Under the pieces are notes generated by a model, which worked only from the letters and a program-made list of their open reading frames with translations, was not told the origin of the DNA and searched no databases. Positions 1 to 64,000 of a DNA stretch of 64,000 bases are shown here, one piece after another. The position numbers and the translations under genes were made by a program. Positions within the stretch are counted from its first letter, which is position 1. Every line of letters starts with the position of its first letter. The stretch comes from Isoetes taiwanensis (Eukaryota; Streptophyta; Lycopodiopsida; Isoetales; Isoetaceae), in NCBI GenBank assembly GCA_021234155.1, contig JAJEKV010000020.1:6308563-6372562 (forward strand). Direction: 5' to 3'.

Positions 1-457
1 GGGATAAAAGAGCTAGCTGCATGTGTTTGCTTGAGCATAATTGCACGGATATAGCCCTCTAGTTTTATGCCACGGTGGAGCAATGAGGGATCCACTTTGC
101 AAAGAAGTTCAAACCCCATGCTTCCTTTCTGATACAGCTTATTGAACTTATATAGGTGTTCGATTCTGCATGTTGACATCAAGAATGCATTGACCGCACA
201 TGGAAAGTGGGATTGTAGATGGAGAATGACTTTGATTTGGAACTTCTCAAAGCAAATTGACACAAACGCATTGCAACTTGTGCTTTCTTTAATGTGTAGC
301 TGCTACATGTGGTATTGTTGTTTGTTTGAAGTGTAAACATGTGTTGTCATAGGTGCAGGTGTTTGATAGAGTTTATTGTTGCTGATTGTTTTTTAGGACC
401 ACTTTGGTTCATTTGTTTGCAAAACAATAAATATGATATGACTTATACGTGATTTGC
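1..457. other. No gene recognised
   Basis: AT-rich sequence with only short open frames of no recognisable composition. I see no splice-bounded coding segment, RNA gene or repeat here. Confidence 0.5.
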
Positions 458-459
458 TG

Positions 460-583
460 CAATGGTTGCAAAATCATATGATGATATGGAAAAGGCTATT
501 TGACCAATCAAGGATTTCAATCAATGGTTGCAAAATCATATGATGACAGGGAAAATGACGTTTGACCCATATCAAGAATTTAA
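460..583 (+). repeat. 62-bp tandem duplication
   Basis: The motif CAATGGTTGCAAAATCATAT begins at 460 and again at 522. Similarity continues past both copies (TTTGACC followed by ATCAAG near 501 and 561), so this is a two-unit tandem duplication with a 62-bp period. It overlaps the start of the hypothetical reading frame at 528. Confidence 0.75.
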
Positions 584-1037
584 ACATTTCATCCGACAGT
601 GGAGAGTGTGTGAGATGGAATATATCAAAGAATATTATGAAAATGAACGCCAATATAATACCTCCCACTTGCGTACCCACTTGCCCATGAAAAGGCGCAG
701 ACTCATTGCCTCCATTCGCAAGGGGCACATCATCTTCGAATTGAGACGGGCAGATGGATTGGTGAGCCACGCCAGGACAGGCTTTGTCAATGCTGCCAAA
801 TGGGAGTCATTGAGGATGAATCTCATACCCTTCAAAGTTGCCCAGCATATGATCAAATTGGACGGCGCTATCTTTGAGTTGGTCGTCGCTGGCCGGCCAT
901 TACATGTGACATTGAGCACAAAGATCCCGCACGGTCTTTGGGATCATACCGAGAGGTTATGGACATGCGAGATCGGCTATGTCCCGGGCACACACTTGAC
1001 ATGTATATATACATTGATGTATACTTATGCGGTTTGA
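528..1037 (+). CDS. Hypothetical protein, 169 aa, unrecognised
   Basis: An open frame of 169 codons. I recognise no family. The middle is rich in basic and hydrophobic residues (MKRRRLIASIRKGHIIFELR at about residues 54-73) and has normal amino-acid variety, unlike the low-complexity frames elsewhere in the window. The C-terminal 25 residues look like chance extension into non-coding DNA. The start lies inside a 62-bp duplication, and codons resembling the same protein extend upstream but meet a stop. It may therefore be an exon or a transposon-gene remnant. No neighbour helps assign a role. Confidence 0.2.
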   Translation: MQNHMMTGKMTFDPYQEFKHFIRQWRVCEMEYIKEYYENERQYNTSHLRTHLPMKRRRLIASIRKGHIIFELRRADGLVSHARTGFVNAAKWESLRMNLIPFKVAQHMIKLDGAIFELVVAGRPLHVTLSTKIPHGLWDHTERLWTCEIGYVPGTHLTCIYTLMYTYAV

Positions 1038-1039
1038 CA

Positions 1040-1320
1040 AAGATTCTTATTTGCCCCGTTTTTTTTCCCTCGAAAACCCCGCCCAGGGGGTTTTTAACCT
1101 TGGGGACGGTAATAAGTTTGTTGCGCTCCTTGTGGGTCCCATAGGCCGATTGGCCTCAGTGGACGATAAAACATCATTCTCATTCTCATTCTTGTGCTTT
1201 GGTATTTGCTGTGTATATTCTATTATGTAGTAACGATGTGTGAGATATGAGAAAATGTATGCCCTCTCTTGTGAACCCCGCAACTTGTGAATTTCCCTCT
1301 CTCTTCTTCTTCTACATAAT
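1040..1320 (+). mobile_element. LTR-retrotransposon fossil, copia-like LTR fragment (tentative)
   Basis: The segment has the pattern seen near the ends of plant Ty1/copia LTRs: a T-run, a CCCTCGAAAACCCC-type block and GGGGGTTTTTAACC, followed by a pyrimidine-rich CCTCTCTCTTCTTCTTCTAC stretch. No internal coding region is attached. It is short and broken; age and borders cannot be judged from one copy. Confidence 0.25.
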
Positions 1321-1513
1321 GCCGATGCTCAAAATTGTCCCTGAATCTTTATTTGGAGACCCCACAAGGCCATTGCATAAAGGTTGCATTCTTGCAGGAG
1401 GAGGTCAAAACATAGCAATTTGTTGACATGTTGCTTAAAGTCGAAGACTAAGTTTATGACCAGCGATTACAGAAGGGGGGAGCCATGTGGCTTCTAGTTT
1501 TCATGTGGCTGGT

Positions 1514-2250
1514 GAAATCAGGCAAGACGTGAAGCTTGAATATATGAGCTTTTTTATAACTAAAACGAGGTAGGTAAGGCCTACCTTAAATTTGATGCAG
1601 TATGTGCTTTGAACGCCCAACTACATAATTTAGCCTAACACAAAGCTGTGAAATCACAGTTTACTGGCCGCACAGCCAGGTTGGTTTTAACCACCTCGTT
1701 AACATTAAATGAAATTTGTCCATGATATGTGAAACCTCTACAGCTTGTTTGCAAAACATGTACTTTGACAGGCTTGTGCTTTATAAATGAGATCCTAATT
1801 ATATTACACAGGTTGGGCAGTGGGAATCCATGAGACATGGATGGGATGTAATATCTTAAATCTCAGGTGATTTTAAACCTGCATGTTCTGCATTTTAAAA
1901 CTGCATGTTGAAATCGGGCAAGACGTGAAGCTTGAATATATGAGCTTGCTCATAACTAAAATGAGGTAGGCAAGGCCTACCTTAGGTTTGATGCAGTCTG
2001 TGCTTTGAACGCTCAACTACATAATTAACACAAAGCTGTGAAATCACAGTTTACCAGGTTGGTTCAAACCACCTCGTTAACAGTAAATGAAGTTTGTCCA
2101 TGATATGTGAAACCTGTGCAGCTTGTTTGCAAAACATGTACTTTGACAGGCTTGTGCTTTATAAATGAGATCCTAATTAATATTACACAGGAAGGGCAGT
2201 GGAAATCTATGAGACTTGGATGGGATGTAATATCTTAGATCTCGGTGATG
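1514..2250. repeat. Direct duplication, two copies about 396 bp apart
   Basis: Positions 1514-1870 and 1910-2250 are near-identical, both starting GAAATC(A/G)GGCAAGACGTGAAG and ending GATGGGATGTAATATCTTA. Differences are point changes and small indels, so this is a local segmental duplication of non-coding DNA. Confidence 0.85.
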
Positions 2251-3255
2251 GTTCTGCGTTGGTATCTTTCTAAATGTTAATTTTCTTTAACATGTTCTTC
2301 ACTTTGTAATATTGACACTCTATTCTATTCTGCAGACTCAATTGTACGGATGGACTTGTTTAGGCATTTCTTATACTTCAAGCAAATCTGAAAGACCAAC
2401 CACACTTGCTCCACTCCCCGATGGCAATGCCTTGGAGTTTGCACAACACGCTCCATAAACAACATCCCAAACGTGCATATTTAGCATAGGCATGTTGACA
2501 ATCTGTTACATAAGTTGTGAATTTCATTCCTTATCTTCATATGCGCTCCTTTTATACTGCAAACACTATGGCTCCTGGTTTACCTAGTTCATGTCATCAC
2601 AAGGACTGACATCAAGCTTGATGTTCTTCCAACACAGGCCTTACAAATCTGGTAATAAGGCAACAGGGATAGCAGTGGACTTGGTTATGCCTGAAGCCTG
2701 TGGGCCGTGGTTATGCATGAAGCATTGTCAAGGGGAAGAGATAGCTGTCTCTAACTTGTGCCTCATATACGAATTTGTGAATAGTGCTTGTGTTGTTTTG
2801 CTTCTTTGGCAGAGCTGATATTGTAGTTGTGGGATTTGCCTTTGGGATTGTAGAAGTTTTATGTCCTCTCAATTCAATTTGCTTTGAGAAAAAAAGTGTG
2901 GTGAAGAGTCATGCAGAGGTTAAATATAGAAATAGCATACTGGATATTTACAGTTTGCTTCTTGATTTTGGGGATAAAATTGAGATATGGAGTTACTGTG
3001 CCACTAACTGGCTTAAGATGAGGACCATGAGGATTGTGAAAAGTGATAATTTGTCTCTAAACATGGGCAAAGGGATGTAGAGAGCTAGCAAAGAACTAGA
3101 TTATAAATGAGCATATGAGCACTGCACGTTTTGTTTGGAGGGAAAGCCAAATTAAGTTTCGTTGGGGGAAAGTCAAATTACAGGTTGTAGGAGGGATAAA
3201 GCAACAATCTCTGTCATAGTGCCATGGTTTTTGTGCTAATTCTTGCATTTCATAG
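2251..3255. other. No gene recognised
   Basis: Several short open frames on both strands, none with recognisable protein composition. The segment lies directly upstream of the laccase exons but shows no identifiable first exon with a signal peptide. Confidence 0.4.
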
Positions 3256-4290
3256 GTGAAAATGCTGAGCATTACTCGACTCTGCACAACTAAAAAAATA
3301 GTCACAGTAAGTGGGGAGTTTCCTGGATCTGAGATCCATGCAAATGAAGGAGACAGGGTACTTATCAGAATCAATAATTTATCACCACACAACATCACCA
3401 TTCACTAGTAAGACTCTACCAAATACTCTTCTATTTGAGATGGATGCGTTTATTAATCTGTGTTGACGACAGGCATGGAGTGAGCATGGAGTGAGGCAAA
3501 TCCGCTCCGAATGGTTCGATGGGCCGGCGTATATTACACGATGTCCATTTCAACCAGGGAACTCTTTCCTATACAATTTCACAACACAAGGCCAAACAGG
3601 AACACTCTGGTGGCATGCACATATAGCATGGCTCAGAGCAACAGTCCATGGAGCATTCATAATTCATACTAGAGAAGAAAGCCTGATAAGGAAGACAATT
3701 TTGTTCCAAAATTTGTACGAAGAAGACAATTTTGTTCGAAAATTTGTATCTTGAGATACATGACTTATGTTGTTTTGAACAGGGAAATATTGGAAAGAAA
3801 ATGAGGAGTCCGTGATCAGCTAGGCATTATCAACAAGAGCCACACCCAACAATTCTGATGCATTTACAACCAATGGCTGGCCAGGGCCCCTTTACTCTAA
3901 TTGCTCCTCACAATGTACATATTTTAGGCTAATACTACTTGCATAAAAGGTATACCATCATTATTCATTCATGAATGCATTATTTTTGCAGAAGGGGCAT
4001 ATGTGTTGGAAGCATGGCTTCCACAGGTTTATCTTCTTTCTTCCTCGGCTCATCAATGTGGCGCTTAATAACATGTTCTTGGCAGTGGCAAATCATAAGC
4101 TAATACTGAGATGCCATTATGTACAACCCTTCTCTTGAGATTACATTGTTATAGCTCCTGGCTAAACCACGAGTGTTTTCTCAAAAAGCGTACTATTCTG
4201 CAGCAAGTCCATATTCTTCAGCTGCTAACGTTCCATTTGACAACACAACACTACTTCTAGTACTATACTTCCCAAACTTCCCTTGTTCAA
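3256..4290 (+). pseudogene. Laccase (multicopper oxidase) pseudogene, four exon remnants
   Basis: Plant laccases are secreted multicopper oxidases that oxidise phenolics such as monolignols. Four pieces appear in family order. About 3256-3407 has TRLCTTKKIVTVSGEFPG and ends near NITIH. About 3473-3752 has [20 protein letters not shown] and [16 protein letters not shown], so part of the copper-binding WHAH motif remains. About 3781-3897 has SDAFTTNGWPGPLY. About 4014-4290 has RLINVALNN and, after an in-frame stop, a decayed IAPGQTT-like segment and VPFDNTT. Acceptor AG precedes the first two exons. Internal stops occur in the third and fourth pieces. The first exon with its signal peptide and the whole C-terminal copper domain are absent. 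An 11-bp duplication (GCATGGAGTGA twice) sits at the start of exon two. The family is clear; loss of function follows from the stops and truncation. Confidence 0.85.
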
Positions 4291-5255
4291 TGATACTGTG
4301 CGTGTGAACTGTGACTGCATTCAACAGTCAACTAGGCAAATTCAGCACAATTTAAAACCTATTTCAGTCTCCTTATAGATTGACCAACATTTGTTTTACA
4401 CAGTAGGATTTGGAGTGAAGGAATGCACTAATAAGGTGTGCAAGGGACCAAAGAGAGGCATGATGAGGTGTTGGGGGTATCTGGATTGAAGTGTTGGTGA
4501 GGATTTTCAATTGCTTAATTCTTTGAGAGTTTGGCTGGCTATTGTAAGAATACTGGACAAGGTCTTTCTGAAGCAGCAGGTTAATGGAAGCTGTGAAGGT
4601 GACCTATTATCAATAGAGCACAGTTAGGGAATTTGAAAAGTACCTGGCAGGCAGGAGTAGCAGTTTAGTCACCATTGAATTACTAGGTAGTTGCCTGGCA
4701 GTTATTTTTGTCCTTCATGAATTCTCCATATTTTAGGTTCCTTGCCTCACTTGTTTCTAAATCAGCTTCCTTACAGGCATGTCTTTCTTCTTGGAATATC
4801 AAGCCCCACCCACCTAGCCTTTGTTTTCCATTAAGTCATAAGTAGAGTTTACTTCGTTTTGGTCCTTGTGCCAGTTTGGAAGCTTTCATGCCTAGTTGGT
4901 GACCTTAGTGCCTAGATGGAGGCCCTTGTGCCTAGTTGGAGACCCTAGAGTCTTGTGGGCACTTATGCCTGTGGAGAGGTCCTAGAACCTAAGTGAGCCC
5001 GATGGGCTTTAGCTCATTTTCTTGTTGTTTTGCAGGTACCAAGCTAGGAGGACGCTATAGTTGATCCACCAAGTTGAGAGGGGAGCCTAGACCCTTGTCA
5101 CAAGTTGTTTCGATCGAACTAGGCATGAGCAGTTTGCAGTTGATCTAGGCACGAACTTTGTTCTATTCTTCTTGACTTAGCTTGTACTACGCCTATGTAC
5201 TCATCCCAACAAGGCTGGTAGGCTTGAGGGTAACTTGTTTTTCATCATTAGGAGC
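4291..5255. other. Non-coding; short GTGCCTAG-type repeats at 4861-4960
   Basis: No coding segment recognised. At about 4861-4960 a degenerate unit of roughly 24 bp (forms of TTGTGCCTAGTTGGAGACCC) is repeated about four times. The rest is unremarkable. Confidence 0.5.
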
Positions 5256-5490
5256 CTAGCCTAGTTAATGATCCTATTATGGTCAAGGTTTTTCCTCGAA
5301 AACCCAAAAGGGCGAGGTTTTTTAATCCCAATTATAATGGTTTCAGTGATTCAATCGACATGTCTTTTGTTCATATATTCTATTTTAAGTTGTTCGTTCG
5401 TATATTCTATTTTAAGTTGTTTTTTATATATTCTATTTTAAGTTGTTTAAGAGATGCAACATGTATTCTGTTTCGAGTTGTTTAAGAGAT
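5256..5490 (+). mobile_element. LTR-like fossil fragment with a short internal tandem repeat
   Basis: GGTCAAGGTTTTTCCTCGAAA followed by GCGAGGTTTTTTAAT at about 5281-5330 resembles the conserved 3' part of plant copia LTRs. It runs into three to four copies of a roughly 28-bp unit containing ATATTCTATTTTAAGTTGTT (5367-5490). No internal region is attached. Short, broken remnant with uncertain borders. Confidence 0.3.
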
Positions 5491-6029
5491 GCCCATAAAG
5501 GTGGTTCTTTCCGTATGTTTCCCACTTCTAGTAGTTCTAAAACAATCATATCAAAGAGGAAAGGGACGCAAACCTACAAAATTTACATATGGATTCTATA
5601 ATATAACACCTTCATACATCTGAAGTTACAATGCATCTGAGTCTTTAGAAGTTACAATACATCTGAGTCAGGCATACTCCAATAAATCATAATGATCTGA
5701 TGGAGCTATTGCAAGTGTGTAGTGCTAATATGGACTGAAGCAGGGACGCTTATCAGAAATGAGAGAAATTTGGCGTGCTTGTTATATATTTATGCACAGT
5801 GTAAAGTAAACTTCCAAAAGGATTTGACATATATGCATGCGTTCACTTCCGTTGCTGAAGATATCCGTTGAGAGTTTCAGGGTGCCATAGTTAACATGTC
5901 CGAGACACAAGAAAACTTCCCTAGACACATCACTATATGGATCATATTTTACGTTTTTACTAAGAGTAGTTGAAATAGTTTGTACAAATCCTACAAAGAA
6001 ACCTATACACGATGCACACTCTGCTTTTG
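5491..6029. other. No gene recognised
   Basis: AT-rich sequence without a recognisable coding segment or repeat. Confidence 0.4.
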
Positions 6030-6610
6030 TTCATGCTGCAGGCTAAGCCTCATCAGTTCGAACTATTTCATTATGCTCACCCTCATTCTTCACGGCAACA
6101 TCCTTATAAGACAGGCCATCAGTAACATTCTTGTGAGCTCGAAGCCCTTTCCACAAAGCGCATTCCTGAGAACCATCAATGCGGTTAGAGACCACTTCAT
6201 CCCGCCATATGGCTTGAACTTGATCCACTAGCCAATTCGGGTTCATCTCGATATTTGAACCATTAGACAATGATGTGAAAGGTTTTCCTTTTGGGCTGTC
6301 TCATTGCTACATCAGCTCACGGCATTAGTCTAACTATGTCACTAGGCTCGCCCTCATTCTTGACAACAACATCCTTATAAGGCCGGACCATCGGTAACAT
6401 TCTTGACAGAGCTTGAAACCGTTTCAGCAAAACTCGCTCGTTCCTCGGACCCATCAACATGGTTAGCGACCACTTCATCCTCCATGGTGCTTGAACTTGA
6501 TCCACTACCCAATTCAGGGTTCCTCCCTTGAACCGTTAGACAATGATGTGAAAGTTTTTCCTTTTGGTCGTCTTATTGCCACATCAGCTCCTCGGCATTA
6601 TCGTCTTTGG
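6030..6610 (-). repeat. Tandem duplication, about 273-bp unit, with exon-like minus-strand frames
   Basis: Two diverged units plus a short third start can be aligned with an offset of about 273 bp: CCTCATTCTT near 6082 and 6354, ACATCCTTATAAG near 6098 and 6370, CAATGATGTGAAAG near 6267 and 6541. On the minus strand both encode related peptides (NWLVDQVQAIWRDEVV in the left unit, VDQVQAPW in the right). This suggests a duplicated exon of an unrecognised protein. Frame breaks differ between the units, so neither is a clean gene. Confidence 0.6.
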
Positions 6611-7770
6611 TCAGGGGGGTGGTCTTACCCATGCTTGGCGAACTTCCATACCCATTGGGTTACTCCAAGATATGGTGGTGCCCTTGTATTTCTAGATTCT
6701 TCATTTGCCACCGAAGGATAAAAATATATTGGCCACTTGGTTTCGTGGAAGCCCCGGAATCTACCTCTGTTATCTTTTACTGAGCTCTCAATTGGCCATT
6801 TCCTCACACAGATTCATCCACTGTTTAGCACGCCACCATGGCATAGAACTTGATGGAGCTTGGTGACAACATTCGTCACCTGCGGGTTCTCCCATGGCTG
6901 CAAGTGCACAAATATAATGTAAAAAATACTGATATAAAAATCAAGAGTACAGAGATGAGTCAACCTTAGACACAGGCTGCAGCTAGGAGTTTGAAGGAGC
7001 CTGATTAGCTATTGGGGGCTTGTCATTTATTTCCTGCAACCAATCCACCACAAGAAAATCAATTCTAATAGACTAGTATAGGTTACAACTAGTACGCTAG
7101 TTCAAAGAAATCAATGGGGTAGAACTAAGAAAAATTTCTGCTACCTGAATTCCTGGGGGTTTTTCACCCCGCTCTAGCATTGCTAAAACCTGCACAATGA
7201 ACAAAACGACAGTTACATTGAGAATGCTAAGATGAAAAAGTGATGCATTATTAACACCACTGATATATGACAAATACCTCCATGTATGACGAAGAATGAG
7301 GTGCCCTATCTGAAGCAGCCTTGGTTGGTTCAGATGCTGCAGTATGTTCTTATTAAATAAAAATGACTTCATACAGAAACCATCATTCAATTAAATTGGG
7401 ATTATGTCTATTCCAAAATCGCGCCTTATAAGCTTTTTATTGACCATTATATTGAATTAACCACACTTTTGCACTGAGTTTTTTCGGGCTAGGAAGATGC
7501 ATTTTGTGTTGAAATGCAAAGGCATTCAAATATTCGATGCAAATGACCCATATTATGACAGAATGTTGGCATTATAAAAAGTAGGAAATTGCTTATTAAT
7601 TCGTACCATCACGGACGACAACGAAATCTATACATTGAAATTTTAGTGCTTTACGAATAAATAACGGCAAGCAAGTTGCTACAAAACAGAGATTTTTGTG
7701 GTTCAAATCGCGCGTGGCGTGATTTTCTTGGCATAAATAACGCATTATAATGGAACATAAACTTAAAAAA
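6611..7770. other. No gene recognised
   Basis: Scattered minus-strand open frames of 60-97 codons without recognisable composition. Some could be exons of the same unknown gene as the duplicated unit to the left, but nothing firm supports this. Confidence 0.35.
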
Positions 7771-7965
7771 CTATTCTGATTCAGCGTCGACAGGCGCTCC
7801 TGAGATCCTGTCGATCAACCAACCATGCTCTGGATTCCATATAAGATGGATTACAACGTCAAAGGGATCAGGATAGAAGCGGATGGGATTCATAGCAACG
7901 ACAGTCAGCCAGTCCTCAAGTTCTATTTCTAGCTCGCGGCACCTGCAGAGGTCCTCATGGTTCAT
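7771..7965 (-). CDS. Hypothetical 64-aa frame, possible exon
   Basis: A small minus-strand frame with protein-like composition: acidic at the N-terminus (ELEIELEDWLTVV), then RFYPDPFDVVIHLIWNPEHG and an acidic end DAESE. It could be a last exon, but no upstream exon is evident and no family is recognised. It stops next to the left border of the T/G-rich array that begins at about 7972. Confidence 0.25.
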   Translation of the reverse strand: MNHEDLCRCRELEIELEDWLTVVAMNPIRFYPDPFDVVIHLIWNPEHGWLIDRISGAPVDAESE

Positions 7966-7971
7966 CTTGCA

Positions 7972-8791
7972 GGTAATATACTACCACCCCAATTCTGGGT
8001 CCACACTTAAAAACAACAGTAAAAGAAAAACCACGTATTACATGTGGTTATGTGGAGGTGTGGTTTATTAAGAAGACGGTGTAGGTTTTTTTTAAGGAGC
8101 TATAGCTTTTTTTTTTTGAAGGTGTGGTTTTTTTTTTAGGTGTGGTTTCATTTTGCGAAAGTGTAGTTTTTTTTTTAAAGATGAGTTGTTTTTAAGAGGA
8201 TGTTGTTTTCTGAGGTGTGGTTTATAATAAGGTGTTGTTTTTAAGTATTTATTTTTTAAGGAAATATGGTTTTTTAAGATGTCGTTTATAAGTAGGTGTA
8301 GTTTTTAAGTAGCTGTTTTCTAAGGAAGTATAGTTTTCTGAAGTGGTATGATTTTTTAAGTCTAGGTGTTGTTTTTTGAGGTGTGGTTTATAAGTGAGTG
8401 TAGTTTTTAAGCAGCTGTTTTGGAAAGAAGTATGGGTTTTTGAGGTGTGGTTTATAAGTGGGTGTAGTTCTTAAGTGGCTGTTTTTTATGAAAGTATGGT
8501 TTTCTGAAGTGGTGTGATTTTTTAAGTTGAGCTGTTGTTTTTTGAGGTGTGGTCTATAAGTGGGTGTAGTTTTTAAGTAGTTGTTTTTGAAAGAAGTATG
8601 GTTTTTTGAGGTGTGGTTTATAAGTGGTTGTAGTTTTTAAGTGGTTGTTTTTTAATAAAGTATGGTTTTTCTGAAGTGGTGTAGTTTATAACTAGGTACA
8701 ATTTTTAAGAAGCTATTTTTTTAAGGAAGTATGTTTTTTTTGAGGTATGGTTTATATAATTAGGTGTAATTTTTAAGTAGTTGTTTTTTAA
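7972..8791 (+). repeat. T/G-rich tandem array, left part (interrupted by Helitron H1)
   Basis: A degenerate array built on the phrase GAGGTGTGGTTTATAAGTGG...GTAGTTTTTAAGTGG...GAAGTATGGTTTTTTG. Its phase marker GAGGTGTGG occurs at about 8378, 8442, 8544 and 8608, giving a 64-bp basic unit with a longer 102-bp variant. The array opens with CTACCACCCCAATTCTGGGT, a border also found at other arrays in this window. It breaks off at 8791 and resumes at 13774. Confidence 0.85.
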
Positions 8792-9979
8792 TCTTATATT
8801 ATAATGTTATACCGTAATTCCTGGATTTGGATCCAGCCCTAGATCCGACGGCCACAAATGACATCCCCAGATCAAAGGGTCCAAACGAAGCCCTTTTTTT
8901 TTTAAATCTGATCTATTTTTTCAATGGTCCAAAAAAAGCCCTTTTATTTTAGGAAGCCTTTTTTTTCCATTACCCGGAGTGCAGCACGTCAACTCTTCTC
9001 ACATTAGGGTTTTGCCCTAGGTGAGAACACAAATTCAGACCGCGAATTGGATGTCGGAGAGATCCGTTTGTGGCAGAAGTTGTGGGTGCTGGATCCAAAC
9101 AGAGTACTGACCAGCTCATAGCTTGCAGGAGTATTGAAGGTTCTGAGATCTGTGCCACAAATTCTAGAGCTTCGTGTTCTGCAAGCTTACATTTTTGCAA
9201 TGAACAGGTCACAAAAAGAAAGCCTAACGTTTTGTAACTCACATGGATGTTATTTTCACTGAAGAATCTCTGAAAGGTTCGCCCCTGACCGTGAAGACAA
9301 GTCCAAAATAGGCTGCTAATAGAATCGTGGTAAGCACAATAAAGGCAATTTTGAACTCTGTTTTGCAATTTTGAACAATCATGCGCACCTTTGTTCTGAA
9401 GTGAATTCCATACAAGGAGAATTTTTGAAATAACAAAGCTAAACCTGCACAATAGGAAATATTGATGGACATTATATTTGAATCTATTGAATATCCTAGC
9501 TAGAAATTTTCTGATTATCTTCCAACAGAAAAGAGCTTGGGTTGTAAAGATCTTCGGTTGTGAATGTCCCTGGAGGAACTGGGGCAGGAGATATAGCAGA
9601 AAAGAACTTCGGTTGTGAATGTCTCTATGACTCCATAGCTGTTGTTTGCCTATGGGGCAGTGCCTCTTCATTTCACAACAGTTGTAGTCATCTGATTCAA
9701 AGAGGGATAATTTATGTAAAAATATCTACTCAACAACATTCGAGGTCGCCATGCCTTTATTCATAGTTTCATATGTCTCCAGTCAACAGGCACATTCCCA
9801 TCTGCATCTGCAGGTGTTTTTCTTGAGGCCTGGCTATGGCGAGTTTGACTCCAGCCATGCATCATTTAACCCGTATATATTAGAAGAAATTCTCTCTGGC
9901 ATCAATTCTTGGATTTGTTCGGGCTACATGACGAGATATAGGTAGAGGTCCTTCACAAGATTAATTATGCTCTAATCTG

Positions 9980-10267
9980 CAAGTGGCTATTGCAAGAAGT
10001 AATTCATCTGCTAGCGTTTCTTCGTTGGGAAAGTCCATAAATCAGAAAGCAGAGGCCATAGCCGAGGCTCACAGAGGCAGAGTAGAGGCCGAAGCGCATG
10101 CTTTCTTGGAAGCTTCCACCCGCAAGATTGAAGCTCGAGCTCAAAGAATGCAGATGAAAGCAGAGAGACTGCTGTGTACAGCTCGGGAGAAGGCTCTCAA
10201 AATCAAGTCCCAAGCTGCTGAAGAGACAGAGAAGGTTGTTGCTGATGCAATCACCAAAGCTGAAAAG
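9980..10267 (+). pseudogene. Captured exon, remorin-like coiled coil (tentative)
   Basis: About 95 codons of an Ala/Glu/Lys/Arg-rich helix (KAEAIAEAHRGRVEAEAHAF, then RKIEARAQRMQMKAERLL) ending at a good donor site (AAAAG followed by GTAATT at 10268). The heptad-like pattern and the RKIEARAQRM segment resemble the C-terminal coiled coil of plant remorins, plasma-membrane nanodomain proteins, but the diagnostic C-terminal anchor is absent. It lies in H1 as a single exon without neighbours of the same gene, so it is probably captured cargo. Another coiled-coil protein is possible. Confidence 0.4.
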
Positions 10268-10350
10268 GTAATTTTGCTTCTAAAGGATGCCAATGGTGCA
10301 GAGTTCTTCTGCCGTCATCTGAGTTCTTTGTTCCTATTTTCAGCAGATTC

Positions 10351-11960
10351 ATGGCATTTTAGAAAATTGTACCTACATGCATAGAAACAATGGCTTTGTT
10401 GCAGCAAGGTTGGGTAAGCAGAATATTGAACTTAATCTAAATTTCTAGCTTATTAATATGGGGAAGGGAGCTATCATGCATTTTTCATATCGGTTGCAGG
10501 CATGTGCGCAGTCTGGGATTGCTTTTCTGATGAATAGTCAGCTAATATCCCCTGGCATGCAACTATTTGTTGTTTACTGATTTGTTCCAGATGGTACGTT
10601 TTTTGACATGCTTATGATCGTGCATAATATACACCATTTTGTTTTGTTATATGTCATAAAACATGGTTTTTGCAACCTACCCAACTGAAGATCCACGTGT
10701 ACAAAGTTCAATGTTTGAATTCTTTGTTCCTATTTGCAGAAGATTTATGCCATTGCGCAAAATTGGAAGTGCATGCATAGAACCAATGGCTTCGCCTGAG
10801 CAAGGTATTCTATTGATTTTCTATTAATTGGATAGAATGACGTCTATTTATCTCATCCATGGCCTGCAAATGTGCGACCAAGTTCTGATAATGGCATGCA
10901 ATTGATGCATATTTCTGCATTGTAAGACCTAATACACTAAGTTATTTCTTGAGGGCCATTTACCTCTAATCCATTATGTGTTTCAAGTAGGATGCATGGC
11001 ATTTTAGAAAATTGTACCTACATGCATAGAAACAATGGCTCTGTTGCAGCAAGGTTGGGTAAGCAGAATATTGAACTTAATCTAAATTTCTAGCTTATTA
11101 ATGTGGGGAAGGGAGCTATCATGCATTTTTCATATCGGTTGCAGGCATGTGCGCAGTCTGGGATTGCTTTTCTGATGAATAGTCAGCTAATATCCCCTGG
11201 CATGCAACTATTTGTTGTTTACTGATTTGTTCCGGATGGTACGTTTTTTGACATGCTTATGATCGTGCATAATATACACCATTTTGTTTTGTTATATGTC
11301 ATAAAACATGGTTTTTGCAACCTACCCAACTGAAGATCCACGTGTACAAAGTTCAATGTCTGACTTCTTTGTTCCTATTTGCAGAATATTTATGCCATTG
11401 CGCAAAATTGGAAGTGCATGCATAGAACCAATGGCTTCGCTGGAGCAAGGTATTCTATTGATTTTCTGTTAATTGGATAGAATGACGTCTATTTATCTCA
11501 TCCATGGCCTGCAAATGTGCGACCAAGTTCTGATAATGGCATGCAATTGATGCATATTTCTGCATTGTAAGGCCTAATACACTAAGTTATTTCTTGAGGG
11601 CCATTTACCTCTAATCCATTATGTGTTTCAAGTAGGATGCTGCTTAATATGCAGAATCATACCCACGAAGTACAAAATTCCTAAGTTCTGCCGTCATCTG
11701 AGTTTTTGTTCCTATTTTCAGAAGGTTCATGGCATTTTAGAAAATTGTACCTACATGCATAGAAACAATGGCTTTGTTGCAGCAAGGTTGGGTAAGCAGA
11801 ATATTGAACTTAATCTAAATTTCTAGCTTATTAATGTGGGGAAGGGAGCTATCATGCATTTTTCATATCGGTTGCAGGCATGTGCGCAGTCTGGGATTGC
11901 TTTTTTGATGAATAGTCAGCTAATATCCCTTGGCATGCAACTATTTGTTGTTTACTGATT
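10351..11960 (+). repeat. Threefold internal repeat of H1
   Basis: The phrase ATGGCATTTTAGAAAATTGT starts at 10351, 10996 and 11729. Copies one and two stay alignable for about 645 bp; the third stops at about 11960. Within each unit a second, weaker copy of the same phrase occurs (CATGCATAGAACCAATGGCT), so the unit is itself a diverged dimer. The high identity between units points to duplication after the element formed. Confidence 0.85.
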
Positions 11961-12260
11961 TCTATAACTTTTCAATGCCTTTACTTCAATTCACTGAAAC
12001 GTCCACTAAGAATTGTGGACTGTGCTATGCCAAGCCATCCTAAAACACAGGTATATTGAGTTAGTCTTGCATTTTTTGAAGCATCTATTGCAGTGCATCG
12101 CAATCATTAAAAGCAAGCATTGGCCAACAATGATAAAGGTCTGTAATATTTAAGTTTATTAAATGAAATATCCTTTCTGTTTGGCTTAGTTATCAACTCA
12201 TTGCGTTTCTAGATAACCACATTAATAAGATATAGTTCACCAAAAAGTAAACACATAGAG

Positions 12261-13062
12261 TGTCCATGTCCATGGTTCTGCTCTTGGTGCAAAAGAAGTT
12301 GAAGCAACCCGTAGCAATCTTAAGTGGGAGCACGAGCCTTTTGTTGTTCCAGAAGATGTGAAGAGGTACAGTTAACTATTTTATTATTTGACCATTTTAT
12401 GCTCATTGCAGCCACTTAGTAAGCATACTCAGATCGGTGCAGCATTGGAATCAGAATGGAATGCCAAGTTTGAAATATATGCTAAAAAATACCCAGAGGA
12501 GTCTTTTGAGTTCAAACAAGTAATCTTTGGATCGATCCCAAATGGCTTGGAAAAGGCTTTGCCAGTATGTAAACTAATCTTAGGTGTTTTGATTTTCTTC
12601 AGCAAAATTGAGCACTTATAACAATTGGATGTTGTCTCAGATACCATTAGAGATACCGGGTGATGCTAATGCTATATGTAATCTTTCACAAGTCTGCCAA
12701 ATCTTTCACAAGTCTGCCTGAATCACCTTCCAAACGTTTCACCTGGTTTTGTTGGTGGAAGTGCTAATCTATCTAGCGGGGTCAAACGTGACACTCTTAA
12801 AGGCATTTGGTGATTTATAGAAGAAAAGCCCAAGAGAACGAAATTTGCATTTTGGAGTTTGAGAACATACAATAAGAGCTATTGCTAATGGTCTTGCGCT
12901 TCCAGTATTCTAATTCCATTCCATATGTGGCAACATTCTTTGTCTTTATAGATTATATGAGGGGTGCAATGCGCATCTCAGCCTTCTGTGAAGCTGGTGT
13001 AATTTATGTAATGACCCACGATTCAATAGGGCTTGGTGAGGACGGATATCATATCATGTAAA
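12261..13062 (+). pseudogene. Transketolase fragment captured by Helitron H1
   Basis: Transketolase is the thiamine-diphosphate enzyme of the Calvin cycle and pentose phosphate pathway. The pieces match its mid-region in order. At 12268-12365 are [15 protein letters not shown] and [14 protein letters not shown] short intron with GTACAG...TGCAG borders occupies 12366-12411. Exon 12412-12564 has [17 protein letters not shown] and NGLEKALP. From 12640 to 13062 are PGFVGGSANLSS, a decayed FGVREH region, and [19 protein letters not shown]. An 18-bp duplication (ATCTTTCACAAGTCTGCC twice near 12680-12716) and several stops break it. Retained introns show capture at the DNA level, not retroposition. 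The thiamine-binding N-terminus and the C-terminal domain are missing. Confidence 0.9.
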
Positions 13063-13773
13063 TTCTATGCTGTTTGTTCCGTTATACCTAAATAACTGTA
13101 TTGCCATGTCCTTTTTCAACTATAGCTACAATATTTATATTTAAATAATTGTATTGCCATGTTCTTTTCTTACAACTACAAGGGTCTTACAAAAAAGGAG
13201 GTTGAACTACATACGGGTGGGCTAATCCAACCGAAAGTTTTTGTTATAAGAAAATATGAACCACCTCAAGTTTTTGTTATAAGAAAATATGAAGGCTAGG
13301 AACTTGACTTTTGTTGTATATTTCATATTTCTTCTCTTAATGGCAAATAAATAAATAGAAATTACATCTTATAATTCAAAGTTGTAAATAATCTTAGAAA
13401 AGACAATACTTTACACGCATAGAAAGTGGTCCTACACCCCCTGTCAAATAAACAATTAAGTGAAGGTTGGAAACTTGCAAATTTGTTATATATCCATATT
13501 TGTTCTCAAATGGCTCTTGGCATCGATAAATAAATACAATTTCATGTTATAATTAAGAAAAGTTGTACATGGTTCTACAAAAATCAAACCCCAAAACCAC
13601 CAAAACGAATCCAATCGCATATGAATACACTTATCCAGAAAATCCCCCAGCACTACAAATTCACGCGCCAGACATCTTGGAGAAAGAGGGAGGGGAAGTT
13701 CAACTCCACATTTCTGATCAAAACATCTACAAACTTCCAACTTATGCCCAGCAACGCTGGGCATCGTTACTAG

Positions 13774-13985
13774 TAGAGTATAGTTTTTTAAGGTGTGGTT
13801 CATAAGTAGGTGTAGTTTTTAAGTGGTTGTTTTTTAAGGAACTATAGTTTTTTGTGTGGTTTATAATTACGCGTAGTTTTTAAACACTTATTTCTTAAGG
13901 AAGTATGGTTTTTTCAGGTGTGTTTTATAACTACGTGTAGTTTCTAAGTAGATGTTTTTTTTAAGGAAGTATGGTTTTTTGAGAC
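13774..13985 (+). repeat. T/G-rich tandem array, right part
   Basis: Continuation of the array at 7972-8791 after Helitron H1, with the same phrases (AAGGTGTGGTTCATAAGTAG, AAGGAAGTATGGTTTTTT). It ends where the 19-bp minisatellite begins. Confidence 0.85.
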
Positions 13986-14017
13986 GCAACCATGCCAAGG
14001 TAGATCAAAGATGCCAC

Positions 14018-14962
14018 GTGGGCTCCAACATGCCACCTAGGCTTCAACATGCCACCTGGGCTCCAACATGCCAAGGTGGCTCAAACATGCCATGCGGGCT
14101 CCAACATGCCACCTAGGCTGCAACATGCCAAGGTGGCTCAAACATGCCATGCGGGCTCCAACATGCCACCTAGGCTGCAACATGCCAAGGTGGCTCAAAC
14201 ATGCCATGTGGGCTCAAACACGCCACCTAGGATCCAACATGCCAAGCTGGCTCAAATATGCCAACGTGGCTGAAACATGCCACGCGGGCTCCAACATGCC
14301 AAGGTGGCTCAAACATGATAAGGTGGCTCAAACATGCCACGTGGGCTCCAACACGCCATCTAGGCTCCAACATGCCAAGGTGACTCAAACATGCCAAGGT
14401 GGCTGAAACATGCCACGCGGGCTCCAACATGCCATCTAGGCTCCAATATGCCTAGGTGGCTCAAACATGCCATCTAGGCTCCAACATGCCACCTAGACTC
14501 AAACATGCCAAGATGGCTCCAACATGCCACCTAGGCTCGTCCAACATGCCAAGGTGGGTGAAACATGCCAAGGAAACTCAAAACTGCCACGCGGGGTCCA
14601 ACATGCCACCTAGGCTCTAACATGCCAAGGTGGCTCAAACATGCCACGTGGATTCCAACATGCCACCTAGGCTCCAACATGCCAAGGTGGCTCAAACATG
14701 CCACCTAGGCTCCAACATGCACCTAGGCTCAAACATGCCACACGGCTCCAACATGCCACCTAGGCTCAAGCCTGCCAAGGAGGCTCAAACATCCCAAGGT
14801 GGCTCAAATATGCCACACAAGCTCCTACATACCTAGGCTCCAACATGCCAAAGTGGCTCAAGCCACGTGGGCTCCAACATGCCATGGTGGCTCAAACATG
14901 CCACGCGGGCTCCAACATGCCACCTAGGCTCCAACATGCCAAGGTGGCTCAAACATGCCAAA
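14018..14962. repeat. 19-bp minisatellite block A
   Basis: About 50 tandem copies of a 19-bp unit, alternating mainly between CTCCAACATGCCACCTAGG and CTCAAACATGCCAAGGTGG. Because 19 is not a multiple of three, copies cycle through all frames and give spurious open frames on both strands. These are not genes. Confidence 0.95.
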
Positions 14963-15585
14963 AGACGGACCCTTAAAACCTTCCGGAAGCAGTTCGTCCC
15001 AAAGGTCCTCTCTCGAAGGCCCCTGGCCACGGACGGGCAATTCTCCCACTCCGGAACTGTGAACTGACTCTGCCAATGGACTTAGAAAGTCGACATTACC
15101 CTCGGGACCAAGTTTCGTGTGCAGAAGACCACCCCTTCTCCAAGAAGCGCCAAAGTAGCTCATCTCCAACACATTCGTAGTCAATTGGCCTAAGAGGTGG
15201 TCGCGCGGAATCCGCCATGTAGAGGGTTCTTGTTTCTTTCGTTACAAAAATGATTGTGTAACTTGGTCCCTAGGGTAATTTCACCATTCCGGACGACATG
15301 ACGAAGTCGAATCTCCATTCCAGAGCCTTTGTACTGCCCGAACGACAAAACACTTGGGTTTCTACATGGTCGATCGCAGGACGCTTCGCAGTTTGATAAG
15401 TTCTCCCGGACGGATCTTGGATTTTTTTGAACCTGCTCCAAATTGAGCCAAATCATGTCGTGGGCCGAAGAAGCGCACGCCTTCTCCAAGAAGTGCCAAA
15501 ATAGGTCATGTCCAACATGCTCGCAGTCCATTGGCCTAGGTGGTGCCTGCAGGATACTGCCTGCTCGTCTTACCTTGTCGACTAT
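14963..15585. repeat. Unique insert between minisatellite blocks, with an internal direct repeat
   Basis: A moderately GC-rich segment unlike the flanking arrays. CCTTCTCCAAGAAGYGCCAAA and the next roughly 60 bp occur at about 15135 and 15484, a direct repeat about 350 bp apart that could mark a short element's ends or a local duplication. A 142-codon minus-strand frame (15190-15618) lacks recognisable composition and runs into the satellite, so I do not call a gene. Confidence 0.5.
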
Positions 15586-16980
15586 AGGCTCAAAACATGC
15601 CTCTAGGCTCGATGCCACATTGGCTTAAACATGACAAGTGACTCAAACATGCCACATAGGCTCACACATGCCACCTTGGCTCAAACATGCCACATAGGCT
15701 CAAATATGCCACATAGGCTCAAACATGTCACCTTGGCTCAAACTGGACACGTGGCTTAAACATGCCACATAGGCTTAAACATGCCACCGTGGCGGCCTTA
15801 GGCTCAAACATGCCACATAGGCTCAAACATGCCATCATGGCCCAAACTGGACACGTGGCCCAAACATGCCATCTTAGCTCCACATAGTATCAAACATGCC
15901 ACTAGGCTCAACACATGATAGGTGGCTCAAACATGATATGTGGCTCAACACATGCCACTAGGGTCATAAAAATGCTCTTTGAAATGATTTATTTTTTTGA
16001 AAGGATGAAATATAATTTTGTAGGTTTTTTATGGGTTGAAATGTTGTGCGCCTAGGCTCAAGCATGTCCTTGGGCTCGAACATGCCACCTTGGCTCAACC
16101 ATGCCACGCGCGCAAATGTTACATTGGCTCAAACATGCCATATAGTCTCAAACATGCCACCTCGGCTCAAAGACGCCACAAAGGCTCAAGTATGCTACCT
16201 AGGCTCAAGCATTGCCCCTAGGGTCAAACATGCTACATAGGCTCAAACATGACACATGGCTCAAACATGCCCCTAGGCTCAAACATGCCACTTGGGTCAT
16301 AAAAATGGGCTTTCAAATGATTTTTTTTTTCTTTTTTTGGATGAAATATGACTTCCTATGTTTTTTTATGGTTGAAATGTTGTGCCGCAAGATTCAAACA
16401 TCCCCCTAGACTAGGATTTGCCATTGGCCATAACATGACATGTGGCTCAAACATGCCACATAGGCTCAAATGTGACATGCATCTCAAACATGCTTCTAGG
16501 CAAAATATGACACGTGGTCCAAACGTGCCACATAGGCCCAAACGTGCACCTAGACTTTAACATGCCCCTAGGCTAGAACATGTCACCTTCGCTCAAATAT
16601 GACATGTGGCTAAAACATGCCACTAGGGCCATAAAAAGCTCTTTCAAATGATTTTTATTTGGGATGAAATATGAATTTTGTATGTTTCTTTTTTAATGAT
16701 TGAAATGTTGTGCCCCTAGGTTCAAACATGCCCCTAGATTAAAACATGCCACCTTGGCTCAAATATGAACCGTGGCTGAAACACTAGGGTAAAAAAGAAT
16801 GCTCTTTCAAATGATTTTTTTTTTTAGGGATGGAATATATTTCATATGTTTTTTCTATGGTTGCAATGTTGTGCCCCTAGGCTCAAACATGCCCCTAGGC
16901 TACAATATGTCACCTTGGTTCAAACATGCCACATAGGCTCAAACGTGACATGTGGCTCAAACATGCCACAGTCTCAAACA
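15586..16980. repeat. 19-bp minisatellite block B with higher-order structure
   Basis: Diverged copies of the same 19-bp unit, mostly CTCAAACATGCCACATAGG. They are punctuated by four copies of an AT-rich spacer that starts CATAAAAATG(C)TCTTTCAAATG and ends GAAATGTTGTGC, near 15965, 16298, 16630 and 16790. The satellite plus spacer forms a higher-order repeat of roughly 160-330 bp. No coding potential. Confidence 0.9.
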
Positions 16981-17190
16981 TTAAACACGGCCAGATTCAA
17001 CGGCCGCGATGAGCAGCTGAGATTGTAATCCAAGTCTTGTGATAAAAGAGTTCAAGTTGAATTCTAGCGGCCGGAAAGTGGAAAGTATAACAATACGACA
17101 TGCATACACCCCTTCTGATATGGCCAAAGAGCTAATCTCCAGCAAAAACAGCTTCCCAAAATTGCCCGCAAATGGTAACCACCTTAATCG

Positions 17191-17257
17191 GATCACACGA
17201 CGCGAAGCTATCTGTCAGCTACTTAACTGCGTAGAGATAGTTTCGCGTCGTGTGATC
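17191..17257. other. Strong inverted repeat: 23-bp stem, 21-nt loop
   Basis: The left arm 17191-17213 (GATCACACGACGCG then AAGCTATCT) pairs with the right arm 17235-17257 with one G-U/mismatch position in 23. The 21-nt loop at 17214-17234 can form a few further pairs (CTAC with GTAG). The arms are much more GC-rich than the surroundings and carry a CGACGCG core. It is not tied to any recognised element end. A small foldback transposon or an inverted-repeat transcript are possible readings. Confidence 0.85.
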
Positions 17258-19369
17258 TCCTTATCTTTTCATTTCTTTCGTTGACACGTGTTTACAAACA
17301 AATTTATTGTGCAGGTTTATGTTTATCAGATGTCGTGGATGTCATTCCGGCCGAAAGTAGTTGCAAAGGGCATGATTTACAAAGGCAATGGCATAATTCG
17401 TTAAATTAGTGGCATTTAAAAGTTCGATTTGCTACGTAAGAAGTTTTAGTCTAGGAACAAAACAAACAAAGAAACAAAGGAACCAGAGATTTACCATTAG
17501 AAACTAGGAGCCATTGGAGCCAATTAAGAGCCAACTTTTTTAAGTGTTTATCCAATGCATGGATGGCCGTTAGATCAAAGATAAATCAAGGGCTTGGATG
17601 TCGATCCATGCCCTTGTATCTCATTGGCCGTCTCTTTTTGGCAGAAATCTATGGCGCCTCTGTTCTTCTTGGCGGGAACAGACAGTTCATTGGCACCCAG
17701 ATCATTCATCTGTCGCAGATGATCCCGCCCAGATCATTCTTTTGCGCCATGTTCTTGCCCTGATTGGCCGCCGTAGGGCTGTGCATGAAGTACGCCGGAG
17801 GCAAATTCGGATAAGCCAGAGGCGAATACATTTTGGGGCAGTTTGTTTTAATCTTTGCGAAGTTCGTGAGGCTCCAGGCCGCAATTTCTTCCAGTTCGAC
17901 CTTCCCTGAGTTCTTTGTACTGTTTAAACATCGTCTCTTCTGTGATTAACTGTGGTAGCAGAGCAGATCCACGGTGGGCAGATTCACATTCTGTTTTTCC
18001 AGCTGAAGAGAAGGGGGAACCTTTCGCACTGCAAAGGGAAGGCAGATTTCTTCAGATTCACAGAAGACAAAGCGGCCGGGACCAGAGTTGCAGCCTGTTG
18101 CTGAACTTGGGCTGTCTGGAGATCTCATAAGGGCTTGTGAAATGCATGCTAGGCTTGCTTGAATACTGCCCGATTTCCAACATCTTCTCCTTCTTGATTC
18201 TGAATCTTTTAGCCCCTGACGGCCTTCAGATCATTCAATCGGCCTGGTACAATCCCATTTTCTTCAGAATCAAAACCCTGGCTCCAATTTTTTGCATTGC
18301 CATGCGGATCTAGACCCAATTCTGGCATGTTGATCTAAAGACCTGCAAATTGGCTGATGTTGTAATCCCTTCTTGTAGTTTTCAGTAAAAAAAACTCGCC
18401 CTTTCCAGCAAGAATGTAGCCGAATGATCTTTGAAAACCTCTGGTTTTCGGTCACCAAGGATTTCCTTCAAACCCAGTTTCTTTCCCAGATAAAGACCCT
18501 GGGTTCGTCCTTACAAGTTCTGCGATGGCAGCAAAGAAAACGTCCCCTTTTTTTTCTTCCCAAATCTCTGCCTTTTCTTCCTCTACTCCGGCAGCTGGTT
18601 CTTTCGCTTAGTTCTTTCAATCCTAGCTCCACTGACCCTGTCACTTCCACTCGCATTTCTATCACGGATATCATGAATCGATCAGGTATGAAGCTTTTTC
18701 ATTTTTCTAAACTTTCATTCATTCATTTCTGCAGTCTTTTCAATCTGTCAAATATTTCATTCATTCAAAATCATCCCAACTCTGAGAAACATTCTTATTG
18801 TTCTTACACAGTCTCATGCTTCCAGATTTCTTCTATCCTCAAAGACTGCACTATTAATCCTTTTTTTTTTGCAGATTCATGCATCGGATTTATTCATACT
18901 TGGCTCTTCTGCCTTCGACTTTCCCTATTTGATTCACAAGTTGAATCAAATGTATAGCAGTATTGTGTGGTGATCGGTCCAGCAAGAGATAATTACAGAC
19001 ATTCCTTAAGAAGAATCCAATCTTAAGAATCTAATGCAGTACTTATATATATCATATGTGTACTCCCAAATCGGATGTGTAGATTACAGAGTTTGGCCCT
19101 GTAAATGCTGATTTTAAGGTTGAAATTCATTCTATGATAGAGCCAATGAGAGTTTTCTTAAATTTGTGGAGTATTTTATCTCAATCTTGGCTGTGATAGA
19201 AAAATTCAAAAAGAATGGTAAACAAAACACCACTGGCCTGAAAATAACAATTATATTAGAGCTAAAAAGAACTTTAATAAGATCCCAACAATCGTGAAAG
19301 TAATAAAACAATGCTTAAAGACTATAGTTAATTTTAGATATTATGGTATTAAAAATATTTATTTGACAT
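17258..19369. other. No gene recognised
   Basis: A 2.1 kb stretch with open frames up to 177 codons (18424-18957), but the translations are Phe/Ser/Leu-rich in the way of T/C-rich non-coding DNA. From about 17540 to 18960 the sequence resembles a GC-moderate leader-like region. No exon, intron pair or repeat could be established. Confidence 0.4.
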
Positions 19370-19926
19370 GTTGTTTATTGAAAATTCTATAAAACCACAT
19401 GTGCATGTTATGTAAAATAATACTAAAAGACAACACCTATTTTTGAAAAAATACATTGCTTCTCAAAACCACATATCATTTTTTGAAGAACCAACACTTG
19501 AAAACAACATAATTAAAAGAAAAATCAGAAAACTACGCATAATTTTTAGCAAAGTCGGACAAAATCCTATACATGGTTTTTTAGTGTTGCTTTTTGACAA
19601 AACAACAGTTAAAAACAACATGTGGACCTTTTAAGTTTTATTACGAACCACATGTCTAATTTTGAAGAAAGCAACGCTTGAAAACTACAGCTACTTTTAG
19701 AACAACCTGTAGAAATATATGTTAATTCCTACGTGTAGATAATTTTGACAAAACTCTATGCGTAGACTTTTGGCAACAAAAACTACATGTATAAAAATTT
19801 TGCTAAAAACTACACGTCATTTCTAGCAAATCCGGACAAAAAACAACACGTAGTTTTTTGGTGTTGTTTTTTTGCAAAAAAGACACTAAAAAACAACATA
19901 TGGACCCAGTTTTGGGGTGGTAGTGA
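19370..19926 (-). repeat. T/G-rich tandem array, reverse orientation
   Basis: The complement of the array type at 7972-8791 (AAAACTACACGT and AACAACAYGTGGAC phrases). Its right border, read on the minus strand, is CACTACCACCCCAAAACTGG followed by GTCCA. This is nearly identical to the left border of the first array, so the arrays are units with a defined edge and not random low complexity. Confidence 0.75.
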
Positions 19927-22900
19927 TAGAATGTGCCATAATAACAAGAAGCAGGCGGAGGCCGAAGCCGATGGTTTGGCAATTTCATGCATATCTATTT
20001 ATACACACCTAAATTATTGACGGTATATACATACAAATTATTGCAAGTATAGCAAACCATACACATAATATAAAAAAATAATACTTACATAGAACCAATA
20101 ATGCTGCTATAAGAACACAATGTATATTCGAAAGAGGTTGGTGTAAAGTATATTTCATATTCAAAACTTTTTGGAAAGTGTATTTCCTGTATACATATAT
20201 ATCAAAAAAGTTCCCTTTCTAGAACGATTTTCTCAAGGTCCCTGTCAATTTCTCCTGTCCGATCAAGTTGCGGGTATAGTGTTTGTATCTCTTCGACCGT
20301 TTTTCCTGAAGCTATTTCATGCAAGACACTAACAAAACGAAGGAGGAATGAGGATGATAGGATGGTGGATTCAATGACTGTGACTGATTGAAGCAACACT
20401 TTAGAGCATCATCATCCACCATGATCATGCCTTCCTTATCCTCAACACCTAGGGCATCCATCATGTTGCGCAAGCATTTCACAAATATCTTTTTACCTGT
20501 CGGTTCCTTAGGGTTTGTGAATGAAGCACATTTGCTTTGATCCCAGATGGACGCCCAATCTCTATTTAGCTCAGGCACTACTTTCAAAACATCCTGTATA
20601 TTTCTATGCTCCATAGATGACCAAATTGCACAACGAAACAGACTGAAGGCCTGGTCCAACATCTCCTTCAGATAAGGGCGCGGGTAAACATATTTGGTAC
20701 GTGTCTCAAATGGTTGTTGCGCATACCATGACTTTTCAAACGTTGCTTTAGGTAACGTTCTACATAGCACACCATTCAAATCAAAGACCAGTACTTTTGG
20801 GGAAGCCGAATCATTTCTGTAAAGCGAACAATAACGTATGAGATGAAAGAAATGGAAAATGAAAACGCGCCAGGCGCGATTTCATTAATGATGCATGTCA
20901 ACATAATTTAAAAATATGATCTCTAGGAAACTCTAAATCGCGCCAGGCGCGATTTCTATATGCTTGTAGTTTGTAAAATGCATGGATATCAAAAAAAGGA
21001 ACATTGTCACGATACCTTTCTTCTTCATCATTCCCCGTGGTGTCTTCTTCCATTGCATCCTTATTCTGAGTTGTCTCCGGTCTGCTAGAAGCACCAACCA
21101 CATCAGTTGAGATCTGTACAGTGTGAACTATGCGTGATAGTTCATTACTCTTTACGCTAACCTGGCTAGTGCTTTCAGATTTGGAGTCTGCTTCATCATC
21201 ATTATTGTTATTATCATCATCCTTGTTATTTTCATCCTGTTCTATATTTTCCCTGTCAAGGATGTTCACAGGCATGTCGATAGGTATTTGGTGATCTGTC
21301 TGCTCTTCGGTGTCATCCATCAGCTGTCTCATTCCCTCCCGTTCTTTAAGCAAATCTGCAGGTATTTCGGCCTTAGAGGTAGAAGCTTTGCTTTTTGCAC
21401 TGCCGATTGGTCCCCTAGGTGCTTCCTCTAGTACTTTCTCAAAGAAGAGGTCCAAGAAATTTTTGGCTCGATCATCGGAGACGACGCTCTGGCATTTCCT
21501 TGCTAACTTCAAAGCTTCTCTACCGATGTAACCCCCAACGTGAAGCTCCCAGCAAGTTGTTCCCAATGGGAAAAATGCTTCAATGAGATAATGGGAAAGG
21601 TCCATAGAGAACCCATTCTTGTTTAGTTTCCCCCTATGTGAAGTTAGGAGTTCATACTTAATGTGGTCCACAAGAACTGGGTCAGCCTGGTTATCTTCCT
21701 CTTCTTCCTCTTCTTCCTCTAACTCTTCCACGACCTTGACACCCTTCCCCTTGTCTTCTTGCTCCAGATAGAAGGCGTTTCGCAGGATGCGTTCATGTAA
21801 CTGATAGCACTGCCATGCTAGTTTGTCTCCATCTGGTTTTCCCTTAAGCCTTTCATACTCCTTATCATCCATCATGGCTATCATAATAATAAGCACATGA
21901 GAAATTTTACTTGCTGTGCTGAAGTCACTGTCCCTATTTTCATCTATGAGGATCGCCTGTCGTATGACTTTCACGCATTCTAAGTCATTTGCAGCAGTTA
22001 GAGCATATGCATAGGACATGTCGGAGGGACATATAGTGACAACTAGAAAATTGCCCAGCGTTGCTGGGCTTCAAGTAGATGTTTGTAATCACTATCGTGC
22101 TTAATCATTCAATTACATGGTAATGTATTGATTCTTTTTAGACATAAAAGGCCATGCCCTTATGCCAGACAATTTAAATAAGGGCAAAAGAGATGAGGAA
22201 GTTGAACATACCAGTGACTATTTAGAAGATTAATAAAAACCATCAAGAACAGAGTACATAAAGCCCAATAAATATTCCTTTGGATAGATGTGTAGAAAAG
22301 ACAAATTGGCAGAATAAAAATGAGAGGAGCTTGAAGAAATGGCCACAGCACATTGTCCCAAACTGTTACACGAAGCCAACTTCTGAAAGTGTTATGTGCT
22401 TAAAACATAATATTTACCTATTACACGAATGTACTTAGAACACTATCAGCCAAGCCCATCATTCTTGACTTTCTTTTGCTATTGAGGAATGTTTTTGGTG
22501 TTCATACTTTATTTCATATAACTCATCCACATCTTGTTAATCTATGTTTGTGCCTTGTGGTCTATTATTTTGAGTTATTTGCCCTTTAGTCTTTTTATGT
22601 GATTGTACATGGGCCATTCATACGCCAAATGTTATAGGGTCATATATATCAAACATGCTAATCCTAAAGTGGTAAATGAGATAAATTTGACTTTGTTATA
22701 CAGTTATGCATTCTAAGTTTGTAATAATGACCTTTGCATCTTTTAAAGAAATGAGATACACATCAATAGTTGCTTAAAATGATCAAGCAATTGTAAGAGA
22801 AGCACATTCTCACGTTAGTTAAACGTAATAAAACCACTTTTAAAGCATGCACAAACACATTGATTTGCTTTTTAAAAAATTGTTGATGCTTCTTGAAGTA

Positions 22901-23457
22901 GGTAGATAGCTTTCTAGGCAAAAGCAAGACAATATGCACCGATATACGTAAAAGTATGTAGAAGACATAAGCTTCATAAGCTTAGTATCACTTCAACATT
23001 CCAATGGACCCACGATGCATAAAAGATAAAACCTTTGTAGCACAAAACATTAGTTGATGTCCTTATATGCAGCACATGAGATCTCCATTGAAGCTACTTC
23101 ACATGGAGAAAATGGACAAACAAATTATGAAGAACATGAACGAAAAACCAAATAATAGATTGTGAAGAACATGGACAAATACTATAGATTTGCTTCTAGT
23201 GAATACAAATAGATAAATGGCAATGACATTGAATGCCAGTAAATTGTGCAATAAACTTTGACTTCACCAGAACCAAAACTTCATCCCTGTGATACAGATA
23301 TAATGACCATCCTAGAACAAAGAAGATTATATAGCCAAAGATGCAAACATAAAGTCAGAACGTATCATTTTTAGCCCAGGTTCCAATATCAAAGGCATGA
23401 AGAACGTTTAGAATGAACAAAAACGCAATGCTTGATCTAGAAAAATCAATGTTTATT

Positions 23458-24165
23458 TGATTTTCTTCAACTCGTAGATGTAGAAAAAAGTTGTATATTT
23501 GCAAATGAGAACATGCTTGCATTATATCATGTCTTTTTTGTTGGATACTAATAGACAGGTCCTTACTTCCTTGGAAGCTGCCACATGAAATGTGGAGCTT
23601 TACTTGATACAGGACTTCAATACATTTCCTACATCTTGTTCACTATATCTCTGCTGCAGATTCCAAGCAAAATAAGGTTGACAAAAAGAACAGGTGCTAC
23701 ACAAAAACATAAGAAGAATTAGAATCAGGGTGTACATGTCATGCTCTAGGCTCCGACCAACTTGGAAATCTATTTACAGATGAAAAAGAACACTTGATAG
23801 GAGCAATAAAAACGTTTTTGAGTCTCAGTTCTCGATATCTGTGTCATTGGTCACCTGTGTTGTGCAATTCTTCAACCTCGTAGATGTAGATAAAAGTTGT
23901 AGATTTGCAAATGAGAACATGATTGCGTTATATCATGTCTTTTTTCTTGGCTACTAAATAGACAGGTCCTTATTTCCTTGAAAGCTGCCACATGAAATGT
24001 GGAGCTTTACTTGATACAGGACTTGAATACATTTCCTACATCTTGTTCACTATATCTCTGCTGCAAATTCCAAGCAAAATAAGGTTGATAAAAAGAACAG
24101 GTGCTACACAAATAACATAAGAGGATTTAGGATCAGGGTGTACATGTCATGCTCTAGGCTCCGAC
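23458..24165. repeat. Direct duplication inside H2, offset about 405 bp
   Basis: 23458-23790 and about 23868-24165 match closely (TCGTAGATGTAGA, GCAAATGAGAACATG, GACAGGTCCTTA, GAAATGTGGAGCTTTACTTG, CATGCTCTAGGCTCCGAC in order). Non-coding. Confidence 0.85.
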
Positions 24166-25179
24166 GAAAAAGGACATTTGATAGGAGCAATTATAACGCT
24201 TTTGAATCCTAATCTCGCTATCTGTGTGATTGGTCATCTGTGTTATGCAAAAAATGCTCAAGATGACCTGCACCTACTCTTCTTAACACTGTATCAGATT
24301 TAAAGTAATTGCTATAAAGCATGGCACGGTTGAATAAATGTACCATTTGAAGTGGAATGAAGCCATTGTGTTGGAGTTTATGCTTCTTGCCTGCCAGGTT
24401 TAACATGTACAATATGTACTTTCCTCATCAAGGCTTGTAAGTATACATCTCCCTAAAATTTCCAAAATAGCAGGGGCTTTAGATAATAAAGACCTGAAGG
24501 ACTATTCTAGATGTCAATACATCTATTACTCCTCTTCGAAACTTTGTCTTTTCCCTTTTGCAATCATACTCCAAGCGAAACGATAAGAGAATTTATAAAA
24601 AGTTTCCATACAAAGTTAACAGTGGTCCCATTACCAGTGAAGGATTTCATCCTTTACCAAGCAGCACGGTTCTTGTTAGAAACATGGCAAAACTGAAGGT
24701 TATCAATACAGCTATAGAGAGAGAGAACGAACATTGAAACAAAGGAAATAAAACAAACCAAAGGATTTTTTATTTTTTTTTGCTTGATCGTGCTGAAGGC
24801 TCGCCCTTGTCCTGCTTCGATATTCCCTTTGCCCTGTTTTTGTCGGAAACAACGAAGAAAGGAGATGAATTATAAAAGGACCTAACGAACCTTACATGTG
24901 GTGGACGGAAAGATGGGAGGCCTTTCACCAGAAACGCAAACAGGTTTTGATGCAGAAGCATCTTTGGTGCAGAGGCATGGGCACAGGGAACGGATCCGGA
25001 ACAGAGCAAGCTAGGAAACTCAGAATAGAGGAGCCAGGAGCGCCACACATCTGGCTTCTATCCTTGCATCTGGCTGCCGGCTTCTTTGAATATAGCCATG
25101 ATTTTGCAAAAAATCCACGATTTTGGCAGAATAGCGGTTCTACTGCTTCAAAGAATAGCCATGATTCTGCTTCTTCTAA

Positions 25180-25335
25180 CTGCCGAGATGGGTTCTGCTT
25201 CTTGCTTCTTCTAAATGCCGACATAGCCAGAAGCTGCTTCTTCCTTCTTCTAAATACCCACATAGCCGGAATCGGCTTCTTGTTTCTTCTGAATGCTGCC
25301 ATAGCCGGAAGCGGCTCTGCTTCTTCTTGTTTACT
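25180..25335 (-). repeat. 39-bp minisatellite near the 5' end of H2
   Basis: Three to four units on the minus strand, each able to encode a 13-residue phrase of the type AFRRNKKPIPAMW or VFRRRKKQLLAMS. It lies within a 125-codon frame (25302-24925) that otherwise lacks recognisable composition. The repeat keeps frame because 39 is divisible by three, so a translated product cannot be excluded, but nothing else supports one. Confidence 0.6.
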
Positions 25336-26458
25336 GGAGGAGGAGCTAGCAGCTCGAAGGTGCTACTGCCGCCCTAGCTCGAAGGTGCCCTCGGTAACCC
25401 TAGCCAAAAAAAACCCTAGAATCTTACGTGGCATCATCTCTTCCATTGATTTTATCAAATCTGGGCCGTCGAAAGTTTTAGGGTTTTATGCACGACATAC
25501 ACTAAAACTTTATAATAAAGGATTGTGTAATTCATCTCCGTCGTGAAACCACTGCATATGTTGAAGAACGTATTATAGTCATCAAGCGACCATCTGGTGC
25601 CTCGGCTATCAAACACGAAGAGTGTGATATCATGGGGTGTAACATTCGAAGTCACGGAAAACATGATACCTGAACAGCTTGAACATAAGCTTCTGGTCTG
25701 CAAATACAACATTCCTCCTTGCGGTCAGCACGTTGTTAAACCATCTCTCCTTGCAAATGATGCATTCGATGGAGTGCTTCATGCGATTAACGACAGCCGT
25801 CCAGGAAGCGTCCCGTGTGGCCTACAGCATAACAAGATGAATCAGCAGCAAGAACGCATGGATTCCACAAGACAGGCCAATATTACCTGACTAACATTGA
25901 TTGAACCTCGCGAGCTCCTCGCATAGTCTGCCCTTGATGGCCTCATATCGGGCGCCATGGCATGCACAGAACTAAAGGTTCCTCTCCGACGAGTGAACCT
26001 CTTCAGGGAGCGGGAAAGGCGCTCGGGAATGTTCAAATGCAATTAATTTCTGGAGCAGGAGAGTCACATCACAGATAGGTAATGATGGATCTAATGTAGG
26101 TAATGATGACTACTCATAGCCCTGCGGTGGCAGGCCGGTGTCGTGTCCCTCACGTCCATCATATATCTCCACCTGTCTATATCCATACCAGCGTAATTCT
26201 ACATACAGCTATACCTATACCTATACCTATACCAATGGGGTATACATTCGAACTGAGTATAAATACTCAAGGTATAAATATTTGGGTGTAAATACTCTAG
26301 ATATAAATATTAGATAGCCTATTCATATATTCTCCAGATTAACCATATTTGGTGTCCAGATAAACCACTTGGTGTCTAGACATGAAACCTTTGTAATAAA
26401 AGAAACATGGAACTTTTTTATAACAGAAACAAATTACTTTTTCACAACAGAAACTTCT

Positions 26459-26794
26459 CTACAAAAAGCATTTTCGACAGCCTATGGTGGTATGCCTGGG
26501 AAATGCATAGCCAATGTATCCTGCCGAGTCTTCTGAGTCATCGTCGGAGGACACGTCACTAACAACGTGAACAATCTTCACCCTCTTTGATTTGGGCTCT
26601 TCGCTGGTGCTGGTTTGATTAATGGAAAGTGCTGGTGCTGGTGGTGCTGCTGGTGCTGGTGCTGGTGGTGGCTTCACCTGCTTTCCCTTGCATCTCTTTC
26701 CCTTTATCCTTACTGGTGCTGACTTTGCAACCGATGATCTGCGCCTTAAAGCAGCAAGCCTACCTCCTGCACAAGCGGCCAAGTCCCTCAACAT
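26459..26794 (-). CDS. Hypothetical basic/Pro-Ala-rich protein or first exon, 111 aa
   Basis: The frame has an arginine-rich start (RLAALRRRSSVAKSAPVRIK), a Pro/Ala low-complexity tract (PPPAPAPAAPPAPA), then a KSKRVKIVHV segment followed by an acidic SDDDSEDS stretch. This looks like a disordered, possibly nuclear N-terminus. It lies upstream of and on the same strand as the FCP1-like gene and could be its first exon, but the link is not shown: a stretch of satellite-related sequence (26330-26400) separates them and the frame ends at its own stop. Confidence 0.35.
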   Translation of the reverse strand: MLRDLAACAGGRLAALRRRSSVAKSAPVRIKGKRCKGKQVKPPPAPAPAAPPAPALSINQTSTSEEPKSKRVKIVHVVSDVSSDDDSEDSAGYIGYAFPRHTTIGCRKCFL

Positions 26795-26939
26795 CCGAAG
26801 GATTCGACACCTGCTTCAGGTTATCGCCATCGGATGAGCCGGATCTTACAAACCTTGCCTCCTGACAATAGATCGATCGGGATACTGTTCCCTTTTTAAC
26901 CTATCAATTTCGTATGCAATCTAACCCTAAAAATTTCGT

Positions 26940-28525
26940 ATGCAATCAAACCACGCATAGTCCAGGTTTACCACGTGTCCAATCTAACCCTAAAAATATC
27001 GTGACCAGATAAAGCACTACTTCGTGTCCAGAAAAACCACCAACAAGTGTCCAGATAAACCATAGGGGTAGACATAAGAATTGGATATAAACACTCAACG
27101 TATAAATACTTGGTGTATTTATACCCATGGTATGAGATTAGAAACCCTATTCATGCATTATCCAGATAAAACACTTCTTCGAGTCCAGAAAAACCACCAA
27201 CATGTGTCCAGATAAACCATAGGGGTAGACATAAGAATTGGATATAAATACTCAAGGTATAAATACTTGGTGTATTTATACCCATGGTATGAGATTAGAA
27301 ACCCTATTCATACATTGTCCAGATAAACCACTACTTCGAGTCCAGAAAAACCACCAACAAGTGTCCAAATAAACCATAGGGGTAGACATAAGAATTGGAT
27401 ATAAACACTCAAGGTATAAATACTTGGTGTATTTATACCCATGGTATGAGATTAGAAACCCTATTCATACATTGTCCAGATAAACCACTACTTCGTGTCC
27501 AGAAAAACCACCAATAAGTGTCCAGATAAACCATAGGGGTAGATATAAGAATTGGATATAAATACTCAAGGTATAAATACTTAGTGTATTTATACCCATG
27601 GTATGAGATTAGAAACCCTATTCATACATTGTCCAGATAAACCACTTCTTCAAGTCCAGAAAAACCACCAACATGTGTCCAGATAAACCATAGGGGTAGA
27701 CATAAGAATTGGATATAAATACTCAAGGTATAAATACTTGGTGTATTTATACCCATGGTATGAGATTAGAAACCCTATTCATACATTGTCCAGATAAACC
27801 ACTACTTCGAGTCCAGAAAAGCCACCAACAAGTGTCCAGATAAACTATAGGGGTAGACATAAGAATTGGATATAAACACTCAAGGTATAAATACTTGGTG
27901 TATTTATACCCATGGTATGAGATTAGAAACCCTATTCATTCATTGTCCAGATAAACCACTTCTCTGTGTCCAGATAAACCACCAACTTGTGTCCAGATAA
28001 ACCAATGGGGTAGACATTGGAGTTGAGTATAAATACTAAGGGTATGAATACTTGGTGTATTGATACCTTTGGTATGTCAATCCAAGCCATACTCATGCAT
28101 TGTCCAGATAAACCACTACTTCGAGTCCAGAAAAACCACCAACATGTGTCCAGATAAACCATAGGGGTAGACATAAGAATTGGATATAAATACTCAAGGT
28201 ATAAATACTTGGTGTATTTATACCCATGGTATGAGATTAGAAACCCTATTCATACATTGTCCAGATAAACCACTACTTCAAATCCAGAAAAACCACCAAC
28301 AAGTGTCCAGATAAACCATAGGGGTAGACATAAGAATTGGATATAAATACTCAAGGTATAAATACTTGGTGTATTTATACCCATGGTATGAGATTAGAAA
28401 TCCTATTCATTCATTGTCCAGATAAACTATACAAGTGTACAGATAAACCATAGGGGTAGACATAAGAATTGGGTATAAAAACTCGGCGTATAAATACTTG
28501 TTGTATTTATACCCATGGTATGTGA
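26940..28525. repeat. 157-bp tandem satellite, about ten units
   Basis: The marker CATAGGGGTAGACATAAGAA recurs at about 27061, 27218, 27375, 27532, 27689, 27845, 28160, 28317 and 28449, with a diverged unit near 28012, giving a 157-bp period. Each unit holds two to three GTCCAGATAAACCA or GTCCAGAAAAACCACC boxes and a palindrome-like ACTCAAGGTATAAATACTTG followed by GTGTATTTATACCC. Diverged pieces continue left to about 26205. The array sits between the FCP1-like gene and the MULE gene, both transcribed leftward. Related boxes occur in the 5' part of the kinase frame near 38508. Confidence 0.95.
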
Positions 28526-28546
28526 TAAAAAACCCTAAACGATCCA

Positions 28547-31179
28547 TCACTCTAGAAGATGGTGATGGCATTCACGTGCAAAGACTGTCTCACCAGGAAC
28601 CCTCTTCTTTCGCTTGCGCCCTCTATGAATGGTGTTGGCCTTGCAATAGTGTTTCCATCCATTGAAGTCACAAACCGTTGCCATGGTAGGAGCTGGGCCA
28701 ATCGCAATGGTGCTTAGCAGCAAACGTTGTAGTTGTCCGCCTAGCTCCCTAAGCAAGAAATCGGCCTCTCTTGCAATGGTGGGATTGCTGGAAATAGTGT
28801 CCCTGATATGTACAAGGCTGGCCTCTATACTTTCCTGCAGCTTAGCTTGAGTTGATGGAACCTTCTCCTCGTCAACATCCCTACCATAATCCTCGGAATC
28901 CTGTTGATTCCCATTGGGAGCATCAAAGCAACCGTCTTCCTCAGTGTAAGCTTCGGCCATGGTTCTCAAGTTAGCTAATCCGCCACCTTGTGAACCAAAG
29001 AGGGTTCCACAAACCCTTAAGATGTCCTCCTCCTTGTAGTTGGACATCATACGAAGAACCTTCACTTGGTGTTTACACATGTTACCTTTGATACCCCAAG
29101 GACAGTCACAGCATGACCAATTCTCATTGGCAACCACCACCAAGTAAGGGACTGATTCTGTGTTCTCGTCCCATGCATCCATGTTCTGGCTCCATACCTC
29201 AGCCGTGCCTGCCTTGTAATCCAGCCATCTAACTGTCGTGTCAGAAATGCCACGTGCACCAATAATAGCTGTCTCAACAATATGTTCTTGTTTGCGGTTA
29301 AATTTGAAGCCCTGTTCCTTCTTAAACTGGTCATATGACATATGTGTTTCTAACTGATTCACCAACATGTACAGCAGCCAATCAAGCCGCCTCCCTCTCA
29401 GTGCATGCTTGGAAAGCCCAAGCCTTTTCTTCATGTGGAAATGATAGGACTCTGCCCCAGCATTAGTTTCCTGGTTTGCATGAGGATAAACTCTAGTGGC
29501 TGTAATCCAGAAGGAGATGTTTTTGGTCCAAACCTTGTCCATGTAGGACACAACCTTCTTGTATCTCTTATATTTTTGCTTGAACTCTTCGAGGAGTCTC
29601 AAGCCTTCTACACGACAAGATTCCAAGTATGCCTCCCGAAGTCTACCATCACCCTCGACGTGAGTGCCATACATAATGTGCCCCAACTCCTTGAACATTT
29701 CAGCCCTCACTTTCTTGTCCTTAACTCGCTTCACTAACATCTTCAACCAATTCCTCCTAACGTGCCACAGGCACAACTGGATTGCTGAATTGGGCCATAC
29801 TTCCTGCAAAGCCTTAATTTCAGCCTTCGCATCATCCACAATGAAGCATGAGGGTGTCCAAGCTGGATCCAACTTGTGAATGTGTTCTTTCATAGCTGTG
29901 AGCCATGGCCGAATTTCTTTTGTTTCCTGACTAGAAGTCATAACCCATGCAATTGGCACACCATTCCCATGACTGTCAAAAATTAGCAAGGTATATAAAC
30001 TATAGCAATGGTCATTGGTCTTAAAGGGTGAATCCATAGCAACAACATTGCCTTTACCATGTTCCAACAGAATCTTCATTTGGAATGGAGTGATAACACC
30101 TAAAGTGAATGGTCTGCCTTCTTGATACAAGAATACACACTCTTGGTGTAGAGAAACCCACAACCTAATGCTCTCTGGAACATTTGGATGTAGCAGCCAG
30201 GTGTCTCTAGCAAGTTTGCGAGAGATATTGTACAGATCATCCATATCAAGAATCTGATCACGGTTTGGCCCATTCCTCCTCGTGCTTTGTCATGACCTGT
30301 TGGAAAGTGTGGCTCTAATGCAGCAAACTCCTTGCCCAAAGCTTCTTCTTCTTAGATAGCCAGGGGGCCACATTGAACCTGGTTTTCTCGCAATTTGGGT
30401 CCTCCCCTCCATGGCATGCCTACCCTTGTGAATCGATATGCTTCATCTCATAAAAAGTTATCTTTGTCCACTCTGGCCTCAAGTATAATTGCTTCAATTG
30501 GAAGTGGCACATGCACCCGCGCTTGATGCTGGCTCCCCTGAACCTCTTGGATTGAGATGGATCCAATCTCTTAGCTTCAGCCACCAAAGCCTTCCGTGTT
30601 TTGTCGAGCACCTTTCGGGTATTGCCCCGGAGGTCCATTGGACCATAGGCACACCAGTAGCTGCAAAACCATAGCCCCAATTCCCCCACCCCCAATTCCG
30701 TCCATAGTTTATGTCAATCTCAAAATGCAAAGCAGAAACTGAACAAATAAATGCATTAAAAGAAGAAAATACACCGGATAACTGGATAACACTGACATGG
30801 TGGTGCTGAGGTGCGCATTTTCGTCCACCTTCCTCTTCAGATCCCCCAGTTTTCTGCGGTTTGAAGACCTCTTGTAGAAGTTGGTGTTTGTGCCATCACA
30901 GTTCTCCTCTCCGATTATGAAATCAGCTGCCCTGTTGCTGGGAATGTAGCAAGTATGGACACATTGGGTCTGCTGCCCGCTGTCGGTCACCACTTCATCA
31001 TCGACTGGAGCCACGTTTGGAATGGGCTTCAACAGCTTCTCAATTCTCCAATTCAGATCGGCTTTAGAGAAGGGACCAGGTGGAGGATCCTGCAGGTCCA
31101 CGAGCTTGAGGCTCTGAAACATGCAGCCGGCTGATTCAAGCAACTCTGCTATGACCTTCAAGCAGCACAAGGAGTCCAA
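28547..31179 (-). CDS. MULE-type transposase gene, frame-broken in the N-terminal half
   Basis: The main frame, 30244-28547 (565 aa), is a Mutator-like transposase of the plant SWIM-finger class, which cuts and pastes DNA in the nucleus. Visible: catalytic Asp71 in VAMDSPFKTN, Asp137/138 in CFIVDDAKAE, the CLWHVRRNW motif at 158-166, Glu265 in NAGAESYHFH, and a SWIM zinc finger C379-x-C381...C390-K-H392. Upstream pieces continue the family: 30695-30420 has CAYGPMDLRG and GASIKRGCMCHF, and 31179-30775 is joined to it by a 56-bp intron (30719-30774). A frame break lies in a G-run near 30680-30700 and at least one more in 30280-30400. Terminal inverted repeats were not found. It could be a decaying element; a domesticated host gene is less likely given the breaks. 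Confidence 0.85.
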
Positions 31180-32169
31180 ACTAAACTATTGTTTTTAATC
31201 AATGCTCGATCATCTAAAAACCATGATATATGTAGTTTTTTATGCATGATTTTATTTGATAGAAGAAAACCACATATTATAGTGGTTTTGATGGGATCGA
31301 TAGTGGTTATGAATTTTTAGAAAGTTAGGGGTATACTGTGAATTTTGCAAAAAGTTAGGGGTATTTCATAGTTTTCCCCTTAAAACTAATCGTGGTTTAT
31401 GAGATTGTTTCATGCATACTATACTAGCTCATCGAAACTAGTAATGGTTTAACAAAACCACTCTATGTCTTCAAGATATGGTCTAAAAGCTAGTTTCATT
31501 ATGCCCACTATTACTCAATATACATTGAATTTAAAACTAAATTGAAGGGTTCTATTGTTATTTTAAGCCTGAGGGTTCTATGACCATACATGCATGGTGT
31601 GAGCAAAGCTTTATATGCTTATCTTAAAAAGATGTCAATATTTCACATTAAATCATCAATAGTTGCACATATTGCATGTAGATATACCACACTTATCTAG
31701 TAGTAAAAGAAGGAGCATCTCGCTAGAGCCCAAGTGGAATATGAGATATACACACTAAACCAACATTGATCTATAGGTTTTACCATTATTTTGTATTTAA
31801 GCTAAGTTCTAAAATTTCTTATTGTGGCAAGAGCAAATTACATAAGCACCCTTTCCAAATATTATAAGAATACCTTGCCCCAAATGGAAATGGCCCCCTT
31901 TTTTTCTTTTTATGGCAATAGGTTTTTTTGTGTTCCATTAATAAAGTTGTGTTCATGAATATCGTAAATACGTCCGAAGACCAAAACAGGAGTCTCAAAT
32001 GACAATTGGAGTCTTCAAGTTGTATGTTATAAAATGAGTGATTGCAAAGGACATTTTCTTATTTGATTGATCACATAGGACAACTGGTTGCGCGAGGGCA
32101 AGTAGGTTCCCCAATGACAGAAACGGGGTGGTTTTGTTGGTTTTTTGGGGTGAAAAAAGCCCGAGTCGT
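31180..32169. other. AT-rich, no gene recognised
   Basis: Contains phrases such as ACCACATATTATAGTGGTTT and CTAGTTTCATTATG that recall the other A/T arrays in the window, without clear periodicity. No coding segment. Confidence 0.4.
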
Positions 32170-32405
32170 TGGATTCAGGTTCTTTTTACAATGGTGTTGA
32201 TCTCACGGCTCCATATGAAGGCAATCCAAAATAGAACTCTGATACAGGGACCGGATTGGGCTGGGCGGGGCTCCTGCCTAGCCGAAAATTGGTCGATGGG
32301 CCAGGCCTTGCACGAATTCAGGTTTTTTTTTTACAGTAGTCTTACTTCACGACTGGATTTGTAGGCAATCGAAAATAGAAAGTCTGATACAGGGACCGGA
32401 TAGAG
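32170..32405 (+). repeat. Tandem duplication, about 150-bp unit
   Basis: Two diverged copies share TTCAGGTTYTTTTTTACA, GGCAATCSAAAATAGAA and CTGATACAGGGACCGGAT in the same order, near 32175-32260 and 32325-32405. Non-coding. Confidence 0.7.
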
Positions 32406-33520
32406 GCTATCGAGCAGAGGATGGGACAATCTATCTTCTCAATTTCTTACTTCATGCTTCCACTTTCTGCTATGTTGGGTGTTGCTTTAAATTTGCTGTG
32501 TTTTATTGTTATGAATCTTGAGCCGACTTCAGATTTCCTCGTCAAATGCATGTGGCTGCTTTTGCTCAAAGTTTGAGAAGCCGTTTATAAGGGCTTTGCA
32601 TGTTTTGCATCGATCTTCTTCTTTGCTTCCTCTTTCCGATCTGTTTCTGCCTTGCCTGGATGGCCTGGGTTATGAGTTGGAATTGCAAAGTTTCTCTTCT
32701 GTGATCTTTCTTTGCCGGTTGGATCAGGGCTTGGATCGCCCGCCGAGTCTCTTGCTTCTCTTCTTTGCGCGATTTCCCTCATCTTCTCTGCCACGTGTAC
32801 AGCAGTTAAATTCTCTTAGGATTTAATGGTTGAATGAACGGTCCTTGCTTTTTTGTGATGCCAAAAAAAGCGATTAGGATTAGGATGGGTAGAGCGAAGG
32901 GGATGGGAAGCAATAAATAGAAATAGAAGAACTCGATGGGATGCATAATGTTTTTTACAGGGTTTATGGGTTTCTTTCTAACATTTAATATCAACCATTG
33001 ATGTTGAGCACATCCCCAGCATGATCCCAAATCAACCGCTCACATCTTTTTCCCCAAAGAAGGCTCCGCCACTTTCTAAGGTCCATTTTCCAACTGCTGC
33101 CGGATTATTGCTGCATGGGCCTGGCATGGTCGGAAGATGGACATCTCACCACAGGAAGCTCTGCAATCCTCACCGCCCCAAGCTTTGCCTACTCTCCTGC
33201 AAACAGCAGCCGCCATAGCCACAAATTAGCGCCATACCTAAACCGCCATAGCATCTGTCGGCTTCTCTGCTCTCTACCTACCTTCATCGCCATACCTCTG
33301 CTCCGCTACCCCAGCCAAAAAAAACAAGGGAGCACCCGCTTCTAACTCCAGCAAACAGATTCGAGCAGATAGGGATTCGAACAGATAGCCGCGATGGAGC
33401 ATGGCGGCAACCCAGCAGATTTCTTCCACAGCCACAAATGGAAGCGAATTGCGTGAATACCCTGATAGCAGTTGTCACCGGTGCATATTCTATTCTAATA
33501 AAACATTGTTCCGCACAGAA
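32406..33520. other. No gene recognised
   Basis: T/C-rich leader-like sequence with open frames up to 102 codons, none recognisable. CTTTCTAAGGTCCA at about 33073 parallels CATTTCCTAAGGTCT near 35230, hinting that the repeat family at 33521 and 35709 extends leftward. Confidence 0.35.
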
Positions 33521-33644
33521 CATCTAAATGGCAAGAAGCTGCTCAAAACCGCTAAAATATACGGTTTTCCATACTATACACAGCCCAAATCTTACTCCAC
33601 ACCATTGCATTCCAAATACGAAACAAAAAACGGGGAAGTTTATC
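33521..33644 (+). repeat. 124-bp dispersed repeat, copy 1
   Basis: Matches 35709-35832 at about 114 of 124 positions without gaps by eye (CATCTAAATGGCAA, CTAAAATATACGGTTT, GGGGAAGTTTATC). No terminal signature was recognised. Confidence 0.85.
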
Positions 33645-34334
33645 GATGGAAAACAAAAGAGAGGGGAAGAACCAAAAAAATAAATTATTCATCACATCAC
33701 ATGGCTAGAAAAATTGCGTTCACGTCTTATTTCTTCGCTTCTTTTTCTCTATTCTATTTATGTCGCTTCTCCAGCCATGGCGATGGGGCTTCTTTTCTGC
33801 TTCTCTTTCTCTGGCGATCGCATGCTTTGCTTTCTGGCGATGGGGCTTCTTCTTCCATTATGATGGCGATGGCGCTTCATTTCTTTGGCGATGGCATTTG
33901 TTAGGTTTTGTTAGATTTTTTGTTGCATTGAAGCTGCAGAGTTGTAGTTCTTAGGTTTGAAGGAAGCTGGGAGATGGAAGTTTTTTTGCCTGGAATACTC
34001 TAAGACTTTCTGCAACCGAAGAATGGAGCCGGCTTTTGTTTGTGTTCTCAGAGGTCTTAACTTGTTTTCTATGTTTGTTCTTGTTCTTCCAGTTGTTCGT
34101 TTTGATGATTATTTGTTTGAATGTGCAGGTCCTAGCATAAGTTCTGTGATACACAGGTATAATAGAGGCATAATCTTCCGTGGCTTTCAGTTAAACATTG
34201 TATCTCTTCATATAATGCGTTTTGAAAGACTGAATATATTGGAAAACAGACTTTTCAATGATTTCTGTATGCATGATATAGTGCTTTCTTGCTCCTAAGT
34301 AAGATGTTTCACATGAATGTTTATTTCCTTTTTA

Positions 34335-34660
34335 GGTTGCTTCCAACTGTTAACAATATGCAGATATTGAGATTGAAAAAGGAACTAAATATTGTTCTTG
34401 AACTAGTTAAGACAAGGAGGGACTCTGCAAACAATGGCGATTATGGAAATGACCTCTTGGGGCTTATGCTAACAGAGGCAATTGGTGGTGGGAGGTCTCA
34501 TGGAAGTTTCAGCAACAACAAATTGATAGAATGCAAGACATTCTATATTACTGGCCATGAACTTTGATGTTGTTAGCCAACCACACTTTGTGGCAGGATC
34601 TGGTGCGTAGTAGCGAGGTACAGGTCCTGGAAATGTGCAAAGGGGCCGTGATATTTGAGT
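34335..34660 (+). pseudogene. Cytochrome P450 fragment, CYP72-clan-like
   Basis: After an AG acceptor (TTTTTAG) the frame reads LLPTVNNMQILRLKKELN, then NGDYGNDLLGLML and ECKTFYITGHEL, ending at 34567. This matches the region before and at the start of helix I of CYP72-clan P450s, where AGHETT follows; here TGHE is kept and the following TT is lost. A shifted continuation gives LLANHTLWQDLVRSSEVQVL, the next conserved segment. P450s are ER-anchored monooxygenases. The heme-binding Cys region, the EXXR motif and the membrane anchor are missing, so this is a relic of one or two exons. Confidence 0.8.
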
Positions 34661-35334
34661 TTGGAGAACGTGATAAGCAGTATCTTTTATTCTCTTCTGG
34701 ATGCAGAACTGATCAGAGCTCTTAAAAGTTAGATTTTTTGACGTGCAGATTTCAGTTTAGGATCTTTTCCTTTTTATACCAAGCGTGGCTTCCAAATCTT
34801 CTGCAGATGGCTGTAGATGAAGTTCTTAAAATGGCTTTTACAACTGAGTTGCTTCAAATGATCATCCTGCTTTATTAATAGCAGGCAAATGATCAGCCAT
34901 ATCCTCTTCGTTATTACTAGCAGGCATCCTTAAAGCAGTAGAGTCGCCTTGAGACTTCCATAATCTATGAGCTTATTAAGCTAGAATTTTTATGGGGCTT
35001 GATTGTCCATGGCATTGCCGGTATTGGCAAGGGGTTCAAATCCCCAGAGCTGGACGGTGCAGAGGAAGGCCCTGTATATCAATAACCAAATTATCAAAAA
35101 ACAACAAACACTGGAATAAGTATTATGGGTTACGTTTGTGAGGTTGAATCCCAGCCCTGGATCTGGAGTATATTCTAAACATGATGCCAGATTAGTGGCC
35201 AGCATCTTTTTGGAGAAAAAATGTGCTGCCATTTCCTAAGGTCTCCATCGAAGCCATCGTGACCCAACAAAAAAGCTCCGCAGACCATGCAACAAACCCC
35301 AAACAAACCCCAAATCCGGCTATCGCTGCCGCTC

Positions 35335-35585
35335 CAAATCCCAAGTCCGGCTGAGGTAGATCGCAGGGTTTCCACGATAATCCCAAATCCCAAGTCCGGC
35401 TGAGGCAGATCGCAGGGCCCAAGTTTTCTTTTCACTGAAATCTGAGGATCGCTGGGCGCTGAGGCAGATGCGCTGAAATCTGAAATCTTTTCACTGAAAT
35501 CTTTTCAGATTTCTTTTCACTGAAATCTGAGGATCCGCTAGGCGCTGCAGGCCGCTGAGGCAGATCCGCTGGGCGCTGCAGGCTC
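35335..35585. repeat. Short local duplications
   Basis: AATCCCAAGTCCGGCTGAGG occurs at about 35338 and 35387. TTTTCACTGAAATCTGAGGATC and GCTGGGCGCTGAGGCAGATC/CGCTGCAGG phrases repeat through 35430-35585. No protein-coding signal. Confidence 0.7.
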
Positions 35586-35708
35586 CCCTATAACAGCGCC
35601 CTAGAAGTTATGGCTGCCCCCGCTCTGCTCCGCCGCACCTGCTCGAAAAGAAACTGGCAACCATATGCCAACAACAAGCTTGCCACCAGATCGAAATTAC
35701 AAATTAGA

Positions 35709-35832
35709 CATCTAAATGGCAACAAGCTGCTCAAAGCCCCTAAAATATACGGTTTCCCATACTCTACACAAGCTAAATCTTACTCCACACCACTGCATTC
35801 CAAATACAAAACAAAAAACGGGGAAGTTTATC
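35709..35832 (+). repeat. 124-bp dispersed repeat, copy 2
   Basis: Partner of 33521-33644 in the same orientation. The P450 fragment lies between the two copies. Confidence 0.85.
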
Positions 35833-36239
35833 AGTTGAGATGAGAACGTTATTTTATTTACCTGCAGCTAATGACATTGTTTACTGTTAGTACACATGAC
35901 AATCATTAATAGTGAATGGGTACCTATCATTAATAGTGAATGTTATTACACGTTACAATCATTAAGAGTGAACGTTAACTATCACGTGACATTACTTACA
36001 ATGTTTGCCCTGAATCATGCAAATAAATAATTATTTTAATTCGTGGCATAAATAAATGTCCATTTTTTGGAGGGAAAAAAAGCACTAGTAATGTGATGGA
36101 GAAATTAGTCATAATTTATGACTTCAAATAGCAATAGTCCTCATCTTAACTCATTGTTTCTGTGCACTATAAACCAATGTCAAAGAAGACAACAAACATT
36201 CACTATCTTAATGCACAAACCATTGGTGATTAGTTTACA

Positions 36240-37860
36240 TTTGGCAATAAAAACCAAGGCACTTTATTGTAGGAATCAATGTCAGTTCATATGAAATAAC
36301 GTAGGTAACTTCATTAGAAAACAACTTTAGGTTGCACAATTTTTTTTTTTTTTTTTTTTTTTTTTTGAAGGAAAGATAAATTTATATTCAGATAGAAAGA
36401 ATTACATCAGAAAGATCCCGCAAGGATCAAATAACCTTGAAGTACAGAGGATCCCTTATGGATCAAATATAATATTTGAAACTTGGTACTCATAATTTTT
36501 CTCAACCTCTTCATCCAGCTAGCTAGTACTACAGGATCAGAATCAACATCTTCCCAGCTAGAAGAATACTACAGGAGACAAATATAAATTTTCCTCAAGC
36601 TCCAGATATACCTTGAATGTTCTATGAACCACCTCTTGCAAGAGTAGAGATGAACAAAAAAAGGCATGAAGAAATCATGAGCAATCTCCCGCATTGCTCA
36701 GGGAAGCTAATACAGCTACAAATAACCCATTCTGCAGATTGATCAACACTGAATGTACCAGGAAAGATGCTGCATTGTCAGGATATATGCAGTCGGCCTA
36801 GAATGAATGTAACCATCATATATGCTGCATTGTCGGGATGTGAATCAGTCAGCCTGTACTAGACCCAAAAGCCCAGCTACCAGACTCCTCCCTAAAGCCC
36901 GGCTCAAGATATATAAGCTTCATCCTGCTCAGAAATTCCCTAGCTTGGCATCTCAAATAGTCCAATAAAATATTAGAAGCCTCATCCCGCATAGAAAATC
37001 CCTGGCTCGGCAATCTAACCAGTTCTTATCTCATCAAAAAATCTGAAGAGTCAGGCTAATCTATTCTTCTTCTTTTCCAAGATTCAACTCTACACCTTTC
37101 CGCTAGTAGGAAAGAGCAAGAGGAAGGGAAAGACCTGGATTAAGAATCAAAACTGCTAATTAACTGGAAATTTGAAACATCTTCTCTCAGAGCCCTGCAT
37201 CTTTTTTACTCTACCTTATAGGCAATCTGCGCCATTTCGGTATGCATCCATAAAGAAAGAAAAGAATTGAATCACTGCTTGATTTATAGAAAAACACAGT
37301 GCTTACCATAACTGTAAGCATCAGAGTAAGGATCCACGTTAGTGGATAATCAGAGAGGGCTGGAGAGGCCGCCATGAAGAGGCTTCAAGAAACCAGAAAA
37401 ACGCAGCCACATTGAAGCAGAATCTGAAAACACTAGATCACCAAAAACCCTTACGCTAGCAGCAGATCTGAATTTGAGAAACAAGTAAACCACCGCAGTG
37501 CCGAAAGCAAGGATTAGGGGCGGCCCCTTTCCCTGCCACCGTCCTAGCCGTGAAGGCGCCAAGAAGCATTAACGGCCATAAATCTATGCTTAATCTGCAC
37601 AAATAATTTAAGTCAAAATTACTGGTGGTTCTACGATAAAAACTAAGGCACTTTATTGTAGGAATCTGCCTTAGTTCATATGAAATAAGGTAGGTAACTC
37701 CGTTAGAAAACAACTTCTAGTTACACAAAAAAATAAAGTCGAAATTATAAGTGGTTTATGGCCTCGTATGAAATAAGGTAGATAACATCTTTAGAAAACC
37801 ACTTTTAAGTTTTATAAACAAATAAAGTTGAAATCATTAGTGGTTCATAGCCTACATTAC
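36240..37860. repeat. A/T-rich tandem units split by the retroposon
   Basis: AAAACYAAGGCACTTTATTGT occurs at about 36248 and 37647, and GAAATAAGGTAG near 37682 and 37770. With the retroposon removed the first two lie about 136 bp apart. Unit boundaries are imprecise. Confidence 0.65.
36340..37595 (-). mobile_element. Poly(A)-tailed retroposon (LINE 3' piece or SINE-like), nested in an array
   Basis: A run of 27 T at the left end is the poly(A) tail of a minus-strand retroposon. Before it, on that strand, comes ATATAAATTTATCTTTCCTTC, a typical non-LTR 3' end. A 7-bp direct repeat, TGCACAA, flanks it (36333-36339 and 37596-37602). Rejoining the flanks recreates GTTGCACAAATAATTTAAGT, similar to the neighbouring unit near 37717. 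About 1.25 kb, with no reverse-transcriptase frame, so a 5'-truncated LINE or a non-coding retroposon. The long, pure tail suggests recent insertion. Confidence 0.75.
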
Positions 37861-38051
37861 TAATGATTGTACACACTTAAAAAATAGCAATAAATAACTA
37901 TGACAAACCAAATAAACAAACTATCATAAAGAACCATGGTGCTGAAATGTGGTAACAAACTAGAATAATAAGTTATCCATAAGAACCACACCATATAACT
38001 ATTAATGGTTATTCAACACATTAACCCATTTAGTAATATCTCTTTTTTATA

Positions 38052-39416
38052 GTGGTTTTATATAAAAACGATTGTGAAAAACTGATAGTGATTGTTTTTT
38101 GGGTGCCTTGTGCAGCAGCTCTGTCAAAACAGAGCTTCAAAACAAACGATACCTACCTCTGTTGCACCCGGGTCGACACAATGCTCCTCCATCATCGAAG
38201 CGCTTCACCAATCCCTCCGGGAGCTGGAATTGAAGCTTTAAGGCGAGTCCAATTGGGGATGGGCGGGGAATTGCGGAACGCATTTAGGGGGCGGAGAACG
38301 GGGCAACGGGCTTTCTTTTGGGACGGAACAGGGCATTTAATGCTTGTTAGCCCGTGGTACTCTGGTCTTGTGTCAGTAGGAGCCGTAATGATTAATGGTC
38401 TTGCCTGTCCGGATAAATCACCGGGATGGGGTCATGGATGGCCGAGCGGATGGCCATCGCGGGCGCATGGATGTGCGGATGGTTATGGATGGGGGGCGAT
38501 GCGATGTCCAGAAAAACCACCGGAAAAATGTCCGAATAAACCGTATCCCGTTGTAGATATACGGGCGCCCCATGAATTGGGGTTGGTTCAACTTCTGACA
38601 AAGGGGTTTAGTTCAGATCATCAAACATGTGAAGATGGAAATCCAGTCTTGCAAACGGAAGAGATAGAGACAGGAATTGTCTTGGGAGAAGGTAGTTATG
38701 GTAAGGTTTTTGCAATTAAGTGGAAACATGTTATACTTGCAATGAAAATGTTCAAGGGTGAATGTAAAGAGGTAGGCACACTTGCAAAATTAAAGCATCC
38801 TAATATTATACCAGTGGTTTACTCCTCTAACGTGGCAGGGGGGGATGGACGGATGTTCATGGAGTGCCTAAAGCCATTTCCAAAATTTGTGGAGGAATGC
38901 AAACCCTCATATGCTCTTTCTCTAGATATCATGCTGCAAGTTGCGCGGGCCATGCGTTACTTGCACGATAATGATATAATTCACCGTGATTTGAAGCCTG
39001 ATAACTTGCTGATTAATTGTGACAGTCCAAGATGCAAGTATTTTCATGTCAAAGTTGCTGATTTTGGAGTTGCAAGTTCCCATTTCAACACCAACAATAC
39101 GACAATGCGTACAGGATGGAGGGGTACCCCACCTTACATGGCACCAGAGGTTCAAACTCCAGAACATTACAGTAGAAAAGTTGATGTCTTTAGTTATGCC
39201 AAAACCTGTTTCTATATACTCAGAAAATCTTCCGCAACAACTTGTGGTTGTGAGACTCCAAATACGGATGTGGCTAGTGCTCCCCCCGAACCCCCTTCTG
39301 ATATTATTCCTACATCTCTTTTGAAGTATCTTGACACATGCTCTAATGAAAAGGGAATATATCGGCCATCGTTTGCACAAATCACAAGGCCCCCAAAAAA
39401 GAACTCATATAAATAA
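38052..39416 (+). CDS. Protein kinase, single uninterrupted frame (454 aa)
   Basis: A Ser/Thr or TKL-type kinase that transfers phosphate from ATP. The domain spans about residues 205-450 with all key motifs: glycine loop GEGSYG (212-217), Lys232 in LAMKMF, Glu240 as a plausible alpha-C glutamate, HRDLKPDN (311-318), DFG (337-339), APE (364-366) and Asp378. Residues 1-200 match no kinase, are Gly/Trp-rich (GWGHGWPSGWPSRAHG), and lie in GC-richer DNA that carries a relative of the 157-bp satellite boxes at about 38508-38545. The true start is therefore uncertain, and a later ATG is possible. The lack of introns fits a retrocopy or captured gene; the domain end is short beyond subdomain XI. It looks whole in its catalytic core. 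Confidence 0.8.
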   Translation: MVLYKNDCEKLIVIVFWVPCAAALSKQSFKTNDTYLCCTRVDTMLLHHRSASPIPPGAGIEALRRVQLGMGGELRNAFRGRRTGQRAFFWDGTGHLMLVSPWYSGLVSVGAVMINGLACPDKSPGWGHGWPSGWPSRAHGCADGYGWGAMRCPEKPPEKCPNKPYPVVDIRAPHELGLVQLLTKGFSSDHQTCEDGNPVLQTEEIETGIVLGEGSYGKVFAIKWKHVILAMKMFKGECKEVGTLAKLKHPNIIPVVYSSNVAGGDGRMFMECLKPFPKFVEECKPSYALSLDIMLQVARAMRYLHDNDIIHRDLKPDNLLINCDSPRCKYFHVKVADFGVASSHFNTNNTTMRTGWRGTPPYMAPEVQTPEHYSRKVDVFSYAKTCFYILRKSSATTCGCETPNTDVASAPPEPPSDIIPTSLLKYLDTCSNEKGIYRPSFAQITRPPKKNSYK

Positions 39417-41195
39417 TCACCATGAAAACTAGTATAAGTGTGTTTTTTAATACAAATAAATTGTAATCTTAGAAAAAACCATACGTTCTTCAAGGTTTTG
39501 TAGAGTCATTACTAGTTATATCATGATTTTGATACTAGTTCTATATCGTATACTAGTTTTTTAAAATCATCATTAGTTTGGGAGGTGGTTTTTTAGCCAA
39601 TATTTTTAATACTATAATTTAAGATGATATCTAATGCTAATTTGTCATTAACTTATATGGTTTTCTAACACGATGCTAATGCCCTACTTTTTTTTATTAG
39701 TTCAAAAATCATGTTTGATCTTGCAAGATGGCTTTGCTACGAGTTCATTTATATGCTTATTAGTAGTCCATTCTGATATGGTTTGTTGTTGCTTTTATTA
39801 TTGTTTCGATTCTTAAGTCAACACTAACCTTGAGCATAGTTTTCTATGTTTATTAGTAACTACAACTACCATATCTATGCTCCAGGTGTTTCATTATTTC
39901 TTAGATTCTTCTGAACTAATATTATCTAGTGGTTGGTCAAGAATGTTCATACTAGTTGCATGATGTGGTTTCTAAATTGTTTTTTTCTTTGTTTTTAGAC
40001 GAGCAAATGGGTCAAGGTTTTAGGAATTTCAAACCTTTCTGGTTTGTGAAGTTCCAATCAGTACAAGTACAAAATGGAGAATCTAATCAATGTCTAGTAA
40101 TCCTAAGGAATGTGTAACGTTCCTTAACCACCGGGGCCTAACCAACTGGCCAAAACATTCAGATGTTATGGGAAATCCTTCCCACCCTCTTATGGTGGTA
40201 TCAGGAAACACGAAATAATGAGGTCACTCCAAAAAATAAAGTATTATGAGCTACAGACAATCCCTCGCCCGTGCATTGCAACGAGAAAAGTTCAACTTGC
40301 AAGACTTTCAGGAGAACCAACAATTTTATTATTTGGTGTCAGCTCTATCATTTCTACTTTTAGAACAAGGCAAATGGGGTAGTTTTTTATGTTTTCAATG
40401 TAATGACAGAGAAACTGTCATTAGGAGTCAAATGGCGTAGTACATAAATTGAAGATTCAATAGGACAAGGGAACTAGAACTTGAAGTGGGGTCTAAGTTG
40501 TAGCCCTTTTCCAAGGAGGTGAGTCTAGAAGCAACCATAATGACTTTGGAACTCGAACCTGACATTGCCTAGGAGCAAAGGTGTTGGCAACTTTTGCCAA
40601 GCTGATCAGATATTCCATGGCTTCCTAAGGTGGGAGATATCTCAGGGGGGAGATATCTAAGGCATGAGATATCACAAGTGGCCTCTATCTTGTGGCATTT
40701 TCTCCTTTCTAGATAAGAGCAATGCTTTTGCTATGAAAAAAATTGTCTTGTATTTGCCTATCTGTTTAGAAGTGCAGGCAAACGAAGACAAAAATTGGCC
40801 AAGAATGCTCCCCACTGAGATAAAACTTGCAAGCTAGTTCTTCTAAAAAGACTCTTCTGAATTGGGTGCAGGTTTAAGGCCCCTCAAAGGATCTTCAGTC
40901 ATGCAGCCATAATCTCCATTATCAACATCTTTCTTCACATCCAGCATAGGCAGTTTAATCAGAATACATGCAATCTCTATTGTTTAGGCTATGCACAAGA
41001 AGCAATGTATGTCACTTGCACAATGGACCACAAAAATCTCTTTGAAATGCTGATCTCCACTATTCTTCACAAATTTGAATCTAATTTTAGTATCTTCTAG
41101 GTTGGAATACCTTTATGTTAACCCATCATAGCTTATCCCAAATCTCCAAAAGTTAAAGATTTGCGTGAGGAAATCATGAGGATATTTGTAGTGTA
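39417..41195. other. No gene recognised
   Basis: AT-rich, with recurring TACTAGTT phrases at 39500-39980 and three GAGATATC boxes at about 40630-40675. A 64-codon frame at 40246-40440 has no recognisable composition. Confidence 0.4.
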
Positions 41196-41761
41196 CAGTT
41201 AGTGAGAATTATGGCATTATTCCACTCATTTTAAATCCTATAAATGTTCCTCCGCCTGTGTACGGTGGCGCCGCTCAAGCTTTCTTTTGGAAGCATTTCT
41301 TTCCCAGGATCTCTTAGCATAGAGTTTCTAGCAGCGCCATGCCATAGTCGAGTTCTTACCAACACAGGGTTTCCGCATGGTTTCTTAGCACATAGCACAA
41401 GGTCTCAAGCGCAGCGCCATAGCCGAGTTCTGCACCAACATAGGTTTATCCATAGCCGTTGCCGAGCGAGAACAAATAGGAGCAGAAGAAAGCGTGTGAT
41501 CATAGCGGCCATTTGTTTGCTCAGCTCTGAATCCGGAAGCTCCATTTTTTAGCACAAGGTTTCTTAACACAGAGTTTCTTTGTTCTACATCAAGTCTTCT
41601 TTGCTTGCGATCTGGCCGACTATGCCTTCTATGTATCCTACGCCTTCTATCCCTTCTGTATTTTGTCCAGTACTCGCCATAGTAGGGAGATCCGATGCTC
41701 GCCATAGCCAGGAGATTCGATATTAGAACTGCTGGTGACTGGTCGTAATTCTCACTAACAG
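41196..41761. mobile_element. Small inverted-repeat element (MITE-like), about 560 bp
   Basis: GTTAGTGAGAATTA at 41198-41211 is matched by its exact reverse complement at 41746-41759. The interior holds a repeated phrase (GCGCCATRSYCGAGTTCT near 41332 and 41416) and no coding signal. I could not find a target-site duplication, so the superfamily is open. Confidence 0.6.
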
Positions 41762-44521
41762 TTCATTACGCAAGGGAAAGTTCTTTGTCTCGAAATATTC
41801 CCTTGGGAATATTCCCTTGGCGGGCTGCCAGACTCCGCGGCGGTGCGGCTTTGCCGCTTGGGCGCTGCCTCGGGAAATTCCCTCATGGAATTTCTTCAAC
41901 TAGAACTTTCCTTATTACATAATATTCATTTGACTAATCTGATCCATTACTCTATTACTCTGATTCAACGTTCAGTTTTAAATCCGAATTGATGATAACT
42001 GGACCAACAAACTACCAAAAAATAAAACAATCTTTGCTCAAAAAGGTGAGCAGTGAAAATTTATGCCGGATTCAGGAGCACGATCAAGGAAGAAGCTTGA
42101 TGACATGGATATAATTGGTGATGTGGTGCATGTCGAAAGCTTTTAGCAGACAGTGTTGCCCGTCCAAAATACTCAGGGTGCCAAAACACTAACTATATTT
42201 TAGGCACCCTAAGTGTGATAGGGTGCCCGTCTAAAGCATCCACGTGGCAGAGTATCGTTAGTTTTTATTTATTATTTTTTGGGTTTAGTCAGTTTGATTT
42301 CGACCTAAATTATCTTATCTTTTTTATAAGCAAACCCTAACCCTAATTTGGACGGCTAATATTTTCTCCATCGCATCTGAAGGCCAATCCTAGCAGACCA
42401 TCGAACCCTAGCCCTAGCGCATCCGGCACCAGGATCCTAATTACAGATTTCCCATGCAAAGTCTGAGATCTCTCCCGCTTATGTCCAGATCTTCGCCGGA
42501 TTTTTACCCAGGAGCCTCTTCTATATGTTTCTTCATCGGATTGCTGCTTCTATCTGTTTTCTCCTCACCTGATTTTTGCCCAGGAGCCTCTTTGACAATT
42601 CCAGACCAGTAGCTGATTCTACAAATCGCAGCTGCAGCATATAGGTGGCCATTTTTTGTTCAAATCTGGCCAGTTTTGCAATGCCGTTCTCTCAACAACA
42701 ACATGGTCAGTGTTTTTGGCCGATCTTATAAATTTGAATCTGTGTTTTCCGAGACATATCAATCATTAGACCTTACTTCTAAGTCATCTTGAGTTGATGT
42801 ATGGGCTTTCCCACTAATTTGTTTGCCATTCTCTGTTACTGTCTCCGATTTTTGAAGCTGCTTAGTTGAAGTACCAGCTTCCTCTACATTGTGTTCCCTT
42901 AATTTTCCTTATGTTGCAGGCATGGACGGCTAATATCTTCGCTCCTAGCAGACCGTCGAACCCTAGCAAATCCGGCATTATCTTGCAGAGATTAGCTTCG
43001 AAAGGTAAGCTTGATACTTGTTATTCTTCTCAGCAGAGGTTTAGGATTTATATCTTCGTTCCTCCTAGCAGACCATCGACTAGTTTAAGGTGCGATTTGC
43101 ATCTCCTCCTCTGCATTTTTTTCTTGTTCTGTTGAGCTTGCTCACCTCTGGCAGGTTTTACCTTGTTCTTGCAGATTTATCAGCATTCTTCAGATCTAAT
43201 ATCTTGATATTCCCACGATATGATGCATTTTTCTATTACAAAAGATCTTTCTTTCTAGATGTCTAGGTTATGTCAGCGAAAACCACAAGGATGGTCTCGT
43301 TTTGAGTTTTCTTCTTGTATGCCCTTTTTTTGTAAGTTTTTGTGGTATTGTAGCCTAGTTTTGAATTTCAGATGCTGAAGAATGAAGCTTGGCTACCTTA
43401 CAAATCTTTGGTAATCCTAGAATGGTATTTATCTGTCCAGAAAACTTTATTGTGTGGTAATATTTCTTGCATTTTCAAAGGTATTACTCTGGAGCTCCGG
43501 TTCTTGCATTGTCTTCTTGTTACTTTGATTTGTTTTCTTTGAGCTCCTAATTTGTTGTAAAAAAGATTTCAAGCTGTGGATCCTCGTTCTTCTTTTGGAT
43601 GACTACATGGCAGGTCCTTATTTCTTTTCCGTTTCTTTTTGCATTTTTAAATGCTAAAACCAGACACCACTTTTCACTCTGGATGTAGCATTTGTCTTTA
43701 CCCCTTCATTTTCTTCATCTTATATGTGATTCTAAACTGTCCTTTTTCACGGTTATTGTTCCAGTTATAAAGGATCTAATTGAAATGACCTTACATATCT
43801 CTCCATTCCATTTTAGTGCACAGGGTATGCTCCTTTTGAAGGCAATTGCTCAATTTGACTTTGTTTGATTTAATTCATTGTAAAACACATGGTAAAATTG
43901 TGGGTTCAAATCCCATATGTTTACAGCAAAATTTGCTACTGCAGCATTACTAAACTTGATGCATTGATGTCATGCAAAATAGAAATTTAAACCATCTACA
44001 TTTACCATATTGTCTCGTAAAACTAAATCAACTATGTTTACCACATTGTGGTATTATAGCAATTAATTACTACCAATCATTCATGTATATATTATATATC
44101 GAGGAAGATAGATGTGATCAAATATTATTTCGCTAAACTTGATATATTAAACATTATTATATGTCACGTATTAAAAGCGGTTAATATAGCCATTTAATAT
44201 TACCATGTTCCAATACTGATAAAAATAGATGTGATCAAATATCATTCCACTAAACTTGACATATAAAGCATTAATACATATCATATATTTTAAGCTGTTA
44301 TAAAGACCAACTACAACTATCATGTTCTAGTACCGTGTCAAAAAATAATGCTTGTTTATCACGTTACGGAATCGAGATGATGAACCACATTGTATAAGCA
44401 GATATGGTTTGTAAACTTTTTGGGCCACAAATGCGTATTGATTTTAAGACTTGGTTTTCTCTAAGAAATCAATACAAAAAGATCATACTGATTCAATTTT
44501 GGGGGCCTTGTGAATCTGCAG
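41762..44521. other. Leader/intron-like sequence, no gene fixed
   Basis: At 42175-42210 an imperfect hairpin (AGGGTGCCAAAA with TTTTAGGCACCCT) precedes a further AGGGTGCC near 42219. The phrase GGACGGCTAATAT with CTAGCAGACC(A/G)TCGA is present near 42350-42400 and 42925-42960, and its second half again near 43063, a diverged local repeat. Short exon-like frames (42866-43135) are not convincing. 43800-44500 is plain AT-rich DNA. Confidence 0.4.
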
Positions 44522-45436
44522 AGTCGTTGAGTTGCTAAAGAAGGCACATCTAATCGGTGTCACTCTTAAAGTGGATCAAGCCTTCGAGTATTACTCTAAG
44601 GGAACCTTCTCAGAAGATAAATTTCAGGAGACCTCTGAGATTGAATGGATGTTATAAAATCTGCAGCACTGGCAATGCTTGAAGCTCCAAGCGATTCAAC
44701 AACGCAAAACACAATGGTGAAGGAGCTGAGGGGGTGGCTTGTTATGGACAAGCAGGAAACGCGAGAATCATTCGAGCAAATACCAAATCCTAAACTACTG
44801 GTAATTTGGAAAATGATGCTTTATGCTAACAAAAGTACCTGTCAAGCTCCAAAAGTACCTGCCAGTTAATGGCAAATTGTTGAGGGCAGACAAGGATCTC
44901 AGATCGCAGGCGCAGGAATTCAAGGTAAGTAAGATTGGCAAGTGTTTATGCCTTTTTCACGATGTGTGCCAATCACAGGTTTCAAGTTTTGGTATACCTA
45001 GCTTTGGCGCCATCATACGAAAGGTTTTTTCCATATTCGAGGACCAGAGCCGATATTCAAATTCCTGCGGAATGGACCAGACATGCCAATATTTGATCGC
45101 CACTGGGTATTCGAAAAGGAGACCCACGAAATCATTGTAAGCCCAAATCCCCAATCTGATCCAGACACATTTCAAGTACATTTCAAACCACAGAGTGATC
45201 ATCCCCTTCTTCAGGTACTCAAACATCATCATGTGTTACTTTGATTGGGTCTCATTTTGCAATTGTATCTTACCAGGTACAAGAAGATGGATCTGTCATA
45301 GCATCTTCGTCGATAGAAGAAGTATAGTCCGACAATGATCCTGCCCTTTTTGAAATGACCATCGTATCATCACTCGGTGGGGAGTTTCAGCTTGTTAACG
45401 GCTATGGTCAAGAAGCAACATCCAAAATTCTCAAGG
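44522..45436 (+). pseudogene. Unrecognised multi-exon gene or remnant
   Basis: A run of protein-like segments bounded by plausible splice sites. After CTGCAG at 44520: VVELLKKAHLIGVTLKVDQ and AFEYYSKGTFSEDKFQE. About 44665-44799: ALAMLEAPSDSTTQNTM and KELRGWLVMDKQETRESFEQ, then GTAATT. About 45037-45213, without an ATG: FKFLRNGPDMPIFDRHWVFE and VHFKPQSDHPLLQ, then GTACTC. About 45277-45436: DNDPALFEMTIVSSLGG and GYGQEATSKILK, then GTACAA. The composition is that of a globular protein, but I recognise no family. One stop (IEEV, then a stop) in the last piece and the change of frame near 44640 suggest decay or wrong exon borders. Confidence 0.4.
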
Positions 45437-48424
45437 TACAATGTTGTAATTCAGTACAAACCCATTCGTACCTATTTTAGTAAGTACATGATTTGTGCAC
45501 TTAAAAAGCCTAATATATCAATCCTAAAGCCACTCCTTACTACTTATTACACACTCCTTACTGTTTTTTAAGGTTCATTGGATTTTGACATATTCCTACA
45601 AATATGCCACATCTAGGGTCCACAAATATACACCTCACACCCCATATACTTGAACGCTTCCCCTGCATATGTATATATGTATGAAATTACGTATAGGAAT
45701 AGCAAATACAGGGCCACGAACCATTGCAAAAAGAGGAAAAAATTTTGCAATCAGAATCGCTCGTCCACCTCTGAACCTCTCCGGAACCTCTTCATCAGCT
45801 CTGAGCGACCCCTCGGCGGGTCAGCCCTGTCACCGCGCAGGCGCCCTATGGAAGGAGGGGTGGCCATGTACAGATCGGCCGGCAGCGGACATGTCTCATG
45901 AGTGGGGGCTGGATCGACCTGGTCCCTACCTCATTTGGAACTCTTCCTGTCGGCTGCAAGTCACTCACCTCGGCGAAGGAGGGATCGGTTGGAGTGTGGA
46001 TGCTCATATCCAAAGCGGTGGCAAAGATGTCTCGCATCGTAACTGGGGCTGAGCAGCGGTATCTGTGGAGCTCGACTAGCAACTCCTCCTCTGTGGGCAA
46101 ATGGCGGCGATCCTGCGTGCAATGGCGGTCATTGAGCATAGCATGTGCGGTCGATCTTCTTCTGGCGAGCGCCACGTGCCACTAGCTCGACTCTAATCAC
46201 GACCTTCATGATAGGGCTGCATCCTCTCAAGGCCCTCCACTTTGTCGTGTCTGCTGGCCTCATAAAACATGGCGTCGGCCCCTCGGGGAAGGCTTCTAGG
46301 GCGGCCTCGGGGTAAGGACATCTTTGTAGGCGCATCGTTATTCGCCTTGTCTCCTCGCCCTCTCTATGTGCGGCCGCGGCCTCCATCATCGTCGCGGCTT
46401 TTGCGGGGGATCTTCTCGACGTTTGCAGCCCTCTCCGGCTTTCGGACACCACTCTCTCGCAATTGGCGGAGTTGCACCCCTCGGCCCGGAATGTCTGTCT
46501 GTGGGCCACCATTGATCTGCATGGTGGCTCTGATGGTGGCCCCAAGCTCCATCGCGGGTCAATCCTGGAAATCCGGGGTCGCGCCGACTCTTGTCCACAA
46601 AGTGTGTACACCAGTCTTTGTGCAAATCCACATTGGCCCGCGGTGTGGCCCGACCCGCTCTCAACAGGCGTGACCACTGCGCACGGGCACCAAATGCCAT
46701 GGTATTCCTGTCACAAAAATAAAATACGGTTAACAAGCACACAAAACATACCTAGCGGGATAAGACAGTGCTAGTTGGGGTACCATTCGACAATGCTACC
46801 GATGCGTCCGGGGACATCAGCGCCGCTCTGCAGGCCAAATGGCAAGGGACGCTCATCCATGCCGCCCTGGGGAAGCGCCTCCATTTGAGACATGGTCTCT
46901 GGCGGATAAATGTAGATTTGCTCGAAATAGATATCGAATTCCGGTGATTATGAGTGACCGGTTGGGAGGGCGAATCGGTATTAAGGATTCCACTATGAGA
47001 GATCCACGGACTACTTCGTGAATCTGAAAGGGATTGTTTAGGATAAGACTATAATTCAAGACCGGGTTCTGGACTACGAAAATGGACAAACTCATAGAGT
47101 AGAATCGAAAACAAAAGTAAAGCGAGAAAGCAAGGGGCCGTGAAGGTTTAGCAAAGGGGTTAAAGCGAGCGGATAAAGGGAAAAATTTAGAGGGGATTAT
47201 TGATGGCAAGACTAGTCTTTGCAATGTGGAGACTTACAGGCAAAACCAAACAAAGAACTAGTGACAATCAACTGAACATGAAACAACGCCCACCATAAAT
47301 ACTACAAAGCGGGTTCTCGGCAGCCTAACGGGCCTTGCGCATACAGCTCCATTCCTTGCCATTGATTTTGTAATGCTTCTCCATGAATCGTCCTGCGAAA
47401 TTTATCCTCTTCCAGAAAGTGAAAAGCAAAAACCCATATGATAGGATTTGGCAAGAGGGCCCGGCGGCTCCCGCGGCTCCGGAACCGGGGTGGCGGCCCC
47501 CCGCCACCGCGTCGCCCCCTTGCAGCGTCCGTTACCGGGGTTAAGCCAAAGCGAACCGGTAGATCTTTAATACCCGCCGTTACCGCGGGGGCTGCAGCGC
47601 GTACTCCCAGCCCCCACGCCCGCGGCGTCCGTGCACGGGTTAGCCCAAAGCGACCGTTGGATCTTATTACCCGTGCCGGGCAGCGCCCATTACTCCCGGC
47701 CCGGGGGTTGTGGCGAACCGGTATTCTTGCCGCTTTTGCCAAACCCCGGCGCTTTTGCCAAGCACGAACCTTCTTAGGGTTCGGGTTCATGGCGAACGGT
47801 AGGAAAACCAGCCATTACGCGCGCGTGAGGCTCCGCCAGTCGGCCCGGGCGAACCAAGTGGGTTAGCCGGGCGGGAATTTTCGGGTTCGCTGGGCGAACC
47901 CGAACCTTGGTCCCAGCGAACTTGGTTTCGGGAGCCAATAAAGTGCGCGTTATGCCTCGCTAATGTCAACCTTAGTGATCAATCTTAAAGCCAATGCCTC
48001 ACTCTCTTAAATTGAGTATGTGAGCGTCACCCATGCCTCCATAGATTGCTATTTGGATGAGGCGTTTCTGCCAAGATGGTCTAAGTGCCCATAATTTTGC
48101 TTTTCTTGAGGTCATTGATATGCCACATTATGTTGACTATAATATCATCAATGTGAGTCAAGTCCATTTTTTTAACCTATTCCAATGATGGTACACATAT
48201 ATATTCTTGTCAGTGGGTAATGTAGGATATAGAGAATAAAAGCTATGTTGGGAAAACATTTAGAGTAATTATTTTGAATATTTCCTTTTTATCACTTATT
48301 AGTCATACTTCAAATTTAATACTAGGAATTTGAACTCATAGCTGGACTCTTCTACTATAGCATTTGCATATGTAAAGACTATCACTTTCTCTGATATGTC
48401 AATAGTAATTTGTTTATTAACCAG
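45437..48424. other. GC-rich block without recognisable genes (45.75-47.95 kb)
   Basis: Open frames overlap on both strands (up to 182 codons), as expected from GC-rich DNA with few stops; none matches a known family. The part 47440-47720 is strongly GC-rich and holds two imperfect copies of a unit about 98 bp apart (near 47539 and 47637: GGGTTA then CAAAGCGA then GGATCTTATTACCCG forms). A palindrome CGGGTTCGCTGGGCGAACCCG lies at about 47881. The block could be part of a decayed element; I cannot assign it. 47950-48424 is AT-rich intron-like sequence. Confidence 0.4.
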
Positions 48425-49120
48425 GAACATTGGGAGTCTTATGTCAATGAAAAGCTCTTCATGGAATTTGCTCAAAAGCAAATAAGAGTAGTTAAAATTC
48501 CGGTACGATGGTGGATGATAGATTCTCCAGCTCCTTTTGTAGAAGGAGCCTCAAAATATTTGGAAAGTGCTTTCTGTTGGGCAAGGTATCATTCATTTTT
48601 AAATCTAGTTCTAAACTCCTCTTTTTCTTTTATTTTTATGCTCTTGCAACTTGGCCTTGTAGACGATACAACATCAAAATCATTATCAGCCTTCAAGCTA
48701 GTCTAGGATATCGAGATGGAGAAGATGGGTTAGATTTGATAATAAGACAAGAATTTTGGAATGAAAATCCTAAAGTTGTTGGGGCAAAATCTCCTTATGG
48801 ATCAATGCATTTTCTTGGATATAGTCATGGTTTCGGTCCACGAGCTAAGACACTTGACACAATGAACTTTCTCATCAAAAAGTTAGTATATCAACATTCC
48901 AATTTAGTAGTAGTAGTATTATATATAATATTTATTTAATTTGATCCCAACTGTTTTCATGCAGATACGGAAAAAACCCTACCCTCCAAAAATTAGAACT
49001 GGTTCCTGGCATAGAAAATCAGGATTACAATGGATTAGAGTTTTGTCCAAGGAATGTAGTAACAACACAAGAAACTCATGCGGTCCACCGTTCCCTTTCG
49101 CTTAAACAAAAGGAAACGGT
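48425..49120 (+). pseudogene. GH5 glucan 1,3-beta-glucosidase-like fragment, three exons
   Basis: Exo-beta-1,3-glucanases of GH5 act on cell-wall glucans. Exon 48425-48585 carries EHWESYVNEKLFMEFAQKQI and VRWWMIDSPAPFVEGASKYL, matching the IRIPVGWW...PYVGGSLKYLDxAFxWA region. Exon 48663-48881 continues RRYNIKIIISLQASLGYRDG, where active members have IDLHAAPGSQNG. Exon 48965-49120 gives KYGKNPTLQKLELV, corresponding to the YANxPSLxAIELxNEP region but without the catalytic NEP glutamate. Introns 48586-48662 and 48882-48964 have GT-AG ends and keep frame. The flanking exons of the family are missing. The altered active-site segments and truncation indicate a dead fragment. Confidence 0.7.
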
Positions 49121-49249
49121 GGGAGAGGCATCCATCATTCGAAGATAATGGGAAATGGACGAGGGTCTACAATAATGAATGGGGATGGACCAGGACATAA
49201 GTGCTTTGCCGAATTTTGTCCCCACAATGAGGTAGCTTGGTATACCCCA

Positions 49250-49480
49250 ATTATGTTGTATCATGGAATGGCTAGTTGTTTTTATATGTAAAATGTGATT
49301 AAGGCTGCACACTTATTGATAGCATGCATATGTTTTGTCTAGAACATGCTGCGTTGTTATTGGGAAACCAATTTATAATAATAATCTTCAGTGTGTTCGA
49401 ATGCACAATCATATTTACTATTCCTAGTAAAATAAATTCAAATGTACATCAAAAGTGTCCCACAATGGTATCAGAGACAT
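49250..49480 (+). mobile_element. LTR-retrotransposon fossil: LTR end plus primer-binding-site-like motif (tentative)
   Basis: TGGTATCAGAGA at about 49467 matches the initiator-Met tRNA primer-binding site used by plant copia elements, preceded by a CA-ending AT-rich segment that could be an LTR 3' end. No internal coding region follows, and neither a partner LTR nor the LTR start was fixed. A broken fragment at best. Confidence 0.25.
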
Positions 49481-49704
49481 GATCTTGGTTGACCAAGATC
49501 GAGCAATGGCCATTTTCCAAGTAGCACTAACAGTCTAGATCTTCAGTCTTGGAGTTGAAATCCCAAGCATGAACCTCGAATGATGAGCAAAAAACAAATT
49601 CATTATAATAAAAAAGGTTAGCTAGAATTTTACTAGCAATTACGTGCATTACTTTTAGTAAAACTTAGAAAAATTTTGCCAGTAGAGACGCCGTGTGTCC
49701 AAGA

Positions 49705-50010
49705 CCATACTAGGGTCCACAAATACACTACAACCCCACCATTTGGTCCACGGCTGAAAACAACAATAAAAAAAATACGGGTTGTTTTTTTGAAGATTTG
49801 AAAAAAACCTATACGTAGTTATATAGAGGTGTGGTTTTCCAAGGATATACTATAGTTTTTCTTAAGGAGCCATAGTTTTTTTTTTAAAGAACGTGTGGTT
49901 TCTTAGGGAGGTGTAGTTTGTTTTTTAAAGATGAGTTGTTTTCTCAGGAGATATGGTTTTTTGAAAGGATTTTTTTTTTTTAAGTTGGTGTTTTTTAAGG
50001 TAGCATACAC
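49705..50010 (+). repeat. T/G-rich tandem array, short copy
   Basis: Opens with CACTACAACCCCACCATTTG then GTCCAC and AAAACAACAATAAAA, parallel to the border at 7972, and continues with AGAGGTGTGGTTTTCC and GGAGGTGTAGTTTG units. It ends near 50010. Confidence 0.75.
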
Positions 50011-50078
50011 ATGCCATTACTCCACAAAATGGTAGCATACAAGAGTTATATGCATGCACACTTCACTAGCATTTGACT

Positions 50079-50087
50079 TCGTGCGCA

Positions 50088-50127
<40 letters not shown>

Positions 50128-50162
50128 TCGTGCGTGTGTGTGTGTGGGTGCTTGCTTGCTTG
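50079..50162. repeat. (TGCG)n microsatellite with (TG)n and (CTTG)n tails
   Basis: About 12 copies of TGCG starting near 50085, then GTGTGTGTG and CTTGCTTGCTTG. Confidence 0.95.
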
Positions 50163-50462
50163 TAGACCATGAAAATTGAAGACATCCATCACTTGGCAAC
50201 TTGTAGAAGACACATTGATATGAAGAATCAAAGATGAACACTAGGCATTTTTGAACCATTTTTGGGTTGCCCCTAGGGGGGCAAGCCCTTGTTTATGTGG
50301 GTTTATGGCATATTTTAAGTATACACTAGTATATGCCAGGAATATGCCAATGACTGCTAAAAACTTGCTATAGGGTGTAAATTGGCGGTCGTGGCTGTTC
50401 TTATGCATCGATTTCGAAACCGGCTAACCGGATTCTAGAAAAGGGACTCTATGTTTTCTGTT

Positions 50463-53400
50463 CTTCTGTGCGTGCAAAGAATGTCGTTCAAGCATTCCAC
50501 ACACTTGGATGAGGCTTTTCATTTCACGGAAAATAGTCAGAAGATGCAAGGCATATCTATCTCCCGAGAAGCTGCTTACGTGCTCGTTCAAGAATGCACC
50601 AAGTTAGGAGACCTGGAATCTGGTAAACATTGTAGTTTTTGATAGGACTAGGTGGGCTTGCTTCAAATGCATGTCTCTCTGATAGGTAAGTATACTAACT
50701 TCTTATATGGTAATTGTTTGGTTTCGGTAATATTCCATTTAGTTAACCTTACTATTTCTAACCAGGTAATGCTACACTGGCGTTTGTAAAAGAAAGTGAG
50801 GAAGTTAGAATCAACATGAATGTGGGGGATGCTTTTGCGGCCCCTGAAGGAACTATTTTCTTTTACATTTTAAACAAAAATGAGGGAAGTTCTCTTGAAG
50901 TAGTTTGGTTGATGGACAGTACAAACAATCCTCAGGCACTTGCTGCTCAGGTCTTTTTAATTTCTAAATCTGGTTTCTGTTATGCTGAATTTGCTCTATT
51001 TGAATATAGTGTTCTTTATACAGGGCTTCCTTGTTGTTATATGGATTTGACCTCGAAGTCTTGGCCTCTGCATTCAAGGTCTGGCTTTATGGTGCAATGA
51101 GTTTCTTGATAGCCATTAACTTAGTGTAAATGTGAAGCAAGCAATTTATAACTCTTTGTTCTTTTGGATTGCAGGTATCAAGAGAAGAAATGGCTAACTT
51201 ACTGAGTGCTGAGACCATGGGACCTATTATCAGTATTTCAACAAGTGGCTTTCGAGCATTGAACAGCTCTCTTCCTCGAGTACCTAGTTGGGAGAATTTG
51301 ATGTTTGAGAACAAGCAAAAGAAGGAGAAGAAAGAAATGCCCAAGGACAAGAAAGAGAAGGAAAAGAAGGAGAAGAAAGAGAAGCCCAAGGCCCCAGAAG
51401 CTTATAATACTTTCAATCAAAAATCCTTTGAGAATCAGTATGGTTGGACAGGCGAAGGAAAGCAAGTTTTGCAAGACACCAATGTTGGTCTCTTTGGAGT
51501 CAATTTAAAGCCTGTAAGATTATATCTTCTGAAGTACTTTATCATTATCATCAAATCTTGCAAAGTCTTTTTATCAAATTTTCTGACATTCTTGTCCACT
51601 TGTAATTATTGCAGGCAGCTATGTTGATACCTCACTGGAATCCCGATTCCATGGAAGTTTCTATAGTGGTAAACGGATCAGGTATTTTGGAGATATCATA
51701 TTCTAATGGGACCAATGCCCTAACAACTAGGGTAAAAGCTGGAAGCATATTTCTGGTTCCTAGGTTTTTTCCTGTAGTTCAAATTGCTGGCAACAGCTCT
51801 GAATTTAAATTTATTGGCTTCACCATGTCCTCTGAAACTTTGAGCAAGCAACATGGCACACAATTTTTAGCAGGTAAATATGGTGGAAAATATGGTGGAA
51901 TGCAAAGCTATTTACTTCTTGTGAAAGTTTGGATCAAGCAATTCAAGCCTTCATCAAGGTTTTACGACCAAGTCAGTGTACATGGAATGGAATTAATTAT
52001 TGACGCGCATGCCAAACTTGGAGATTGTGGAACAGTGCTCCATAGGAATCAGGTAAGAAAGCAAATAAATTTACGTTTCCAGACATTTTAAATGCGTGTT
52101 CCAGCATTGGACTATGTAGAACAGGGTAGGAGAATTCATGAGCAATATATTTAAAGTGGTCTTCAATCTGACATTGTGGTGGAAAGTACAATTGTTCATA
52201 TGTATGCCAAATGTGGGAGCTTGAAGGAAGAAAGTGTATTTGACAAACTCCAGAATCTAGATGTGGTAGCTTGAGGTGCAATGATTGCAACATACGTGCA
52301 ACATAATGAAGGCCACCTTGCCGTGAAATGTTTTCAGAGTATGCAATGCAAGAGCATAATGCCAAATAAGTTCACATTTTCAAGTATCTTGAAAGCATGT
52401 GGTAGTATTGGGTCCTTAGATGAAGGTAAGGACATCCATAAGCAGATTCTTGAAAATAAACTCGAATCTGACATTGTTGTTGGAAGTGCTCTCGTTGATA
52501 TGTATGCCAAATTTGGCAGTTTGGAGGAAGCATGGAGCGTTTTCATAACATTGCCTTGTAGAAATGTCATAACATGGAATTCTATGATTTTGGGATATGC
52601 TGAGCTTGGAGAAGGTTATCTTGCTTTCCAATGTTTTGAAAATATGCGGTAATTTAGGTGCCATAGAACAAGGAAGGAGTATCCATGAACAAATTACTGA
52701 TGATAAATTCCAACATGATAGTGTCTTGGGTAATGCTCTCGTTGATATATGCCAAATGTGGGAGATTGGCAGAGGTACGGAAAATGCCCAATAGAAGTGT
52801 AGTGTCTTGGGGGACAATAGTTACAGGATATGCTCAGCTTGGTGAAGCTGGACCTACAATGCAGTTCCTTCTAGATATGCAACATGATGGTGTTAAACCA
52901 AATGCTAGAATTTTTACTGGCATTCTTACTGCAATAAACAGGCTAGGCCTAGTGGATGAAGGAATTTTTTTTTTAAGAGCATGAGCCAATATGGTGATCA
53001 TCAGACGCACAACATATTTCATGTTACATGTTTGGTGGATCTACTGGGTCATGCTTGGTCATGCTGCCTGTGTCAATGAAGCTAAAAATTTGCTCAATAT
53101 ACATTGCGTCCTGACATATGTCTGTGGACCACACTATTAACTTCATGCAAAATACATTGCAATGTGCAGCTAGCAAGAAAATGCTTTGATGAAATTCTTC
53201 AACTAGATCATTTTTGTTCTGGGGCATATGTGCTCATGTCGGATATCGCGGGGGGGCTCATATGATAAAAAAGTTCTTATCTGATCGAGTTGGTGCAAAG
53301 ATGCGTGAAGCGAACACCATCCGGGATTGATAAAATCTATGCTATCTTTGGAAAATGTAATGCAGGGCAACAATGAGATAAATTGCCTTGTCATATTGTG

Positions 53401-53490
53401 TGGAAATTGAGCATTTGGAAATGAGCTTCTACCGAAAGAATCTATGACGAAAAGAAATGTGAGTCTCTTAACTTGGCCCTGTTTTTTATT
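50463..53490 (+). pseudogene. PPR (PLS-type) pseudogene, interrupted by cupin exons
   Basis: PLS-class pentatricopeptide proteins bind organellar transcripts, often for RNA editing. The N-terminal piece (about 50463-50640) has SREAAYVLVQECTKLGDLES, typical of the region before the first repeat. After a foreign segment the series resumes near 51905: SCESLDQAIQAFIKVLRPSQ, DAHAKLGDCG, then PNKFTFSSILKACGSIGSLD, DIVVGSALVDMYAKFGSLEE and NVITWNSMILGYAELGEG, and a last repeat at about 52640-52980. E-like motifs follow to about 53490 (DLLGHA- and KIHCNVQ-like, in broken frames), with no intact DYW end. Multiple stops and frame changes make it a pseudogene. The repeat wording resembles the large fern and lycophyte PPR families. 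Confidence 0.85.
50652..51875 (+). pseudogene. Vicilin-like cupin gene piece, 3-4 exons with introns, inside the PPR pseudogene
   Basis: Vicilin-type storage globulins have two cupin barrels. Exons: about 50652-50683 (tentative, LLQMHVSLIG), 50766-50950 (GNATLAFVKESEEVRINM, VGDAFAAPEGTIFFYI, SSLEVVWLMDSTNNP), 51175-51513 (REEMANLLSAET, a Lys/Glu-rich linker KKEKKEMPKDKKEKEKKEK, FNQKSFENQYGWTGEG), and 51616-51874 (AAMLIPHWNPDSMEVSIVVN, GSIFLVPRFFPVVQIAG, SSEFKFIGFTMSSE). GT-AG borders are good and no stop occurs in these exons. The first exon(s) and everything after the second barrel's start are absent. Reading-frame integrity suggests a recent transfer; the position between two PPR parts suggests an inserted, captured segment. 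Confidence 0.8.
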
Positions 53491-54150
53491 GCAAGATCGG
53501 CATTGGATATTAGTTTCTTGGATCAGGTAATGATATTGGAACGGGAAAATACCGAGAAAAGAAGACTGACAACTCAACAATTACAAGCAAGCAGCGTAAA
53601 GTGGAACAAGCTCCGTTTTAGAGTTTTGCATTTATTATTGCATTGCAATATGCTAAGCGTCTTGCGACGGCGAGTAATCTACATCCAAGCCCCTTTGCAT
53701 AATGCATATGGTCGAACTATGTTTTGAACATAGGGTTGCCACGAGGGGAGCGACCTATCAATTATGCGCATCACACCCTAGTGTAATCTTGGGCCATGTC
53801 TTTATTAGTTGGATCCGTTGTCGGGTAAAAAGAAAGCTAGGGTGTCTTACATTTGGCCAAATGTAGAGTAAGAGATGTATCACATTTCAAATACATAACC
53901 GTTTTTAAGGTATGTACATAATAGCTATATTATGGAATCTTTTTCGGAACTACTTGCCCGCGTCAATTAAAAGCGCAATCATGAAGCAGATTTCAATTCC
54001 CGCCCATTTGTAACCACTCAAAAAGCGCTGAGCGTTAGGAGAATTTCCCACTTTACGGCTAAAAAACCGCCCGACTCGAGGATTTCCCTCCTTCTTGCGA
54101 ATTCCTCCGGCTAACCCTAAACCGCGCAAGAACCATGATGAACAACGAAG
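53491..54150. other. No gene recognised
   Basis: Transition from PPR remains to the 54-64 kb element. No recognisable coding segment; the left edge of that element was not located. Confidence 0.4.
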
Positions 54151-56192
54151 GAGCGAGAAATGGCGCAAAAGAAGATTGCAATATCGGGGAATGTGACAAA
54201 GAAAATGAAGCGTAAGATTGATGAAATTTGTAAATTTATATATGATCGGGTTCAAGATTTCGTCACTGTGCAAAGGAGAGCTTTAGCGGTGGCTGTTAGG
54301 GATGAAAAGGCTGCACTTCTTTTTGAACTGCCATTGGAAATCCGGTATAAGCAATTGAAGGATACTATGCTAAAAAATATCCGTGAAGGTGCGGGGAAGT
54401 GAAAAGAGCAAATAGCAATGATAAATTAGCGACTAAGCATTCCCTGTTATCAATGATTGTTGGTGAGAATGGAAAACTTCGGGCAAAAGGGTAGCCTCGA
54501 GAATTCTTCAAGTGCAAGCAAGAAACCTCACAAAAGCTGCAATTAGAAGAAGAAAGCGGATGTCATTATCAGGTGCTAATATGTGGCCTTTGGCGGAAGG
54601 CAACCAGGCGGACATGCTTAGGAATCAACCAAGCGGTTGGTAAATGAGTTTTGGTTAACCCACACAAAAACTTCTCCCGATCAGGGGATGTCGGGAAGAA
54701 AAGGACACTTCCAATCCGGTTTTTGGACATGCCCGTGTCAGTTTTAAGTCTTTTAATCCTCTTTCTTGCAAGCTTGATAGAAGCTAGCTTATGTGCATCT
54801 GGATAAGTTTAGTAATCCTATTTGCATTCCATGTAAGGGATGTATATCGATATACATTGTAGTACATCCAACTACAATAATTATATTTTTACACTTGGAG
54901 GTCTTGAATGAGCTATGTTTAAGGGAAAAGTACTTGGATGTACTTCCGGTTACATCAATGTGGCATAAAGGCGAGAAAATGTGTTGAAAGTCGCCGTGTG
55001 TTATTATAGTCTTGCTTTTTGTAGTTCCCAAGTACATTATAGTACATTTTAAGCCTTTCTGATCTCAAGATAGTCTTTAAAGATAGGGTGATACATAAAA
55101 GTATTTAAATGTACTTCCTTCCATAAGAAAAGTATGAAATACATACATCATAATCTGTTGATCTTTATGCGTGACTGGTTACATATTGAGTTTTTTATGT
55201 ACATCCGGAACTCTTTGGAGTACATTATTTATACATTTGTACATATCATGTAGGGGGGGTATGTATGATGGTGTGGTATAGTAGTTGAATGTATATCAAA
55301 TCATGATCCGAGTGCCATAGAACTAATGCAATGTCGCAACATCTTTGAAATTAGTAAGTAGTTCTAATTTATATCTTACTTATACATGCCATTTTTTTCC
55401 TTGCAGAGTGAATTGTATGAGATGTTCAAAGATGAACATCCTGAAGTGAAGATTAGCATCAGAAAGTTCGAGCTGCTTAAGCCTACGTGTGTGAGAAGGT
55501 TGAAAGAGAGGAACACATGCTGCTGCGTGAAGCATGAACAAGCTGATCTATCTGAGAAAGCTTTTAGCGTCCGAGGAGCAAATTTCATGCCAAGCTGTAC
55601 ATGTTCTTGTGGTGTTTTATGCGTGAGATGAGAACAATGGCGTCGCCAAGCTCCTTCTAAAACATTTCAAAATGTTGGTGCTATGTGGAGAGCTTCTGAT
55701 GCGTGATAAGGAAGGCGAAGAGTGGCATAGTTTGGTGTGTGAAGGGAGAGTGCGAAGCTGCGGTACTTGAAAATATTCAAATCTGTCCTAAGGAGAAAGA
55801 GTCGTGAGAATGAGAACATTGAATGGCAAGTTTACAAATGCGTGAATGAACCTTCCATAGCTGGCACTTCAAGGAGGTTGAAGCTTATTCTTGGCGGGAC
55901 TCGGTACATTGCTTGACAAGATGTTTCAGCACCTTACAAAGTTCACTATTCACAACTTTTCAGCAAGTTGGCAGAGCAAACAATTCAGGAAATCAGTGCA
56001 AAATTTGAGGGATGATTCTGTTTTGTCAGTAATGGACTTTGCAGAGAACTACACTTTGCAGCCATTCAGGGAAGTTCAGTCCGAGCATTGGAACAATGAC
56101 CAGATAACTATTCTGGTGCATATAACCATGATGAAAGTCAATGGCGAGCTGAAAAAAACTGTTCATTTGTATGTTTCCGATGTTATGAAGCA

Positions 56193-58010
56193 CTAGTTAA
56201 AGTGCCCAGCATTGCTGGGCATAGCTAGGAACTGTAAATGATATACTGGAGTAATCATTAAATGGATTCACGCTTTTAAAATTAGATAATTAAGAGCATT
56301 TGACCACATTTTCCACTTCCCCTTACCTTTTCTCTTTCCCTTTGCCTTTACTTTTTTTTTTCTATTTTTCCTTACCCCTTTTCCCTTTTTATATTTTCCA
56401 ATTTACCTTTTTCTTTTTCCATTATTCCATTTTCCTCATTTCCCTTTTCTGTTTTCTGCTTCCCTGTTTTTCCTTTTCTATTTTCCCTTTCCCTTTTCTC
56501 CAATTTATGGTTGCCCTTTTTTCGCTTTCCTGTGCCCTTTCCTCCTTTCCTCGTGCCCTTGTTTTCCAAGTTTTTCTTCCCCCTTTCCCCTTTCCTTTCC
56601 CTTTCCCTTTTCCCTTTCTTTTTCCTTTCCCTTTTCCCTTTCTTTCTCCCCACCTTTTCTTTTTTTCCCCTTTTCCCTTCATTTTTCCTCCTTTCCCCAG
56701 CCCTTCCGTCTTCCCTTTTTTCTAGTGCCCTTTCCCCTTATTTTCCCCTCTTTTTTTTTTCCTTTTGCTCTTTCCCTTTCCCTTTTTCCATGTCCATTTT
56801 TCCTTCTTTTTTCTCCTTTCCTCACCTTTTACCTCTTCCCTTTTTTCCCATGTCCCTTTTCTCTTCTATTTTCCCATGCTTTTTTTCGATCCTCTTTTCC
56901 CCTTTATTCACATTTTTCCTCTTCTTCCTCCTCCCCCCTCCTTTTCCCTCTTTTCCTTCTCTTTTTCTTTTTCTATTTTGCTCTTCCTTTTCGTTCACCT
57001 CCCCTTTCTATTTTCCCATTTTACCCCGCCTTTTTCTATTTGCTTTTTCCCCTTTTTTCACGTTTGCCTTTTCCATTTCCCCCCTCCTCGCTTTTCCCTT
57101 TTTCTGTCTCCCCCTTACTTTTTTCTCCCTCCCCTTTTCACATTCCCTTTTTCCTTTTACATTTTCTTATTTTACTTTTCTCCCATCCCACCCCCTTTGC
57201 TTCCCTTTCCCCCTTCCCCTTTTTCTTTTGAATTCTTTTTTACCAATGGCCTTTTTCCCTTCCTTTTTCCTCCTCTCCCAACCCTTTCTCTCTTCTGCTT
57301 TTTTTCGTGCCCTTTTCCCTTCCATTTCCCTCTCGTCCACCTCCTTTTTCTTTTTTTTTCCTTTCTTTTTTTCCTTTTTTTTCCCTTTTTTTTTCTCATG
57401 TCTTTTTTTTGCTTCCCTTTATTTCTCTTTTCCATTTTACAGTGCCCTTTCTTTCTTCCCTTTGCCCATCCTTTCCCTCTTCTTGTAGTCTTTTTCCTTA
57501 CCTTTCCTCCCTCCTATGTTCTTTTCCTTTTCCCTATTCCCCTGTCCTCCCTCCTTTCTCTCTTCCTTTTTTCAGCTTCTCTTTTCCTCCTTTTCTCTTC
57601 CTCTTTTCCCCATGCCCTTTTTCCCTTTTCCCCTCCTTTTCCTTTTCCATTTCCCTTCGCTTTTCTACCTTTCCTCACCCTTTTCCTTCTCAGTGTCATT
57701 TTTGCTCTCCCCCTTCCCCCTTTCTCTTCCCTTTACCTTTTCCATGCCCCTTTGCTTTCACTTTCCATTTTCCCTTTCCCTTTTTCCTCCCTTTTCTTTT
57801 TTCTCAGTTTCCTTTTTTCCTTCCCTTTTCCCTTTTCCCTTCAACCCTTTAACTGTTGGAGTGCGCAAATTGTATTGAAGCAACGATCAAGATGAAATTT
57901 TGGTTGAAAACACGCACACGTCATCTTCACCATTGATCCATCAAATCCTCAACCGTCCGATCTAGGGCACCATTCACAACGGACAAACGGTATAATTTTA
58001 TAATATAAGA
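56193..58010 (-). mobile_element. Non-autonomous Helitron H3 (1,818 bp), mostly polypyrimidine
   Basis: On the minus strand it starts TCTTATATTATAA (58010 leftward), 21 of 23 terminal bases identical to H1, and ends with hairpin GCCCAGCAATGCTGGGC (56220-56204), then ACTTTAA and CTAG (56196-56193). The plus-strand flanks are A (56192) and T (58011). Rejoining them restores the transposase frame exactly: ATG AAG CA|T GAT GCT TTC, read as MKHDAFFVQAALKK. There is no target duplication and no Rep/helicase frame. Most of the body is the pyrimidine tract; only about 165 bp at the 5' side and 90 bp at the 3' side are ordinary sequence, the 5' part sharing CCCTAGATCNGACGG with H1. Confidence 0.94.
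56305..57845. repeat. 1.5 kb near-pure C/T tract on the plus strand
   Basis: Built from variants of TTTCCC, CCTTTT and TTTCCTT with only isolated purines, mostly in words such as CATGC and GTGCCC. It yields long open frames in all three plus frames (up to 376 codons) made of Phe, Pro, Ser and Leu, plus Lys/Gly/Glu/Arg frames on the minus strand. These are composition artefacts. Confidence 0.97.
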
Positions 58011-59082
58011 TGATGCTTTCTTTGTTCAGGCTGCACTCAAGAAGCACCATATTTGGATGATGCAAAAAGGTTTTGGCCACATCAAATACCATGTCATGTG
58101 GTCTGATGGGTGTGCTGCTCAGTTTAAGTGTTCTCGAGCCTTTTATTTGAATGTGGCCCAATATTATAACAGGTATAAAATTAGGATGCAGTGGAATTAT
58201 TTTGGCTCAGGCCATGGAAAAGGAGAACATGATGGGCAGGCTGCTTTGGAGAAAAGGTTCCTAGCAGACGAGCAAAGGAAAGAGAATGGTGTTCCGATTT
58301 TGGGTGCCAACTCTGCTTGCACTTTCTTTGAGACAAAAGAAGTGCAAAATGGACGAGAGTCATATGGGAGGTGATGGCGAGAAGACATTGCTGAGGACCC
58401 TCGTTGATTGTGAGACATTGCACGGTACTCTAGCTATACATTGTGTATGCGCTATTAATCCGGTGACCCAACACTTGTCATGTATAGATCCCTGTCATGT
58501 TTTGCAATGGTTGCTTGAATTTCAGATGGGGAGAATGTGAGAATCTCGAGCATTGTGGTGCATGGAAGCTGCACAAAACTGGAGCCTAGTTCGCCCGGTC
58601 ATTAAACGAACAAGAAGAGCTAGTTGGTTTTATGCGGTGATGAGCAAGAACTATCCGATGTACTCCAAATTGGAGACATATTTGCATCTTTGCTGCCCTA
58701 GGGAATCATGAAAATGTTCCATACCGTCCTCCTATCGTGAAGGAGATGCATATTCTTGGGGAAGATGTGATTGACGACTATGGAAATAGAATCTTTGGCT
58801 GGTAGCGAGGGGTTATAGCTGGTCATTACTATCAACGCTACAAGGCACAAAGCACAAGTACAAGTTCTTTGGATGACAAAATAGTATTGGTACCGGTGAA
58901 TCAGAATTGGAGCAAAGTTCACGATGCGGCAGGTCAAGCATAAGTTGAAGGGGGCACGTCACGGCATATATATGATCACACGAGAGGTGCATGACATGCT
59001 TATATCAAGCCTACACGAGATTGTTGAGTGCACATGACTAAGTTACGTACAAAGGAACTTTCATATTTGCCATCATCTTACG

Positions 59083-59640
59083 TTATGTTGAGAAAACTAG
59101 TCGATTCTTCGTAAGTTTTTTGTTATTTACTTATTTTTTAATCGAAGTGCATTTTGATACTTCAATTTCAAGTATCCGCTGAGAATATCTTCGTGACCAA
59201 GCAAAATGTATATCATAAAGTACAAAATGTTTATCAATTGTTGCATGAAGAAGTTAAACTAGTACGTGTTATGTTGAGAAAACTAGTCGATTCGCAAGTT
59301 TTTTTCTTATTTACTTATTTTTAATCGATGTGCATTTTGATACTTAAATTTCAGTATTTCACAATATCTTCGTTTCCAAGCACAATGTATATCAGAAAGT
59401 ACAAAATGTTTATCAATTGTTGCATGAAGAAGTTAAACTAGTCGTGTTATGTTGAGAAAACTAGTCGATTCTTTGCAAGTTTTTTTCTTATTTACTTATT
59501 TTTAATGGGAAGTGCATTTTGATACTTAAATTTCAGTATCACACAATATCTTACGTTTCCAAGCACAATGTATATCGAGAAAGTACAAAATGTTCATCAA
59601 TTGTTGCATGAAGAAGTTAAACTAGTCTCGTGAACTTGTT
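59083..59640. repeat. Tandem repeat, about 180-bp unit, three copies
   Basis: GTTATGTTGAGAAAACTAGT starts near 59083, 59267 and 59444. Each unit continues with AGTGCATTTTGATACTT, CAAGCAMAATGTATAT and TTGTTGCATGAAGAAGTTAA. It lies between the transposase remains and the convergent minus-strand genes. Confidence 0.9.
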
Positions 59641-60049
59641 CATTTATAATGGATATCAATAGCTTTTCTTTTGATTCATGAAACAAAGCGAGAAAGTGGA
59701 ACATGTATGGAGACAAAAACTCTTGTATTACATATCACAAGATATACAACCTGGTCATATCATATATGATGCCAATATATACAAGTCACGTTGTTCATGT
59801 TTTATATTAACATTAATTTACATTCAAAATCTGGTCACGGCCGATGTGAGCCCGGTACATACTATTCTCATTTTTTTAATATGTTACTTTCTTGCGGCTT
59901 GTCCATAGCCCTTTGGACATGCCATCTCATCCTTTGTAGCCCTCTGAAAGCATTTGCCTCCAAGCGGTATTTGTTAGTACATCGGATGGATTGCGTAAAG
60001 GATTACGCTTCACATACCATTGCAGTGCGGTGCTATCAACAAACCCTCT

Positions 60050-60572
60050 AGCCATGGTTTTGAAGTGTCAAGAGACACGTGTCTTCAACATCACTTTCAC
60101 GCCATGAAGGTGGGCATATGCAATTTTCGTTGGGATTGAAGAGCATCTTGTACTCGGAGTCGTCTACTATTAGTGTGTTGCTGTTATTCCTGTCTGGATA
60201 CTTCTCATTATATAAACTCAATTGGCTTGAGATACAAAGGTTTATCTTCACTTGCCGCAATCCAAAAAAGCTGACTCCAAACAGTGGCTTCCATCAAAGG
60301 TGAACCTTAAGTCCCTTATCTGCGTCATTGTGAAGATTTTATCCACTACTCTTGATAGGTTCCATGGAGCTATTGATGACCATATTCCTACTTCAAAGTG
60401 TTCAAATACAAATTCCAGGAATTCGTCTAGGTGGGGCCTTAAAAACAACACTTTCTTACCTATTCTGTCATAATTTCCAACTAGCTGATCATCTGATACC
60501 AAAGTCCTATGTATTTGTTTTGCCAAAACATTATTGATATCAAACACTATCAACCTTTTTTGTACACCTGAT
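60050..60572 (-). pseudogene. FCP1/NIF-type HAD domain piece
   Basis: After an AG acceptor the minus strand reads VQKRLIVFDINNVLAKQIH, then KVLFLRPHLDEFLEFVFEHF, EVGIWSSIAPWNLSRVVDKI and FTFDGSHC. In a second frame follow SNTLIVDDSEYKMLFNPNEN and CICPPSWRESDVEDTCLLTL. The order and spacing match the plant FCP1-like HAD proteins (DxNxxL, WSS, DDS, FNP...PPS). As in the 20-kb gene, the first motif has Asn in place of the second Asp. At least one frame change lies near 60250. It is downstream of, and on the same strand as, the Ulp1-like gene, so it may be cargo or a fused tail of that gene. Confidence 0.75.
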
Positions 60573-60769
60573 ATGAAAGAACATGCAATTTATCAATAAA
60601 GTATGGTGGAGTTGAATAAAAAGAGATTGTATTCAAATTCAATGAAAAAATGTGTATTTTATAATCAAATAGTGTTTAGCATTGACAATAGGGAGGGCTT
60701 TCTTAGCAACATTTATTAGTACCGGGTGGTCTAATAGGTTCGGGTGCGATTTGAATGTGGTCTAACTCC

Positions 60770-63760
60770 TGAAGTAGTGCTCGGGTGAGAACATCACAAC
60801 GATCAGATGCATACTTTGTCAAGAACCAGTTTCGGGTAATCTGCAAATGTGACAACAATACTTACATAATAAGTATTAAAAACCATTTGTTTGCAAGACA
60901 AAAGAAGTGAGACACTCACATTGGTAGTTTTACCACACACGATTGTGTCTACAAACTTACGCATATAATTTTGCAACATAGAGGCCACATGAATCCCCAT
61001 CTTTTTCTTTGTGGACACTTATGAATCTTCTGGCTGGTGAAGGATTTTGTCCATGCTTCAAAAAGTGGGACACTTTCGACACAACCAAGCGTGCCATAGT
61101 GAGGATATGGAGCACGCAAAAGACCGGATCTATTTTGTAGCAAATGAATGAAAGAAGCGCTAACATGGTATCCAATCTACTCAATATTAATAAAAGGAGA
61201 TGTGAAATACAAAATACCTCTTAAGTGCAAGCATGTCAACGTCAATGTCCCGGCGAGAATTGAAGATCCGAATGTTGATGGTGTTCTTACTCTTAGTAAG
61301 TGCCATGTTGAAGATGGCAAAAAGTGTGATGTTCAAGAACTCTACATAGCATTGGAATCATGATCCATCCGCACTTCAGCCAATTTATCCCTGTAAGAGC
61401 TACCTTTACAATATCTCTTCCACATTTCGGAGGTTGCCATAGATTTATCTTTTTCGCTTGCCTTGGCCCATGTTGCAAATTCCATGAAGCTGTCCGGTGG
61501 GAAGAACCAGACGTCGGCCTTCTTATCATCTGGAACACAGAGCTGCAAGTACCTATAACAAGTTGAAAAGGATACAATTACTAACTTGACTTACACATAC
61601 AAATGAACAAGTTCAAAGTCAAAGACGGCATACATATCCACATGCCGGTTGGAAAATTTCCCCCACATCCATGTCCAGCACATCTTGTTCAAATAAATAA
61701 CACTCCATTTCAGGCAAAGATCCTGGGAAAATCCTTGCCTTCTTGAGCTTCATCATTCGGTTCAGCAAGGCATCGTATGGCTGTATTGAAGCTGCGATGC
61801 GGGTTCAATGACCAGTACATTTACACAAATCATCTACATTAGTCTACTACTATCCATATTATTTTAAAGTTTTTAACTTGGATACTAGATGTAGAAAAAA
61901 TGTAAGAAATGTAGATCAAGTTACCGTAGAGATCATTCTTACGCTCTGGCGATCTTTGTTTTCTGAGTCGGTATCCATTTCCTTCCCTACTTTTTGGTTT
62001 CCTCACTTTCAGATTCTTATTAGGTCCGGAATCCAAATGCGCAACCTCTTCGATTTCTCATTGTCGGGGAATTTCAGCGTCCTTTGCTATGTCGGAAGCA
62101 AGTTTTGACACAAACTTAAAAGTATAGGGCTCTACATCTTGATGCTCGAATATTCCTCTTCATTAGGACACTGTAAACATAGGATGTCATGGATTTCTCA
62201 GCCGTTCTTTACCTTTGAAATAAAATGCTTTCTTACTGTTTCTCTTTGCTTCAATTATCTTCTTACGTGGCTTTTTAGGCGTGGAGTTCTTCTTTGGAGT
62301 CACATCTTTCGCCGCGCCTTTACTTTTGAAGATGTGGCCTTAGCCTCGCTCCCTCAATCTCTCGAAGTTCTGCTCATAACACGGAATGTCACCATGCGGA
62401 CTGAAGTGCCGACCTCCTCAACTTTTGTATCACCGCGAGGAATAGTGATTTTGCTTTTTCCTTCAATCTTTGCTTTCTTTCCCTCGGCTACATCTTGCAC
62501 CTCAATTTTCTTTGGAACCTCCAAAAGCTGTGAAAAAACCGAACCAAGAATAAGAAATTGCTTCCTCGACACAATGCAAATCGAATTTGAAAACAAAGCG
62601 CACCTGATCGTGGTGTAATTTCGCTTTCGGTAGTTTTTGGCACTTTGAAGCTCGAAAATAAATCACATAACAGTCGGATATCGGTCTCAAACTAATGGGT
62701 CTCTAAGCTCGTTTCGTACATATCAATAGTCGTACATATTACTAGAACCGATCTACATTGAAGTACTTTGAGTACATAAATATGTAAACAGACTATTTAT
62801 CGGATGGAATGTACATGTAATGTACATGAATGTGCTCCAATGTATGCACATGTACACATCACACATTACATAAAATACCTCTAAATGTTACGCCACAAAA
62901 CTCAAAAAGACACAACTCCTAATTTTATGTATTTAAGTTCTACATTTAGGACCCTACACGTGAATGTACAACATGTATGTAAGAAACACATATATGTATG
63001 ACATGCAAGCCAAGGAACTATAAGTATAAAATAACCATTACACTCCTACATCTTTGTAGCAAAACCTTAAGTGCGACAATCTACATGTAAATGGATTCTA
63101 CATTGCGGTAATCCCGGGTGCGACAAATTGAACATAAATCATGAAATACCGCTTACCTCCAAAGGTGTACACACCCAAGGTCTTTGAAATGTTATCGTCC
63201 CATTTGCATGCTTTTTGGCGGGATAGTTCAAAGAGAAATAGAATATGAGAAAAGAAGATATGAAATGAATGCTCGCGATGGAGCAACTAGGATAGGTTCA
63301 TTATTAGCAAAGCCATTACTGCGCAAAACACACATCCATGCACGAGATATGAATTTTTCTTCAATTTGGAGAGATCACTAAGCTTGTTTTGGGCTGAAGG
63401 AGAATCATTTGCGAGAATGCATCATGTACTTATGCATATCATCAAGCCGTCTAAAGCACTCAAACCGAACTTTGTGGGCCTCCTCAAGTTACGCAATCCT
63501 CTTTTCACATAACTCCTTCTCTCGAATGGCTTTCTCCAATGGCTCCTGAATTCTCTTCACATTTCTTCCTTCTGTTTCTATCTCTCATCAAAGGTCAACC
63601 TCCTGCTTTGCCAGGTCTTGATGTCTCTCTTATCTTTGCTTAAGCGTCGCCGAGAACACTATTGATGTCTTCTTGTATCGTGCTAGGTCCTCTTCATGTG
63701 CATCCTTTCTTCTGAAATCTTATTTATATTGTCACGTAATTACGTCTGCTGGATTTTCGG
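60770..63760 (-). pseudogene. Ulp1-like (C48) protease gene with coiled-coil N-terminal part, frame-broken
   Basis: Ulp1/SENP-type cysteine proteases act on SUMO-like conjugates, and many plant DNA transposons carry one. Minus-strand pieces in order. A coiled coil at about 63700-63420 (KRIQEPLEKAIREKELCEKR), with stops. A Lys-rich segment at about 62596-62354 (KKIEVQDVAEGKKAKIEG). SREGNGYRLRKQRSPERKND near 61960. About 61800-61630 has IQPYDALLNRMMKLKKARIF and MECYLFEQDVLDMDVGEIFQ. About 61548-61340 has YLQLCVPDDKKADVWFFPPD. About 61200-60950 has the catalytic-Cys region KEKDGDSCGLYVAKLYA. The tail at about 60840-60770 has TRNWFLTKYASDRCDVLTRA. The His/Asp part is too decayed to place. Several breaks; inactive as it stands. 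Confidence 0.6.
62720..63010. other. AT-rich stretch with repeated GTACAT words
   Basis: TGTACAT/ATGTACA words recur at irregular spacing. The same wording fills 54830-55270 in the plus-strand transposase gene. Both are probably intron-like or inserted non-coding sequence; a shared origin is possible. Confidence 0.4.
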
Positions 63761-63764
63761 TTCT

Positions 63765-63989
63765 TCAACCTTGGATGTCTTTGCTAATTAACTCTCCATG
63801 ACTTGCTGCAATGAGTTTACGCAAATTCAAGCTCTTCCTTAGGGTAAAATCCTTGCTGAAATTTAGGAACCTTGGATGTGGATTTAGAGGTCCCAATTTC
63901 TTCAGAATAAGTGATTCTTTTGCCCCTCCCTTTGCCAAATCTTTGGCCAAAACTTTAAAAGTATCCCAATCTACTTTTTTACCTGTCAA
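63765..63989 (-). CDS. Hypothetical frame at window edge, possible 5' exon of the Ulp1-like gene
   Basis: A 74-codon frame with protein-like composition (GKKVDWDTFKVLAKDLAKGG, then LGPLNPHPRFLNFSKDF), running toward the window end. It is on the same strand as and directly upstream of the coiled-coil part of the Ulp1-like gene, so it may belong to it. It is partial or of uncertain start, and no family is recognised. Confidence 0.25.
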   Translation of the reverse strand: MTGKKVDWDTFKVLAKDLAKGGAKESLILKKLGPLNPHPRFLNFSKDFTLRKSLNLRKLIAASHGELISKDIQG

Positions 63990-64000
63990 TTGAAGGGCAA

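Follow-up and report, generated by a model that had tools for sequence, protein, structure and literature searches.

H3, an element of 1818 bp on the minus strand of a 64-kb stretch of the Isoetes taiwanensis genome (hereafter, the window), is an ordinary insertion from an unusual family of Helitrons. The members of this family have as their shared body a long polypurine tract, which lies on the same strand wherever it was looked at. H3 itself looks chimeric, with its first ~190 bp related to one subfamily, its last ~1460 bp to another, and the join inside the tract. The account as a whole, namely that of a large family of tract-bodied Helitrons that is mobilised by a RepHel protein and exchanges ends within its tracts, with H3 as a product, is considered probable.

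The ends of H3 are those of canonical plant Helitrons, with a 5' TC and a 3' CTRR (Table 1). It also bears the GC-rich hairpin that is typical of the class at ~10-12 nt before the 3' end, and its 3'-terminal 45 nt, which hold this hairpin, are predicted to fold as DNA at -9.5 kcal/mol. Terminal inverted repeats are absent, as the two end sequences are by eye not inverted copies of each other, and the element is inserted between an A and a T without a target-site duplication. No coding sequence for Rep and helicase was found in H3, where the stop-to-stop frames of at least 170 aa are readings of the low-complexity tract on the plus strand. The preliminary description had proposed a Helitron with a tract wholly between its termini, and its coordinates proved exact; its statement that a 1.5 kb polypyrimidine tract makes up most of the element was also borne out, as the tract covers 1534 of the 1818 bp (84%) and is polypyrimidine on the plus strand.

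Table 1. Features of H3 and of its insertion site, in window coordinates
Feature	Position	Strand	Remarks
Complete non-autonomous Helitron H3	56193..58010	-	1818 bp; 5'-TC at 58010, CTAG-3' at 56193; relatives have the same ends
3' terminator-type hairpin	56203..56221	-	8-bp stem with a loop of 3 nt; ends 10 nt short of the 3' end
3' arm	56193..56308	-	116 bp; 79-89% identity to its counterparts in five long elements of subfamily B
Polypurine tract	56309..57842	- (polypyrimidine on +)	1534 bp, 90.8% purine; from a maximal-segment scan
5' arm	57843..58010	-	168 bp; 83% identity to the 5' arm of the L065 tract Helitron
Putative 5' module of the chimera (H3 positions 1-192)	57819..58010	-	82% over 192 bp to the L065 element
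Putative 3' module of the chimera (H3 positions 357-1818)	56193..57654	-	78-81% over 1.15-1.52 kb to subfamily B
Best candidate for an intramolecular triplex	56601..56642		Perfect mirror with 18-nt arms around a 6-nt spacer, within the 81-nt purine run; window coordinates computed by hand from those in the tract
Left portion of the split repeat (high-copy, coding-like)	55409..56192 (start provisional)	+	87-93% identity to nine of ten empty copies
Right part of the interrupted frame	58011..58371	+	120 codons to the first stop

Non-autonomous Helitrons can have an odd internal composition, and the tract of H3, read on the element strand, consists of 53.8% A, 37.0% G, 3.7% C and 5.5% T, with 81 nt as its longest unbroken purine run. 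It is the sole segment in the score class of 60 or more on either strand of the window, and a single shuffle of the first 56 kb of the window gave no segment of that class. The tract has a period of 6-7, with an autocorrelation of 0.486 at lag 6 and 0.494 at lag 7 against 0.43 in mononucleotide shuffles, none of which (0 of 300) reached the observed values at lags 6, 7 and 13. Its frequent words include GGAAAA, AAAGGG and GGGAAA, and the tract is read as a degenerate GGGAAA(A)-like simple repeat.

The insertion site was defined by comparison with uninterrupted copies of the surrounding repeat. A search of the genome with the right flank gave 40 scored matches (92-100%), among them the window's own copy, and the best 10 of the 39 others were taken as empty sites, each with 700 bases upstream. 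All ten are continuous through GAAGCA/TGATGCTTTC, where the slash marks the insertion point, with no base lost, gained or duplicated, and in all ten the left and right flanks meet at GAAGCA/TGATGC. One of the ten, L058, matches the left flank in two pieces (90 and 99%). Point changes occur 6 bases from the site in L060 and farther upstream in L064, and in L056 and L061 an A run upstream is shorter by one A, which shifts the frame. The interrupted repeat is coding-like, because the reading frame across the site contains only 2 stops in 233 codons in L055, while the other two frames have many. A Pfam search with the two pieces of the split frame returned no family over the cut-off, and "transposase" is therefore only the label of the preliminary description. 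That description held that H3 cleanly splits a transposase frame; the clean insertion stands in ten of ten empty sites, and the identity of the frame as a transposase does not. It also stated that removal of the element restores the codons MKHDAFFV, and the rejoined frame does read MKH/DAFFV, with uninterrupted copies of the kind that it had proposed to seek recovered in all ten cases fetched.

Several other features of the window were recorded. Downstream of the split repeat, at 59040-59640, a unit of ~180 bp (GTTATGTTGAGAAAACTAGTCGATTC...) is by eye repeated in tandem about three times. A 580-codon open frame on the minus strand (28547-30289) has a MULE transposase domain over the cut-off and a weak SWIM match, a 459-codon open frame on the plus strand (38037-39416) has a protein kinase domain, and an open frame on the minus strand (20312-20881) has an NLI-interacting-factor-like phosphatase domain. 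Positions 8001-9000 have a GC skew of +0.48 and an excess of T, and positions 46001-48000 have a GC content of 54-56% compared with ~40% in most of the window.

The relatives of H3 were sought in the complete assembly (1,658,258,908 bases in 1,110 contigs). The 3' hairpin with CTAG has 2,486 matches at up to three mismatches and a generalised exact pattern of the 3' end has 3,694, with no match to the reversed-pattern control of the former or to the control of the latter; the H3-type 5' terminus has 131 matches at up to three mismatches. From the loci of the best matches to H3, 25 further elements were extracted by script, and their tracts measure 1223-2180 bp with a purity of 0.888-0.92 in 24 of them; the value of 0.814 in the remaining one, L041, comes from an element whose ends were misplaced by the script. 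As placed by the script, 21 of the 25 start with TC, 24 end with CTAG, and all are followed by T. Across 40 loci, CTAG is followed by T in 34 of 34 pattern matches, and the base before TC (43 starts) is A in 32, G in 6, which are the head-to-tail cases, and T in 5. The script assigned 17 relatives to type A, with an H3-like 5' arm, and 8 to type B, although one of the latter (L025) is A-like along its length; L017 and L019 have the same flank after CTAG and are possibly segmental duplicates. The conserved ends and the range of tract lengths answer the proposal in the preliminary description that other copies of H3 be compared, and its suggestion that the tract could be an expansion internal to H3 is contradicted, insofar as a private expansion is meant, by the tracts of 1.2-2.2 kb in the 25 further elements.

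A sample of 17 3' ends, taken in even steps through the first 100 listed of the 3,694 matches and with one L065 entry replaced by its neighbour, gives an estimate of how common such tracts are. Seven of the 17 adjoin a polypurine tract, all on the same strand, and none adjoins a polypyrimidine tract on that strand; the other ten have neither type of tract within 300 bp. By eye, the seven tract-bearing ends comprise at least three types of 3' arm. By proportion, this small sample from low-numbered contigs suggests ~1,500 tract Helitrons in the genome, perhaps more than 1,000.

By alignment, the two parts of H3 are discordant in their kinship. The L065-type 5' arm is present in all 17 elements typed A (75-84%), and the 5' arms of subfamily B resemble that of H3 over ~63 bp only, at 73-75%. 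Conversely, the matches of subfamily B to H3 begin at H3 position 357-375 in six of the eight elements typed B. The H3 tract is 80.7% identical to that of L038, against 56.7% for the reversed control, and only 56.4% identical to that of the L065 element, against 58.0% reversed and 58.6% rotated, even though the 5' arms of H3 and the L065 element agree at 83%. In L014_1430, also of type A, the best match of the tract to H3 reaches only 73%. Alignment of low-complexity tracts is error-prone, and reversed-control matches extend up to 109 bp at 75-85%; because they reach no further, the matches of 192 bp and 1.15-1.5 kb stand out. Other matches between H3 and the L065 element are non-collinear and at most 147 bp long; the one of 147 bp (76%) slightly exceeds the reversed control in length. 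Since H3 positions 193-356 match neither parent, the junction is not exact to the base.

Thus, an H3-type element seems to combine a 5' end from one subfamily with a tract and 3' end from a second, and the tracts seem to be sites at which Helitron ends are exchanged. The route suggested is recombination between neighbouring tracts, on the basis of head-to-tail CTAG-TC junctions in 6 of 40 loci, three of which (L022, L036 and L065) by eye join elements of different types, and of partial duplications within elements of L008, L014 and L016. The head-to-tail junctions are also consistent with rolling-circle copying of one strand. In their head-to-tail arrays the members of the H3 family resemble the plant centromeric Helitrons of Xiong et al. 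2016, which are said to have been amplified by rolling circle; we know of no tract-mediated exchange of ends in those elements. At the junction in L028 (near 1632 of the reverse complement), the CTAG that precedes the TC start has no family hairpin upstream and may be the 3' end of another Helitron type.

H3 was probably mobilised by a RepHel with the same 3' hairpin terminus, a link that is drawn from the shared ~28-bp 3' terminus and from adjacency at one locus. At this locus, L065, an open frame of 994 aa contains a complete PIF1 domain and, of Helitron_like_N, the second half; this RepHel copy is not intact, as part of the N domain is missing from the frame and a TGA falls within the match. 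After the RepHel frame come a variant form of the family hairpin with CTAG and, immediately adjacent, the TC of another tract element. Upstream of the RepHel sequence lies a complete tract Helitron, itself preceded by a reversed tract-element end. The sub-terminal sequence of the L065 RepHel element is by eye closely alike in 2 of the 17 sampled ends and more distantly so in one more. In 12 other RepHel loci with ~1.5-kb flanks, no H3-type end was found (0 of 12), and purine profiles of 12 RepHel loci with such flanks likewise revealed no tract inside the RepHel elements; a search of L083 for the 5' end of a RepHel element gave none.

Some further observations concern these loci. The tract Helitron of L065 (119-2027 of the reverse complement) directly adjoins RepHel sequence, from 2035 onward, which is 92% like L046; this Helitron has perhaps inserted into a RepHel gene of its own family, yet its other side is the reversed tract-element end. 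Some regions upstream of RepHel genes contain short AAAGG/CCTTT words on both strands. Upstream of the RepHel coding sequence in L052 and L083 there are by eye tandem units of ~42 bp with AAAAAGGCAAAAAGGG and its near-inverse CCTTTTGCCTTTTTCCC; these words are tract-like but occur on both strands, and are a possible seed of the tract.

In the mechanism that we propose, the RepHel protein of an element with an H3-type 3' hairpin would move H3 by rolling-circle copying of the TC...CTAG (purine) strand. The tract is carried along with the family and is not made anew at each site, as the alignment of relatives' tracts at ~80-93% shows. Head-to-tail arrays of family members would then bring tract beside tract, where recombination or template switching could link 5' and 3' ends that come from different subfamilies. 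Over evolution the tract would thereby act as an interchangeable middle, with H3 as one such product. H3 landed between the A and T of the high-copy coding-like repeat, splitting its frame without loss, and after insertion the tract decays about as the arms do.

The decay of the tract was assessed in 14 of the 18 type-A elements by comparison with their consensus (L008, L014_3190, L016 and L026 were left out for length). Differences from the consensus amount to 5.6% in the tract and to 4.8 and 5.0% in the arms, with transition/transversion ratios of 2.7 in the tract and 2.3 and 1.5 in the arms; gaps make up 3.7% of the tract, 0.3% of the 5' arm and 5.9% of the 3' arm. Changes from purine to pyrimidine show no consistent deficit in the tract (A, 9 per thousand versus 5 in the arms; G, 15 versus 19). 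Changes from pyrimidine to purine are about twice as frequent there (C, 53 versus 27; T, 34 versus 17), possibly as an artefact of alignment. Purity is below that of the consensus (0.9148) in 13 of the 14 copies. A neutral model with the observed rates comes to balance at 72-78% purine and approaches it slowly, with purity still at 0.883 after ~0.22 substitutions per site; because neutral decay is this slow, selection is not needed to account for the present purity. Purifying selection acting on single copies was rejected, given that the tract changes at the rates of the arms, and purity above the neutral balance was likewise set aside as proof of upkeep. The purity of source elements may reflect youth, turnover by slippage, or selection on the source elements themselves.

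The reading of the tract as captured or expanded low-complexity sequence without a role is given somewhat less than an even chance. It agrees with the arm-like decay, with the slow neutral loss of purity, with counts of G-quadruplex motifs and mirror repeats that are as expected (below), and with the excess of gaps in the tract over the 5' arm, though the 3' arm has more gaps still. It accounts less readily for a tract that occurs with several different 3' arms, in sequences that no longer align, and in a single polarity in all cases examined, nor does it predict that pyrimidine interruptions revert to purine at about twice the rate in the arms, if this is not the alignment artefact already mentioned. 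In a second model, which we think unlikely, the tract is a selected part of transposition: the peeled strand would be nearly free of hairpins over 1.5 kb, such that past the 5' arm no stable structure resembling a terminator would precede the 3' hairpin, and copying would be faithful and frequent. Predicted DNA folding in 100-nt windows fits this model: the displaced (purine) strand has a mean of -0.3 kcal/mol per 100 nt through the tract, and 80 control windows of the 64 kb have a mean of -8.2, none being weaker than -1.3, while the 3'-terminal 45 nt fold at -9.5. All seven tract-bearing sampled ends, with their varied 3' arms, have the purine on the transposed strand, and the tracts of H3 and the L065 element cannot be aligned, yet their purities are 0.908 and 0.893. 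However, folding does not explain the polarity of the tract, because the pyrimidine strand is equally unstructured (-0.2 kcal/mol). The 5' arm also folds (-6.1 and -7.4), two tract windows reach -2.3 and -1.4, polarity could come from common descent, and the ten sampled ends that have no tract nearby, along with the decay and purity data, also weigh against selection. The broader proposal, that in one Helitron lineage a purine body, strand-polarised and poor in hairpins, has become a working part that eases peeling to the true terminator and also a universal joint for exchanging 5' ends, is about as unlikely, and the slow neutral decay of purity lowers its odds too.

Two further roles would depend on the chemistry or the words of the tract. 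The preliminary description suggested that a mobile tract able to form H-DNA could alter replication or transcription where it lands, which is judged very unlikely. Its term "mirror-repeat-rich" applies to H3 against one control only: for perfect mirrors with arms of at least 10 and spacers of at most 8, the tract has 7, versus a mean of 2.0 in mononucleotide shuffles (0 of 100 reach 7) and of 4.2 in dinucleotide shuffles (12 of 100 reach 7). Other chunks of the window of the same length have a mean of 0.8 (n = 36), but two of them exceed H3, with 16 and 11. One mirror does favour the suggestion, as its 18-nt arms (Table 1) are longer than any in 100 dinucleotide shuffles (16 nt). H3 contains 2 G-quadruplex motifs, where dinucleotide shuffles have a mean of 2.7; in raw counts, the 25 relatives have 3-7 such motifs on the purine strand and none on the opposite strand. 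Enrichment of triplex or G-quadruplex motifs was accordingly rejected, the counts in H3 lying within dinucleotide-shuffle expectation. By analogy with a domesticated helitron of Drosophila miranda, the tract might instead spread binding sites for GA-repeat proteins, an idea to which we attach hardly any weight; the analogy is with a GA-rich motif, and the words of the tract are GGGAAA(A)-like and not (GA)n. In the available part of its description, the Drosophila element carries a GA-rich motif of 21 bp for the MSL complex (PMC6417741). It is like H3 in bearing purine-biased low-complexity sequence, and differs in that its motif is a 21-bp recognition site of known use, whereas that of H3 is a 1.5-kb body.

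The closest published case found, going by the part of the paper available, is DHH_Mothra of rice, a high-copy non-autonomous Helitron of 1252-2741 bp with TC/CTAG ends and a hairpin motif of 16 bp that lies 13 bp before the 3' end (PMC4683698). Its body contains compositionally unusual repeats whose number varies, most likely through slippage or unequal crossing-over, and its authors suspect that composition contributes to the success of the element (PMC4683698). In that partial account, DHH_Mothra shares with the H3 family its high copy number in a plant, its non-autonomy, its termini and 3' hairpin, and an unusual repeat body. The two differ in that Bloc A of Mothra is a low-GC tandem repeat and the H3 tract is strand-asymmetric purine with 37% G, and in that the 5' ends of the H3 family, unlike those of Mothra as there described, have apparently been exchanged between subfamilies. 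Helraiser, a reconstructed bat Helitron, transposes one strand, uses its 3' hairpin as a terminator, and forms circles with joined ends, again from a partial view of the source (PMC5876387). Such circles could give CTAG-TC junctions like those of the H3 family; Helraiser is an animal element for which the text available describes no purine tract, while the H3 family is a plant family that has one. Among the papers listed by searches of PMC full text, judged by title or the start of the abstract and with subscription papers mostly uncovered, none describes a Helitron family of this kind; no paper on Helitrons of Isoetes taiwanensis was returned, the papers that combine Isoetes and Helitron being off-topic by title. 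The new points here are a strand-polarised purine body at scale and the apparent exchange of ends inside the tract.

Repeat finders may treat kilobase purine tracts at many places in this genome as simple sequence and mask them, and such tracts may give rise to long spurious reading frames. A tract family whose body is extreme and strand-polarised, and in which at least one end swap has apparently occurred in nature, makes two questions testable, namely whether internal composition sets the rate of transposition, and whether Helitron ends are renewed through recombination in low-complexity DNA. Were the reading of the tract as a working part true, this family would renew its termini by recombination in a sequence with fixed chemistry but no fixed letters.
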